Shown: one piece after another, positions 1 to 64,000 of the stretch
How the letters are laid out: each line of letters begins with the position of its first letter
Numbering within the stretch: position 1 is the stretch's first letter
Source: Alkalicella caledoniensis
GTDB lineage: Bacteria > Bacillota > Proteinivoracia > Proteinivoracales > Proteinivoracaceae
Assembly: GCF_014467015.1 (NCBI RefSeq)
Contig: NZ_CP058559.1
Coordinates: forward strand, 1,860,001 to 1,924,000
Direction of reading: 5' to 3'
Length of the DNA: 64,000 bases
Translations under genes and position numbers: made by a program
Notes under the pieces: model-generated
The model's database searches: none
Told to the model about the DNA's origin: nothing
Seen by the model: the letters and a program-made list of their open reading frames with translations, nothing else

Positions 1-901
1 CGTCGCCACCATACCCAAAAATTATATTATCAAGGGTATCTGCATCTATACTTGAAACTTGAATATCGGTATCCGCAGGAATTACGCTTGTAGGAGCATT
101 GAAAATCCCTCTAATAGCATTGGAGCCACCCGCTCCCACAAGTATTTGTCTTGTAAGTTTCTTTCTTAGAGCAAGACCAACATCCCTTGCAACCCTTGAT
201 TGATAGTCTACGTTAGGTAATTTCATAGCCTCATCACTGATTTCAGCATAAGCAGTTATTTTAGCTTTGTTTATATCTACATAGTTGTACTCTGGATCTG
301 CATCGGTGTAATTCCCTTCTTCGGTGGTGTAGTCACCTTCCCCAGCAGATACTTCAAAACCTTTTTTGTATGCTTCCCCACCTGGAAGTGGTACCGCATT
401 TACCATATCAACTAAAGAAGATACTTCATTATGCCTTGGGTTCAACTCTGGGGACGTGTGTGTGGCTGTAACCAAAGAACCTCCACCAAGTGTAACTGCC
501 CTTAACTCAGGAACTTCATCGATACTGAAATTTACTGCTCTTTTTTCTTTAAGGTCCTTACCCCTTTGTTCAAATTTAGCTAATAAATCATTCTCTCTTT
601 TCTCATCATCGCTAGATTGGCCAGTTCCAACACCATAAGTAGCTAATATTTGGGTTTTCCCTACTGGAGTTTGAGCTCTTTGTTCTCCATCCCCTGTAAT
701 AACTTGGCCTTCACCGCCATCGTCTTCTGGAATAGAATCAATAATACCTCTTAACTCCTCAATTTCAGTGTTGATAGTTGTTAGTTCTTCATTGATACCC
801 CTTAGTTCTGCTACATCTTGGGCCTTCTCGGCTTTTGTACCAAGCTCTTTCTTTCGAGCTTCTTTCTTTGCAAGTAGAGCTAGTAATTTTTTCTTATTCA
901 T
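1..901 (-). CDS. HK97-family phage major capsid protein (C-terminus beyond window)
   Basis: The reading frame starts with ATG at 901 and stays open to the left edge, about 300 residues. Residues 1-60 are charged and predicted to form a coiled coil (runs of K, E and L), like the HK97 delta domain used as an internal scaffold and removed by the prohead protease. The region after about residue 100 has the HK97-fold capsid pattern (EVPELRAVTLG, then a stretch with ISDEAMKLPNVD and RDVGLALRKKLTRQIL). It directly follows the prohead protease gene, the normal head-gene order. The product would polymerise into the icosahedral shell. The stop is outside the window. Confidence 0.9.
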   Translation of the reverse strand, partial: MNKKKLLALLAKKEARKKELGTKAEKAQDVAELRGINEELTTINTEIEELRGIIDSIPEDDGGEGQVITGDGEQRAQTPVGKTQILATYGVGTGQSSDDEKRENDLLAKFEQRGKDLKEKRAVNFSIDEVPELRAVTLGGGSLVTATHTSPELNPRHNEVSSLVDMVNAVPLPGGEAYKKGFEVSAGEGDYTTEEGNYTDADPEYNYVDINKAKITAYAEISDEAMKLPNVDYQSRVARDVGLALRKKLTRQILVGAGGSNAIRGIFNAPTSVIPADTDIQVSSIDADTLDNIIFGYGGD

Positions 902-912
902 TCTTAATCACC

Positions 913-1554
913 TTAACCTTTCAATAATATTTGTGTTTTTATTTTTAATACTTCTAATTCGCTCTTGGAGTTATCCAACTCTGACCTTGCATTCTCCAAT
1001 GCAAGTTTGGCATTATCCAATGCCTCTTTGTCGCGAGCATTTATGTCAGTCCCTGAATAAGCAGGGAAATTGACCGCAGAAACCTCAATTACTTTTGATA
1101 TCTTTTGGATTCTTCTGATAGGCATATCAGAATCTAGATCTTCCCACTTTTCTTCATCAACGTAAAAAATAAAAGACATTCCATCAATGTCTTCTCTTTT
1201 CACTGCACTATATAAGCTTTTAGCTTCAGTGTTGTTATCAACATCTAAATCAGCTTTAATGTAGAGCCCTTTTTCATCAATATTTAAATACATTGTAGAG
1301 TTACCATTATTTCTTCGACTTCTCGCTAGAGGTATCTTTCTAAGGTCGTGATTAGCACTGAAAAGTACATCATCAAAGTTACAGCCGTCAAAGGCCCCTC
1401 TTTCAATAATTTCATAAAACCAGTTCCCAATCTTAGTTTTTTGGTCAAATACGGCTGCGTGCCCCTTAATATAAGAACCATCATCTACAGCCCTTATATC
1501 TTGAATACCAAAACTACGTTTAACGGGTTCCGCTTTATTCGGTTTATTCTTCAT
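913..1554 (-). CDS. HK97-family prohead protease
   Basis: This 213-residue serine protease (S78/U35 family) matures the capsid by cutting off the scaffolding delta domain. The family catalytic pair is visible as His69 in the SANHD motif and Ser127 in the DGMSF motif. The last 40 residues are a K/E/L/N-rich coiled-coil tail, likely a self-cleaved targeting segment. Its start overlaps the end of the portal gene by 11 bases, implying translational coupling. The length fits the family. Confidence 0.93.
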   Translation of the reverse strand: MKNKPNKAEPVKRSFGIQDIRAVDDGSYIKGHAAVFDQKTKIGNWFYEIIERGAFDGCNFDDVLFSANHDLRKIPLARSRRNNGNSTMYLNIDEKGLYIKADLDVDNNTEAKSLYSAVKREDIDGMSFIFYVDEEKWEDLDSDMPIRRIQKISKVIEVSAVNFPAYSGTDINARDKEALDNAKLALENARSELDNSKSELEVLKIKTQILLKG

Positions 1555-2806
1555 TGTTTTTTCCTCCTTTACCTGTTGTTGATTTCATGTTATTCATCTG
1601 ATATGCATTCACTAAATTGACATCTATATAATTAAGCGACATCGTTCGTCGGTTTCCACTACCATCTTTAAGGGGTGGATAGCCTAGTATTGCAAGTTTC
1701 TCATCATCAGTTAATAAGCCCTGTTCTCCCACAGTCTGTAATAAATCAAGCTTTGTCTTTGCACTTAAATACATCATTTTCTTTTGGTAAAATACTATTT
1801 CATTTCCAACATCAAGTTCCCTTGAGGTGAAAAGACATTTGGAGAAAGCTTGTCCCAAGCTAATTAAAATAGGTTCAAGGGTCCTTTCGTAAAATGCTTG
1901 ATATTGTTCATCAGTAAAATCCCCAGTAAGGATTGGCACTGACACTCCATACCAGTTCAATACTTTACTTTCTAAAAAACTCATTGTATCCTTGTCTATT
2001 ATTTTGGGATCTACTTTAATTGGCGTTATTTCACCCTTTAGATCACTGGCTAGAATCCCACTTTCCCCTGTCCTGAGTTGTTCTTCAAACTTCTCTCTTT
2101 CAGCTTTAAGCCCTTGTGTATCTGTCATTGTATTTATTTTTGCTACTAACCTTACTGCCATGCTAGTTTTTATTCCTTTATCTAAGCCCTGTAAGACTGT
2201 ATCGTTCGTCTTTAACACTTGTAGTAAAGCTGAGTTATCGGGCTGACCATTCATCCCTCCACCCATAATTTCATTGATTGAGAACTTCTTTCGCAAATGA
2301 ATTAGGTCAGAATACCTTAACGTAAAATCTGTACCGTTGGAAAAAGTCAATTTTACAAATAAAGTTCCAGATGAATCCTGAAGGAAATCTACCTGTGTAG
2401 GTGCCAAGGGATAAAACCCAGTATATTCTTTTGTTTGGCGCCCGTTTTTCGTGATAATTTCATACATCGGATATATAAAACAATTATAGTTTAAATAAAG
2501 TTGCCATATCACTTTCTCAAGGAAATCCCTTGTTGTCATAATTTCGTTAGGGGAAAATTTGAAAAGTCTATTTATGCTTGTTTTCGGTATACTTTGCAGT
2601 CCATTATTATCAGTCCTTATGTGTTTTGGTTGTAACTTGCTTATCTCAGTTGCAATTATATCTATACATATCTGAACAACGTCGGAAGCATAAATATCTT
2701 GACCAAACTGCCTAAATACTGGAATATAACCGTTAAAAAATTTGGCATAAGTATATTGAGTCATCTTGTCTTTTATTTTACCTCGTATTGCATCCCAAAT
2801 CGCCAC
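1544..2806 (-). CDS. HK97-family phage portal protein
   Basis: The 420-residue protein matches the HK97 portal family: an N-terminal segment (YIPVFRQFGQDIYASDVVQI), a central QVDFLQDSSGTLFVKLTF region and the C-terminal YGVSVPILTGDFTDEQYQAFYERTLEPIL stem region typical of portals (given here in short pieces of one stretch). Twelve copies form the ring through which DNA is packaged and ejected. It lies 13 bases after the large terminase gene and overlaps the protease gene, as in HK97-like head modules. The C-terminus is N/M/K-rich and probably disordered. Confidence 0.92.
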   Translation of the reverse strand: MAIWDAIRGKIKDKMTQYTYAKFFNGYIPVFRQFGQDIYASDVVQICIDIIATEISKLQPKHIRTDNNGLQSIPKTSINRLFKFSPNEIMTTRDFLEKVIWQLYLNYNCFIYPMYEIITKNGRQTKEYTGFYPLAPTQVDFLQDSSGTLFVKLTFSNGTDFTLRYSDLIHLRKKFSINEIMGGGMNGQPDNSALLQVLKTNDTVLQGLDKGIKTSMAVRLVAKINTMTDTQGLKAEREKFEEQLRTGESGILASDLKGEITPIKVDPKIIDKDTMSFLESKVLNWYGVSVPILTGDFTDEQYQAFYERTLEPILISLGQAFSKCLFTSRELDVGNEIVFYQKKMMYLSAKTKLDLLQTVGEQGLLTDDEKLAILGYPPLKDGSGNRRTMSLNYIDVNLVNAYQMNNMKSTTGKGGKNNEE

Positions 2807-2819
2807 TTTCTCACCACCT

Positions 2820-4550
2820 TTACTGCATTCTCTTAACTAACTCTAAAAACTCTGTTTTAAAATCTATATAAATCCTGTAACAGATCATCATGGTAACAGC
2901 ACCATCGATTTTATTGTCATCTTTACCTTGCACTTTGATAGGCATCATTTCTTCTTTTGAATTAACACTCATCCCTGTATTCTCTAGACACGACCTGTCA
3001 ATTGGATGGTCATTATAAACCACTTTATCGCTTTTTAGATCTGCCTCAAGAAGTCTCATTGGTTCTGACATGCTACCCCATATCTGTTCAACTTTTTTTG
3101 TATCGAACCCGAAGTCTTCCATCTCCCTAATCCAATAAGTCGCAGACCATTTATCGTAACCTGTCTTATAAAATCTAATTCCGTATTGTTTAAAAAGGTT
3201 ATAAAACCATTGAGTCACTAACCTGAAATCATTTTCGTTGCCATCTGAGACTGTTATGTATCCTTGCCTTATCCATTCTTTATATTTTGCTAGTTCATCC
3301 TTAGTTAGCGTGGAAAGTTTTGATTCAGGTATAAAATACTGCTGGATAAAATACTTTTTATCGCTATTTGGTTTCATGAGCATGGCTCTCGCACTACATA
3401 AGTCACCAGTCCTGGATAAGTCTACCCCGCCTATTGCAAAACCATTTCTAAATACTTCAATATCAAATGTTTCTTTATTCTCTATATCCTCAGGCATTAG
3501 CCAAGCTGATGAATTATTTTGTTTTTCGTTAAAGTCTTTTGATAAAACAAAAACCCTAGTAGCTTTACTTGTTTTGGCTTCTTCAACCATTAAACGGAGG
3601 AAGGACCATTTTTTTATTGTCCCTAGCCCAGGATTACTCTTTACCCATGATTTTTCATTTTGCCATATTTCCTGCTCATTATCTTGGGTATATAGCCAGA
3701 TTCTCCATCTTCGGCGTTCCATTTCGCCATTTAGCACTTCTCTAGCGTCTTTTAATCTAGAGTCAAGATACCCGTCATTTACTACTCCTTCTGTTGTTAA
3801 CTCAAAATAAAGCGGTTCATCTTGTGTTGATAGAGCCTGACGTATTGGCATGACTGATGTATTGTCTTTCATTTCGTGCACTTCATCTACTGCGCCAACT
3901 GCTATATTTCTACCTTCCTTTGCTCCTGTTTTGGCAGATATTTTTCTTATATTACCTTTATTTTTATAGGAGAACTTACCCTTCTTTTTTACATTCTTGG
4001 GATTGCCGAAGTATATACCCTTAACATTTTTTCTAGTAACTTTTTCAAGGGCTGGGCTTTCTTCTCTCATTGCATTTATAGCTTGGAACATTAAGTCAGC
4101 TTGTTCATAGTCGTTACTACTGCAAAGGATTTTTATCCCTAATGGCCCACAAAAAAACTCAGCTAGACATATAGCTGAGACTAAGGGAGTTTTACCATTT
4201 TTCCTTGCAACTAGAAATAACACATCTTGAACTAATCTAACATATCTTCCAATTTCCGCATCATAAATCTTAAATATATATATTGATTCAATAAATGCCT
4301 TTTGGAATAGCTCCAACATGAAGGGCTTACCAGCAAAAGGTGCTTCGAAGTGTTTACATCTAGTTTCTATGAACATAATCCTTTTGTGAGCTTCTTCAAA
4401 TTCAATTTTAAGTGAAGGATCACTAAAGTCCTCAAGAATCCTATCAAACTCAAGCATTAGTTCATGGCCAACCTCAATCTCGCCTAATTTGCATTTGCTG
4501 ATGTATTCTAAAAGCCATGAATGAGTGCCGTTAAAGTTAGTGTTAATCAT
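2820..4550 (-). CDS. phage terminase large subunit
   Basis: The 576-residue packaging motor has an ATPase half and a nuclease half. A deviant Walker A (VARKNGKT) is at about residues 114-121 and a Walker B (AVGAVDEVHEM) at about 217-227. The C-terminal RNase H-like nuclease begins at GGVDLSRTGD (about residue 375), which carries its first metal-binding Asp. The protein cuts concatemeric DNA and pumps it through the portal. It is preceded by a small-terminase-like gene after only 8 bases and followed by the portal, so it sits in the standard packaging block. Confidence 0.94.
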   Translation of the reverse strand: MINTNFNGTHSWLLEYISKCKLGEIEVGHELMLEFDRILEDFSDPSLKIEFEEAHKRIMFIETRCKHFEAPFAGKPFMLELFQKAFIESIYIFKIYDAEIGRYVRLVQDVLFLVARKNGKTPLVSAICLAEFFCGPLGIKILCSSNDYEQADLMFQAINAMREESPALEKVTRKNVKGIYFGNPKNVKKKGKFSYKNKGNIRKISAKTGAKEGRNIAVGAVDEVHEMKDNTSVMPIRQALSTQDEPLYFELTTEGVVNDGYLDSRLKDAREVLNGEMERRRWRIWLYTQDNEQEIWQNEKSWVKSNPGLGTIKKWSFLRLMVEEAKTSKATRVFVLSKDFNEKQNNSSAWLMPEDIENKETFDIEVFRNGFAIGGVDLSRTGDLCSARAMLMKPNSDKKYFIQQYFIPESKLSTLTKDELAKYKEWIRQGYITVSDGNENDFRLVTQWFYNLFKQYGIRFYKTGYDKWSATYWIREMEDFGFDTKKVEQIWGSMSEPMRLLEADLKSDKVVYNDHPIDRSCLENTGMSVNSKEEMMPIKVQGKDDNKIDGAVTMMICYRIYIDFKTEFLELVKRMQ

Positions 4551-4558
4551 AGAATCAC

Positions 4559-4885
4559 CTATTCAAATTCTTCTAGTTCATCATCATCTTCGATAATACT
4601 TTTGCTTAGAACACCGTTCAGGGTCTTTATAACCACTGCATAAGTGTTCATGTTTTTTAAGTACTGCTTTGAGGTTTCAATTGGTTTTTGTAACTCAGGA
4701 TGCTCTGGGTGTACTTTTACCATCCCTGTTGCTGCAATGGTTTTCTTTAAGTTGTAGTTTTGTGCTTTTAAAAAAGCTGCATCTTCAATCAGCCCCTCGA
4801 CCAACTGTGCCTTAGATGGGTCAACATCTTTAAATATGTCTTGCAATTTCTTTAATTCTTTTTCATATACTTGCAACTTTGACAC
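4559..4885 (-). CDS. probable terminase small subunit (P27-like), candidate
   Basis: This 108-residue protein starts at GTG, with GGAGG 11 bases upstream. It is mostly alpha-helical (VEGLIEDAAFLKAQNYNLKKTI, with the central TGMVKVHPEHPELQKPIE segment and a following KQYLKNMNTYAVVIKTLN helix, described here in parts) and ends in an acidic DDDELEEFE tail. Position right before the large subunit, and the overall pattern, suggest the DNA-recognition small terminase of the P27-like group. A second terminase_2-like protein is encoded at 5677-6531, so which one recognises the packaging site is uncertain. Confidence 0.6.
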   Translation of the reverse strand: MSKLQVYEKELKKLQDIFKDVDPSKAQLVEGLIEDAAFLKAQNYNLKKTIAATGMVKVHPEHPELQKPIETSKQYLKNMNTYAVVIKTLNGVLSKSIIEDDDELEEFE

Positions 4886-4988
4886 TTTTCAAAATGCCTC
4901 CTTCCAATTTCAAAATTTTAGGTATGCATTTATATTGCCTCTTTAGGCTCGGTTTCCATATGGGCTCCCTCTGTATTCAACCGGGGGG
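4886..4988 (-). other. candidate cos/packaging region between HNH gene and terminase genes
   Basis: The 103 bases between the HNH-kinase gene and the small terminase candidate carry no ORF. In HK97-like cos phages the HNH gene lies on one side of cos and the terminase genes on the other, and that geometry is reproduced here. A G-run (CCGGGGGGCT at 4980-4989) is the only striking sequence. No cohesive-end site can be proven by eye, so this is inference from gene order. Confidence 0.3.
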
Positions 4989-5675
4989 CTATGGAAGATA
5001 AGTTTCAAACCATTTTTCTATATATTTAATCCACTCATCGGCTCTATGTTGCCTATCCTCGTCTACTTTTAGCCTACTAATACATTCTTCCTTACTCACA
5101 TCACAAAAGATTAACTCTGCTCCTAAATCATTAGCAAGCCTCTCCCTTTTATGTCTATCAGCGTAACCGCCTATAATCCATGCGTTGTGCCATTTTCCAT
5201 GCCTAGTCTTTGTATTGTCTATGAGTAGGTTATGTATGCCTCTAACATTATTTAATAAGCTGTCAGGCTTATCATAATAAGGTAACATGGTTACAGCAGC
5301 GTACAACCTATCCATATCTACTACAATATCTCCACGGTTTACATTCCTTTCTACAAGACGTGATTTACCTGAAAGAGGTGGACCATAAACAATATAGACT
5401 TTCTTTTCTTTATTTTGATAACCAAACCTTTTATGGATCTTATTATGACAATCATGGTGTACTACCAATACATTATTAGGATTCAATGCGATAGCAGCAT
5501 CATTAACATTTTCAGGTGTTAACTCAATTATATGATGCAAGGTTAATTGTCTAGCATTGGCTACCCTTTCTCCACAATGCTCACACTTTAGTCCTCTTTC
5601 ACTAATTATTACTAACCTAAACTTCTGCCACTCATCAGAAGCATAAAACCTTTGCAGTATTTCATATTTAGCCAT
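4989..5675 (-). CDS. HNH endonuclease fused to P-loop kinase-like domain
   Basis: This 228-residue protein has two parts. Residues 1-85 are an HNH nuclease with zinc ligands (C31-x2-C34 and C76) and the catalytic segment LTLHHIIEL plus HHDCHNKIHKRF. Residues 92-228 form a P-loop NTPase with Walker A GPPLSGKS at 98-105, a GDIVVDMDRLY segment and a C-terminal CDVSKEECISRL stretch resembling AAA_33/polynucleotide-kinase-like small kinases. HNH proteins beside terminases assist packaging in HK97-like phages. The kinase half might process or phosphorylate DNA or RNA ends, but that is inference. The ATG overlaps nothing; the upstream gene ends 1 base before it. Confidence 0.8.
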   Translation of the reverse strand: MAKYEILQRFYASDEWQKFRLVIISERGLKCEHCGERVANARQLTLHHIIELTPENVNDAAIALNPNNVLVVHHDCHNKIHKRFGYQNKEKKVYIVYGPPLSGKSRLVERNVNRGDIVVDMDRLYAAVTMLPYYDKPDSLLNNVRGIHNLLIDNTKTRHGKWHNAWIIGGYADRHKRERLANDLGAELIFCDVSKEECISRLKVDEDRQHRADEWIKYIEKWFETYLP

Positions 5676-5676
5676 A

Positions 5677-6531
5677 TTACCACACCTTTGATTTATCCAT
5701 TTCTTTTGTATGTTCTAGTCTTTCTTTTTCTAGTTCTATCTTTTGCTGCGCCATCTTGTTTCTCTCTTCTTCTATCTGCCTTTTAAAGTTATCAGGCAAT
5801 AGGTCAAAGTATTGCGCTAGCTTTTCAAGAGCCTTCATTTTGTCATGTAGTTTAATGGCTATACCGTTACGTCCCTGTTTTATTTCACTTATTAAAGAAC
5901 CATCCACTTCATCACTATTTTTAACAGTTATATAACTTTCAGATTTTGTTAATGGTTTTCCATCTGGTCCATAACAGATATACCCATTACCGTCTAGCTG
6001 AAATAAATCTATGCTACCAAAGTCAACATAGTTGTCTATGTTCGCAAAGGCTATTTTTATATATTGGTTTAGTACATCCATGGCATCTATAAATATTTCT
6101 TGATGTAGCGTTCCTTTTAGTCTACGAATTTCAGCTGCAACCTTAGGATTTCTTAACAGTCTACTTCCTTCTACATGAGCACTTCCTTTTGAATAACCTG
6201 CTTTTGTAGCTGCATTAGTAGCGTTGAAGTCTTTAATATAATAAAGGCAGAATAACCTTTGCATCTCGGTTAATTCTGCCTCTTCTAATTCTTTAAGTAT
6301 TACTTTTTCTTTTTCCCTATGTTTCTTTTTGGTAACGTTACTTTTAGTTTCTTGTTTTGGTAACGTATCAGCAGCTGCATTATCTTCCCATTTATCTTGG
6401 CTTTTCCACTTTCTCACTTGGGAATCCTTTATGCCTAATTCTGCAGCAATATCCTTAAGCTGCCTTTCGCCGTTACTTTTCTTCCAAAGCTGGAAGGCCT
6501 TATCCCTATTAGGACTTCTGTTCCTTGGCAT
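5677..6531 (-). CDS. terminase small subunit, terminase_2 type with N-terminal HTH
   Basis: The start is taken as ATG 6531 (MPRNRSPNRDK), preceded by AGAGGTGG, rather than an upstream codon. This gives 284 residues. Residues 1-50 hold a PBSX/YqaS-type helix-turn-helix (KDIAAELGIKDSQVRKWKSQ). A conserved terminase_2 domain follows (LTEMQRLFCLYYIKDFNATN then AATKAGYSKGSAHVEGSRLL). The tail after residue 240 is a charged coiled coil. The family binds the packaging site and recruits the large subunit. Finding it two genes upstream of another small-terminase-like gene is unusual. Confidence 0.82.
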   Translation of the reverse strand: MPRNRSPNRDKAFQLWKKSNGERQLKDIAAELGIKDSQVRKWKSQDKWEDNAAADTLPKQETKSNVTKKKHREKEKVILKELEEAELTEMQRLFCLYYIKDFNATNAATKAGYSKGSAHVEGSRLLRNPKVAAEIRRLKGTLHQEIFIDAMDVLNQYIKIAFANIDNYVDFGSIDLFQLDGNGYICYGPDGKPLTKSESYITVKNSDEVDGSLISEIKQGRNGIAIKLHDKMKALEKLAQYFDLLPDNFKRQIEEERNKMAQQKIELEKERLEHTKEMDKSKVW

Positions 6532-6580
6532 ACACCACCACCTCTTTAATGTAAAATAAAAGGACACTCATACGAGTGCC

Positions 6581-7288
6581 TTACGGTGTTACATCTTTAT
6601 CCCAACCCATTCCAAGTTCGAAAGTATAGGTATCTTTATATTCTTCTCCAAGGTAGAGATTTATTAAAACTTTAAGCCCTTCTTTGTCTACAACATCCAT
6701 TATTGCATCAACAATACTGATTCGAGTATAAACAATTTCTCCTACTGTTATTTCTTGTAAGGAATCTATTACAAAATTTATTTCAACTTTCCCCACATTT
6801 GAGTAACTCTCAATGTTTAGTGTTTCAATTTTACTATCACTATTATTAATTAAATCCAAATTTTCCTGTATTTCTCTTCTTGCCTCAGTTTCTTCTTGTC
6901 TAGTAGCTTCTAAGTTGTTTTTTCGGTCTTCTTCTTCTTTTATTTCCTCTTCTGTTAATTCTCCTTTTAATTTGCGAAGTGTATAATCAAAATTATTGCT
7001 AAAAACTTCTTTATCAGCCTCTTCATTTGTTGAACCTAGACTTGCCATTTCTCCAATAAATAGTCTCCTGAGATCATCTTCAAACTTCTCTAATTCATCT
7101 GCTGTCATGTATAGATGTAAAGTAGATGCCCTGCTTTGCTGTGCTTGATCTAAATCTTCATAGTTCTTTTGAAGTATTATCATATCATCTTTGGTTAATT
7201 CACTATTGCTGTCTACTTTATAGTAATTATCACCACAACCAGCTAATATGAATGCTATTGTTAATAATACAAGTATTTTCTTATACAT
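6581..7288 (-). CDS. phage-encoded lipoprotein, unknown function
   Basis: The 235-residue product begins with a lipoprotein signal peptide (MYKKILVLLTIAFILAGCGD; lipobox LAGC, Cys18), so it should be secreted and lipid-anchored on the outer face of the membrane. Residues about 100-150 are highly charged (E/K/R-rich helix). The start has a strong GGGAGGGG Shine-Dalgarno. It is the first gene after the late promoter and leader terminator, ahead of the terminases. Prophage lipoproteins at such positions often block superinfecting phage; this is inference, no family is recognised. Confidence 0.75.
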   Translation of the reverse strand: MYKKILVLLTIAFILAGCGDNYYKVDSNSELTKDDMIILQKNYEDLDQAQQSRASTLHLYMTADELEKFEDDLRRLFIGEMASLGSTNEEADKEVFSNNFDYTLRKLKGELTEEEIKEEEDRKNNLEATRQEETEARREIQENLDLINNSDSKIETLNIESYSNVGKVEINFVIDSLQEITVGEIVYTRISIVDAIMDVVDKEGLKVLINLYLGEEYKDTYTFELGMGWDKDVTP

Positions 7289-7357
7289 ACTAATCCCCTC
7301 CCATGTGATTTATACATACGTATTCCACATCGAGATGATTAATTCCTTCAATATTGA

Positions 7358-7395
7358 AAAATACCAGCTCAGAGTTTTCCTGTAACTGGTATTTT
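7358..7395 (-). terminator. leader terminator downstream of the late promoter (tR'-like)
   Basis: An 11-bp inverted repeat AAAAATACCAG / CTGGTATTTTT with an 18-base loop lies in the transcript leader, between the promoter at 7419-7447 and the lipoprotein start at 7288. The right arm supplies a run of five T, giving an intrinsic-terminator layout on the minus strand (it is nearly symmetric). Because it is downstream of the promoter rather than upstream, transcription of the late genes would need read-through. Confidence 0.65.
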
Positions 7396-7418
7396 TAACT
7401 ATAAATTTAATTGTACAA

Positions 7419-7447
7419 AGTATATCATATCAAAAAGGGATTGACAA
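7419..7447 (-). promoter_or_regulatory. strong sigma-A type late promoter
   Basis: On the minus strand TTGTCA (7447-7442) and TATACT (7424-7419) are separated by exactly 17 bases. The start point should be near 7412, giving a leader of about 120 bases to the lipoprotein ATG. It sits directly behind the stop codon of the ArpU-like regulator gene. Confidence 0.75.
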
Positions 7448-7474
7448 GGGCATGAAAAGGACACGAAAAGGACA
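7442..7474 (-). repeat. three tandem 11-bp direct repeats, candidate activator sites
   Basis: Read on the plus strand the units are TGACAAGGGCA (7442-7452), TGAAAAGGACA (7453-7463) and CGAAAAGGACA (7464-7474), adjacent with no spacer. The 11-bp period places them on one face of the helix. The first unit contains the -35 hexamer of the late promoter. They lie between the ArpU-like gene and its presumed target promoter, so they are the obvious binding sites for that protein. Confidence 0.6.
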
Positions 7475-7477
7475 TTT

Positions 7478-8023
7478 TTAATTATGAAACAATTGGCCAA
7501 TGACCTCATCACTAAACAATCTAATCTGTAATTTGTTTATAAGCCTATTTTTATTCCTTGCTATAGTCCTTACATCTACTTGATAGTACTCAGCTATATC
7601 CTCCCCATTCATACCTTCAAAGTATTTTAAACGAATTATATCAAAGTATGTATCCTTTTTTAGAGAATCTAAGGCTGCATCTATGATACTTATAAATCTT
7701 CTAGTATCTTGAATGCTATTATCTATGGCACTTATCTTCTCTTCTACCTTATCTGATTCAGACTTCACTTCATTTGAACCACTGGAAGAGAAGGAAGTAA
7801 TGCTTGGTGACCTTTTAGGTAATCCCACCAACTCTATTTCTTTTATCTGTTCTAACTTATCCTCTATAGCTGCCTTGAAATTCTTGTAGTTGTACAGTAG
7901 AGTTTCAGTTTTTTGAAAAGGAGTTTGTCTCTTATCTTTGAGTAATCCCTGCTTTTTTAGTTCTGAAACTACTTCTTTCGCAGTGACCATTGCTGTCTTT
8001 TCAATAATAGCTTCATTCTTCAT
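7478..8023 (-). CDS. ArpU/RinA-like phage late-gene transcriptional regulator
   Basis: Start ATG 8023 (MKNEAIIEK) is chosen because GGGAG precedes it and it follows the upstream stop by one base (TAGC-ATG); this gives 181 residues. The C-terminal third is a sigma-region-4-like helix-turn-helix (IRLKYFEGMNGEDIAEYYQV followed by DVRTIARNKNRLI). The middle is serine-rich and then helical. Proteins of this ArpU-type family sit just before the terminase genes in many Gram-positive phages and switch on late transcription. The promoter and tandem repeats immediately downstream are the likely target. Confidence 0.75.
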   Translation of the reverse strand: MKNEAIIEKTAMVTAKEVVSELKKQGLLKDKRQTPFQKTETLLYNYKNFKAAIEDKLEQIKEIELVGLPKRSPSITSFSSSGSNEVKSESDKVEEKISAIDNSIQDTRRFISIIDAALDSLKKDTYFDIIRLKYFEGMNGEDIAEYYQVDVRTIARNKNRLINKLQIRLFSDEVIGQLFHN

Positions 8024-8024
8024 G

Positions 8025-8249
8025 CTATCTGAACTCCCTTCCAGTCTTTTTATGCCTGATCTGCACTCTCCCAATAAGTTCAAACCCTGCAAGAGCTATA
8101 ATGTGCTTAACTATTCTTACTAGCTCATTCGACTTTTTCTCGACTGCAGCTTCTTCTTTTACCATAGGCTCTAGTGCATCACGTGCTGTTAAGTCAACAT
8201 AACCACTATTATTATATTTCAAGTTGTTTTTATCTCCCACATCTATCAC
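8025..8249 (-). CDS. small phage protein, unknown function
   Basis: A 74-residue protein (MIDVGDKNNLKYNNSGYVDL) rich in charged residues, ending HKKTGREFR. A GGGAG Shine-Dalgarno precedes the ATG and its stop lies one base before the regulator start, so both are probably translated together. Its short format (a leading NSGYxDLTA segment) is common among clostridial phage proteins of unknown role. I do not recognise a domain. Confidence 0.65.
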   Translation of the reverse strand: MIDVGDKNNLKYNNSGYVDLTARDALEPMVKEEAAVEKKSNELVRIVKHIIALAGFELIGRVQIRHKKTGREFR

Positions 8250-8260
8250 TCTCCCATTAG

Positions 8261-8484
8261 TCAGTCTTTATGCTTTTTTAAACAAGGACCAGGGCAAACC
8301 AAAAACTCTTCTGGAATTACTGCACCACAGGCTACACAAGTGTTCTCATTCTTTGCTCATTCTTTGCTCTTTCTATTCTATACTTACAGAGATTACATTT
8401 CCTCCTAAGGTCCTTTTCTATTACAAACAGTGTTGCTATACCACCAAGAATAAGCGATATTAGCATTGCTAAATTTTCTTTCAT
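8261..8484 (-). pseudogene. membrane-anchored zinc-ribbon protein broken by 11-bp duplication
   Basis: From ATG 8484 (GGAGGTAATAAC ahead) the frame reads a transmembrane helix (MLISLILGGIATLFVI) and a CNLCKY half-ribbon, then stops at 8332 after 50 residues. The stretch 8345-8369 contains a tandem 11-bp duplication (unit GCAAAGAATGA on the minus strand). Removing one copy restores an open frame of 70 residues that continues NENTCVACGAVIPEEFLVCP and ends KKHKD at 8261, giving a second CxxC pair and so a complete four-Cys ribbon. The duplication is therefore very likely a recent inactivating frameshift. Confidence 0.7.
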
Positions 8485-8507
8485 GTTATTACCTCCATAA
8501 GAAAATA

Positions 8508-8732
8508 TTATTTTGCCGGCTCAAAATGTTCCTTAAATGTATCTTCGCTAATTTCTACCCATCCACTCCCGCTTTCTAACCTTATCTCTCCACCAACAAT
8601 GTATCGTACTTTATCCTCTATGACTTCCCACTCAGTTCCTTGCTCAACTACATATGTTTCTCCATTATCTAAATGCAAACCATCATCATCGCACATCGGC
8701 ACACTTAGTTCCTTTATACATTTAACTTCCAT
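8508..8732 (-). CDS. small acidic phage protein, unknown function
   Basis: The 74-residue product (MEVKCIKELSVPMCDDDGLH) is predicted mostly beta, acidic, with a GSGWVEISEDTFKEHFEP end typical of small SH3-like/YopX-like phage proteins of unknown role. GGGAGG precedes the ATG. It lies in a run of tiny minus-strand genes expressed before the late regulator. No function is claimed. Confidence 0.6.
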   Translation of the reverse strand: MEVKCIKELSVPMCDDDGLHLDNGETYVVEQGTEWEVIEDKVRYIVGGEIRLESGSGWVEISEDTFKEHFEPAK

Positions 8733-8760
8733 TGCATTACCTCCCTATAAAAACATTATT

Positions 8761-8901
8761 TTACGGTACAAATATAGATTCAAAACACTGGCATTTATCA
8801 CAAATACTCTTGGTTTCCTCTGTTATTACAATATCACCTTGATGACAATATCCCGTATCATTTTGACCTAATTCAAAGCAAATACATTGCTTGGCTTTCA
8901 A
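8761..8901 (-). CDS. 46-residue cysteine-rich protein (TTG start)
   Basis: The frame starts at TTG 8901 with AGGAGGGATTAAGA immediately upstream. It encodes 46 residues with six cysteines: C6 and C8, C19, and a CDKCQC cluster at 34-39. The pattern suggests a small zinc-binding protein. It is too short for usual gene callers, but the Shine-Dalgarno and its fit between flanking genes support it. Confidence 0.55.
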   Translation of the reverse strand: MKAKQCICFELGQNDTGYCHQGDIVITEETKSICDKCQCFESIFVP

Positions 8902-8933
8902 TCTTAATCCCTCCTATCCTATAAACAATAATT

Positions 8934-9290
8934 TTAAGGATACAATTTCCCGCCCATCAAAACTCTAACTATGTCCTCACTCAATCCTTGGTCAAAATAA
9001 TAATCCTGAAGCTTCAGTTTCAGTTTTAAATCTAGTTCTCTTCCATTCTTTCCATGGACCCCATTGGTACCTCTATGGCACCCATGACATAGCATTATTC
9101 CATTTTCTATAGTATCTCTGCCTCCTTGAGATTGAAATACTATGTGGTGGAACTCTAAAGCCTCCCCAAACCAATGGTCACATTCTTGGCAGTAGCCATC
9201 AGCATTCTCTCTAACAATTTGCTTTACCTTCTCTATTTGCTTTTTAGTGAGTTTAGGAGGCTTGTCCACAAATAATGGTTTTACATACAT
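8934..9290 (-). CDS. HNH endonuclease, small phage type
   Basis: The 118-residue protein has a compact HNH domain: zinc pair C34-x2-C37, catalytic LEFHHIVFQSQGG, an N in TIENGIMLC and second pair C68-x2-C71 with the final H. Such free-standing HNH proteins act as homing or nicking endonucleases, or as packaging factors. It is three bases after the stop of a TM-zinc protein, within the early operon. A second, unrelated HNH protein is at 4989-5675. Confidence 0.85.
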   Translation of the reverse strand: MYVKPLFVDKPPKLTKKQIEKVKQIVRENADGYCQECDHWFGEALEFHHIVFQSQGGRDTIENGIMLCHGCHRGTNGVHGKNGRELDLKLKLKLQDYYFDQGLSEDIVRVLMGGKLYP

Positions 9291-9292
9291 CC

Positions 9293-9502
9293 TTAGGCTT
9301 CTTTAACCAAGCACTTACTACATAGATTATGATCTACCCAGTAGCAACCACCTTCGCATGGTTCGTAATAGGTACAACCGCAAACCCTGCACCTTTGAAC
9401 CAAATCGCATTTATTACACTTATTAATACTTAAAGCTGCCATTATAAACATCCCGAAGGCCAAACCTACCACACAACCTATTGTTATTCCAATCCATACC
9501 AT
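9293..9502 (-). CDS. small membrane protein with C-terminal zinc cluster
   Basis: The 69-residue product has one N-terminal membrane helix (GITIGCVVGLAFGMFIMAAL) and then a Cys-rich tail: CNKC, CRVCGC, C, C and CSKC, enough for two zinc sites. It resembles the broken zinc-ribbon protein at 8261-8484 in architecture (TM plus ribbon). The TM-anchored zinc design is common in small phage proteins of unknown role. Confidence 0.6.
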   Translation of the reverse strand: MVWIGITIGCVVGLAFGMFIMAALSINKCNKCDLVQRCRVCGCTYYEPCEGGCYWVDHNLCSKCLVKEA

Positions 9503-9504
9503 GG

Positions 9505-10173
9505 CTACCCCTCCAAACTATTTTTCATTTTATTTAGCAACCCATTTACTGCAGTTGCATATTTATTTTTGGTTTCAGCATCATCTATCTCACCTAGAGT
9601 TACCAGTAGCTCTTTGAATCCTTCAGCCAACGAATTGAATTGAACTCTAAATTTGATTACTGATTCATCTTTTTTGGTTTCCGTTGATGCCTTGGAGAGT
9701 TTTTCCCTTAGCTCCTGCAATTCTTTTTCAATCTCCTCGGGAACTTTTTCAACTACTGCTGTTTCCAATACTGCCGGTCCACTCAATTCTTTTGTTAGGT
9801 CATCAATCTTTGTTTGTGCAGCTTCTTTTTGTTCTTCTAGATCTTTAATCTTATTTTCTAGACTTTCCACTATGGCTTCATCGATCGGTAAGCTTTTTTC
9901 TAATTCCAGTTGTTTTTGTAGTTCTTCTATTGTTAGGTCTTTATTGTTAACAACTTCTTCAAATGTTTCTTTTTCTTTTATGGCTTGTTCCTTGGCTTCT
10001 ATTGCTTCATCTCTTTCTTTTAGTAATTTTTGGAGTTCTCTTGTAGATATATTCTCCACATCATTTTCTTCTACAAATCGGACCTTTATAAAGTCACCAA
10101 CCAGTTTTATATATGGATTATTTTTATTGTTTTCTATTTCATCTGTTATCTTTTTTATAGTTTGTTCTAACAT
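9505..10173 (-). CDS. coiled-coil phage protein; N-terminus faintly AcrIIA9-like
   Basis: The 222-residue product has a short N-terminal region (TIKKITDEIENNKNNPYIKL followed by VGDFI), then about 110 residues of Glu/Lys-rich coiled coil with a SLPIDEAIVESLENKIKDLE segment, and a C-terminal helical region. The NxYIxxVGxFx pattern recalls the start of AcrIIA9/PcfK-like proteins, an anti-Cas9 family annotated in Firmicutes phages, but the core after it is not obviously shared. Structural or scaffold roles are equally possible. The resemblance is from memory and unscored. Confidence 0.45.
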   Translation of the reverse strand: MLEQTIKKITDEIENNKNNPYIKLVGDFIKVRFVEENDVENISTRELQKLLKERDEAIEAKEQAIKEKETFEEVVNNKDLTIEELQKQLELEKSLPIDEAIVESLENKIKDLEEQKEAAQTKIDDLTKELSGPAVLETAVVEKVPEEIEKELQELREKLSKASTETKKDESVIKFRVQFNSLAEGFKELLVTLGEIDDAETKNKYATAVNGLLNKMKNSLEG

Positions 10174-10196
10174 GGTACCGCCTCCTTTGTTTTTGT

Positions 10197-10496
10197 TTAA
10201 TCTAATTTCCTTAATTCGTAGTAACCATCAAACAGAAAACTATGTTTATTTACTATTGAGGTTAGATTGTCTCTGCCTGCTTTATCTATGTCTGCTCCAT
10301 CTTTTTTTAACAGTTCTAGTATATATACAACTGTTTGGATTACATTTACGGCCTCTGCTGCAGCATTATCTCTGTTAAGTAAGTTTCCTGTTACTCTGTA
10401 ATCTGTTAGAGCATCATTAAATTCTTTTACTTCCTCTATAACCTTCTTAAAAGCTTCACCATAGCTTTCTTTTTTCTTTAAAACAGGTAGTAACAT
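10197..10496 (-). CDS. MazG-like small alpha-helical phage protein
   Basis: A 99-residue all-helical protein. The EEVKEFNDAL segment followed by AAAEAVNVIQTVVYILELL echoes the MazG-like nucleotide pyrophosphohydrolase pattern (EExxE then ExxD/N). The final acidic residue is Asn here, so activity is uncertain. Its ATG directly follows the stop of the upstream HTH protein with no spacer. A role in nucleotide-pool housekeeping is inferred. Confidence 0.5.
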   Translation of the reverse strand: MLLPVLKKKESYGEAFKKVIEEVKEFNDALTDYRVTGNLLNRDNAAAEAVNVIQTVVYILELLKKDGADIDKAGRDNLTSIVNKHSFLFDGYYELRKLD

Positions 10497-10658
10497 CTAA
10501 ATTTCCCCTTTCAGTTTTAATTTAACTATTTGCTCTCTGATAGCATCTTCACTAACTTTATATATCTTAGCTATAGCTTTTATTGTATGACCTTTTATAT
10601 ACAGGTTTTTCAATGCATCAATTTTCACTTCATTCCACTCTATTTGATTTTTAGACAT
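10497..10658 (-). CDS. 53-residue HTH protein
   Basis: ATG 10658 is preceded by GGGAGGCATAACA. The 53 residues are one compact helix-turn-helix (IKGHTIKAIAKIYKVSEDAI) with a basic tail, probably a DNA-binding protein. Its TAG stop abuts the ATG of the MazG-like gene, so the two are co-translated. It is below usual ORF cut-offs. Confidence 0.6.
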   Translation of the reverse strand: MSKNQIEWNEVKIDALKNLYIKGHTIKAIAKIYKVSEDAIREQIVKLKLKGEI

Positions 10659-10690
10659 TGTTATGCCTCCCTTTCGTTATAGCTTGGCTT

Positions 10691-11080
10691 TTAGAAGGGT
10701 ACATCCTCATCTACTTCTTGGCCAAAGCCTGAGTAATATTCTTGAGTATCATTGTTCTTTTTTGAATCTAAGAATGTAACATTATCCGCAATTACTTCCG
10801 TGACAAATCTCTTTTCCCCCTCCGGAGTTTCATACCTCCTAGTTTGTAATCGTCCGTCTATTCCACATAGAGAACCCTTTCTTAAGTAATTTGCAGCATT
10901 CTCTGCTTTTGCTCTCCAAACAACAATAGGTACGAAGTCAGCCTCATTCTCCCCTTGCTGGTTTGTGAAGTTACGATTTACAGCTAATGTAAAGTTTGTT
11001 ATCGCTGTAGCTGTATTTGGTGTATATCTAAGCTCTGGATCCTTTGTTAATCGACCTACTAATACAACTCTGTTTATCAT
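10691..11080 (-). CDS. ssb: phage single-stranded DNA-binding protein
   Basis: This 129-residue protein has a full OB fold beginning [20 protein letters not shown], with the FTLAVNR and [16 protein letters not shown] signatures, and the conserved acidic tip DEDVPF that binds partner replication proteins. It is shorter than chromosomal SSBs. It coats ssDNA during phage replication. Neighbouring the HUH initiator, it forms the recognisable replication set in this prophage. It starts 3 bases after the 3D-domain gene ends. Confidence 0.95.
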
Positions 11081-11083
11081 TTT

Positions 11084-11578
11084 TTAATCATTCCTTTCAA
11101 CTAATACTTTTAGATTTTGTCTTCCCCACTTAATTGCTTCCTGGTGAGAGTCCATATAAATATCAATTAGATTGATTCTCGCTCTTATAGCTGCTCCTGT
11201 ATCTTCGGCTGTAGATAATCCATAGCCTGGGATGATGAGTCTAGTTCCGTATGGTATTATTTTAGGGTTTACTGCCACGGTCCCAACTTTAGGGCTTGTC
11301 CCACTGGCAGTTATTTCAGGGTTTCCATCTGTACATATTCCACTTATATTGTCTCTTGGTGAGTATGCTGTAACTTCTAAGTCTATGATTTCCCACTTCT
11401 GCAGCTCATTCTTGATATACTCTAATTCCTCGATGAGCTTGTCCATGTCAATATTCTGCTGCTTAATGACCCGTAACTGTTCATCTATGATTGATTCTCT
11501 GTGAGTTATTTGACTTTCTATATTTTTGATTGTGGCTATAGTAGCAATTGCTATCATTACGATTAACAGTTTTTTCAT
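11084..11578 (-). CDS. 3D-domain (YuiC/MltA-like) cell-wall protein
   Basis: The start is taken as ATG 11578, which overlaps the upstream stop as ATGA, giving 164 residues. An N-terminal membrane/signal segment (LLIVMIAIATIATI) is followed by a coiled coil and then a 3D domain: VTAYSP, AEDTGAAI and a final IDIYMDSH with the family's Asp residues. The family acts on peptidoglycan as lytic transglycosylases (known for MltA, YuiC). An anchored version in an early phage operon could remodel the host wall; the role here is unknown. Confidence 0.8.
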   Translation of the reverse strand: MKKLLIVMIAIATIATIKNIESQITHRESIIDEQLRVIKQQNIDMDKLIEELEYIKNELQKWEIIDLEVTAYSPRDNISGICTDGNPEITASGTSPKVGTVAVNPKIIPYGTRLIIPGYGLSTAEDTGAAIRARINLIDIYMDSHQEAIKWGRQNLKVLVERND

Positions 11579-11760
11579 GACATCCACGCTGGAACTGTTA
11601 TTTCAATTTCTTCGTTGGACTGTTCACAATTATATTTCACTTGTAAGGCTTCTATCTCTAGCTGAACTTCTTCGCTTAGTTCTTTGGGAACAGTAGCTTT
11701 TCCATTTTTATATAACTGGTTCATATGTTTTTGAACTTCTATCATTCCTTTAGCATCCAT
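11575..11760 (-). CDS. 61-residue phage protein
   Basis: The start is ATG 11760 (MDAKGMIEVQKHM), behind AAAGGTGG. It encodes a small protein ending with a hydrophobic VPAWMS, rich in E/Q/K, of unknown function. Its stop overlaps the next ATG by a shared ATGA, which implies coupled translation with the 3D-domain protein. Confidence 0.6.
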   Translation of the reverse strand: MDAKGMIEVQKHMNQLYKNGKATVPKELSEEVQLEIEALQVKYNCEQSNEEIEITVPAWMS

Positions 11761-11786
11761 ATTGATTTCCACCTTTCTATATTTTT

Positions 11787-12602
11787 TCAATCTCTCTTGC
11801 GTAACTTTAAGTAGAATGACCAACCTGTGTATTCGTTGTATTCCATCCTCACGGCATAATCATTTTTTGATATGGTCCATCCTGGGTATCTTCTTTCCCA
11901 GTAGGATATATCCGGAGGCTCTTTTGCTATTTTGGATATTTCTCTCCGGCTATATTTGTGATCATTATTTCTGTACCATGGTTTTTCTAAGTTTTGACTT
12001 GAGCTCCAGCGTTTTTTACCGTTTGGGTTTTTTGTTAGGTATGTACAAAGAGCCGCTACTCCATTTTCATCTGGTTGTAATCTGTCTGCATTTACATACC
12101 CAATCATTTCCCCTTTTTTCTCTCCTTTCTTTTTTCTTTTACACCATAGGTCCTCGACTATATCTCTGTCTAAACCACCATTTATAAATATATGGTGATG
12201 GATTCTTATTGGTTTTTCCTCTCCTTTTTTTGTGTTGTACTCTGTAACCAGTATGTACTTTAAGGGTGAGAGCCCTTGTTTCTTTCTTCTGTAGCTTAGT
12301 CTTCTGAGGTAGTTAGTAACTTCTTTTTCAGCTTCTTCTATTGTTTTCGGTAAGTATTTATCCTTGTATGTAGCTGTTACGTGTAAGTCTCTTTCATCAA
12401 AATTTGTGTTGGCTAACTGAGTCAGATATCTTCTTGCATTTTTATCATTTAGATTTTTTTGCTTGGGTTCTGTGATATTTTTCTTCTTAGATCTCTTACC
12501 ACTTTTAGAATTTATTGTTTGATTTTTTGTGTATGAATATATATCAACTTCCAGATATTTGTCCCCACAGTAAATCTTCTTCTCCCTGATAAAATTTCTC
12601 AC
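11787..12602 (-). CDS. HUH-family rolling-circle replication initiator (Rep)
   Basis: The GTG at 12602 is preferred because GGAGGTAATAGC lies just ahead, giving 271 residues. The HUH metal site is visible in PIRIHHHIFINGG (about residues 135-137), with an upstream YILVTEYN strand. A candidate catalytic Tyr is at about 188 in ALCTYLTKN. Proteins of this class nick one strand at the origin and start rolling-circle synthesis. A basic Lys-rich N-terminus would help DNA binding. Upstream are an attenuator-like hairpin and an antisense RNA candidate (12657-12800). Confidence 0.82.
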   Translation of the reverse strand: MRNFIREKKIYCGDKYLEVDIYSYTKNQTINSKSGKRSKKKNITEPKQKNLNDKNARRYLTQLANTNFDERDLHVTATYKDKYLPKTIEEAEKEVTNYLRRLSYRRKKQGLSPLKYILVTEYNTKKGEEKPIRIHHHIFINGGLDRDIVEDLWCKRKKKGEKKGEMIGYVNADRLQPDENGVAALCTYLTKNPNGKKRWSSSQNLEKPWYRNNDHKYSRREISKIAKEPPDISYWERRYPGWTISKNDYAVRMEYNEYTGWSFYLKLRKRD

Positions 12603-12657
12603 GCTATTACCTCCATTAGCTTGTTTCGTAGAAAAGATAATACCCATTACGAGCTTG

Positions 12658-12682
12658 AAAAGCCCGATTATATAAGGCTTTT
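12658..12682 (-). terminator. attenuator-like hairpin in the rep leader
   Basis: The inverted repeat AAAAGCC / GGCTTTT with an 11-base loop lies 56 bases upstream of the rep GTG. Each arm provides four T, so it could terminate weakly on either strand. On the minus strand it sits between the antisense RNA target and rep, the position of a transcriptional attenuator. The trailing U-run is short, so strength is uncertain. Confidence 0.5.
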
Positions 12683-12743
12683 CTTGACTTACACCTTGCT
12701 CCTTTGGTATAATGGAGGTAGATGGTTTTGGTATAAGTCAAGT
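12683..12743. repeat. 13-bp inverted repeat around the antisense promoter
   Basis: The arms CTTGACTTACACC (12683-12695) and GGTATAAGTCAAG (12731-12743) pair along their whole length with one G-U. The left arm contains the -35 of the plus-strand promoter and the right arm is inside the predicted RNA. On the rep transcript this would form a long hairpin directly ahead of the attenuator, so it may be the switch element or an operator. Confidence 0.55.
12684..12713 (+). promoter_or_regulatory. strong plus-strand promoter opposite the rep leader
   Basis: TTGACT (12684-12689), an 18-base spacer and a perfect TATAAT (12708-12713). Start expected near 12720. It faces away from rep and drives no substantial ORF, only a four-codon frame (MVLV) behind GGAGG. 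Confidence 0.7.
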
Positions 12744-12800
12744 TCTAAGGAAGAACGTTTTGCAGTTATTTGGGAAGGTAATTGCAAAGCGTTTTTTCTA
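12720..12800 (+). ncRNA. candidate antisense (countertranscribed) RNA to the rep leader
   Basis: The RNA from about 12720 would fold a small hairpin GTTCT-AAGGA-AGAAC (12742-12756 region) and end in an intrinsic terminator. The terminator's 15-bp stem runs 12754-12793 (one G-U), its loop is TTTGGGAAGG and a T-rich run follows to 12797 and beyond. Length is about 80 nt. It is fully complementary to the leader of the leftward transcript that carries rep. This is the layout of ctRNAs of pT181/pIP501-type plasmids. No coding potential is visible beyond a four-codon frame. Confidence 0.6.
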
Positions 12801-12962
12801 TTTTTTTTGTATTGTTAAGTCTCTGTATTTACAATATGTTCCTTGGTGGTAGCTGCACTCATGATAGCAATGCTTAAGGCACACAGCTTGTCCATGTTTA
12901 GGGCAACGGGCCCAGTGTCTTTCCTTTTCAACTGTTGTATGGCATATAGGGCATGTTTGCAT
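12798..12962 (-). CDS. 54-residue zinc-finger-like phage protein
   Basis: ATG 12962 overlaps the upstream TAA (TAATG). The 54 residues (MQTCPICHTTVEKERHWARC) contain eight cysteines and seven histidines: C4-x2-C7, C20, C28, C32, C36 and C44 with interspersed His, enough for two zinc sites. It is the last gene before the rep leader. Its stop falls in the T-run of the antisense RNA terminator. Confidence 0.6.
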   Translation of the reverse strand: MQTCPICHTTVEKERHWARCPKHGQAVCLKHCYHECSYHQGTYCKYRDLTIQKK

Positions 12963-13249
12963 TATTCTTCAATTCCTACGTAAAATAAGTTTAAAATTTC
13001 TAAGTACCAATCTTCATTGTCAAATTTTAAGGATAAGTGATTTGCTATAGGCATTTCTGACACAGGATTCCATACAAAGAATATTCCGTTTGTAAGGTTT
13101 ACTTTGACCTGGAGCATTCTTTCTTTTATATCTCTTAGCCAGATCCAGTCGCTGCTTTTATCGAACTCCGATGTCTCTATTTCCCATCCTTCTTCACCGG
13201 CCCTTTGTATTAAATCAGCGAGTGATCTCATTCCTTTGAATTTCCTCAT
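12962..13249 (-). CDS. 95-residue phage protein, unknown
   Basis: The product (MRKFKGMRSLADLIQRAGEE) is acidic and mixed alpha/beta with several Trp (DWIWLRD, NEDWYLE). GGAGGGG precedes the ATG by a good distance. It is translationally coupled to the downstream zinc protein through a TAATG overlap. No family is recognised. Confidence 0.6.
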   Translation of the reverse strand: MRKFKGMRSLADLIQRAGEEGWEIETSEFDKSSDWIWLRDIKERMLQVKVNLTNGIFFVWNPVSEMPIANHLSLKFDNEDWYLEILNLFYVGIEE

Positions 13250-13281
13250 TATTGCCCCTCCTTGTGTTATAATATAAGGAA

Positions 13282-13333
13282 GGGAGTGGCAGCTCCCTAC
13301 CCAACTTTCTTGTAGGGCCCTCTTAAGGGCTCT
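13282..13333. other. two hairpins in an 82-base gap
   Basis: GGGAG...CTCCC (13282-13297) and AGGGCCC...GGGCTCT (13314-13333, one G-T pair). The second is followed on the plus strand by a T-rich run (ATTTATTTTT), as for a plus-strand terminator, but no plus-strand gene ends here. They may block antisense transcription or process the leftward mRNA. Confidence 0.35.
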
Positions 13334-13751
13334 ATTTATTTTTCCTTACTTTATTTTGGACCTCATTACAGATCCTGTTGTAGTCCTTTATTTGTATAGC
13401 CTCTGACTTTGTATAGCCATATTTAGATATAATTTCTTTTATTAATTCTTTGTAACCATTAGACAGGGCATATAGCCTCTTGGATTGTCCTTCAGTTATT
13501 TTGTTTATTATGGGCTCAGTTGGGGCTGGCTTAGTTCCTTTAGTTTCAGGAGCATTTACTTCTACAAATTTGTATGTAGAAACCTTATAGTCTCTTTTTA
13601 CTGCAACTTTAACAACAAATTCTTTTCCACAACCACCGTCACTTTTGAAACATTCAACTACTTGAGATCCTATAAGTAGGGATCTAGTATCTTCTACCTC
13701 ACAGTGCGGACATTTTACTCTTGTATAAGCTGTTTCCCCTTGGATAAGCAT
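13332..13751 (-). CDS. zinc-ribbon phage protein with Erf/RecT-type C-terminal module
   Basis: The 139 residues start with a zinc ribbon (CPHC at 14-17 and C34/C41 in VECFKSDGGCGKE). After a Pro/Thr linker, a C-terminal helical module ITEGQSKRLYALSNGYKELI continues KYGYTKSEAIQIKDYNRIC. That module is seen at the end of various phage ssDNA-binding/recombination proteins. The protein probably binds DNA. GGAGGTATTAC precedes the ATG. Confidence 0.55.
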   Translation of the reverse strand: MLIQGETAYTRVKCPHCEVEDTRSLLIGSQVVECFKSDGGCGKEFVVKVAVKRDYKVSTYKFVEVNAPETKGTKPAPTEPIINKITEGQSKRLYALSNGYKELIKEIISKYGYTKSEAIQIKDYNRICNEVQNKVRKNK

Positions 13752-13767
13752 GTAATACCTCCTTTTG

Positions 13768-13926
13768 CTAATATGGTTTGTTATAGGCCCTAGAGTGGCC
13801 TGTAAACCTATGAATTGTTTGTATAAATCCTGGTGTGTCTTTTACTATTAACCAGTTCTGATAGTTGAGTCCTAGCTTCTTTAATAGCTGCTTCTGATTT
13901 CGAGTGGGTCTCTTTCCATTCTTCAA
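13768..13926 (-). CDS. DUF6906-like small phage protein
   Basis: The TTG at 13926 (MKNGKRPTRNQK) is preferred because GGGAGGGGAGTAAA precedes it; this gives 52 residues. The pattern KNGKRPT-x-KQ-x-LL, then NxxNWLIVKDTP, matches the small DUF6906-type family widespread in Firmicutes phages. Function unknown; very basic. Confidence 0.65.
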   Translation of the reverse strand: MKNGKRPTRNQKQLLKKLGLNYQNWLIVKDTPGFIQTIHRFTGHSRAYNKPY

Positions 13927-13927
13927 T

Positions 13928-14137
13928 TTACTCCCCTCCCTGTGAGTCATCTCCTAAAACTAATTTAATACCTAATGCCTTAAGTACCCTATCTGCTATC
14001 TCTATGTTAGGAATTCGTTGCCCAGTTTCCCAGTAGCTTATGGCTCTACTGGTACAGTTAGCTTTTTTAGCTAAAGAATACATGCTAATCCTTTGTTTTT
14101 CTCTTTCTTCCTTAATTTTTTTAGAAAAATCTAACAT
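13928..14137 (-). CDS. XRE-family repressor, second HTH switch
   Basis: ATG 14137 (MLDFSKKIKEERE) behind GGAGAGGTG gives 69 residues: one classic HTH (MYSLAKKANCTSRAISYWET) with no effector domain. It is divergent from the plus-strand gene at 14231, with palindromes in between that are likely its operators. It lies far from the main Cro/CI region, so it may control the local divergent gene. Confidence 0.75.
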   Translation of the reverse strand: MLDFSKKIKEEREKQRISMYSLAKKANCTSRAISYWETGQRIPNIEIADRVLKALGIKLVLGDDSQGGE

Positions 14138-14166
14138 TTCTATTGACACCTCTCCTTTTCAGTTAT

Positions 14167-14210
14167 ACTATATATAGTGTTAGAACAAGTGTTCAATATC
14201 AATATATAGT
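14167..14210. promoter_or_regulatory. divergent overlapping promoters and operators
   Basis: Palindromes ACTATATATAGT (14167-14178) and GAACAAGTGTTC (14183-14194) are followed by AATATATAGT (14201-14210). Minus-strand promoter: TTGAAC (14196-14191), 18 bases, TATAGT (14172-14167). Plus-strand promoter: TTAGAA (14180-14185), 17 bases, TATATA (about 14203-14208). The operators overlap both promoters, fitting autoregulation by the XRE protein. Confidence 0.5.
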
Positions 14211-14230
14211 AGAAGGGTGGTGAAACAATT

Positions 14231-14443
14231 ATGAAATTCTATTACTTTAACAACAATACTGATAATAAAGGTAAGCATGAAGTGCACACTGAAGACTGTT
14301 CTTTTCTACCTGCGACCATAAACAGGTCCTATATTGGCTTTCATTCAAACTGCAAGGACGCTATAACTAATGCAAAGCGTGCAAATCCTGCAAAGTCTTT
14401 TGATGGATGTTACTGGTGCTCTACTCAGTGTCACACTGGCTAA
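14231..14443 (+). CDS. 70-residue Cys/His-rich plus-strand protein
   Basis: The product (MKFYYFNNNTDNKGKHEVHT) contains CSF, C, and CYWCSTQC cysteines with surrounding His, so it may bind zinc. GAAGGGTGGTG precedes the ATG. It is transcribed opposite to the early operon from its own divergent promoter with an adjacent repressor, which marks it as a moron-type cargo gene. Unknown function. Confidence 0.65.
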   Translation: MKFYYFNNNTDNKGKHEVHTEDCSFLPATINRSYIGFHSNCKDAITNAKRANPAKSFDGCYWCSTQCHTG

Positions 14444-14444
14444 C

Positions 14445-14606
14445 TTACTCTTTGTTATTTCTAATAAACCCATCTGTATAAAAAACCTTTGCAACTTTTT
14501 TGACGCAATCATCAACATCTTTCATTGTCATACTGTTAGTAATAACGAAATCCATTATTAGATTTACTAGTTCAGCGTTCCTTTGATCAATATTTTAATC
14601 TTTCAT
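14445..14606 (-). pseudogene. small phage gene with stop at codon 4
   Basis: ATG 14606 follows AAGGGGGT at good spacing but the frame reads M-K-D-stop (TAA). After the stop the same frame continues for 49 more codons (NIDQRNAELVNLIMDFVITN and onward, ending IRNNKE) to TAA at 14447-14445. A single substitution, for example GAA to TAA, would explain it. Re-initiation at the internal ATG (MDFVITNS) is possible but has no good Shine-Dalgarno. Confidence 0.55.
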
Positions 14607-14623
14607 TCCAGAACCCCCTTAAA

Positions 14624-14782
14624 TTACATAATCTCTACTTCGTATTCTACGGAAGCTAATTCTTCGGCCAAAGTTTTAGCTTCTTTTAATAACCCTACAT
14701 ATTTCTTAGCTTTACTTAACAATTCATCTATGTTCTTTACATAAATATTTAATAATACTTTTACATGTTCAACGTCTCTCAC
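14624..14782 (-). CDS. 52-residue helical phage protein (uncertain start)
   Basis: The frame from GTG 14782 reads VRDVEHVKVLLNIYVKNIDE and continues with KAKKYVGLLKEAKTLAEELA to EVEIM. Small helical proteins with LLKEA-x-LAEELA are common in clostridial phages. The Shine-Dalgarno AGGGAGG abuts the GTG, so the start may be misplaced or mutated. No function is known. Confidence 0.45.
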   Translation of the reverse strand: MRDVEHVKVLLNIYVKNIDELLSKAKKYVGLLKEAKTLAEELASVEYEVEIM

Positions 14783-14812
14783 CTCCCTGATAGCTTGTCC
14801 TACCTGCTTCTT

Positions 14813-14847
14813 AAAAGATAACCCCTATTTAGTTGGGGCATCTTTTT
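14813..14847. terminator. bidirectional intrinsic terminator
   Basis: AAAAGAT-AA-CCCC, a nine-base loop, then GGGG-C-ATCTTTTT. It ends the 28-codon gene at 14825 (stop lies inside the left arm) and separates it from the next small gene downstream on the minus strand. Confidence 0.6.
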
Positions 14848-14911
14848 GAGCTTTTTTTATGGTCTTTACTAGGTCCTTAGCTTTACCCTTATAACTAAAT
14901 ATGCCTTTCAC
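14825..14911 (-). CDS. 28-residue basic micro-protein
   Basis: GTG 14911 with GAGGAGG eight bases upstream opens a 28-codon frame (MKGIFSYKGKAKDLVKTIKK then AQKDAPTK). It is short and very basic and overlaps the terminator. The good ribosome site is the main support. A role is not known. Confidence 0.4.
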   Translation of the reverse strand: MKGIFSYKGKAKDLVKTIKKAQKDAPTK

Positions 14912-14914
14912 TGT

Positions 14915-15229
14915 TTACACCTCCTCAATCGTAATTACTAGAGTTGAGTTTTCTATGACGAAGTCATTTATCGTTATGCATTTTATAGAGTAAATAACAA
15001 TGTCTTGGTGATACATCACTATTTCACCGAATTCAAAGTCAATTTCCATTCGCGTGATATTTTCTATGAAACCTCTTTGACCAAGGAACTTCATAGATAT
15101 TCAATCAACTTTATCTTTGAATTTAAAGTAAGTGTAAGTATTAGATAGCTCATCATCCAGTATAGTTATTTTCTCTGACACGGTACCACCTAAATGATTT
15201 GCTATTGTTTTAAGTAGTTTTTCCTTCAT
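14915..15229 (-). pseudogene. about 104-residue phage gene with internal TGA
   Basis: ATG 15229 (AGGTG upstream) begins MKEKLLKTIANHLGGTVSEK, then reads FKFKDKVD and hits TGA at 15103-15101 (codon 43). The same frame continues ISMKFLGQRGFIENITRMEI and on to IEEV at TAA 14917-14915. The stop could derive from CGA by one transition. The conserved-looking sequence on both sides marks a recently inactivated gene or a sequencing error. Confidence 0.6.
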
Positions 15230-15255
15230 TGCGCTTCACCTACCATAGAATTTTT

Positions 15256-15573
15256 TTATTGCCATGCCTCCTTTAGTCCTAAATCCATAAATTTAGCAAA
15301 CTCTCTATATACTGTCCTTGTTGCTTTTTTAAGTTCTTCGTTCTCCTTTTGTAATTGCTCAATTTCGTTTTTGAGTTTTCTACGCTCCACAAAACTCATC
15401 TTTCCTGGTGTAACTTCTTCTATTTGTCTTATGTAGTCAGGATGAAATCTTACAGTTGGCAACAAATGTTTAATTGGATCTAGCTTGCCTTCGTTTATCC
15501 AATTTCTTATTGTGGTAGGGTGTACTTGCCATCTACGTGCTAAATCTGCCATAGTTAGTAGTTGTTCGTCCAA
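15256..15573 (-). CDS. MerR/excisionase-type DNA-binding protein
   Basis: The 105 residues start with a winged HTH_17-type helix-turn-helix (MADLARRWQVHPTTIRNWIN, then EGKLDPIKHLLPTVRFHPDY), followed by a leucine-zipper-like coil (LKNEIEQLQKENEELKKA). This looks like an excisionase or early regulator that dimerises through the zipper. GGGAGGGAG precedes the ATG. Confidence 0.65.
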   Translation of the reverse strand: MDEQLLTMADLARRWQVHPTTIRNWINEGKLDPIKHLLPTVRFHPDYIRQIEEVTPGKMSFVERRKLKNEIEQLQKENEELKKATRTVYREFAKFMDLGLKEAWQ

Positions 15574-15587
15574 ATTCTCTCCCTCCC

Positions 15588-15785
15588 TTAAAGATTTTTG
15601 CCCTGAAGTCTTAGTATAAGGACAACTATTGATACAATTACAGATATCAGTGAGGCTGAAAGTGAGCAGACCATAAATATAAAATTGCTCCGTATTCTTA
15701 ATCTTTCAGCCTCAAGCTTTGGGTCTGCATATTTTCTTTTTTTACTTAGTATTCCTACACCAGCTACATCCTTAAGTTCACTCAT
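15588..15785 (-). CDS. 65-residue single-pass membrane protein
   Basis: A cationic cytoplasmic N-terminus (KKRKYADPKLEAERLRIR) precedes one membrane helix (FIFMVCSLSASLISVIVSIV). Unknown small inner-membrane phage protein, in the same leftward operon. AAAGGAG precedes the ATG. Confidence 0.55.
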   Translation of the reverse strand: MSELKDVAGVGILSKKRKYADPKLEAERLRIRSNFIFMVCSLSASLISVIVSIVVLILRLQGKNL

Positions 15786-15797
15786 GTTAAAACTCCT

Positions 15798-16235
15798 TTA
15801 TTCTGATATTTTGTTAATCAGATTTGACAACTTTGTCTCTATTTCTCTAATTTCATAGTTTTGCTTTAGATTTAGTTCAAATTGTTTATAAACTTCTCTC
15901 CCAAATCTACTGCTTGGTATTATTCCTGATTCAACCATTATTTCTTTTACAAATTCCATGTGTTGGTTTATATTATCCTGAGCGAGTACAGTAAATGTTT
16001 TATCCGTTAACTCTTTATCTATGGATTTTAAGCCCAATTTTTCACGCGCTTGGTTTAAACTCATCTCACCACGTGATAATTTTTCGTTTATTTTATTTAG
16101 TAAGTCATCCGAAAAATCACCACTTGCTAAATACCCATCAACAGCTACATTAATTTCCTTCGGCTCTAAGGTACCCTTAATATCTTGGAGCTCTTTTTTT
16201 ATATCCAGTAACAAATCAATTACTCTCTCATCCAT
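15798..16235 (-). CDS. 145-residue helical phage protein
   Basis: It begins MDERVIDLLLDIKKELQDIK and contains LSRGEMSLNQAREKLGLKSI. That motif resembles an adaptor/portal C-terminal hairpin, but the protein lies in the early region and is far from a head gene, so I regard the likeness as weak. A long helical C-terminus follows. GGAGGTAGTATAA precedes the ATG. Unknown. Confidence 0.45.
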   Translation of the reverse strand: MDERVIDLLLDIKKELQDIKGTLEPKEINVAVDGYLASGDFSDDLLNKINEKLSRGEMSLNQAREKLGLKSIDKELTDKTFTVLAQDNINQHMEFVKEIMVESGIIPSSRFGREVYKQFELNLKQNYEIREIETKLSNLINKISE

Positions 16236-16502
16236 TTATACTACCTCCTTATCAGAGTTATTTTTTAACGACAAGTCTCTCTTTTCTTTTTCTATCAATA
16301 CACTGATTTCGCTGAATAGGTTACTGAATTTGTTTGAGCCCTCCCAGTTAAAAACACATTGTTTGTCAGCTTCGTTCAGGTTCTTATGGACATCGTGATA
16401 AGTTAAAGCTTCTTTTTTTATTTCTTTTATAATTTCTTGTATGGTCAAATTTCTTAACTCATCAAATTCCGATAGAATAGATTGAATCTGTTTTAGATCC
16501 AT
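16236..16502 (-). CDS. 88-residue phage protein, unknown
   Basis: The product (MDLKQIQSILSEFDELRNLT) is charged and helical with an embedded CVFNWEGSNKFSNLF segment. It starts right after the Rha-type gene ends, behind GGAGGTAGTGTAA, and ends directly before the Shine-Dalgarno of the next gene. No domain recognised. Confidence 0.5.
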   Translation of the reverse strand: MDLKQIQSILSEFDELRNLTIQEIIKEIKKEALTYHDVHKNLNEADKQCVFNWEGSNKFSNLFSEISVLIEKEKRDLSLKNNSDKEVV

Positions 16503-17192
16503 TTACACTACCTCCTCGAAAAGATTTGTCTCCAAGTTAGATCTCTCTATCTCTCTTTGTAATTTTCCGTTTGGTTGCCATCCTTTTATAAAATCAATGG
16601 CTGCTGCTATCTCTTTTTTAGGAGTGTTTTTGTAACTATTTATTTCAAAATAATCTTTGAAATCTTTCCACATTGAACTGAACATTCTAGCTGCAAGCCC
16701 CTTGCTCTTATATGCACGACTTTCTTTGCCACCCAAACATTCTAATACTCTTTTTTTGCTAATAGTTTGTAAGTCTTGTTGCTGGCCATAGTCGATAGTC
16801 ATTGTGTTTTCTAAGTTAAGTAATCTTTCTTCATGGTTTTCCATTACTTCGTATTGAAGTCTTAGTTGTTCCAGTGGACTCAATTTCTTAAATTGTTGTT
16901 TTAACTCTTTAATTAGCATGATTAACTTCCTTCTGGCTACTGCATCGTACCGAGCTGCTAATTGTAATGCTCCTTCTTCAGTCATTGTGTAGCATGGCAA
17001 AGCCTTATTCTGTTGGCTGATGTATGAGGAAGGCTCAAAAATGAGCTTACCTTCTAATCCACCATATTCAAGTTTTGAAATTTCATCCTGGATATCTCTA
17101 AGTACATTTTTGTGTTCTTTTCCAAAATGTTTAGCGATCATTCTACTGTCGATTTGAACCTCACCGTTTTTTACTTTAACCAGTTCATTCAT
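16503..17192 (-). CDS. Rha-family antirepressor/regulator with ORF6C domain
   Basis: ATG 17192 (MNELVKVKNGEVQIDSRMIA) is chosen for the GGAGGTAAGAAG ahead, giving 229 residues. Residues 1-100 form a Rha domain (AKHFGKEHKNVLRDI, YTMTEEGALQLAARYDA). The C-terminus is an ORF6C domain (SRAYKSKGLAARMFSSMWKD, then FKDYFEINSYKNTPKKEIAA). Such proteins act as phage antirepressors or early regulators. Confidence 0.85.
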   Translation of the reverse strand: MNELVKVKNGEVQIDSRMIAKHFGKEHKNVLRDIQDEISKLEYGGLEGKLIFEPSSYISQQNKALPCYTMTEEGALQLAARYDAVARRKLIMLIKELKQQFKKLSPLEQLRLQYEVMENHEERLLNLENTMTIDYGQQQDLQTISKKRVLECLGGKESRAYKSKGLAARMFSSMWKDFKDYFEINSYKNTPKKEIAAAIDFIKGWQPNGKLQREIERSNLETNLFEEVV

Positions 17193-17285
17193 TCTTCTTA
17201 CCTCCTGCTTTGTTTTGTAGCCCATGACTCCAGTGATATCTAATACCTTTTCTATTTAATTGCTTCGGCAAGACACTCATTCCGC

Positions 17286-17314
17286 TTGACACCCCTTGGT
17301 AATACAAATAAAAT
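17286..17314 (+). promoter_or_regulatory. consensus promoter of the plus-strand cargo operon
   Basis: Perfect TTGACA (17286-17291), 17-base spacer, TAAAAT (17309-17314), 54 bases ahead of the ATG at 17368. It would be active in the lysogen independently of the leftward early genes. Confidence 0.7.
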
Positions 17315-17367
17315 GAAATCAACTAAGAAAATATTTCACCTTAAAATGCTTGAAAATGGGGGATAAT

Positions 17368-17934
17368 ATGAAATCATACCTAAGGAATTTTTTTGGTAGT
17401 CCTAGTAATTTTATTGCATTCGCTGTTGGACTTGCTCCCAGCGTTCTTCTGTGGGTTGTTGCCCCAGAAAAAACTGTTAGTTATGGACTCTTCCTAATCT
17501 TCATGTTAATAATGTTTTTAATAATTTGGTTTTTAGCTTTCATTATCATTAAAAAAAGTGAAGAAATGAATCTATTAAGTCAAAAACTAGATGTACCGTC
17601 TAATCCGAATTTGAAGATAATACAATGTATTAATGGTATTTGCTTATGTGAAAAAAGCGAATTATTGTCCACTGATTCTATAGTTTCAATTTTTATGAAA
17701 GAGCTGGTGTTTGAAAATTTAGTTGGATATGGAGTTGTTATAAATGTGCAACAAGATGGATACGTTCAGATTAAACCTACTAAGTTAGAGAACACTATAC
17801 TAGACGAGGACCCTTTAAAAAACATTGATTTCATCCATATTCTCAATCTAAACAAAGCAGATATTATTATTAAGCCTACTATTTCCGTTGAAGTAATTAA
17901 GGATTACCAAGTTAAAAATAAGGAGGTTAGTTAA
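17368..17934 (+). CDS. two-pass membrane protein of a plus-strand cargo pair
   Basis: Start ATG 17368, behind GGGGGATAAT, gives 188 residues. There are two membrane helices, about 14-32 (NFIAFAVGLAPSVLLWVVA) and 38-62 (VSYGLFLIFMLIMFLIIWFL), then a soluble C-terminal domain of about 120 residues. It has its own consensus promoter and is followed after 2 bases by a small beta-rich protein. I do not recognise the family. Two-gene membrane-plus-cytosolic pairs in prophages are typical of defence or exclusion cassettes, but this is inference. Confidence 0.7.
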   Translation: MKSYLRNFFGSPSNFIAFAVGLAPSVLLWVVAPEKTVSYGLFLIFMLIMFLIIWFLAFIIIKKSEEMNLLSQKLDVPSNPNLKIIQCINGICLCEKSELLSTDSIVSIFMKELVFENLVGYGVVINVQQDGYVQIKPTKLENTILDEDPLKNIDFIHILNLNKADIIIKPTISVEVIKDYQVKNKEVS

Positions 17935-17936
17935 AA

Positions 17937-18275
17937 ATGATTAACTTTAAAGTTGCTAAAATTATTAACGATACCACATTAATCATCAATTGCGGGGCTA
18001 ATGATGGAGTAAGAAAGAACCAAAGATTTATTGTATATGCTTTAGATGGCGAAGAAATTAGAGACCCTGATACTAATCAAGTTCTTGGCAATCTTGAAAC
18101 AACTAAGGGCACAGGTGTAGTTACATTTGTCTATGAGAATATGTGTAAAATTGAATCTGATATGAGAGTAGATCATAACAATCCAGCCTCAATAGCCCTT
18201 TACAAATTTGAGAACCTCGAAGTGGTTATCCCTTTTAAAAATGTGATAGTTGGAGATTTAGCTAAACCAATTTAG
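17937..18275 (+). CDS. FlgT-C/beta-barrel-like partner of the membrane protein
   Basis: The 112 residues (MINFKVAKIINDTTLIINCG) form a mostly beta protein. The pattern ANDGVRKNQRFIVYALDGEE, then GTGVVTFVYENMCKI resembles the small barrel of FlgT-C/CsgG-associated domains. It has no signal peptide, so it is cytosolic. It is translated with the upstream membrane protein behind AAGGAGG. Its last 14 bases overlap the 3' end of the convergent gene at 18262. Confidence 0.65.
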   Translation: MINFKVAKIINDTTLIINCGANDGVRKNQRFIVYALDGEEIRDPDTNQVLGNLETTKGTGVVTFVYENMCKIESDMRVDHNNPASIALYKFENLEVVIPFKNVIVGDLAKPI

Positions 18276-18447
18276 TTACAAGTACCACTACAGTACCAAA
18301 GCAAAAACCCATCAAAGGATATATCATTTTTATCCCAAATTTCGCAGTGTCTTTTTTGCCATCTGCCAAAAGTTCTATGGACCTTGCTAAAAATAAGACA
18401 GAAATAGAAAGTAATATCAATGAAATGTTAATCATTATCTCACTCAT
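18262..18447 (-). CDS. 61-residue two-helix membrane protein
   Basis: ATG 18447 behind GGAGCAATTATA opens a protein with two hydrophobic helices (INISLILLSISVLFLARSIE and GIKMIYPLMGFCFGTVVVLV), compatible with a small membrane protein. Its stop overlaps the convergent cargo gene by 14 bases. Unknown. Confidence 0.5.
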   Translation of the reverse strand: MSEIMINISLILLSISVLFLARSIELLADGKKDTAKFGIKMIYPLMGFCFGTVVVLVTKLV

Positions 18448-18465
18448 TATAATTGCTCCTTTCAA

Positions 18466-18621
18466 TTAGATTTTTTTCTCACAACGTTTGTTAATTCCCA
18501 AATCGATCTGGATTAGAGTACATTGGCAGATGTGCTCTTTTTCTATTTCTCTTACTTTTTTTAAAATAAGTTCAACGTCCTTTAACTCTGATGCTTTTGC
18601 TTTAATCTCTATCTTCGTCAT
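18466..18621 (-). CDS. 51-residue phage protein
   Basis: ATG 18621 behind GGGAGGTAGTGAAG encodes MTKIEIKAKASELKDVELIL and ends KRCEKKI. The ICQC and C motifs are visible. The ribosome site closely matches those of the genes at 19168 and 19733, so the three belong to one translation-signal family. Unknown role. Confidence 0.5.
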   Translation of the reverse strand: MTKIEIKAKASELKDVELILKKVREIEKEHICQCTLIQIDLGINKRCEKKI

Positions 18622-18647
18622 CTTCACTACCTCCCTTCCTATTGGTT

Positions 18648-18661
18648 ACCTCTTAAGAGGT
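18648..18661. repeat. perfect 14-bp palindrome ACCTCTTAAGAGGT
   Basis: It lies between the divergent starts of 18621 (-) and 18711 (+), where a regulator would bind. No regulator can be assigned. Confidence 0.35.
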
Positions 18662-18710
18662 TTTCTCCCCCTTATGTTGAATTAATCAATTTAGAAAGGG
18701 GGTGGAAATT

Positions 18711-18908
18711 ATGATGAGTAATTATGCGATTACATCTGCAGTTCAAGAAGTTTTAAACAATGTCAAGTTTGAAAAAGTTTCTGATTTATCAAAAGAACAA
18801 TTCGCTGAAATTCTATCAGAGTCTATTTATCGGTCTATTTTGACAAGAGATTTTATAGACCATATTGAAAGAGAAATTGCCATGAACTCAAAGAGAAGAA
18901 GTTTCTAG
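18711..18908 (+). CDS. 65-residue plus-strand protein
   Basis: ATG 18711 follows AAAGGGGGTGG. The protein (MMSNYAITSAVQEVLNNVKF) is helical and basic at its C-terminus (MNSKRRSF). It lies against the direction of the flanking early genes. No clear promoter was found. Unknown. Confidence 0.5.
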   Translation: MMSNYAITSAVQEVLNNVKFEKVSDLSKEQFAEILSESIYRSILTRDFIDHIEREIAMNSKRRSF

Positions 18909-18919
18909 TTTCTAGGTCT

Positions 18920-19168
18920 CTATTGTTGCTGTACTTGTTGACGAAGTATAGCAACATCTTTTTTTATTTGTTCAATATCATCAAGTACTTCACGAATAAT
19001 GCCACTTAAGGTTAAGGATCTATCATACTTCTCAATACCTTCTTCCTCTGGCAAGGTTGCTTTTTTCTCTTCTGAGATTGCTACCCTTTTTCCCAATTCT
19101 TCTTTATTAGATAATTCTGTAATACCATTTGCAGAAATTTTTTCAATAATATCTGTATTAATTTTCAT
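18920..19168 (-). CDS. 82-residue helical phage protein
   Basis: ATG 19168 behind AAGGAGGTAGTGAAG starts MKINTDIIEKISANGITELS; the tail is a heptad coil (IREVLDDIEQIKKDVAILRQ, then QVQQQ). Probably an oligomeric accessory protein. Unknown. Confidence 0.5.
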   Translation of the reverse strand: MKINTDIIEKISANGITELSNKEELGKRVAISEEKKATLPEEEGIEKYDRSLTLSGIIREVLDDIEQIKKDVAILRQQVQQQ

Positions 19169-19196
19169 CTTCACTACCTCCTTTCTTTCTTTTTTG

Positions 19197-19225
19197 TTGT
19201 AAATTCATAAGCATCCTCTTATAAT
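19197..19225 (+). promoter_or_regulatory. promoter of the 19277 gene
   Basis: TTGTAA (19197-19202), 17-base spacer, consensus TATAAT (19220-19225), about 50 bases ahead of the ATG. Confidence 0.55.
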
Positions 19226-19276
19226 GTGGGTACAGGCTATTGCAGTGGCCAAATATTATAGAAAGGAGAGCTAATT

Positions 19277-19621
19277 ATGCTTGATAAAATTTCCGTAAAA
19301 ATTTTAAAACTACTCCAATCTAAAGGCAGTTTACCCTTAGATGAGATTGAGGAATATATCTCTTCACGCTACGCTATAACAGACAATATTGAATTACTCG
19401 AAAAAAATGGATATATCTTAAACCTCAAAGGGGACGAACCACTCGTTCTATATAAAGGGCGTCCTACAAAATTTAGGTTAACTGTTGATGTGTATAAATT
19501 ACTGCCCCCAGGAGTAGCTTATTTAGAATACATCTCGAAAGACAAATTTAGGTTTTGGGTTCCCATAGTTATTTCAGTTATTGCCTTAACAGTTTCATTA
19601 ATAACGCTATACAAACCGTAA
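19277..19621 (+). CDS. winged-helix protein with C-terminal membrane anchor
   Basis: The 114 residues begin with a winged-helix-like fold (ISVKILKLLQSKGSLPLDEI, then NIELLEKNGYILNLK) and end in one hydrophobic helix (WVPIVISVIALTVSLITLYK). A membrane-tethered DNA-binding protein is implied. It has its own promoter on the plus strand and overlaps the convergent membrane gene at 19578 by 44 bases. Confidence 0.6.
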   Translation: MLDKISVKILKLLQSKGSLPLDEIEEYISSRYAITDNIELLEKNGYILNLKGDEPLVLYKGRPTKFRLTVDVYKLLPPGVAYLEYISKDKFRFWVPIVISVIALTVSLITLYKP

Positions 19622-19733
19622 CTAAAGATATTACTGAAATGTAGATCGGGAGATTATATTGTTTTGTTCTAAATTCATTTTCCCTGTAGTACACCCATTC
19701 CATTAACCAATCTATTTTTTCGGTTAGTTTCAT
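19578..19733 (-). CDS. 51-residue membrane protein in the early operon
   Basis: ATG 19733 behind GGGAGGTGGTGAAG encodes MKLTEKIDWLMEWVYYRENE and one C-terminal membrane helix (IYISVISLVTVCIALLMKLL). The last 44 bases lie antisense to the winged-helix gene, giving a tail-to-tail overlap. It is the first gene after Cro. Confidence 0.5.
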   Translation of the reverse strand: MKLTEKIDWLMEWVYYRENEFRTKQYNLPIYISVISLVTVCIALLMKLLRQ

Positions 19734-19753
19734 CTTCACCACCTCCCTTTTCG

Positions 19754-19766
19754 TTGCACTGCGCAA
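19754..19766. promoter_or_regulatory. fourth operator-like site
   Basis: TTGCACTGCGCAA has the same TTGC-N5-GCAA halves as the three sites around 20 kb. It lies between cro and the next gene, immediately after the cro stop, so bound repressor could act as a roadblock. Confidence 0.45.
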
Positions 19767-19767
19767 T

Positions 19768-19974
19768 TTAATCCTTAAAAAAATATTCTCTAAAATCATC
19801 ATCCGGAATTTTTAACACTTCTGCTATTATAAAAGCTTCATTTATATCCATAGTTCTAACATTATTAATTTTCTGGCTCGCTGTAGGTAATGCGATATTT
19901 AAAGCTTTTGCTATGTCCCTTTGTGTTAATCCCAGCTCTACTATTCTTCCTTTTAACTTATTAGAATTGACCAT
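19768..19974 (-). CDS. Cro-like XRE repressor
   Basis: ATG 19974 behind GGAGGTGATTGAT gives 68 residues with a single HTH (LTQRDIAKALNIALPTASQK). It is divergent from the CI gene across three operator sites, the standard Cro position and first gene of the leftward early operon. It would repress CI synthesis during lytic growth. Confidence 0.82.
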   Translation of the reverse strand: MVNSNKLKGRIVELGLTQRDIAKALNIALPTASQKINNVRTMDINEAFIIAEVLKIPDDDFREYFFKD

Positions 19975-19989
19975 ATCAATCACCTCCAA

Positions 19990-20097
19990 TTGCTCTATGC
20001 AATTTTCTTAACCATATTGTACTACGTAATTTTCATCATGTCAATGCTCTATGCAATTTATTATAAAAAAATATTTCTTTTATGTTGCAATATGCAA
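19990..20097. promoter_or_regulatory. lysogeny switch: three operators and two divergent promoters
   Basis: Operators: TTGCTCTATGCAA (19990-20002), ATGCTCTATGCAA (20044-20056) and TTGCAATATGCAA (20085-20097). The leftward promoter is TTGACA (20044-20039), 17 bases, TACAAT (20021-20016). The rightward promoter is TTGCAA (20085-20090), 17 bases, TATAAT (20108-20113); its -35 is inside an operator. The arrangement gives mutual repression of Cro and CI. Confidence 0.8.
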
Positions 20098-20138
20098 ATT
20101 ATTGTACTATAATTATGTGTAGACGGGAGGAGATAACT

Positions 20139-20750
20139 TTGAATAAAAAGATTGGTAAAAGAATTGAATTGAAAAGAAAAGAAAAAGGCTTAACTCTTAA
20201 AGAGCTTGGGGATAAAATTGGTGTAGCTAGTTCCACAATCCTTAGATACGAGAAGGGAGAAATAAGTACTATTAAACTTCCCGTAATAGAAAGTATTGCT
20301 AAAATTCTCGAAGTTGATCCAGCATGGCTAGTATTGAAAAGTGACAATCCAGCCCCTGCAAAAATAACTAAATCAGATATAAAACAAATACCCGTACTTG
20401 GTTCAATAGCTGCAGGAACTCCAATACTAGCAGAGGAAAACATAGAAGATTACTTTAGCATAGACGGTAGAATTAAAGCTGATTTTGCTCTTAATATAAA
20501 AGGCGATAGTATGATAAACGCAGGTATAAATGAAGGTGATATAGTCTTTATACACCAGACACCAACCCTAGAAAATGGCGAGATAGGTGCTATACTAGTT
20601 GAAGGTGAAGCCACACTTAAAAAATTCTACAAAAATGAGGATAGTATTGTTTTACAGTCAGAAAATAATAAATACCCACCAATGGTATTCACTGGGGGTG
20701 ATATAAAAATTTTAGGCAAGCTATCAGCTGTACTTAACATTTCAAAATAG
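20139..20750 (+). CDS. CI/LexA-like phage repressor with S24 autocleavage domain
   Basis: The TTG at 20139 (MNKKIGKRIELKR) is the likely start: GGGAGGAG precedes it, while upstream ATGs lie before or at the transcription start. The 203 residues have an N-terminal HTH (about 19-40, LTLKELGDKIGVASSTILRY) and an S24 peptidase domain. The Ala92-Gly93 cleavage pair, Ser124 (GDSM) and Lys161 are intact, so SOS-induced self-cleavage should work. It keeps the prophage silent through the operators upstream. Confidence 0.9.
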   Translation: MNKKIGKRIELKRKEKGLTLKELGDKIGVASSTILRYEKGEISTIKLPVIESIAKILEVDPAWLVLKSDNPAPAKITKSDIKQIPVLGSIAAGTPILAEENIEDYFSIDGRIKADFALNIKGDSMINAGINEGDIVFIHQTPTLENGEIGAILVEGEATLKKFYKNEDSIVLQSENNKYPPMVFTGGDIKILGKLSAVLNISK

Positions 20751-20785
20751 ATTAGGGCTAGCCACTTAATATGGCTAGCCCTAAT
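20751..20785 (+). terminator. 13-bp hairpin between CI and the S24-like gene
   Basis: ATTAGGGCTAGCC / GGCTAGCCCTAAT with a nine-base loop starts right at the CI stop. It lacks a trailing U-run (next bases TGACAAAAGG), so it may be an mRNA stabiliser or partial terminator that lowers expression of the following gene. Confidence 0.45.
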
Positions 20786-20809
20786 TGACAAAAGGGAGTG
20801 TTTTCAAGA

Positions 20810-21184
20810 ATGGATGAAGGAAAAATCATCTCTACACTTGTCGCAGTAAAGGGTGATAAGCTTATATTTAAAAATAGTTGTGATGTTTCTCCCTTACCTA
20901 ATGGCTTTGATGCTGATTACGCATATGTTGCTAAAGATGATGCAATGGAAAGTAATAAAATAAGGGAAAATTCTACAGTCTTAGTTTCAAAAACACTGAA
21001 CTTAAGAAATGGAGATATAGCCCTTGTTGTGGTTGAGGGTAATATTATTATTCGTAAATTTACTAAAAGCAAGAAAATGATTGTTTTAGAAGCTGACAAT
21101 AGTGCATATCCTACCATCATACGTAGTGAAGAGTTAGTAACGATTTTAGGACGTTTATCTGCAGTATTTCACAAGTTTGATTAA
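20810..21184 (+). CDS. catalytically dead S24 (CI/LexA-like) protein without HTH
   Basis: ATG 20810 behind AAAGGGAGTG encodes 124 residues that align end to end with the C-terminal half of the neighbouring CI (both finish GxLSAVxxxx after a matching core). The DNA-binding domain is missing. The catalytic Ser is Ala45 (DDAM for GDSM) and the catalytic Lys is Arg82. It should still dimerise. It may bind CI and modulate its cleavage or DNA binding, which is inference. It sits between cI and the integrase. Confidence 0.7.
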   Translation: MDEGKIISTLVAVKGDKLIFKNSCDVSPLPNGFDADYAYVAKDDAMESNKIRENSTVLVSKTLNLRNGDIALVVVEGNIIIRKFTKSKKMIVLEADNSAYPTIIRSEELVTILGRLSAVFHKFD

Positions 21185-21202
21185 TGTTAGGAGGGTGTTA
21201 AC

Positions 21203-22294
21203 TTGGATTACAAAGTAAGCTACAGAGAAAAAGACAAAGGTATACAGTGTATTATTAATTATAAGGATCAGTACGGTAAGTGGAAACAAAAATCAAAACA
21301 GGGTTTTAAAAGGCAAAAAGATGCTAAACCATGGATTGAAAACACGCTAGAGGATATAAGAGAAATTATGAGATTATCTCCTAGCAGAGAATACGAAGGA
21401 ATTACCTTTGGGAGTTTCAAAGAAGTTTATATTGAACATGCAAAGATACACTTACAAGCAAATACTATAAAAGCTCTTGAAACTTCACTTAATAAGTTTA
21501 CAGTTCTTGACCCAATGGACATAAGAAAGATTAAAAAGATGGATGTACAAAAAATAGTAGACCAACTTTTGAAAACCAGCCTAAAAAATAACACAATTAA
21601 ATTATATGTCACCTACCTTGGCACGGTCTTTAGTGCTGCTAAAAACGATTATAACCTAATAACAAACATACCTACTCAAGGAATTAAGCTAGGTGATAAA
21701 GTATCTTTTAAGACTAAAAGCCAATTGGCGACCTCAAAGGCCTTAACTGATGAAGAGTTAAAACTATTATTAACCGACTTCTCAAAGAGTAAATATTATG
21801 ATCTAATAGAGTTTATAAGCAAAACTGGCTTGCGCGGGGGAGAAGCTTTAGGGGTTACATTAGATGATATAGATATAGTAAATTGTGAGATTGATATAAA
21901 TAAACAATGGAAAATTATAAAAGAAACTGGCAAGTATGGGTTTGGACCTTTAAAGTCTGATAGATCATATAGAAAGGTACCATTACCAAAATCTTATGCA
22001 AAAGAACTTATGTCACGTAAAGTAGTTAATTTCAGCAAGAGGCTATTTCCTTACCCAAATACCCAGGACTTACAAGGCTCTCTGAACAAAGCATTTAAGG
22101 CTAAGGGCTATGATATAACTATACATATACTAAGACATACCTATATAACTAAACTGCTAGCCAGCGGCTTAATAGATGATGAGACAATAGCCCAGATAGC
22201 CGGGCATACCGTAACACAGTTAAGAAAAACATATTCACACGTAAATAAAAACATGCGCGATAAAGCAAAAGCGATAATAAATGATATCGTTTAA
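21203..22294 (+). CDS. phage tyrosine integrase
   Basis: The start is TTG 21203 behind AGGAGGGTGTTAAC; the length is 363 residues. An N-terminal arm-binding AP2-like domain (KVSYREKDKGIQCIINYKDQ) is followed by a core-binding SAM-like domain and the catalytic domain. Catalytic residues are R211 (TGLRGGEALG), K251, H308 and R311 (HILRHTYITK), H335 (AGHT) and Y344. It integrates and excises the prophage. It is the last phage gene, next to the right attachment site. Confidence 0.95.
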   Translation: MDYKVSYREKDKGIQCIINYKDQYGKWKQKSKQGFKRQKDAKPWIENTLEDIREIMRLSPSREYEGITFGSFKEVYIEHAKIHLQANTIKALETSLNKFTVLDPMDIRKIKKMDVQKIVDQLLKTSLKNNTIKLYVTYLGTVFSAAKNDYNLITNIPTQGIKLGDKVSFKTKSQLATSKALTDEELKLLLTDFSKSKYYDLIEFISKTGLRGGEALGVTLDDIDIVNCEIDINKQWKIIKETGKYGFGPLKSDRSYRKVPLPKSYAKELMSRKVVNFSKRLFPYPNTQDLQGSLNKAFKAKGYDITIHILRHTYITKLLASGLIDDETIAQIAGHTVTQLRKTYSHVNKNMRDKAKAIINDIV

Positions 22295-22307
22295 TTTTTT
22301 TGTTTCT

Positions 22308-22329
22308 ATTTTTGACGAATTTTTGACGA
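22308..22329. repeat. tandem 11-bp repeat, candidate integrase arm sites near attR
   Basis: ATTTTTGACGA occurs twice without a spacer, 14 bases after the integrase stop and before the terminator. Paired direct repeats beside int are typical arm-type integrase sites. The core crossover cannot be located because the left end is outside the window. Confidence 0.4.
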
Positions 22330-22335
22330 AATAAG

Positions 22336-22362
22336 AAAAACCCCCTAAAACAAGGGGTTTTT
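22336..22362. terminator. shared terminator between int and guaB
   Basis: AAAAACCCC...GGGGTTTTT with a nine-base loop; both arms supply U-runs, so it serves the convergent int (+) and guaB (-) genes. It marks the approximate prophage-chromosome border. Confidence 0.8.
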
Positions 22363-22377
22363 CGCTTATTTTCACTA

Positions 22378-24035
<1,658 letters not shown>

Positions 24036-24041
24036 TTTATT

Positions 24042-24069
24042 ATTATAACACAGTACAAATAAAATGCAA
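24042..24069 (-). promoter_or_regulatory. guaB promoter
   Basis: Minus strand TTGCAT (24069-24064), 16-base spacer, consensus TATAAT (24047-24042). Confidence 0.65.
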
Positions 24070-24135
24070 TATAAAATATATATTGCATATATACATTTAT
24101 CAAGATTGTGGTATTTTATTTTGTTTGGATAGTAG

Positions 24136-24172
24136 AAACCCAGGGTAAGTTCAAGAGACTTATCCTGGGTTT
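24136..24172 (-). terminator. terminator-like hairpin after opuAC
   Basis: A 15-bp stem AAACCCAGGRTAAGT with a seven-base loop 12 bases after the opuAC stop. The U-run on the minus strand is short (GGGTTTCT), so termination may be partial. Confidence 0.6.
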
Positions 24173-24183
24173 AATTATAATGA

Positions 24184-25053
24184 TTAGTTTAACCAACTAT
24201 CTACTAACTCCCTATTTTGTTCAATCCAAACTTGAGCTGCTTCATCCCTATTACTATATTCCTCCATTGTTGCAATTAAACCCCCTAGTTCTTCTGGTGA
24301 TAGGTAGTATTTTTCTAGGAAAGTTTGTATTTCGGGGTGGTCTGTTGCGAAACCCTCACGGGCAATAGTATTAATTGTTTCTTCACCACCATAGACGTCT
24401 TTAGGGTCTTCTAAGAACTTTAGATCGAAGTCTGCAAATTTCCAGTGTGGTGCCCAACCTGTAACAACAACCCATTCATTATTAGCGATAGCTCTACTTA
24501 GCTCCGCTGTCATAGCAGCATCACTACTCTCAAGAAGGTTTAAATCCAAATCATACTCTTCAATGGCATTGTTAGTTGCAGCCATTATCCCTGCACCTGA
24601 ATCTATACCTACTATTTGTCCTTCAAATTTATCAATGTTTGCGTTAAGTTCCTCAATACTATCGATATCCACATATGTTGGTACTACTAAGCCAACCATA
24701 GCCCCATGGTAGTTTGCCCCAACATTGACTACTTCGTCTTTAAATTGACTATAGTAGTTAGAGTGGGTATTAGGTAGCCATGCAGCTAAAATAAAGTCTG
24801 CATCACCCGTTGATAGACCTTGCCACATCTGACCAGCCTCTAAGTCATGCAATGTTACGTCATATTCATACTCAATTTCAAGAATGTTTTTAACTAGATA
24901 TGTACTAGCAGTGGCACATGCCCAGTTTACATATGAGATACTAACCTCTTGTTGATCATTTTCATTATCTGTTCCACTTGTACAGCCAACAAAAGTCAAA
25001 GACATTATTAAAACAATAGCTGTTACCATAAAAATACTTTTAAAATTCTTCAT
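24184..25053 (-). CDS. opuAC: glycine betaine/choline-type substrate-binding lipoprotein
   Basis: The 289 residues start with a lipoprotein signal (lipobox FVGC, Cys24) and continue with an OpuAC fold: YVNWACATASTYLVKNILE, GDADFILAAWLPNTH, VVTGWAPHWKFADFDLKFLE. The several Trp residues can form the aromatic cage for trimethylammonium groups. It delivers the osmolyte to the membrane permease. It is the third gene of the opuA operon, 14 bases after the permease. Confidence 0.92.
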   Translation of the reverse strand: MKNFKSIFMVTAIVLIMSLTFVGCTSGTDNENDQQEVSISYVNWACATASTYLVKNILEIEYEYDVTLHDLEAGQMWQGLSTGDADFILAAWLPNTHSNYYSQFKDEVVNVGANYHGAMVGLVVPTYVDIDSIEELNANIDKFEGQIVGIDSGAGIMAATNNAIEEYDLDLNLLESSDAAMTAELSRAIANNEWVVVTGWAPHWKFADFDLKFLEDPKDVYGGEETINTIAREGFATDHPEIQTFLEKYYLSPEELGGLIATMEEYSNRDEAAQVWIEQNRELVDSWLN

Positions 25054-25067
25054 TCTTCAAAAACCTC

Positions 25068-25898
25068 CTATTTTTTAACTCCAACACTCTGTGTAAGCCT
25101 ATCTAGTATAATAGCAATAATTACTACTGCTATACCACCTTCAAAACCCATTCCTATATCAAAGTTAGAAATTCCACTTCTTACTACCTGACCTAATCCT
25201 CCCGCACCAATCATTGAAGCAATAACTACCATAGATAGAGATAGCATAATACATTGATTTATACCTGCCATAATGGTCGGCAAAGCTTGGGGTAGCTGTA
25301 TCTTAAATAGCATCTGATACCATGTGGATCCAAATGCGTTGCCTGCTTCAACCAATTCATCTGGTACTTGCCTTATTCCAAGGTTTGTTAACCTGACCGC
25401 AGGGGGCATAGCAAATATTATTGTAGCCATTACTGCTGGGACGATACCTATTCTAAAGAAGGTAACTGCCGGTAGCAAGTATACAAATGCAGGCATTGTT
25501 TGCATAAAGTCTAATACTGGTCTTACTATTTTATCCACCACATTATTTTTTGCTGCTAAGATTCCTAATGGTATTGCAATTATCAAAGTTATTATGGTGG
25601 ATGTCAATACTAAGGATAATGTCTGAATCGATTGATCCCACAACTCAATATTTTCTATTAATAGTAGTCCGACAACTGTAAAAATAGCTACTCCTCTACC
25701 TGTGATTTTGTAAACAAGTAAAGCTAGTATAATAATTAACAACCAAAAAGGCAATAAGTGCAGTATGCTCTCGAAGAATCCCACCATTCCTGCTACCATT
25801 TTCCTTATATTGTCGAACTGGCTCTTAAAAACCATATCAATAAAATCAACAAAAGCTTCAAACCAAGTTCCTACAGGGATTCTAGGCAATATCATCAC
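25068..25898 (-). CDS. opuAB: glycine betaine/proline ABC transporter permease
   Basis: The 276-residue permease has about seven hydrophobic helices and the cytoplasmic EAA-type loop VEAGNAFGSTWYQMLFKIQL that docks on the ATPase. It closely follows the ProW/OpuAB pattern. The gene overlaps the ATPase gene by 17 bases, implying coupled synthesis. Confidence 0.93.
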   Translation of the reverse strand: MMILPRIPVGTWFEAFVDFIDMVFKSQFDNIRKMVAGMVGFFESILHLLPFWLLIIILALLVYKITGRGVAIFTVVGLLLIENIELWDQSIQTLSLVLTSTIITLIIAIPLGILAAKNNVVDKIVRPVLDFMQTMPAFVYLLPAVTFFRIGIVPAVMATIIFAMPPAVRLTNLGIRQVPDELVEAGNAFGSTWYQMLFKIQLPQALPTIMAGINQCIMLSLSMVVIASMIGAGGLGQVVRSGISNFDIGMGFEGGIAVVIIAIILDRLTQSVGVKK

Positions 25899-27081
25899 TC
25901 CTTTCAGGGAGTAATGCTTCTAATATACTGCCCTTTACTATTACTCCCATTAGCTTCCCCTTTTCATTTACTACAGCGGTGGGAATAGAGTTGCTAAAAG
26001 TGGATTCTAAAACTTCATTCAAACTAGCATTCAAACTAACCCTACTTATATGATCCTTAACTATAGATTCTATTTTGCTTTCACCTGATTCTATCAGTTT
26101 ATAAATATCATCTATTTCAACAATACCTTCTAATCTCTTACTTTTATCTGTAACCAATAATACTTCTAAGCCATATTTTTTCATTTCTTTAAGACATGTT
26201 CTAGGTCCTTGGGAAATATCCACTGTTGTAAATGGCTTAACCATAATATCAGCAGCGGTTAGTAGCTCATTTTTGTTAACACCATCTACAAACCTACGAA
26301 CATAATCATTGGCAGGTTTACTGAGAATTTCGTCAGCTGTTCCGATTTGAACAGCCTCTCCATCTTTCATCAGCATTATTCTGTCACCTATCTTTAATGC
26401 TTCATCTAAATCGTGTGTTATAAAAATAATGGTTTTCTTCATCTTATGTTGAAGCTCCAATAATTCATCCTGCATATCTCCTCTAATCAGAGGGTCCAAT
26501 GCACTAAAAGCCTCATCCATTAGAAGTATCTCTGGATCATTGGCTAAAGCACGGGCCAATCCCACTCTTTGTTTCATACCGCCACTTAACTGGTCTGGTA
26601 GACTATTTTCATAACCCTCCAAACCTACTAAACTAAGTGCTTCCCTAGCTTTAGTACTCCTGATCTCTTTATCAATTCCTTGTACCTCTAATCCATATTC
26701 AACATTTTTAATAATTGTTCTATTTGGTAATAGAGCGAAGTTCTGAAAAACCATACTTACGGATTTTCTTCTTACTTCTCGTAGATTCTTGTTTTCCATT
26801 TTTAATATATCTGTTCCATCAATAAGAATCTCACCTTTAGTGGGCTCAACAAGCCTGTTTAAGCAACGAACAAGTGTAGATTTTCCACTTCCCGACAAGC
26901 CCATTATTACGAAGATTTCCCCTTCATTCACATCAAAGCTTACATTGTTAATCCCCACTGTTAAACCCGTATTTTTAAGAATACTGTCCTTTGACATTCC
27001 CTCTTCAATTAACTTTAATCCCCTCTTTGGCTTCTTGCCAAAAACCTTGTAAAGATTTCTAACACTAATTTTCTTCCCCAT
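25882..27081 (-). CDS. opuAA: glycine betaine/proline ABC transporter ATPase with CBS pair
   Basis: The 399-residue ProV/OpuAA-type ATPase has Walker A GLSGSGKST (61-69), ABC signature LSGGMKQRVGLARAL, Walker B LLMDEAFSALDP and H-switch ITHDLDE. Residues 275-399 form two CBS domains, which sense ionic strength in OpuA-type importers. It powers osmoprotectant uptake. It is first in the operon. GGAGGTAAGT precedes the ATG. Confidence 0.95.
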   Translation of the reverse strand: MGKKISVRNLYKVFGKKPKRGLKLIEEGMSKDSILKNTGLTVGINNVSFDVNEGEIFVIMGLSGSGKSTLVRCLNRLVEPTKGEILIDGTDILKMENKNLREVRRKSVSMVFQNFALLPNRTIIKNVEYGLEVQGIDKEIRSTKAREALSLVGLEGYENSLPDQLSGGMKQRVGLARALANDPEILLMDEAFSALDPLIRGDMQDELLELQHKMKKTIIFITHDLDEALKIGDRIMLMKDGEAVQIGTADEILSKPANDYVRRFVDGVNKNELLTAADIMVKPFTTVDISQGPRTCLKEMKKYGLEVLLVTDKSKRLEGIVEIDDIYKLIESGESKIESIVKDHISRVSLNASLNEVLESTFSNSIPTAVVNEKGKLMGVIVKGSILEALLPERSDDIA

Positions 27082-27356
27082 ACTTACCTCCTAAATTTGC
27101 GTACTATATTATGTTAACAAAGAAAGGTCATTAAAACAAGCGCTATATAAAGCTATATGTTTCTTTTAAGAGTTATCAATAGTGATAATATATGTTTATG
27201 AAGGGATTATTTAAAAATCGTCCCATATAATCCTTTTAATTACCAAATGCTCTCGATTTGCCTATAAAAGTTAAGGGGTTCACAGAAAATTTAATAAGGA
27301 TAAACGCTGATTACGGAGAATTGTGTGTTTTGTTTTGCAGAATGCATGAAACTTGC
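27082..27356 (-). other. opuA upstream region, no gene
   Basis: AT-rich, no ORF. Weak minus-strand -10-like TAATAT near 27110 with a poor -35, and a short hairpin ATCAATAGTGAT near 27177. The part closest to 27300-27356 resembles the segment flanking other copies of the rRNA-bordering repeat. I see nothing else. Confidence 0.5.
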
Positions 27357-27463
27357 GCCACTAATGACACTATTAAATAGATCAAGAATTTCACTAACTT
27401 ACACAAAAGACTTTATTAATTTTAGTGTCAGTTAGTGTAGAGATTTTTAGTGAAGTTAGTGGC
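27357..27463. repeat. palindromic rRNA-flanking element, copy 1
   Basis: About 107 bases bounded by GCCACTAA and TTAGTGGC, with inner halves TTTCACTAACTTACAC and GTGTCAGTTAGTG. CACTAA/TTAGTG is reiterated on both arms. It lies beyond the 5S terminator of operon 1. Three other copies are at 33052, 52776 and 58468, all in the same orientation. Confidence 0.85.
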
Positions 27464-27498
27464 TATTTTTTATTCGTATTGGTGCAAATTACATATGC

Positions 27499-27533
27499 AA
27501 AAAAGACACCAATCATAAGATTGATGTCTTTTT
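27499..27533 (-). terminator. rRNA operon 1 terminator
   Basis: AAAAAGACACCAATC / GATTGATGTCTTTTT hairpin (one or two G-U pairs) just after the 5S gene, with a U-run on the minus strand. Confidence 0.85.
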
Positions 27534-27538
27534 AAGTA

Positions 27539-27654
27539 CCTAGCGACGTCCTACTCTCCCAGGGGGTAACCCCAAGTACCATCGGCGCTGAAGAGCTTAA
27601 CTGCGGTGTTCGGAATGGGAACCGGTGTATCCTCTTCGCCATCATCACTAGATG
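27539..27654 (-). rRNA. rrf: 5S ribosomal RNA, operon 1
   Basis: Complementary strand carries the conserved 5S core (CCGAACACCGCAGTTAAGC, then GCGCCGATGGTACTTGG) in a 116-base unit, located between the 23S gene and terminator. One base in the loop (GGAATGGG) differs from operon 2 (GGAACGGG). Confidence 0.95.
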
Positions 27655-27751
27655 AAACTATCACACTAAATTCATAGCAAGGTTTTCAAAGGTTTTATTC
27701 TTAAAGTTTTTCCTGACTGCTGACTACTGTCAGCTGACAGCTTAAATATTT

Positions 27752-32508
<4,757 letters not shown>

Positions 32509-32764
32509 AATTGAAAAGTTTATATTAGTTGGTTAGTTTCTAGTTGGTTAGTTGGTTAGGTTGCCCTGTCCAACTATCTACTGTCCACTAACTACTTAAT
32601 TAACTGACTTCAGACTTTCGTCTGGTTTTAATCACTTTAAACTCAAATTCGAAATTAACTTTTACCAAGTTATATTTCTTATGGTATAGTGCTGTTCAAT
32701 TTTCAAAGAACTGTCAGTAGCTCGTGCTACTTTTTTGTTTCATCACCTCTCGGCGACAAAGACT
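32509..32764 (-). other. rRNA operon 1 leader
   Basis: About 255 bases between promoter and 16S. It contains TTTGAAAATTGAACAGC, the usual rRNA-leader motif, and a hairpin CAGACGAAAGTCTG. The last 80 bases next to the 16S (TTAGTTGG reiterations) are specific to this operon; the rest matches operon 2 almost exactly. Confidence 0.65.
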
Positions 32765-32793
32765 ATCTTATCATTTTTTATTCATATTGTCAA
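32765..32793 (-). promoter_or_regulatory. rRNA operon 1 promoter
   Basis: Minus strand TTGACA (32793-32788), 17-base A/T spacer, TAAGAT (32770-32765), then a CGCCGAGAGG discriminator-like segment. An A/T-rich UP-like tract (TTTTTTATTTTTTATTTTTC) lies upstream. Confidence 0.85.
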
Positions 32794-33051
32794 TACTTTT
32801 TTATTTTTTATTTTTCAAAAGTGTTGCTTGCTCTATATTGTTACCTTTAGGCATTTTTTATTTTGAAAATTAAAATGTTGCTCGTGTTAAGCAACGAAGA
32901 TTACTATATCATTAATTATCTTGTTAGGTCAATGTAAATTATTGGTTTATTTTATTAAATTAAGGTCAAAAAAACCTAACGCGGAATTTAAATAGAGATT
33001 ACGGGAATTCTGGAGTTAGTTTTTGAGGATTATAATGAATTTAAAACATTA

Positions 33052-33158
33052 GCCACTAATGGCACTATTAAATAGGTCAAGAATTTCACTAACTTACACA
33101 AAAGATTTTATTAATTTTAGTGTCAGTTAGTGTAGAGGTTTTTAGTGAAGTTAGTGGC
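33052..33158. repeat. palindromic rRNA-flanking element, copy 2
   Basis: Same unit as copy 1 on the promoter side of operon 1. Shared sequence also extends about 90 bases outward on the 16S-distal left side (32962-33051, TTAAGGTCAAAA ... GCGGAATTT ... GATTACG), as in copies 3 and 4. Homology with copy 4 stops right at the outer end of the palindrome. Confidence 0.85.
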
Positions 33159-33236
33159 AATGGTTTATCAAGACCCTACTTCCATAGCTTTTGGTGTAAA
33201 TTGGTGGGGTTTTGTTGGTGCAAGATGATGTCCAAA

Positions 33237-33278
33237 GGTTTAATGTTTAAGGTTTAAGGTTTAATGTTTAATGTTTGA
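33237..33278. repeat. heptanucleotide tandem repeat
   Basis: Six consecutive seven-base units: GGTTTAA, TGTTTAA, GGTTTAA, GGTTTAA, TGTTTAA, TGTTTGA. It lies in non-coding DNA between the rRNA promoter region and korD. Confidence 0.8.
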
Positions 33279-33317
33279 ATATTAAAGTTAAACCTGTTTG
33301 ACACAGGCAAATTAAAA

Positions 33318-33342
33318 ACCCCCGTTTGCTAGAAACGAGGGT
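33318..33342 (-). terminator. kor operon terminator
   Basis: AACCCTCGTTT-CTAGC-AAACGGGGGTT on the minus strand with a TTTTTAA tail, just after korD. Confidence 0.8.
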
Positions 33343-33348
33343 TCAGGA

Positions 33349-33603
33349 TTATTTCTTTGGATGTTTTTCGATGAATATTGCGCAGTCTGGACATACTGAT
33401 TGACAGATTCCACAGGCAATGCACTTATCTTGGTCTGTAGTTTCTACAGCTGGTGTACCATAAACACCTAACTCTTTAGACCAAGTAATGATTTTAACTG
33501 GACATTTTTCTATACAAAGACCACAGCCTTTACATAATTCTGAGAACATGTGAAAGTTTGCCTTAGCACCATCTTGAACTCTTGATTTATATTCCTTTGC
33601 CAT
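33349..33603 (-). CDS. korD: 2-oxoacid:ferredoxin oxidoreductase, ferredoxin-like delta subunit
   Basis: The 84-residue protein has two 4Fe-4S motifs: CKGCGLCIEKCP and CIACGICQSVCP. It transfers electrons from the TPP-containing subunit to ferredoxin. It is the last gene of korABCD, 16 bases after the gamma gene. The GGGGAGG before the ATG is strong. Confidence 0.9.
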   Translation of the reverse strand: MAKEYKSRVQDGAKANFHMFSELCKGCGLCIEKCPVKIITWSKELGVYGTPAVETTDQDKCIACGICQSVCPDCAIFIEKHPKK

Positions 33604-33619
33604 TTGTGTGCACCTCCCC

Positions 33620-34282
33620 TTAAAGAACCTTATCTACTAGGTTCATACCTCTTTCAAGGGCCTTGAAGTTCAATTCCCTTAATTCAGGCTTTGCATCGAA
33701 TTTGCTACCAAGTTTAAGCTCAATAGCTTCTTTTATTTTCTCGATAGGTAAAACACCTGTTGCCTTAATAACAGCACCTAAAATCATGATGTTAAATACC
33801 CTTGGGTGTAGTTCGTTTTTAGCAATATCATTTGCTGGAATTCCGATTACAGCCTTAGCATTTGTAGGCAATGTAGCGGTAAATTCTGCTTCATCATCTG
33901 TTAGGCTAGTAGGTCTTTGAGAGCGAGGATCTGCCTCAACTCCTTGAATACCAATTGCACGATCGTCAATTTCAGCTGCTTGAAGTGTAGAACTATCGTA
34001 GATAAATACTGTGTTTGGTCCTACATATCTTTTAGTTCTTTCAATTGATCTATCACTTAGTGCAACAACTATATCAGCAGTCTTAAACTTAGGTGATCCG
34101 ATAACTTTATCATCTATTTGAACATAAGCTATAGAAACACCGCCCCTTTGTTCAACACCGAAGTTAGGGATATAAATAGCTTCTTTACCGCCATCATTAG
34201 CAGCTTCTGCCAAAATGTTAGCTACAGATTGAACACCTTGTCCACCTTCACCAGCTAATGCAATTTTATAAAGTTTTGACAT
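33620..34282 (-). CDS. korC: 2-oxoacid:ferredoxin oxidoreductase, gamma subunit
   Basis: The 220 residues start with the POR/KOR gamma signature ALAGEGGQGVQSVANILAEA and contain FGVEQRGGVSIAYVQI, typical of the gamma domain that helps bind CoA and position the electron path. It is 3 bases after korB. Together the complex oxidises 2-oxoglutarate or branched-chain 2-oxoacids to acyl-CoA, reducing ferredoxin. Confidence 0.9.
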   Translation of the reverse strand: MSKLYKIALAGEGGQGVQSVANILAEAANDGGKEAIYIPNFGVEQRGGVSIAYVQIDDKVIGSPKFKTADIVVALSDRSIERTKRYVGPNTVFIYDSSTLQAAEIDDRAIGIQGVEADPRSQRPTSLTDDEAEFTATLPTNAKAVIGIPANDIAKNELHPRVFNIMILGAVIKATGVLPIEKIKEAIELKLGSKFDAKPELRELNFKALERGMNLVDKVL

Positions 34283-34285
34283 GGC

Positions 34286-35032
34286 CTAGTCCTCCTTTTT
34301 TTGTGGAGCTTTTAATTCTCCAACCTTAAAGTATTGGGCCATATCTTTCTCAATAAACGCCCAAGTATCCTTAGCATTAGTCCTCCAGTTAGTTGGACAA
34401 CCTGCTAATGCTTCAACAAAGGAAAACCCGTTTCTTTCAACTTGGTTTTGAAGTGCTTTTTTAATGAAACCTTTAAGTTGACGTACGTTTGAAACTGTAC
34501 CTCTAGCTACATAAGCACCTTCTGGAGCAATAGCAGCTACCATTTCTGGTCCTTGAGTTGGGTTTCCTGTAAGTTCTACATCTCTACCGTATGGACTTGT
34601 TTCAGTCTTTTGGCCTGGAAGAGTAGTAGGAGACATTTGTCCACCTGTCATACCATAGTTTGTGTTGTTTACAAGAAGAACAAACATTTTTTCGTTACGA
34701 GCAGCAGCGTTAACTAAATGGCCTGACCCGATAGCATATCCACCACCGTCGCCCATATAAGCTACTCCAATCATTTCTTCTCTAGCCCTTGCCACACCTA
34801 CGATAGTAGGAGTTGCTCTACCGTGGTGACATTGAACTGTATCACAGTTTAGGAAGTCCCATGCTAATAGAGAACATCCGATATCTACGCCGAAAATGAT
34901 TTTTTCTTGAATTCCTAACTCGTCAATCGCCTCACCTAAAGCCTTAAGTACTAAACCATGACCACAGCCAGGGCAAAATTTATGAGGTTTTGTTTCCATA
35001 TTCCAACTTTTTGGCACTAATGGTTGTTGCAT
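34286..35032 (-). CDS. korB: 2-oxoacid:ferredoxin oxidoreductase, beta (TPP) subunit
   Basis: The 248-residue subunit binds thiamine diphosphate and Mg: GDGGGYAIGSGHLVNAAARN and NNTNYGMTGGQMSPTT are the diagnostic motifs. HKFCPGCGHGLVLKA at the N-terminus has the conserved CPGCGH. It is 20 bases after korA. Substrate (2-oxoglutarate versus 2-ketoisovalerate) cannot be settled by eye. Confidence 0.93.
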   Translation of the reverse strand: MQQPLVPKSWNMETKPHKFCPGCGHGLVLKALGEAIDELGIQEKIIFGVDIGCSLLAWDFLNCDTVQCHHGRATPTIVGVARAREEMIGVAYMGDGGGYAIGSGHLVNAAARNEKMFVLLVNNTNYGMTGGQMSPTTLPGQKTETSPYGRDVELTGNPTQGPEMVAAIAPEGAYVARGTVSNVRQLKGFIKKALQNQVERNGFSFVEALAGCPTNWRTNAKDTWAFIEKDMAQYFKVGELKAPQKKED

Positions 35033-35052
35033 AATATTTACCTCCTTCCGAA

Positions 35053-36132
35053 TTAACCTTTAATATGTTTTATAATTTCGTCAGATGTAATACCTACACC
35101 TGGTTTTAGTAAAGTATCTAACTCAGTAGTCATACCATACAAGTATTCTTTTACTTGCTTAGTGAATTGGCCATATGCAGACTCAACAACTAAGATTTTC
35201 TTAGCATTTTTAACTGCTTCTCTCATCTCTTCTACTGGGAAAGGTCTAAGAGTAATTGGTCTAAAGTGACCTACTTTAAGACCGTCTTTTCTTAATTGGT
35301 CCACAGCAGCTTGTGCAGCCCTTGTAACAACACCATGAGCAACAATTACTACATCTGCATCTTCACAGTTAAACTGTTCATGTTCAACAATTTCTGGAGC
35401 AGCTGCTTCGAAGTCACGAGCAATTTCCATATTTCTTTGGTAAAGCTCTTCTTCAGTGTTATATGTGTTTCTTGGATATTGAACCTCTCTATCAACGCCT
35501 GGCATTCCAGGTTGTCCTAATGTAGCTTCAGGTTTTACTAGTTCAATTCCTCTTTCTTCTGGGTCATACATGGTTAAAGACTCTCTCATCTTCGCTTGGT
35601 ATCCATCACCTAGAACGAATGTTGGGAATCTATATTTCCATGCAGTGTTGAATGATTTGATTGTGTAGTCATATAGCTCTTGGTGAGATGCTGTTGAATA
35701 AACTACTCTCCAACCCTCACCATTACCACCGAATGTGGTCATAGTAACTTCCTGTTGTGAGTAAATAACTGTTGCTGTAGATGGGCCACCCCTTTGCATA
35801 ATAACTACAACTGCAGGGATTCTCATCATTTCTGCCATTGACATTGGCTCTTGGAACAATGTGTTACCTGGACCGGCAGTGGCTGAAAAAGATTTTTTAC
35901 CTGCTAAAGTTCCACCTAAAGTAGTGAAACCAGCTGAAATCTCGTCTTCAGTCTGCAAGAATTTCCTGTCGAACTTAGGAGCTAACCTTGTCCAATAATG
36001 CATTATCTCATTTTGTGGTGTGATTGGGTAACCATACATGATGTCAGCTTTTGCAGCTAGTGCTGCCCAAGCGCAGACCTCATTACCGGTCATAAAAACT
36101 TTCTTCTCTCCTTGAATGGGCTTTTGCGCCAT
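35053..36132 (-). CDS. korA: 2-oxoacid:ferredoxin oxidoreductase, alpha subunit
   Basis: The 359-residue alpha subunit contains the pyrimidine-binding and C-terminal transketolase-like domains (MYGYPITPQNEIMHYWTRLA, TEDEISAGFTTLGGTLAGKK, SATAGPGNTLFQEPMSMAEM). Together with korB, korC and korD it forms an anaerobic 2-oxoacid dehydrogenase used in amino-acid fermentation. GGAGGTG precedes the ATG. Confidence 0.92.
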   Translation of the reverse strand: MAQKPIQGEKKVFMTGNEVCAWAALAAKADIMYGYPITPQNEIMHYWTRLAPKFDRKFLQTEDEISAGFTTLGGTLAGKKSFSATAGPGNTLFQEPMSMAEMMRIPAVVVIMQRGGPSTATVIYSQQEVTMTTFGGNGEGWRVVYSTASHQELYDYTIKSFNTAWKYRFPTFVLGDGYQAKMRESLTMYDPEERGIELVKPEATLGQPGMPGVDREVQYPRNTYNTEEELYQRNMEIARDFEAAAPEIVEHEQFNCEDADVVIVAHGVVTRAAQAAVDQLRKDGLKVGHFRPITLRPFPVEEMREAVKNAKKILVVESAYGQFTKQVKEYLYGMTTELDTLLKPGVGITSDEIIKHIKG

Positions 36133-36191
36133 AATGGAAAAACACCTCCTATTAATTATAACAAACTATATTGTAAAGGGCATTTGCCCAT

Positions 36192-36860
36192 TTACCACAT
36201 TGAATCAGGCATGAATCTCTTAATTTCTTTTATGGGGTTTCCCATAATATCTTTATCTTTAAAGTGATCTAAAAATTCAGTAGCAACTGCGGTATAAACT
36301 ATTGGTATATTAAGCTTCTCAGCTGCACTTGCTACAATTTTTGTACCTTCGTTTATAGCATCGATTGTTGTATCATCACCTAAGTTAGGGTTGTTAACTA
36401 TTCCATCTATTTTACCTAATGATTGAATGTATTGTATTATATCTTCCTCTGTATTTGTCATGGGCCTGTGAGCATTTAAAACAACATAAACTTTCAGCTC
36501 ATCTGATTCTGTGGCACCTTCTATTAGATTTAGAATCTTAGCTCCATGCACTCCATAACCAATATCTAAGACTAAGTTGCCTTCTCTACGAAGCACCCAT
36601 CGCATTTCAGGTTTTATTACAGAACCAGCTTCTCCTAATCCTATTGTTTCACTGGTTTCCCAAGTAATAACGTCTACATCGTACTCTTCCTTAAACTTCC
36701 TCTTTAGGGCGCGCAATGTATAAAAAGGTTCTACGGTATCTAAATCAACTAGTGATACTTTATCATTGCCCAGTTTTTTTAGTTCTAATGCTCTATTTAC
36801 AGCATTTTCACTCTTTCCACTGGCATATTCACCTACATATGCTTCTACGACTCTATTCAT
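36192..36860 (-). CDS. P-loop ATPase linked to the kor operon
   Basis: The 222-residue protein has a Walker A (GEYASGKSE, about 11-19), a DLDTVEPFYTLRALK switch-like segment, and VVLNAHRPMTNTEED and VNNPNL nucleotide-binding stretches, resembling the SIMIBI/CobB-like class. Genes of this kind are often linked to 2-oxoacid oxidoreductases in anaerobes. A role in assembly or activation of the complex is plausible but unproven. It is the first gene after the kor promoter. Confidence 0.65.
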   Translation of the reverse strand: MNRVVEAYVGEYASGKSENAVNRALELKKLGNDKVSLVDLDTVEPFYTLRALKRKFKEEYDVDVITWETSETIGLGEAGSVIKPEMRWVLRREGNLVLDIGYGVHGAKILNLIEGATESDELKVYVVLNAHRPMTNTEEDIIQYIQSLGKIDGIVNNPNLGDDTTIDAINEGTKIVASAAEKLNIPIVYTAVATEFLDHFKDKDIMGNPIKEIKRFMPDSMW

Positions 36861-36933
36861 GTAGTCCTCCTAGATGTAATAGTACACATTTGAAAACTGT
36901 TTCCTGTGCTACTACAGGGTATTTTGTAGTGTA

Positions 36934-36989
36934 TAACAGTGCAGTCAAATCGGTGCATTTATTATTACGTACACTGTATAACAGTGTAC
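36934..36989. promoter_or_regulatory. candidate operators in the kor leader
   Basis: A 21-base perfect palindrome (arms GTACACTGT and ACAGTGTAC around ATA) lies at 36969-36989. The same core (GTGTATAACAGTG) recurs at about 36936-36948 and as AGTATAACAGAGCA over the -10 at 36997-37010. Three spaced copies around a promoter suggest a transcription factor controlling kor; the family is unknown. Confidence 0.5.
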
Positions 36990-36996
36990 TCTTTAA

Positions 36997-37025
36997 AGTA
37001 TAACAGAGCAGTTAAAAACGGTCAA
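36997..37025 (-). promoter_or_regulatory. kor operon promoter
   Basis: Minus strand TTGACC (37025-37020), 17-base spacer, TATACT (37002-36997). The -10 is embedded in one of the repeated CTGTTATAC motifs. Confidence 0.7.
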
Positions 37026-37033
37026 GAAAAAAA

Positions 37034-37050
37034 AGGGCTACAAAGCCCCT
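37034..37050 (-). terminator. terminator after bofA
   Basis: AGGGGCT / AGCCCT hairpin followed on the minus strand by a run of eight T, six bases beyond the bofA stop. Confidence 0.75.
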
Positions 37051-37055
37051 CTTAG

Positions 37056-37325
37056 CTACCTCAGCAGCACAATCTTTAATATTAGTAAAAGCACAACCCC
37101 TGGTAGGCCTAGCAAGGCCGAAATGACTAAGGTCCCAAAGTTTATAGGTAAGTATAAACCTGCTCCCTCTCCGAAATTGTTAAATATGATTAATAATATA
37201 AGACCTGTAACTACATGTAAGAGAAAGCTATGCAAACCTTTAATTTTAGATAATAGTGGCCTTAGCAGTATGGCAATCAATATCATTACTAACATAAAAG
37301 CTAAAACAACTTCATTTCCTCCCAT
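37056..37325 (-). CDS. bofA: BofA-type pro-sigma-K processing inhibitor
   Basis: ATG 37325 (MGGNEVVLAFMLVMI) behind GGAGGTG gives 89 residues of almost entirely hydrophobic sequence with two or three helices and the GLYLPINFGTLVISALLGLP stretch that marks the BofA family. It inhibits the SpoIVFB protease during sporulation. Position downstream of recR/yaaL matches B. subtilis. Confidence 0.85.
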   Translation of the reverse strand: MGGNEVVLAFMLVMILIAILLRPLLSKIKGLHSFLLHVVTGLILLIIFNNFGEGAGLYLPINFGTLVISALLGLPGVVLLLILKIVLLR

Positions 37326-37403
37326 TTCTACACCTCCGATAAATAGATGATCAATATAAGCCTTAGCTTTATAATATCTATTCACGGAAAAATAAAAAAT
37401 GAC

Positions 37404-37670
37404 CTATTTTATTTCTTTTAGCTCCATCTGTTTTAATTCACGTAACAAATAGTTATATCTTTTTTCTGTGGCTTTTATAGAGTGTACAGCGTAATCGATA
37501 AGCTCTGGCTCATTGACACTGTTAAAGTACTCCTTAGCTGCTAACCATTCTTTCTTTGCTTCTTCTACTAGCTCAATCATGGTTTTAGAGCTAGTATGTA
37601 TGGCGTCGTTTTCATCTGACTCAAAATAGCTTTGCACAACATCCAAAAATTTTCTTAGTTTTTTTATCAT
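37404..37670 (-). CDS. yaaL: YaaL-like DUF2508 protein
   Basis: ATG 37670 behind GGGGTGATTTTT gives an 88-residue helical protein (MIKKLRKFLDVVQSYFESDE, then EWLAAKEYFNSVNEPELIDY). It matches the DUF2508 family always found between recR and bofA in Firmicutes. Function unknown. Confidence 0.85.
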   Translation of the reverse strand: MIKKLRKFLDVVQSYFESDENDAIHTSSKTMIELVEEAKKEWLAAKEYFNSVNEPELIDYAVHSIKATEKRYNYLLRELKQMELKEIK

Positions 37671-37739
37671 AAAAATCACCCCACTAAGTATCATGAAATC
37701 TATTATTGACACATAGTAGGGTTTTCATACAATTAAATT

Positions 37740-38339
37740 TTAAATTTCTATCCGACCTTGCAGGGCCCTAGATAATGTAACCTCATCTGCATATTCAAGG
37801 TCTCCACCTATTGGTAAGCCATGGGCTATTCTAGTAACTTTAACTCCCATAGGCTTAATTAGCTTTGATAAATACATTGCTGTCGCTTCGCCTTCAATTG
37901 TTGGGTTTGTAGCAATTATTATTTCATTAATAACACCACTGCCTAACCTAGTAATTAAGGACTTTATATTTAGATCTTCAGGACCTATTCCTTCCATAGG
38001 AGAAATACATCCTTTTAATACATGGTAATAACCTGAAAAATCGCCCATCCTCTCCATTATCCCGATATCTTTGGCATCTTGAACAACACATAGAATCTCT
38101 TTATCTCTTCTTTCATCATTACAGACGGTACATATTGATTCATCAGATAGATTTCCACATATTTCGCACTCTTTAATCTTTTCTTTTGCATCAACTAAAG
38201 CACGACTCAATTTAGAAACTTCTTCATGGGGCATTTTCAGAATATGGAAGGCCAGCCTTTGAGCACTCTTCCTACCAATACCAGGCAGTAACTGCAGTGT
38301 TTCTACTAGTTCATTTAAGTAAACTGACTGACCTGCCAT
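37740..38339 (-). CDS. recR: recombination mediator protein RecR
   Basis: The 199-residue protein has an HhH motif (LPGIGRKSAQRLAFHILKMP), a four-Cys zinc finger (CEICGNLSDESICTVC) and a Toprim domain (ATNPTIEGEATAMYLSKLIK). With RecF/RecO it loads RecA at gaps. It starts right after the YbaB stop, with almost no spacer. Confidence 0.96.
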   Translation of the reverse strand: MAGQSVYLNELVETLQLLPGIGRKSAQRLAFHILKMPHEEVSKLSRALVDAKEKIKECEICGNLSDESICTVCNDERRDKEILCVVQDAKDIGIMERMGDFSGYYHVLKGCISPMEGIGPEDLNIKSLITRLGSGVINEIIIATNPTIEGEATAMYLSKLIKPMGVKVTRIAHGLPIGGDLEYADEVTLSRALQGRIEI

Positions 38340-38660
38340 TTAAAAAAGTCCTGGAGGCAATTTCATACCACCTGTTATTTTTTTCATTTCGTCTTCCATC
38401 ATTTTTTCCGCAGTTCTCAAAGCCTCATTAACTGCAGCAACTACTAAATCTTGTAGCATTTCAACATCCTCAGGGTCTACGGCAGCAGGGCTTATTATAA
38501 CTTCTTTAACTTCCTTATGCCCGTTTACTACAGCTTTTACTACCCCTCCACCTGCAGAACCTTCAACCAACCTATCTTTTAACTCATCTTGCATTTTTGC
38601 CATGTCTGATTGCATTTTTTGCATTTGTTTCATAGCCTTTTGCATATTTCCTCCAAACAT
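38340..38660 (-). CDS. YbaB/EbfC nucleoid-associated protein
   Basis: The 106-residue protein has the coiled-coil start MQKAMKQMQKMQSDMAKMQD and the conserved DPEDVEMLQDLVVAAVNEAL region. It dimerises and binds DNA. The dnaX-ybaB-recR order is conserved across bacteria. Confidence 0.95.
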   Translation of the reverse strand: MFGGNMQKAMKQMQKMQSDMAKMQDELKDRLVEGSAGGGVVKAVVNGHKEVKEVIISPAAVDPEDVEMLQDLVVAAVNEALRTAEKMMEDEMKKITGGMKLPPGLF

Positions 38661-38677
38661 AAATATCCCTCCAATTT

Positions 38678-40222
38678 TTAATCTTTTACTTCTACTTTAT
38701 CTTCACCAAACAACTGTTCAGCAATGGTTATAAGATTATCCTTTTTGTTTGTTGATTGTTTACCTGTCTGTTTTTTAGTGTCCTTAGTTATGGCAACAAT
38801 ATTAACCTCTACGCCAGTGGTTTCAAATATTGTTTTTTGAATTAGATCCCTGTGACTATCTTTCATTATATTTTCCCTGTGCAACAAAAATTTCTCATCA
38901 TATAAAATTTCAAGTTGGTTACCTTCTAGCTTATTAATAACACCCTCTTTTAACCAAGCATGAGTAGAAACACTTTCTTTTTTCACAGAAAACAAAACCC
39001 TATCCCAATTCTTCTTAATACTTTCTATACCCAATTTACTATTATTAACGGATACAACGTTAACATCTTTAATATTATCTGTATTCTCTTGTTTATAAGA
39101 AAGTGAGTTAAGATTTATAGTTCCTTGTACGATTTTTGCTTCTAGTTCTTCAATTCTCTTTTCCAATTGAGCAATCTTTCTATCTTCACTTTCCATGGTT
39201 TTAATAATCATTGTTTCCAAAATAATTTTGGGATGAGATGATGCTCTAATTTCTTTTTCACCTTCTATCAATATACCAATTATCTTTATTAATTCTTGTA
39301 CAGATGTATCTGTATCTCTTTTTTCCTTTATATAGTCAAACATTGTATTTCTTAAGCTTTCAACTATATCTTGAAGAAAACTTCTAATATCTTTACCCTC
39401 TTCTATAACTATATTCACAAGCTCTAAAGCTTTATCTAAGTCTTTATTTAGTATATACTCACTAAGCTCTTTTATTGTTATAGGTGACAAGGTACCCATA
39501 ACATCAAGAACTAGCTGAGTACTAATTTCACCCTGGCCATATACAAACATTTGATCCAACAGACTTAGTGCATCCCTCATACTCCCATCAGCTTTGTTGG
39601 CTAGTAATTCTGATGCCATTTTATCAATAATAATATTATTTTGTTCACATATTTTTATTAAATACTCAGCTATTTCACTATTTGTAAAACGCCTGAAATC
39701 AAAGCGTTGGCAGCGGGATAGTATAGTGGCAGGTAGTTTATGGGGCTCTGTTGTAGCTAGTATAAATATAACGTGAGACGGAGGCTCTTCTAGAGTTTTT
39801 AACAAAGCATTAAATGCTTCCGTTGTTAACATATGTACTTCATCTATAATGTAAACCTTATAACGGGCCTCAGAAGGCGCATAGTTCACCCTATCCCTAA
39901 GTTCACGAATTTCATCTATACCTCTATTTGATGCAGCATCTATTTCTAGCACATCCAAAGAGCTATTTTCATTAATTTTTGTGCAAATTTTGCACGTATT
40001 ACAGGGATCAGCAGTTGGCCCATTAACACAGTTTACAGCCTTAGCAAATATTTTTGCAGTACTTGTTTTACCTGTACCCCTTGGACCAGAAAAAAGATAA
40101 GCATGAGCAACTTTATTGTTTGATAGGCTATTTTGCAGAGTTGTCCTTATATGCTGTTGAGCTACGTAACCCTCTGAAAAATCCTTTGGTCTCAATTTTC
40201 TATAGAGTGCCTTATATTCCAA
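38678..40222 (-). CDS. dnaX: DNA polymerase III tau/gamma subunit
   Basis: The TTG at 40222 (MEYKALYRKLRPKDF) is preferred, with AAGGGG ahead; 514 residues. Walker A GPRGTGKTS, a four-Cys zinc site (CVNGPTADPCNTCKIC), Walker B VYIIDEVHML and sensor FILATTEPHKLP are in order. It organises and loads the sliding clamp. The C-terminal part (400-514) is variable and probably contacts the polymerase. The gene follows the SRP RNA, as in Bacillus. Confidence 0.95.
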   Translation of the reverse strand: MEYKALYRKLRPKDFSEGYVAQQHIRTTLQNSLSNNKVAHAYLFSGPRGTGKTSTAKIFAKAVNCVNGPTADPCNTCKICTKINENSSLDVLEIDAASNRGIDEIRELRDRVNYAPSEARYKVYIIDEVHMLTTEAFNALLKTLEEPPSHVIFILATTEPHKLPATILSRCQRFDFRRFTNSEIAEYLIKICEQNNIIIDKMASELLANKADGSMRDALSLLDQMFVYGQGEISTQLVLDVMGTLSPITIKELSEYILNKDLDKALELVNIVIEEGKDIRSFLQDIVESLRNTMFDYIKEKRDTDTSVQELIKIIGILIEGEKEIRASSHPKIILETMIIKTMESEDRKIAQLEKRIEELEAKIVQGTINLNSLSYKQENTDNIKDVNVVSVNNSKLGIESIKKNWDRVLFSVKKESVSTHAWLKEGVINKLEGNQLEILYDEKFLLHRENIMKDSHRDLIQKTIFETTGVEVNIVAITKDTKKQTGKQSTNKKDNLITIAEQLFGEDKVEVKD

Positions 40223-40328
40223 ATTTATCACCCCTTATCATACTATTATACAAATCCCTTTTTTCTTTTGCAATGTTTTTATGAAAATGCATATTACGAA
40301 ATAAACCTCACAGTAAAATTTTATATTA

Positions 40329-40352
40329 AAAAAACACCTATAAAGGTGTTTT
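40329..40352 (-). terminator. SRP RNA terminator
   Basis: AAAAACACC / GGTGTTTTT hairpin with a six-base loop, just after the RNA. Confidence 0.8.
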
Positions 40353-40363
40353 TAAATATTTAA

Positions 40364-40632
40364 GGCCGCGCCCTACCTTCGACCTAAGTTCATAGGCGAT
40401 ACCCAAGCAGTTAGCTCGGATCAGGCTTCCCCGCGGCACATAACAGCAACTACTTACCGCTGCTTCCTTCCGGACCTGACGGAATTCATAGCGTGCTATT
40501 GCGCAGGACCCAATCGTCGTCACCACTTACTTAAGCCAGCCCTACAAAAGCATAGGCCTCAAAATAGGAACTCAATCCTGCTATAGCGGGTTGCAGGTAC
40601 AGGGCACCGCTACCTCCCCATCTAGCACGGCC
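40364..40632 (-). ncRNA. ffs: signal recognition particle RNA, large Firmicutes type
   Basis: About 269 nt. The conserved apical domain is readable on the minus strand (GTCAGGTCCGGAAGGAAGCA with GGTAAG... beyond), and the 5' and 3' ends pair (GGCCGTGCTAG / GGCGCGGCC region). The length includes an Alu-like domain, as in B. subtilis scRNA. It assembles with Ffh for membrane targeting. It is followed by a terminator. Confidence 0.93.
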
Positions 40633-40649
40633 AAAATTAGCGTTTTTTA

Positions 40650-40742
40650 TGGCGGAGAGAGAGGGATTTGAACCCTCGAGACAAGTTGACCCCATCTACT
40701 CGCTTTCCAGGCGAGCGCCTTCGACCACTCAGCCATCTCTCC
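40650..40742 (-). tRNA. tRNA-Ser(GGA)
   Basis: Minus strand GGAGAGATGGCTGAGTGGTC start, anticodon loop CTGGAAA (anticodon GGA), long variable arm, TTCAAATC T-loop and encoded CCA. It reads UCC/UCU. It is the first of three tRNA-Ser genes in this cluster. Confidence 0.95.
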
Positions 40743-40745
40743 ATA

Positions 40746-41186
40746 TTATTTGCTTCTTATTTTATTAAAGAATTCATTCATTAACTCTCGACTTTGGTCC
40801 CCTAGTAACCCCTCTTCAAAACTTAAGTTTACTCCAAGAATCCCAGGTAAGTCTAAACGAGAAACTATAGCTCCTGTTTTTGGCTCTCTTATACTAAAAA
40901 TAACCTTTGATAATCGAGCTTGTATGATAGCTGAGCAACACATAGAACAAGGTTCAACAGTTACGTATAAGTTACAATCCAATAACCGCCATCCTTGAAG
41001 CTTATTTGCAGCCCTTCTAATTGCAATAATTTCAGCATGGGCAGTGGGATCCTTAACTGTCTCCCTTAAGTTGTGAGCCACTGAAATTATTTCATTGTTT
41101 CTTTCTATCACAGCACCAATAGGCACCTCGCCCAATTCACTTGCTTTTCGGGCTTGCTCAATAGCGACTTGCATGAACTTATCCAT
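40746..41186 (-). CDS. tadA: tRNA-specific adenosine deaminase
   Basis: The 146-residue enzyme converts A34 to inosine in tRNA-Arg(ACG). The zinc site is HAEIIAI (catalytic Glu) and PCSMCCSAI. N-terminal GEVPIGAVI is typical. It is encoded next to a tRNA-Arg(ACG) gene, its substrate. Confidence 0.95.
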   Translation of the reverse strand: MDKFMQVAIEQARKASELGEVPIGAVIERNNEIISVAHNLRETVKDPTAHAEIIAIRRAANKLQGWRLLDCNLYVTVEPCSMCCSAIIQARLSKVIFSIREPKTGAIVSRLDLPGILGVNLSFEEGLLGDQSRELMNEFFNKIRSK

Positions 41187-41207
41187 GGCGTGTCCCCTTA
41201 TTTATAA

Positions 41208-41283
41208 TGGTGCGCCCAGAAGGACTTGAACCTCCGACACGTGGTTTAGGAAACCACTGCTCTATCCCCTGAGCTACGGGCGC
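41208..41283 (-). tRNA. tRNA-Arg(CCT)
   Basis: Minus strand GCGCCCGTAGCTCAGGGGAT, anticodon loop TTCCTAA (CCT), TTCAAGTC T-loop, encoded CCA. It reads AGG. Confidence 0.93.
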
Positions 41284-41415
41284 CCGTAAGAGATACAACA
41301 TTTATTATATATATTACATTGCACTTTGTCAATGTAAATACTAATCTAATTATACATGTCAAATGTGGATAAAAAAAATTTGGTTTTTAAAACCAAATCA
41401 GGTTGTTTTATAAAA

Positions 41416-41492
41416 TGGCGTGCCCGCCAGGATTCGAACCTGGGACCTTTTGATTCGTAGTCAAACACTCTATCCAGCTGAGCTACGGGCAC
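41416..41492 (-). tRNA. tRNA-Arg(ACG)
   Basis: Minus strand GTGCCCGTAGCTCAGCTGGA, anticodon loop CTACGAA (ACG), TTCGAATC T-loop, encoded CCA. It needs A34-to-I34 editing by TadA to read CGN codons. Confidence 0.95.
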
Positions 41493-41500
41493 AAATTAAA

Positions 41501-41595
41501 TGGCGGAGAGAGAGGGATTCGAACCCTCGAAGCGAGTATTAGCTCGCTTAATCGCTTAGCAGGCGACCCCCTTCGGCCGACTCGGGCATCTCTCC
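41501..41595 (-). tRNA. tRNA-Ser(GCT)
   Basis: Minus strand GGAGAGATGCCCGAGTCGGC, anticodon loop CTGCTAA (GCT), long variable arm, encoded CCA. It reads AGU/AGC. Confidence 0.95.
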
Positions 41596-41623
41596 ATATA
41601 TGGTTTTAACTTTAAAAATAAAA

Positions 41624-41710
41624 TGGCGGAGGGGGTGGGATTCGAACCCACGGCCCTCTCGAGTCACTGGTTTTCAAGACCAGCTCCTTAAACCGCTCGG
41701 ACACCCCTCC
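41624..41710 (-). tRNA. tRNA-Ser(TGA)
   Basis: Minus strand GGAGGGGTGTCCGAGCGGTT, anticodon loop CTTGAAA (TGA), long variable arm, encoded CCA. It reads UCA and other UCN. Confidence 0.95.
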
Positions 41711-41849
41711 ATCTACGACACATTTAGTAGTATATCATATGTTTTTTCTTATGTCAACATATTTTTTAGTTTTATTATTTAATCATTTTTTGCTGTGATT
41801 TAAATGTCTCGTGCCATATAAATATATAATATTTTCTTAGTTATGTCAA

Positions 41850-43387
<1,538 letters not shown>

Positions 43388-43393
43388 TTAAAA

Positions 43394-43422
43394 ATTTTAC
43401 CATATGAAAACTTTAATTGCAA
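43394..43422 (-). promoter_or_regulatory. serS T-box promoter
   Basis: Minus strand TTGCAA (43422-43417), 17-base spacer, TAAAAT (43399-43394), starting 4 bases after the upstream gene's stop. Confidence 0.75.
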
Positions 43423-43425
43423 GTA

Positions 43426-44577
43426 TTATTTTCCATCGAACCAAAATTCCTGTGCAGCTTTAACTCCTGTACCTATTTCTAATGGATGCCCTAGTTCTTT
43501 TAATGTCATTTCTAAAGCTGCCAGGACTGATATTACAAAAAGAGGTTCCACATTGCCTAGGTGACCTATTCTAAAAATCTGACCTTCTAATTTACCTTGA
43601 CCTCCAGCTACGTCAACACCATACTTCTTTAATAGTATTGTGCGCATTTCTTTCAAATCAATACCTTCTGGCACTAATATTGGTGTTACTGTGTTTGCTG
43701 ATACATGGTCATCATTTAATAGCTCTAATCCCATGGCTCTAATAGCTGTTCTAACCATATTAGATATATTCTTGTGCTTTTCAATTTCTTTTTCAAAACC
43801 CTTAGATTCTAATTCTTTCAGTTGTTTAAGTAACCCTGTATAAAGTGGTATAGCTGGTGTGTAGGGAGTTTCCTTTTTTTCCTTATAGAATTTCCTGTAG
43901 GTCTTTATATCCCAGTAATATTTTGGCAGTTTACTATTTTCGCAGGCTAAAAGTGCTTTGTGGCTAAAGGCAATAATAGCTAAGCCAGGCGGTAGAGCAA
44001 GAACTTTTTGACTTCCTGTCAAAATAACATCTATTCCCCACTGGTCAGTCTCTACAGATTCGGCACCTATTGAACTTATTCCATCAACAAGTAGCAATGT
44101 ATCCTCTGATACCCTTAACTCGCTTATGGATTTAATATCATTTAAAACACCTGTTGATGTTTCACAATGTACAATAGTAATGCCTTTTAGGCTATCTCCA
44201 TGTTCATTTATTATTTCTTTGATTTTCTCTTGATCGAACCCTTTTCCCCATGTACCATGATGTTCGATTACTTCCACTTCATATTGCTTAGCTATATCGG
44301 CGAATCGTTGACCAAAAGAACCGTTTATTAAAGCAAGAACTTTATCTCCTCTTGAAAAACAGTTTACTACAGCACATTCCATAGCTCCAGTCCCTGATGA
44401 GGTTAAAAAGAAAACTTCATTTTCTGTCATTAATAGTTTTTTGGTTTTTTCTGTGACATCAATCAGTAGTTCTTTAAACTTTGAGTTCCTGTGGTTAAAT
44501 ATGGGCTTTGACATTTCCAATAAAACGTCGGGCTCAACATATGTTGGACCTGGTAAAGCTAAGTATTTAGTTTCCAT
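43426..44577 (-). CDS. class V aminotransferase (serine-pyruvate/alanine-glyoxylate type)
   Basis: The 383 residues follow the PLP fold type I: FLTSSGTGAMECAVVNCFSR, VDGISSIGAESVE and the Schiff-base Lys in GSQKVLALPPG. The family includes serine-pyruvate/alanine-glyoxylate aminotransferases; in some Clostridia such enzymes act at the 3-phosphohydroxypyruvate/serine branch. Position beside serS and its serine T-box supports a serine link, but it has no T-box itself. GGGGGG precedes the ATG. Confidence 0.85.
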   Translation of the reverse strand: METKYLALPGPTYVEPDVLLEMSKPIFNHRNSKFKELLIDVTEKTKKLLMTENEVFFLTSSGTGAMECAVVNCFSRGDKVLALINGSFGQRFADIAKQYEVEVIEHHGTWGKGFDQEKIKEIINEHGDSLKGITIVHCETSTGVLNDIKSISELRVSEDTLLLVDGISSIGAESVETDQWGIDVILTGSQKVLALPPGLAIIAFSHKALLACENSKLPKYYWDIKTYRKFYKEKKETPYTPAIPLYTGLLKQLKELESKGFEKEIEKHKNISNMVRTAIRAMGLELLNDDHVSANTVTPILVPEGIDLKEMRTILLKKYGVDVAGGQGKLEGQIFRIGHLGNVEPLFVISVLAALEMTLKELGHPLEIGTGVKAAQEFWFDGK

Positions 44578-44709
44578 ACTACACCCCCCTATAATTTCCT
44601 ATCCATTTTGCCAAACATGGATATTGTCAGCTAACTATACAATTAATTTTATTATACCAAAAAAGGATTTATATGAGTACACATAATCAGTTAAACTATT
44701 AAACAATAA

Positions 44710-44741
44710 ATAACAGCCGAACGAAAGTATCCGGCTGTTAT
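44710..44741 (-). terminator. terminator after the EF-G-like gene
   Basis: ATAACAGCCG / CGGCTGTTAT hairpin with a 12-base loop on the minus strand, followed by TTATTG. Confidence 0.8.
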
Positions 44742-44745
44742 CTAT

Positions 44746-46830
44746 CTATTTTTGTGCTAGCTCTTTTTCTTTTTGTGCTTCTTTAACTATTTGCTCTTGT
44801 ATGTGTGCTGGAACTTCTTCATAGTGTGAGTACTCCATTGTAAAAGAACCTCTACCTTGTGTCATAGACCTTAAATCAATAGAGTATTTATACATCTCAG
44901 CCAGTGGAACCTGGGCTTTTACTTTTTGTAGCCCTCCTTCTAAGGGCTCCATTCCCATTATTCTTCCCCTTCTTGAGTTCATATCTCCCATTATATCACC
45001 CATGAAATTATCTTGTACTAATACCTCTACATTCATAATTGGTTCAAGCAAAACAGCTTGTGCCTGCTGCATTGCTTTTTTGAAAGCTAAGGATGCAGCT
45101 ATTTTAAAGGCCATTTCTGATGAATCCACGTTATGATACGAACCATCTAGCAATGTTGCTTTTATATCAACAACTGGATACCCAGCAAGGACACCTTCCT
45201 CCATAACTTCAATAAGCCCTTTTTCTACAGCTGGAATATAATTTCTTGGTACTGCTCCCCCAAATATCTTATCAACAAATTCAAAATTTTCTCCCCTAGT
45301 TAATGGTTCGAATTCTATCCAAACATGCCCAAACTGTCCTCTACCTCCAGATTGCTTTTTATGTTTTCCTTCTACTTTTGCTTTTCCCTTTATGGTTTCT
45401 TTATAAGGGATTTTAGGAGATTTTAAATCAACATCAACTCCAAATTTTTTCGCCAATCTATTTACAATAATTTCTAGATGTAGTTCACCCATTCCTGAAA
45501 TAATTGTTTCTTTAGTTTCTGTATTTCTTTCAACTTTAAAGGTAGGGTCTTCTTCAACAAATCTAGCCAGTCCTGAACCAACTTTTTCTTCATCATTTTT
45601 AGATTTAGGCTCAACTGCAAATGAAATAACAGGTCTTGGGAAGTCAATAGGCCTAAGGTTAAGTTGCATTTCTTTTTCACATAATGTATCACCTGTTGAA
45701 GTCTCTTGGAGCTTAGCCACAGCAGCAATATCACCCGCTTGAACTAAGTCTACAGGTTCCTGATTTTTTCCTTTCATAAGGAACAACTGACCAATTCTCT
45801 CACTAGTCATTTTTGTTGCATTATATATAATAGAATCCGATTTTAAAGTTCCTGAGTATACCCTAAAGAATGTAAGCTTTCCTACATAAGGGTCTGCCAT
45901 GGTCTTAAATACTAAGGCAGAGAATTTCTCTTTTTCATCGGTACGTATTTCCACTTCTCTTTCATTTAGAGTGGCTCTTATGGTGCCAAGCTCTCCAGGA
46001 GAAGGCATGGCAAAGTTTATAAATTCCATAAGTTGAGCTATACCAATATTTTTAACGGCACTTCCACATAAGACAGGAATAATTTTACCTTCTTTTACGC
46101 CTTTTCTTAAACCTAGTTCAACTTCTTCTTTAGTCAACTCTTCTCCATCTAAGTACTTCATGAGAAGCTCATCATCACTTTCCGCAACTGCTTCATAAAT
46201 TATTTCTTTATATTCTTGTACTAAATCTTGTAAATCCTTTGGAATCTGCCCGTTATTGAATTTATTCTCGTTTTCGTATATGTAGGCTTCTTCCCTTAGA
46301 ACATCTACAACACCCTTTAAACTTGCTTCAGATCCTATAGGAATCTGCATGGGTACAATTTTTGATCCATACTTTTCCCTTAATTGATCATAGGTCTTAG
46401 AAAAATTAGCATTTTCCCTATCCATTTTATTTATAAATACTACTTTAGGTAGACCTTGCTCTTGTGCGTAATCATACATAACTTCTGTACCAACTTCCAC
46501 ACCTGATGCTCCGCATAAAACCAGTAGTGTACCATCTACTATCCTAAGCGCTCCTTTAACCTCTCCAACAAAATCGAAATACCCTGGTGTATCAACAATG
46601 TTAATTTTGTGATTTTGCCACTCACAGGGTGCTAAAGCAGTGTTAATTGTAATCTGCCTTTTAATCTCATCTTGATCATAGTCAAAGGTTGTTGTTCCAT
46701 CATCTACTCTCCCTAAACGTGTAATTGCTCCTGCAGTGTACAACATACTTTCTGCCACAGATGTCTTCCCTGCCCCACCATGGGAAATAACAGCGATATT
46801 TCTAATCATGCTCATGGGGTATTTTTTCAA
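44746..46830 (-). CDS. elongation factor G-like GTPase (EF-G2 type)
   Basis: This 694-residue protein has the G domain with P-loop SHGGAGKTS (not the canonical AHIDAGKTT), VDTPGYFDF (G3) and NKMD (G4), then domains II-V, ending with a short KEAQKEKELAQK tail. The paralogue usually coexists with FusA and lacks an assigned function; involvement in ribosome recycling or special translocation is inferred. It is not the main EF-G. Confidence 0.85.
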   Translation of the reverse strand: MKKYPMSMIRNIAVISHGGAGKTSVAESMLYTAGAITRLGRVDDGTTTFDYDQDEIKRQITINTALAPCEWQNHKINIVDTPGYFDFVGEVKGALRIVDGTLLVLCGASGVEVGTEVMYDYAQEQGLPKVVFINKMDRENANFSKTYDQLREKYGSKIVPMQIPIGSEASLKGVVDVLREEAYIYENENKFNNGQIPKDLQDLVQEYKEIIYEAVAESDDELLMKYLDGEELTKEEVELGLRKGVKEGKIIPVLCGSAVKNIGIAQLMEFINFAMPSPGELGTIRATLNEREVEIRTDEKEKFSALVFKTMADPYVGKLTFFRVYSGTLKSDSIIYNATKMTSERIGQLFLMKGKNQEPVDLVQAGDIAAVAKLQETSTGDTLCEKEMQLNLRPIDFPRPVISFAVEPKSKNDEEKVGSGLARFVEEDPTFKVERNTETKETIISGMGELHLEIIVNRLAKKFGVDVDLKSPKIPYKETIKGKAKVEGKHKKQSGGRGQFGHVWIEFEPLTRGENFEFVDKIFGGAVPRNYIPAVEKGLIEVMEEGVLAGYPVVDIKATLLDGSYHNVDSSEMAFKIAASLAFKKAMQQAQAVLLEPIMNVEVLVQDNFMGDIMGDMNSRRGRIMGMEPLEGGLQKVKAQVPLAEMYKYSIDLRSMTQGRGSFTMEYSHYEEVPAHIQEQIVKEAQKEKELAQK

Positions 46831-46971
46831 GACAATCTCCTCCTTATGATGAAGTATGTTAATGCTTTAATGCTGACTTTATATTCCCCCCTCGTTTCGG
46901 TCTAATTTTTTAAATATTTCTTTAAAAGTGAATTTTATATATATTTTCTATATGCATTTTTAAAATCCTGC

Positions 46972-47874
46972 TTATAGAATAATATTTTCCAGAATATTGT
47001 ATGCTTTGTTTATATTTTGTTTATTTAAGATGACCTGTTTAAAATGGTCTGCGGTACATTCAATTTTTTCAATACTATTTTTTATATTATATTTCTGAGC
47101 GCTTAGATTTTCTTTGTAAACATCTTCCCACGTTACTGGCACCGAAATAGGAGCATTTTTTTTTGGTCTTATACTATAGGGAGCTACGATGGTCTGTCCC
47201 TTGGCATTTTGAAGGTAATCCAAATATATTTTCCCTTCCCTATCATTTACTTTCCGTGTCATCGTTGTGGTCAACGGCAGCTGATTATGAACTATTACAT
47301 AAACTAATCTAATAAATTCCCTTACTTCTTTATAAGTGTATATATTGTCTAGGGGGACAAATATTTGCATTCCTGTAGATCCAGAAAGTTTGGGATACCC
47401 TTGTATCTTTAATAACTCTAAAACATCATGAATCTTCTGAGCTATCTCTACAACCTCTTTAAATCCAAACTTTTCCATAGGGTCAATATCAAAAACTCCA
47501 TAGTCTGGACTTTCAATTGAATTAATGTTGGATAACCATGGATGAAACTCAATTGTCCCTAAATTACAAAGCCATAAAAAAGTTTCCATATTATTTATCA
47601 GAGGGTAATCTTCTATGTTTTTAATACCTATAGTTTTTACCCAGTGGGGTTTTCCTTGAGGTGCATTCTTTTGATAAAAACCAGGCATATTAAACCCATT
47701 TGGGTACCTAGTTAAGGAAATAGGCCTATTTTCAAGATGGCTTTTTATGTATGGGTACACTCTTATATAGTAGTTTATACAATCCTTTTTTGTTATGTTT
47801 CCTTCTGGGCAATAAGTTTTTTCTAAGTTAGATAATGATACCTCTACAGCATTTATAGTTAGTTTTTGTGTCAT
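46972..47874 (-). CDS. ligD: LigD polymerase-domain protein (NHEJ)
   Basis: The 300 residues are the archaeo-eukaryotic primase-like PolDom of LigD as a separate protein. Key positions are visible: H111 (EFHPW), D129 and D131 (FDIDP) and the later YLDYLQN Asp, with the KLSGSTGMQIFVPL strand. It fills gaps, preferring ribonucleotides, at NHEJ ends. It ends the ku-ligase-polymerase operon. No phosphoesterase domain is present. Confidence 0.85.
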   Translation of the reverse strand: MTQKLTINAVEVSLSNLEKTYCPEGNITKKDCINYYIRVYPYIKSHLENRPISLTRYPNGFNMPGFYQKNAPQGKPHWVKTIGIKNIEDYPLINNMETFLWLCNLGTIEFHPWLSNINSIESPDYGVFDIDPMEKFGFKEVVEIAQKIHDVLELLKIQGYPKLSGSTGMQIFVPLDNIYTYKEVREFIRLVYVIVHNQLPLTTTMTRKVNDREGKIYLDYLQNAKGQTIVAPYSIRPKKNAPISVPVTWEDVYKENLSAQKYNIKNSIEKIECTADHFKQVILNKQNINKAYNILENIIL

Positions 47875-47876
47875 AT

Positions 47877-48785
47877 TTAGTCCTCCAGTAAGGATTTAAA
47901 AACTGGTGATCGCAAAGTGTAATCATCTGTCCATTCCATAAACTCTATGTAACATCTTACTTCTGGATTTATCCAAATATGATTTTTATCTTCAAAATTT
48001 TTAAAAATAGAGTGTTGTCTCACTATATCAATGGACTTTTCTAGTATCTTTTTTTTATTATCCTCTGATAGTCCAGTGCCCACATTACCTATATATAAGA
48101 AATGATCTTGTTCATCCCTTACTCCCACTGCTAATGACTTTACTCTTTGATTTTCAACCATTATACCCCCAATATAAGGTTTTATTACTCTCTTATGCTT
48201 ATATTTAATCCAGTCATAACTTTTTTTCCCTTGAATATACTTACTACCTCTTTTTTTAGCTACTATACCTTCTAACTCTAACTTATTTGTGGTCTCGTAC
48301 AAACTGACCCCATCATCAAAGTTCTTACATACATGTAAGATATTCGTAAAATTATAATTATCTTCAACTAGAATGTTAAGTATTTCTAGGCGCTTTTCTA
48401 TTTCATGGTCCATTAGTGATGCACCATTCAAATATAGAATATCAAATACACCGTATGTGACAGGAATTCTATTTGATAGCATTTTAATCTTATTTAGATC
48501 TTTAGTTAAGTTTCTTTTTAATATTTGTGAAAAGCTATTCTTTTCACCTTTTACTACCATCATCTCACCATCAATTATAAAATCGTCTTTAATTTCCTTA
48601 AGTATTTGTAGCTCTGGGAACTGTAAGGTTTTGTCCCTTTGATGTTTATTAATTAGAGTTACTTTTGTGCCTTCTTTGTGAACAAGTATACGAACGCCAT
48701 CCCATTTTATTTGATAGAAAAATCTTTCATCATTTTTATGTTTAAATTCTGCTAGTTTAGGGCCCATGGGATTAATTTTAATCAT
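47877..48785 (-). CDS. ATP-dependent DNA ligase (NHEJ, LigD ligase domain-like)
   Basis: The 302 residues carry the nucleotidyltransferase domain with KWDG motif I (K27) and motif V EGIVAKKRG...WIKYK, plus a C-terminal OB fold. It seals NHEJ breaks. The gene overlaps ku by one base and precedes the PolDom by 2 bases, so the three are one operon. Confidence 0.9.
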   Translation of the reverse strand: MIKINPMGPKLAEFKHKNDERFFYQIKWDGVRILVHKEGTKVTLINKHQRDKTLQFPELQILKEIKDDFIIDGEMMVVKGEKNSFSQILKRNLTKDLNKIKMLSNRIPVTYGVFDILYLNGASLMDHEIEKRLEILNILVEDNYNFTNILHVCKNFDDGVSLYETTNKLELEGIVAKKRGSKYIQGKKSYDWIKYKHKRVIKPYIGGIMVENQRVKSLAVGVRDEQDHFLYIGNVGTGLSEDNKKKILEKSIDIVRQHSIFKNFEDKNHIWINPEVRCYIEFMEWTDDYTLRSPVFKSLLED

Positions 48786-49609
48786 TAACCTGTCTTTTTA
48801 CTCCTTTTTTTTGATTTGCTTGTAACATCCTCAATTTTTTCCTTTTTAACCATATCCAAACTAGCCTGAAGAGCTTCCATTAAATCAATAACTCCTGTAT
48901 TAGGTTTTTCCTTTACATGGGTGATTTCTTTTCCTTGTACCTTACTTTCAATAATTTCCAATAACTGTGTTCTATAATTATCTGTGTATTTTTCCGGTTC
49001 AAAGTCAGTGGCAAGCCCTTCTATAAGCTGTTTAGCCATGGCAACCTCGTTTTCAGATAAATTTATATCATAGTTCGCCCCTGGTACCTCCTTAGATTTT
49101 CTGATTTCATCAGGATAATGCATAGTTTCCATTATAAGAATTTCTTCATAAATCCTTAGGGCAACTAATGACTCTCTAGATCTGATAACAACCTTTGCAA
49201 TTGCTATCTTTCCAGTTTGTTCCAAAGCACTAACCAATAATTTGTAAGCTTTTTTTCCAGTATCTTCTGGAGCTAAGTAATAAGATTTATCGAAGTAAAC
49301 TGGATCAATTTGCTCTAACTTAACAAACTCTACTATGTCAATGGTTTTCGATTTTTCTCCCGGTATAGCTTCTAAATCTTCATCCTCAATAATTACATAA
49401 CTATCCTTTTGATATTCATAACCCTTTACAATATCTGTGTACTCTACCTCTTTATCACAGTTTTGACAAAACCTTTTTTGTTTAATGGGTGTGTGACACT
49501 CCTTATGTAAACTTTTAAAAGAAATATTTTTACTTTCTGTAGCAGTAAACATTTTAATGGGTACATTTATAAGTCCAAAATTAACTGCACCCTTCCACAT
49601 AGTCCTCAA
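48785..49609 (-). CDS. ku: Ku protein (bacterial NHEJ)
   Basis: TTG 49609 (MRTMWKGAVNFGLINVPIKM) behind AAAGGTG fits the conserved Ku N-terminus, giving 274 residues. The homodimer binds DNA ends and recruits LigD. The C-terminal tail is Lys-rich (KKEKIEDVTSKSKKRSKKTG). Being first in the operon, it sets the ligase and polymerase dose. Confidence 0.95.
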   Translation of the reverse strand: MRTMWKGAVNFGLINVPIKMFTATESKNISFKSLHKECHTPIKQKRFCQNCDKEVEYTDIVKGYEYQKDSYVIIEDEDLEAIPGEKSKTIDIVEFVKLEQIDPVYFDKSYYLAPEDTGKKAYKLLVSALEQTGKIAIAKVVIRSRESLVALRIYEEILIMETMHYPDEIRKSKEVPGANYDINLSENEVAMAKQLIEGLATDFEPEKYTDNYRTQLLEIIESKVQGKEITHVKEKPNTGVIDLMEALQASLDMVKKEKIEDVTSKSKKRSKKTG

Positions 49610-49684
49610 TTGAATCACCTTTTTCTAAAAATTTAATAATTTGTATTTATGGTTTGTACATTCAGGAAAAAATATACAAAAAAA

Positions 49685-49705
49685 GAGTAACCATATAGGT
49701 TACTC
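49685..49705 (-). terminator. terminator after nrdD
   Basis: GAGTAACC / GGTTACTC hairpin with a T-run on the minus strand, just before the Ku upstream region. Confidence 0.85.
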
Positions 49706-49712
49706 CCTACAA

Positions 49713-51902
49713 TTATAGTTTTTTTAGATGTGAAACTCTGTTCTTAGCTTCATTATATTTTCCGCTATTAAAGAATGAAGTTGTATTTTCTCCGTCTAAA
49801 GATTCTTCATATACACCAAGGTACCCTGTTACCCTTCTGATTCTCCTTACTCTTTTAGATCCACATTTCGGACAACCAGCCTCTTTAATTATACCTATAT
49901 AGTCACAGCTGTCACCTAAACACTGGTCCACTGGGAAGTTAACACTGAAGTATCCACAGTCACTTTCAAAGGCAGCATTTACTAATTGTTCAAATGCTTC
50001 TATGTTACCAATTGGTGCACTTTCTAGTTCAACATAGTTTATATGACCTGCGGGTGTAACTTTATTGTAGACTGACTCAATTTTTATCTTTTCATAGGCA
50101 CTTATACTAAACTCAACTGGAACATGGAATGAGTTGGTATACCATTCTTTATCTGTTACACCTTCAATAACACCAAACTTAGCCTTGTCAATATTAACAA
50201 ATCTACTTGATAAGCCTTCAGCGGGGGTGGCAAGTAAAGTAAAGTTTAGTTTATGTTTTTGTGATTCAAGTTGACACCAATCATTCATTGAACTTACTAT
50301 TTTAAGACCTAATTTTTGTGATTCTTCACATTGTCCATGGTGTTTACCTAACAGTGCGTACAATGTCTCAGCTAATCCTATAAAACCTATGGACAGAGTA
50401 CCATTTTTTATGGCATCTTCTATTGTATCTTCAGCTGAGAGATGATCTGAGTCGTGGTAAAGTTTTTGCCCTAATAAAAAGGGAAATTCTTTCACTTTCT
50501 TATTTTTTTGAATATCATACCTCTCAAGTAGTTGATTTTTCACCAATACAAATCGTTCTTTTAGTATATCAAAGAATTTATCTATATTACCATCTGCTTC
50601 TAATGCTATCCTCGGAAGATTAATTGAAGTAAATGATAGATTTCCTCTTCCATCTGTAACTTCTTCTCCAGCAACATTTCCTATAACCCTTGTTCTACAA
50701 CCCATATAACCAACTATTTGTGGATTTTCTTCTCTCCTATAAAAAGGTGCGTTAAATGAGGAATCTTGGTTGGAGTAGTTAGGGAATAGTCTTGTGCAAG
50801 AGACTCTATGGGATAACATCCTTAAATCATAGTTTGGGTCTTCGGGGTCTTTATTTATCCCTTTAGCCATAGCAAAAATTAAATTTGGAAATAAAGGGGT
50901 TTCGCCTTTTCCTAGACCTTTTTCGAAATTTAATAGTAAGTATTTAGAAATAGCTCGTCCAGCCCTCGATGTGTCTAGACCAAAATTTATACTTGTAAAA
51001 GGTACTTGAGCCCCAGCCCTTGATTGCATGGTGTTAAGATTATATACAATCCCTTGCATTGCTTGATTTACATCCCTCTCAGTTAGTTCCCAAGCCTTTT
51101 CACTGATATCTTTTTGGTATTCTAGTTCATTTAATAATTTTACATGTTTATTGAAGGTCATCTCTACATATGGTGCTAGATCTCTATCAAGGGCACTTAC
51201 AGACTGTCCTCCGTGTTGTTCATTTTGGTTTGCCTGCATGACAATACACACAAGAGCAGCTGCTGTTTTTATATCTTTAGGTGGTCTTATAAAACCATGC
51301 CCTGTATTAAATCCCTTTGTAAATAGCTTGTTTATAGGTATTTGCAAGCATGTTTTTGTACCAAAAGGCAAGAAATTCATATCGTGGATATGTATATCAC
51401 CTTCATTATGAGCATCTAAATGTTCCTTCTTTAAGCTTATATCACATAATCTTTTAGCAGCTATGGATCCAGCTTGTAACATTTTACCCATGGCAGTATC
51501 GCCATTTATATTTGCATTTTCTGTATCTTTGGTATTTACTATGTCAGTCAGTTCTTTTATAAATCTACCCCTAGAGTCTCTGATTTTATCCCTTCTTCTT
51601 CTATAGGCAACATACTCTTTTCCAGCAGTTAAAAGATTTGACTTAATTAGTGTATCTTCTACTATATCTTGTATTTCATCTATGGTAGGTGTTTTTATTT
51701 CGGTGTTTATCATCTGGATGTTTATATTTTCTAATACTTTATGAGTAAGCATAAGTGCATCACTATAGTTACCTTCACCACTTACAGAAAAAGCCTTGTT
51801 TATAGCATCAGTTATCTTCGCGGGTTCAAAATCCTGAAGTCTACCATCTCTTTTAATTACTTTAGTTGGAAAAATAATTTTTGCAGCTGTGTTCGTATTC
51901 AT
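49713..51902 (-). CDS. nrdD: anaerobic ribonucleoside-triphosphate reductase
   Basis: The 729-residue class III reductase makes dNTPs without oxygen using a glycyl radical. An ATP-cone regulatory domain is at the N-terminus (KRDGRLQDFEPAKITDAINK). The C-terminus has the zinc site (CDYIG... CPKCGSK) and the radical loop RRVTGYLGVYEE. It is paired with the activase nrdG, 17 bases upstream. Confidence 0.96.
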   Translation of the reverse strand: MNTNTAAKIIFPTKVIKRDGRLQDFEPAKITDAINKAFSVSGEGNYSDALMLTHKVLENINIQMINTEIKTPTIDEIQDIVEDTLIKSNLLTAGKEYVAYRRRRDKIRDSRGRFIKELTDIVNTKDTENANINGDTAMGKMLQAGSIAAKRLCDISLKKEHLDAHNEGDIHIHDMNFLPFGTKTCLQIPINKLFTKGFNTGHGFIRPPKDIKTAAALVCIVMQANQNEQHGGQSVSALDRDLAPYVEMTFNKHVKLLNELEYQKDISEKAWELTERDVNQAMQGIVYNLNTMQSRAGAQVPFTSINFGLDTSRAGRAISKYLLLNFEKGLGKGETPLFPNLIFAMAKGINKDPEDPNYDLRMLSHRVSCTRLFPNYSNQDSSFNAPFYRREENPQIVGYMGCRTRVIGNVAGEEVTDGRGNLSFTSINLPRIALEADGNIDKFFDILKERFVLVKNQLLERYDIQKNKKVKEFPFLLGQKLYHDSDHLSAEDTIEDAIKNGTLSIGFIGLAETLYALLGKHHGQCEESQKLGLKIVSSMNDWCQLESQKHKLNFTLLATPAEGLSSRFVNIDKAKFGVIEGVTDKEWYTNSFHVPVEFSISAYEKIKIESVYNKVTPAGHINYVELESAPIGNIEAFEQLVNAAFESDCGYFSVNFPVDQCLGDSCDYIGIIKEAGCPKCGSKRVRRIRRVTGYLGVYEESLDGENTTSFFNSGKYNEAKNRVSHLKKL

Positions 51903-51919
51903 ACAACCTCTCCTCTACA

Positions 51920-52420
51920 TTAGTAATATCTATCTATTAAATGTATATCGCCGTGCTTTAATGTTTTTGCAACATCTATAATTCTTTGATTGCTGGAACC
52001 TCTAAACCTCAAATCCAAATTCTTATATTTTTCAATAAAAGGTCCATCAATTAAAATATCAAGTAGCTCTAAAAGTTTTCTTTGATGGTCATCCTCTAGT
52101 AACTTTTCAAAAAAGAAACCAGTATATCCAACTAACTTATACCCTTCTTCTTTTAGTTTAGTAGCAAGATAAGCAAATTCTCTAGGTTGATAAAATGGGT
52201 CACCACCACTAAATGTAACTAATTTAGATAAAGGGTATTTTTTAATATCTTCTAAAATAAAAGAGCAGTCAACAATTTGACCACCTTGAAAACTATGTGT
52301 ATTTGGATTATGGCACCCTGCACATTTATGCAGGCATCCTTGGGCAAATATTGTATAGCTTATACCTCCAGGCCCGTCCACAACAGACTCAGGTATTATA
52401 CCTGCAATTCTTATATCCAT
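51920..52420 (-). CDS. nrdG: NrdD activating radical-SAM enzyme
   Basis: ATG 52420 (MDIRIAGIIPESVVDGPGGI), behind GAGGTG, gives 166 residues. The iron-sulfur motif is C29-x3-C33-x2-C36 (CLHKCAGC). It generates the glycyl radical on NrdD. It is transcribed first. Confidence 0.95.
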   Translation of the reverse strand: MDIRIAGIIPESVVDGPGGISYTIFAQGCLHKCAGCHNPNTHSFQGGQIVDCSFILEDIKKYPLSKLVTFSGGDPFYQPREFAYLATKLKEEGYKLVGYTGFFFEKLLEDDHQRKLLELLDILIDGPFIEKYKNLDLRFRGSSNQRIIDVAKTLKHGDIHLIDRYY

Positions 52421-52443
52421 CCCCAAAATCACCTCGCTATTTT

Positions 52444-52472
52444 ATTATAGTTTTTTAGCATAAAAAAGACAA
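52444..52472 (-). promoter_or_regulatory. nrdGD promoter
   Basis: Minus strand TTGTCT (52472-52467), 17-base spacer, consensus TATAAT (52449-52444). No clear NrdR box was identified nearby. Confidence 0.7.
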
Positions 52473-52775
52473 ATATGCATATGTACAATGAGTCAAATTA
52501 CAGTAACATTACTTCAATATGATAAAGATATCTACTAATTATTAAGTTTTTTGATGTCAATTTGGTTTTTATCAGTATATATAATTTATATCATTTTAGA
52601 TAGAAATTATATAGGATATAGGTCACAATTTGGGCTTAAGAATAGGTTTAGTTATCAGGATAATACTTAAGATCAAAGTCAAAAGGCCTAACAGGGAAAA
52701 TTAAAAGAGATTACGTGAACCACACGGATTCTGGGGTTAGTTTTGGAGTATTAGAATGAGTAATTTATAATATTT
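52473..52775 (-). other. intergenic, no gene seen
   Basis: AT-rich. The part from about 52672 onward is shared with the outward flanks of repeat copies 2 and 4 (GATTACG, GGATTCTGGGGTTAG). No ORF, RNA gene or clear promoter other than nrdGD's is visible. Confidence 0.5.
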
Positions 52776-52882
52776 GCCACTAATGGCACTATTAAATAGA
52801 TCAAGAATTTCACTAACTTACACAAAAAATTTTATTCATTTTAGTGTCAGTTAGTGTAGAGGTTTTTAGTGAAGTTAGTGGC
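52776..52882. repeat. palindromic rRNA-flanking element, copy 3
   Basis: Same unit as copies 1, 2 and 4, located beyond the 5S terminator of operon 2. Sequence inward (to the 5S) matches copy 1 almost perfectly. Confidence 0.85.
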
Positions 52883-52917
52883 AATTTTTTATTCGTATTG
52901 GTGCAAATTACATATGC

Positions 52918-52952
52918 AAAAAAGACACCAATCATAAGATTGATGTCTTTTA
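52918..52952 (-). terminator. rRNA operon 2 terminator
   Basis: Same hairpin as at 27499, with a U-run of four rather than five. Confidence 0.8.
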
Positions 52953-52957
52953 AAGTA

Positions 52958-53073
52958 CCTAGCGACGTCCTACTCTCCCAGGGGGTAACCCCAAGTACCA
53001 TCGGCGCTGAAGAGCTTAACTGCGGTGTTCGGAACGGGAACCGGTGTATCCTCTTCGCCATCATCACTAGATG
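52958..53073 (-). rRNA. rrf: 5S ribosomal RNA, operon 2
   Basis: Second 5S copy, 25419 bases to the right of operon 1, with one visible substitution (GGAACGGG). Same boundaries and spacing. Confidence 0.95.
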
Positions 53074-53170
53074 AAACTATCACACTAAATTCATAGCAAG
53101 GTTTTCAAAGGTTTTGTTCTTAAAGTTTTTCCTGACTGCTGACTACTGTCAGCTGACAGCTTAAATATTT

Positions 53171-57927
<4,757 letters not shown>

Positions 57928-58170
57928 AATTGAAAAGTTATATCATTCGCACATCGCTATTGGCAGTTAGCAGTTAGCTAAATACTAATAACTTAATGCG
58001 TTGATTACTGACTTCAGACTTTCGTCTGGTTTTAATCACTTTAAACTCAAATTCGAAATTAACTTTTACCAAGTTATATTTCTTATGGTATAGTGCTGTT
58101 CAATTTCCAAAGAACTGTCAGTAGCTCACGCTACTTTTTTTTATTTTATCACCTCTCGGCGACAAAGACT
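57928..58170 (-). other. rRNA operon 2 leader
   Basis: The first 80 bases (containing the heptamer pair CAGTTAG-CAGTTAG at 57966) differ from operon 1. The remainder, with TTTGGAAATTGAACAGC and the CAGACGAAAGTCTG hairpin, is nearly the same. Confidence 0.6.
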
Positions 58171-58199
58171 ATCTTATCATTTTTTATTCATGTTGTCAA
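58171..58199 (-). promoter_or_regulatory. rRNA operon 2 promoter
   Basis: Minus strand TTGACA (58199-58194), 17-base spacer, TAAGAT (58176-58171), with a one-base change in the spacer relative to operon 1. Confidence 0.85.
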
Positions 58200-58467
58200 T
58201 ACTTTTTTATTTTTTATTTTTCAAAAGTGTTACTTGCCTATATTGTTACCTTTAGGCATTTTTTTATTTTGAAAATTAAAATGTTGCTCGTGTTAAGCAA
58301 CGAAGATTACTATATCATTAATTATCTTGTTAGGTCAATGTTAATTAATGGTTTTATTTCTGAAAGATTAAGGTCAAAAGAGCTTAACGCGGAATTTTAA
58401 TAAAGATTACGCGGATCGCGCGGATACTAGGGTAAGTTTTGTAGGATTTAATAAAGAATTAACCTTA
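58200..58467 (-). other. upstream region of rRNA operon 2
   Basis: Conserved with the same region of operon 1 (UP-like A/T tract, TTGCTCGTGTTAAGCAACG hairpin, repeat-associated TTAAGGTCAAAA segment from about 58367). No gene is seen. Confidence 0.5.
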
Positions 58468-58575
58468 GTCACTAATGGCACTATTATAATAGGTCAAGAT
58501 TTTCACTAACTTACACTAAACAATTTTTTAATTTTAGTGTCGGTTAGTGTGGAGGATTTTAGTGAAGTTAGTGGC
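58468..58575. repeat. palindromic rRNA-flanking element, copy 4
   Basis: Slightly more diverged copy (GTCACTAAT at the left end, CGGTTAGTGTGGAGG within). It lies on the promoter side of operon 2. Similarity to copy 2 ends at its outer border. Confidence 0.85.
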
Positions 58576-58643
58576 AATTTTTTTTAATCATTCTTTATAT
58601 AGTTAATTATTTAAAGGTTTGTGGGCTGTTTTATTCCTTAAAA

Positions 58644-58670
58644 AAAATCCAGAGCTAGGCCCTGGATTTT
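58644..58670 (-). terminator. terminator after ablB
   Basis: AAAATCCAG / CTGGATTTT hairpin with a short GC-rich loop and a run of T on the minus strand. Confidence 0.85.
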
Positions 58671-59573
58671 CTATATCTTCTTTATCCACACATTCATGTC
58701 TTCAAATTTACCAAATATATTGCAATTGTTTATAAGTCTTCCAGTATATGTGTAATTATGTTTTTTAAATACAGTGTTCATACCAAATGAAAGGGAACGA
58801 GCTATGGAGTATAGACATATAATGCCCATATCTTTCATTTCATTCTCCAATGCATTTATAATCACTGACATTAAACCATTGCCTCTTTCATCTGGATGGG
58901 TAGCGCAATCGGTTATCTCAGCATTTTTATATCTCTTACTCATATCAGCTGATGCAGCGGAAACTATCTTACCTCCATTTGTAATAACCATGAAGTAGAC
59001 GTCGCTATCCATTAGTTTTTCTAAATATAGCGGTTGATTCAGAGGAATTGGGTATGTTTCAAAAACCCTGTCATACAATGCTATCAACTCTGGTATATCT
59101 TCCTTAGTGGCTGGCCTAATATTATAGGTGTTTGGTAAGTTTGAATTAAATTCAACTTCAGGCTCTATTTTTGCAACTTCTTCAATTATTTCATTCTCTT
59201 TTTCAAAACCTTCACTTATTCTTCTTTCTTTCGAGAAGAATTTGGCCAGTGAGTATGCATTGTCTCCGTTATAATAGTGTTTAAATATTCCTTCTAGAAT
59301 ATAACCATGTGTCAAAAATTTTTCCCAATCATCGGACTTTGCCTTCAAGTACACTTTTCCGAAATTGTTTTTTTGAGCTAAATAATCCAGCCTTGTGGTT
59401 AGGCCATCAATATCTTTGCCTTCATAGTCAATTACTTCAACTCTTTGGTTATATGTGTCTAAAAAAATCTTAGTATAGTAACCTTCTTCTTCAATAACAT
59501 AATCTAGTCCATAGATTGAACCATGAATAGTAGTAGAGGTGTTCTTATCTAAGTATATTTTTATTATTTTCAT
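58671..59573 (-). CDS. ablB: beta-lysine N-acetyltransferase
   Basis: The 300-residue protein has an AblB-type N-terminal half (DYVIEEEGYYTKIFLDTYNQ, ... RVEVIDYEG) and a C-terminal GNAT domain (NIRPATKEDIPELIALYDRV; ATHPDERGNGLMSVIINALE). It makes N-epsilon-acetyl-beta-lysine, a compatible solute. Its usual partner ablA (lysine 2,3-aminomutase) is not next to it; instead it follows gyrA by 25 bases. AAAGGATG precedes the ATG. Confidence 0.85.
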   Translation of the reverse strand: MKIIKIYLDKNTSTTIHGSIYGLDYVIEEEGYYTKIFLDTYNQRVEVIDYEGKDIDGLTTRLDYLAQKNNFGKVYLKAKSDDWEKFLTHGYILEGIFKHYYNGDNAYSLAKFFSKERRISEGFEKENEIIEEVAKIEPEVEFNSNLPNTYNIRPATKEDIPELIALYDRVFETYPIPLNQPLYLEKLMDSDVYFMVITNGGKIVSAASADMSKRYKNAEITDCATHPDERGNGLMSVIINALENEMKDMGIICLYSIARSLSFGMNTVFKKHNYTYTGRLINNCNIFGKFEDMNVWIKKI

Positions 59574-59598
59574 ATTTTAAACACATCCTTTATTACTA

Positions 59599-62091
59599 TT
59601 ACTCCTGTTCTTCATACTCTTCATCTAGTGGAATGTTTAAATCTGTGTCTATTTCTGTATCTTCACCATCGGAAACTACCTTTGCTACTGCAACAATGGA
59701 GTCATCTTCTGATAACCTAACTAACCTTACCCCTTGAGTTGTCCTGCCGAATACTCCTATACCACTAACATTTTGTCTAACGATAAAACCTTTATTGGTG
59801 ATAGCCATTAAGTCTTCACCATCGGTTACAGTTTTAAAGGCTATAAGTTCCCCGTTCTTATCAGTTAGGTTCATTATTTTTATACCTTTTCCGCCCCTAG
59901 ACTGTTCTCTATATTCACTTATCTTTGTTCTTTTGCCGTAACCTTTTTTAGTTACTGTTAAAAGATACTCGTCATCCTTTGCAGTTACCATATCTATAAC
60001 ATAATCTTCATTTCCAAGATTAATACCTTTTACACCTCTAGCTAGTCTTCCCATACACCTAACATTGTTTTCATCAAACTTCACACCTTGTGCATGGTGA
60101 GTACCAATTAATATCTTTTGATTACCATCTGTAAGTTTTACAGCAATAAGTTCATCTTCCTCAGCTAGGGTAAGAGCAATCAGTCCGTTTTTCCTATTTG
60201 TATCAAAATCATTAAGGTCAGTCTTTTTAACATACCCATATTTTGTAGCGAAGAATAGATAGTAACCTTCACTAAACTCTTTTATAGGCATTACAGATGT
60301 TATCTTCTCATCTTTTTCTATAGGAAGAATATTAACAATTGATGTACCCCTTGCCTGTCTTCCACCTTCACCTATCTCGTAAACCTTCTTCCTATATACC
60401 TTACCTTTATTAGTAAAGAACAATATATAGTTATGAGAAGATGTTATAAATAGATGTTCAACGAAATCATCATTTTTATTAGATACTGCAGTGACTCCTC
60501 TACCTCCCCTTCTTTGGCGCTTATATGTAGAGGATGGAAGCCTTTTGATGTAACCTTGATGGGTAATTGTAACAACAACATCTTCTTCAGCAATTAAGTC
60601 TTCATAATCTATTTCTTCATGATCTATTGTTATACGTGTTCTTCTTGGGTTATCATACTTTTCCTTTACTTCTGTTAATTCTTCCCTAATAACATTATCT
60701 ATTTTTTGGGGATCAGCAAGTAAATCATTAAAATATTTGATTCTTTCTAAGAGTTCCCTGTACTCTTCTTCGATCTTTTCTCTTTCTAGTCCAGTTAATC
60801 TTTGTAATCTCATATCTAGGATTGCTTGGGCTTGCTTTTCTGATAGATTAAATTTACTGGTTAAACCTTCCTTAGCTTCCTGAGTAGTTTTAGCCGCTCT
60901 GATAGTTTTTATAACTTCATCAATATTATCTAGAGCAATACGCAATCCTTCTAATATATGAGCTCTTGCTTCAGCTTTATTTAGATCATACTTAGTTCTT
61001 CTAGTTATTATCTCCCTTTGATGGTTTAGATAATGTACTAAAATATCCTTTATGTTTAAAACCTTTGGCTCATTGTTTACCAGTGCCAACATTATAATTC
61101 CAAAAGTTTGTTGCAGTTGAGTATGTTTAAGTAGAAGATTTGTTATATGTTCATGCTTAACATCTTTTCTTAACTCTATAACTACTCTCATACCATTTCT
61201 ATCAGATTCATCTCTTAAATCTGTAATACCATCAATTTTTTTATCTCTTACCAACTCAGCAATCTTTTCTATCAACCTAGCTTTGTTTACTTGATAAGGC
61301 AACTCAGTGATTAAAAGCCTAGTTTTACCATTGTTCATTTTCTCAGGGGTTATTTCACCTTGAACCTTAATTACACCGCGGCCAGTTTTATATGCATTTT
61401 TTATACCATCTTTACCTTTAATAACACCTGCAGTTGGAAAATCAGGACCTTTAATTATTGATATTAAGTCATTTATTGTTATTTCTGGGTTATCAATTAG
61501 ATTTATGGTTCCATCAATTACTTCACCTAGATTATGTGGAGGTATATTTGTAGCCATACCAACTGCAATACCTGACGATCCGTTAACTAATAGGTTAGGA
61601 AATTTAGATGGAAGTACCACAGGTTCATCTATTGTTTCATCAAAGTTAGGTCTGTAGTCAACAGTTTCCTTTTCTATATCTCTAAGTAAAACACTTGATA
61701 GCTTTGCCATCCTAACTTCTGTATAACGCATTGCCGCAGCTGAGTCTCCATCAACAGAACCAAAGTTCCCATGTCCATCAAGAAGAGGATATCTAATGGA
61801 GAAATCCTGTGCCATCCTTACTAGTGCATCATAAACAGCGGTATCACCATGTGGGTGAAACTTACCTAAAACTTCACCAACAACCCTGGCACATTTTTTA
61901 TGTGGTTTGTCATGGGTGAAACCTAATTCATGCATAGCGTAGAGAATTCTTCTATGAACAGGTTTTAAACCGTCTCTAACATCAGGAAGTGCTCTACCCA
62001 CTATAACTGTCATTGCATAGTTTAAATATGATTGTCTCATTTCACTATTTAAATCAATAGGAACTACTTTTCCATGAGTAAATTCATTCAT
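59599..62091 (-). CDS. gyrA: DNA gyrase subunit A
   Basis: The 830-residue subunit contains the catalytic Tyr in AAMRYTE and the quinolone region [18 protein letters not shown], where the usual Ser/Thr position is Thr. C-terminal repeats of the GyrA-box pinwheel ([17 protein letters not shown]) follow. The tail is acidic. It forms A2B2 with GyrB to introduce negative supercoils. Confidence 0.97.
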
Positions 62092-62124
62092 TATTATTGT
62101 TTCACCTCTTTAAATATCTATAAT

Positions 62125-64000
<1,876 letters not shown>

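Follow-up and report, generated by a model that had tools for sequence, protein, structure and literature searches.

The 64-kb stretch of DNA analysed here (the window) comes from a chromosome of 3.7 Mb and carries a prophage whose replication region includes rep, a gene on the minus strand for a HUH replication initiator. The rep product matches the Pfam family REP_ORF2-G2P with an E-value of 6e-10 and PHROG 3584 with an E-value of 5e-85, and these profile matches are accompanied by an HUH motif, here HHH, that is invariant in the Rep protein alignment (A1). No solved structure for this Rep family was found by sequence. The GTG at 12602 appears better placed as the rep start than the ATG at 12647 chosen by the ORF finder, because a good Shine-Dalgarno sequence precedes the GTG and the ATG lacks one. 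The features of the locus are collected in Table 1.

Table 1. Positions in the window of rep and of the elements predicted in its leader.
Feature	Position	Strand	Remarks
rep, HUH replication initiator	11787..12602	-	271 aa from GTG 12602; PF23343 REP_ORF2-G2P, PHROG 3584
rep translation start, GTG and Shine-Dalgarno	12602..12618	-	11 nt at 12608-12618, TAATGGAGGTA, targeted by the putative anti-start element
Predicted origin (dso) motif CTCGTAATGGGTATTA	12638..12653	-	conserved upstream of rep in relatives
Predicted dso hairpin GAAAAGCC...GGCTTTTC	12657..12683	-	rep strand without U-tract
Inverted-repeat arm 1	12683..12695	.	overlaps -35; would pair with arm 2 on rep mRNA (ON hairpin)
Antisense promoter TTGACT-18-TATAAT, extended -10	12684..12713	+	same place in 50/66 relatives
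Putative anti-start element UACCUCCAUUA in rep leader	12710..12720	-	perfect complement of rep Shine-Dalgarno; just outside antisense RNA
Predicted antisense RNA, about 85 nt	12720..12806	+	start inferred from conserved initiator; 3' end in T-run
Inverted-repeat arm 2	12730..12742	.	inside antisense RNA; the RNA presumably targets the complementary stretch of the rep leader
Intrinsic terminator of antisense RNA	12750..12809	+	stem of >20 bp (12750-12797), then T-run

Several neighbouring features were also recorded. A 3D-domain protein resembling cell-wall enzymes is encoded at 11084-11587 (minus strand), between the SSB gene and rep and thus within the replication region. On the other side lies an ORF for a 54-aa Cys/His-rich protein, zinc-ribbon-like by eye (12798-12962, minus strand), which ends exactly at the antisense terminator and gave no Pfam or PHROG match. 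A second strong plus-strand hairpin with a T-run, together with an inverted repeat on the other strand, occupies 13281-13335 in the gap between two early genes; no convincing promoter was found for it. Beside the prophage are two rRNA operons (27538-32509 and 52957-57928, minus strand) with near-identical model scores, which flank a region of tRNA, SRP RNA and T-box elements.

Relatives were gathered by scanning viral contigs both by protein and by origin pattern and by one scan of genome contigs, which together gave several hundred loci, and the conservation of promoters and terminators was counted in 66 non-redundant loci of HUH rep relatives. Promoters and start codons were assigned by simple heuristic rules that were the same for tests and controls. 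Among the hosts named are Clostridium, Clostridioides, Paenibacillus and Loigolactobacillus, and further relatives occur in phage records of Latilactobacillus and Terrisporobacter. In two of these, Latilactobacillus phage TMW 1.46 P2 and Terrisporobacter phage TPDSL_ph2, the antisense unit described below is visible by eye, and neither record carries an RNA annotation at that place. Judged by these sequence patterns, the antisense/rep arrangement recurs in numerous related phages whose hosts are Clostridia and Bacilli. A search of the window's own genome and 397 others found no further copy of the unit in the own genome, where a weak second match is an A/T-rich stretch, and one copy of the origin motif turned up among the 398 genomes (locus L202). 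The region of the antisense RNA showed no DNA similarity to phages, and no Rfam covariance model reached its gathering score in the window region or in the relatives. In one relative (L203, OP455940.1, 4001-4819) the replication protein is annotated from locus position 4100, and a conserved N-terminus matches from 4001; the deposited coding sequence is probably too short.

The most widely shared element upstream of rep is CTTGTAATRGGTATTA, which is found there, exactly or as a close variant, in 172 of 177 relatives (1.5% by chance); four of the five loci that lack it have <200 nt of upstream sequence. All 17 matches to a 21-nt form of the motif in viral contigs adjoin rep on the same strand. 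Among 169 places that carry the motif, 57 have no adjoining rep, and most of these look like chance matches of a 16-mer or contig ends. In relatives an equivalent of the window hairpin likewise stands on the 5' side of the motif. Conserved and lying between the antisense unit and rep, CTTGTAATRGGTATTA with its hairpin is almost certainly the double-strand origin (dso). The predicted nick, CTCG^TAATGG, is placed within the motif by analogy. We take CTTG^TAAT to resemble the nick sites of phiX174 and pC194. Read on the antisense strand (plus strand, 12657-12683 in the window), the origin hairpin has behind it, in many relatives, a short T-run that directly precedes the -35 element, and this hairpin may also terminate transcription that enters from the rep side.

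Two of these 57 places, in related phages (loci L314 and L328), have a different layout. Their rep is distant, with 38% identity to that of the window over an aligned 180 aa, and the origin motif lies downstream of it (2779-2794 and 2446-2461, respectively), unlike in the window. A hairpin with a T-run is present on the rep strand beside the motif in both, and the antisense unit is not recognisable in either.

A preliminary description of this locus had pointed to a promoter on the strand opposite rep, followed by a terminator with a 15-bp stem and encoding no protein. Both elements were recovered. The promoter matches the consensus at 11 of 12 positions, has TG before its -10 element and scores highest of all promoter matches in 4 kb. 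Promoter-like sites are no more numerous in the region than in shuffled sequence (13 versus 12.1), and for this reason the conservation of the site in relatives is the real evidence. Within 130 nt of the origin motif, a promoter on the opposite strand scores at least 9 in 50 of the 66 non-redundant loci, compared with 14% of random segments, and at least 10 in 33 of the 66, compared with 2%; on the rep strand of the same stretch the corresponding counts are 3 and 0. The promoter profile over the relatives shows an extended -10 element and a T(A/G) initiator, a signal for the start site. In these 50 loci the -10 element most often stands 70-72 nt from the origin motif, and the distance from promoter to origin is steadier than that from promoter to rep start, which hints at an origin role. 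A promoter between origin and rep was detected in only 4 of 66 loci (0.8 expected), and therefore the rep leader is probably transcribed from further upstream as a rule.

The terminator in the window is stronger than first described, and a terminator of -10 kcal/mol or better follows within 125 nt in all 50 promoter-bearing relatives, compared with 12-14% of random sequence. No convincing ORF lies in the RNA region. From these signals the unit would make an RNA of about 80 nt, the predicted length in relatives having a median of 79 nt (interquartile range 75-85). The RNA predicted for the window has an open 5' tail followed by a long hairpin, with a folding energy of -30.1 kcal/mol (z = -6.8).

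The 13-bp inverted repeat that had been reported to overlap the -35 element is also present, with 12 Watson-Crick pairs and one G-U pair on the rep strand. Among relatives, arm 1 lies in or beside the spacer between -35 and -10, upstream of the RNA start, and arm 2 at about +18 to +31. An inverted-repeat score of at least 10 is reached by 42% of arm pairs from the same locus and by 3.9% when arms are swapped between loci. Likewise, 62% of loci score at least 9 at the true position and 2-16% at most shifted positions, the exceptions being a shift of -150 (24%) and shifts of -60 and +60, which fall on the origin and terminator hairpins. Because arms match their own partners and arm sequences differ widely between lineages, this is covariation, for which the preliminary description had proposed a search across homologues. 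Among stem mismatches there is an excess of C.A as read on the RNA strand, that is, G.U on the rep strand (11/19 versus 8/41, p = 0.006; against G.T alone the difference does not reach significance, p = 0.09), which suggests that the hairpin belongs to the rep strand. Arm 1 is outside the antisense RNA, which leaves the rep mRNA or displaced single-stranded DNA as the place where the hairpin would act.

The segment of the rep leader opposite the antisense promoter, from its -35 element to the start site, is not covered by the RNA, and its sequence complements that of the rep start at its own locus. In the window the anti-start element lies in the loop of the hairpin, and UACCUCCAUUA pairs with UAAUGGAGGUA at 11 of 11 positions, a length reached by none of 660 shuffles. 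Across loci, the duplex between leader segment and rep start is predicted at -12.6 kcal/mol for own partners and -9.3 kcal/mol for swapped ones (p = 3.6e-6), and a shared k-mer of at least 8 occurs in 8 of 56 loci against 0.9 expected (permutation p < 5e-5). As this signal was first met in an exploratory duplex test, replication was needed. In a held-out set of nine promoter-bearing loci from two later scans the energies were -13.3 versus -9.8 (p = 0.02), and when each rep cluster (<70% identity) was represented by a single locus, a match of at least 7 was found in 14 of 48 against 3.5 expected (p < 1e-5). Such exact matches of at least 7 nt are confined to about 30% of loci, and for the rest the case is made by group statistics. 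The anti-start sequences differ by lineage, as in AATACCGTGA (L035), TTGCCGTGA (L033), TGCCGTAT (L054) and CTCAGGTG (L040), and in relatives the complement lies on the arm 1 side of the inverted repeat or in its loop.

Control targets 60 and 90 nt into rep gave no signal of complementarity, and those at +34 and +120 gave a weak one in one of three measures (the sum). When Shine-Dalgarno pairing was sought over the whole 150-nt unit by longest match, no excess was found (5.2 versus 4.9); an excess is seen only when the entire start region is compared with the part of the leader that faces the promoter. The antisense RNA might instead act in trans by direct base-pairing to the rep start or to other mRNAs, in which case pairing within the leader would be incidental. 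Its 5' tail does favour the own rep start (-13.3 versus -11.5 kcal/mol for swapped starts, p = 0.002), but this signal is weaker than that of the leader and is expected as its by-product, and no more than 3 nt of the window RNA complement the shared k-mer. We hold a trans-acting RNA to be very unlikely.

Plasmids limit their initiators by antisense RNA, and the usual view of tailed temperate phages is that repressors and early promoters govern their replication. At this locus there are a conserved promoter and terminator, a covarying hairpin and a complementarity of each leader to its own rep start, all established by computation. The reading we prefer, at a probability of roughly 0.6, is control of the phage replication initiator by a countertranscribed RNA in the rep leader beside the origin. 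The constitutive-looking promoter would yield the short RNA, ending at the intrinsic terminator. In the ON state, arm 2', the target of the RNA, would normally be paired with arm 1' in the hairpin of the rep mRNA leader, and this hairpin, with the anti-start element in arm 1' or the loop, would hold the element off the ribosome-binding site so that rep is translated. In the OFF state, antisense RNA bound to arm 2' would free the anti-start element to pair with the rep Shine-Dalgarno sequence or start codon. Because the two leader states are mutually exclusive and the RNA covers arm 2', the RNA would favour sequestration of the rep start. Three steps are inferred: synthesis of the RNA, its binding, and the lowering of Rep by that binding. 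As phage copies increase or leaky early transcripts appear, the RNA would damp Rep synthesis, and in the lysogen it would silence stray rep mRNA.

Computed folds of the leader are in part consistent with this switch. In the free window leader, the segment opposite the promoter is expected to form 12.0 pairs with the region targeted by the RNA and 0.01 with the rep start; once that target is blocked, its pairs with the rep start number 7.8. Across loci, blocking raises the pairs between segment and rep start from 3.1 to 6.9, an increase that partly follows from the block itself. Accessibility of the rep start falls slightly across loci on blocking (0.433 to 0.412, p = 0.08) and rises in the window (0.37 to 0.47); the change is small because other pairings compete. 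The fall is larger with own than with swapped rep starts (p = 0.036), yet it too is small.

The preliminary description had likened the locus to pT181, pIP501 and pAMbeta1, in which the antisense RNA acts on an attenuator in the leader, and had noted an attenuator-like hairpin between the promoter and rep. The overall layout of antisense RNA and leader is indeed that of pT181/pIP501-type attenuation (PMC5703833), by which the RNA would make the rep leader fold into a terminator. A hairpin does stand at the place indicated, but it is the hairpin of the predicted dso and lacks a U-tract. The leader carries rep-strand terminators no more often than random sequence does (24% versus 19% at -12 kcal/mol), and a strict detector finds one in 0 of 66 loci. 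A leader attenuator was rejected on these grounds, and we consider attenuation extremely improbable. What survives of the proposed copy-number-like control is a countertranscript of plasmid size, the conservation of its promoter and terminator in relatives, and exclusive pairings in the leader; the attenuator is not supported.

The main rival to the leader switch, or its partner, since the two could coexist, is an RNA-polymerase-dependent origin of lagging-strand synthesis: a hairpin by the nick on the displaced rep-sense strand would recruit host RNA polymerase, whose RNA would prime the other strand, in the manner of the M13 minus origin or plasmid ssos. On the strand that Rep should displace, the unit lies immediately 5' of the predicted nick, and the polarity of the RNA is right. 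The inverted-repeat hairpin forms on the rep-sense strand and folds as single-stranded DNA, but that strand is also the strand of the mRNA. The steadier spacing of promoter to origin and the SSB gene nearby agree with such an origin, and single-strand origins primed by RNA polymerase are established in RCR elements (PMC4595007, PMC5703833). A single-strand origin would not, however, lead one to expect that the promoter segment complements the rep translation start, that every copy has a strong T-run terminator or that the promoter is a near-consensus duplex one, and we regard it as unlikely. That one element does two jobs, repressing rep through the leader switch and priming the complementary strand by RNA polymerase when single-stranded, seems to us distinctly doubtful. 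Alternatively, the promoter might serve the origin, with negative supercoiling behind RNA polymerase extruding the dso hairpin and aiding nicking by Rep, and the RNA a by-product. The promoter abuts the dso hairpin and points away from it, and the transcript is short and terminated; this account leaves the covarying inverted repeat and the anti-start complementarity unexplained and strikes us as quite improbable.

In the minus-strand origin of M13, a hairpin with promoter-like elements lies beside the plus origin. The plasmid origins ssoA and ssoU similarly have a hairpin by the plus origin, promoter-like elements and an RNA antisense to the displaced strand (PMC4595007, PMC5703833). Unlike these, the unit described here has an extended -10 promoter of the duplex type, a terminated RNA of about 80 nt and pairing with the rep start.

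Among plasmid systems, the layout in the window best resembles that of pSK41 RNAI, from staphylococcal RepA_N plasmids, and not pT181 attenuation. RNAI of pSK41 is likewise a short countertranscript, complementary to a part of the leader distant from the rep start: it is about 83 nt long, its leader target lies about 100 nt upstream, and an induced stem-loop is proposed to hide the ribosome-binding site (PMC5703833). The pairing evidence here points to sequestration of the rep start, and thus to translational control, as in pSK41. The two systems differ in that pSK41 is a theta plasmid with an unrelated initiator and the carrier here is a phage, in that RNAI has two stem-loops and the predicted RNA a 5' tail and one terminator hairpin, and in that the origin here is inside the leader, between the RNA target and the rep start. 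Competing leader pairings are also used by RNAI/repC of pT181, whose antisense RNA is 87 nt (PMC5703833), and by RNAIII/repR of pIP501, but both need a leader terminator, whereas here there is no rep-strand terminator before rep and control would be translational. The rolling-circle plasmids provide a further likeness, as RNAII of pMV158 (PMC4485353) and the countertranscripts of pC194 and pUB110 (PMC5703833) have a single-stranded 5' tail and one terminator hairpin and inhibit rep translation. RNAII is shorter, however, with a 17-nt tail and an 8-bp stem, and acts at the rep start, whereas the target here is up to several hundred nt upstream. The extrachromosomal mycobacteriophages of the RedRock type are also tailed temperate phages with a noncoding RNA in the replication region; there the RNA replaces the RepA protein in initiation (PMC7157519), whereas here a protein initiator would be the target of control.

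Sequence alone defines a testable double-strand origin for this Rep family, and the RNA and the rep leader can now be assayed directly. If the dual-role reading were true, copy sensing would be physically tied to each rolling-circle round in a tailed phage. If the leader switch operates as proposed, a conserved and unannotated antisense switch would constitute plasmid-style copy control atop lysogenic repression in phages of Clostridia and Bacilli, and it would help to explain how the host chromosome escapes nicking by the active rolling-circle initiator of a prophage.
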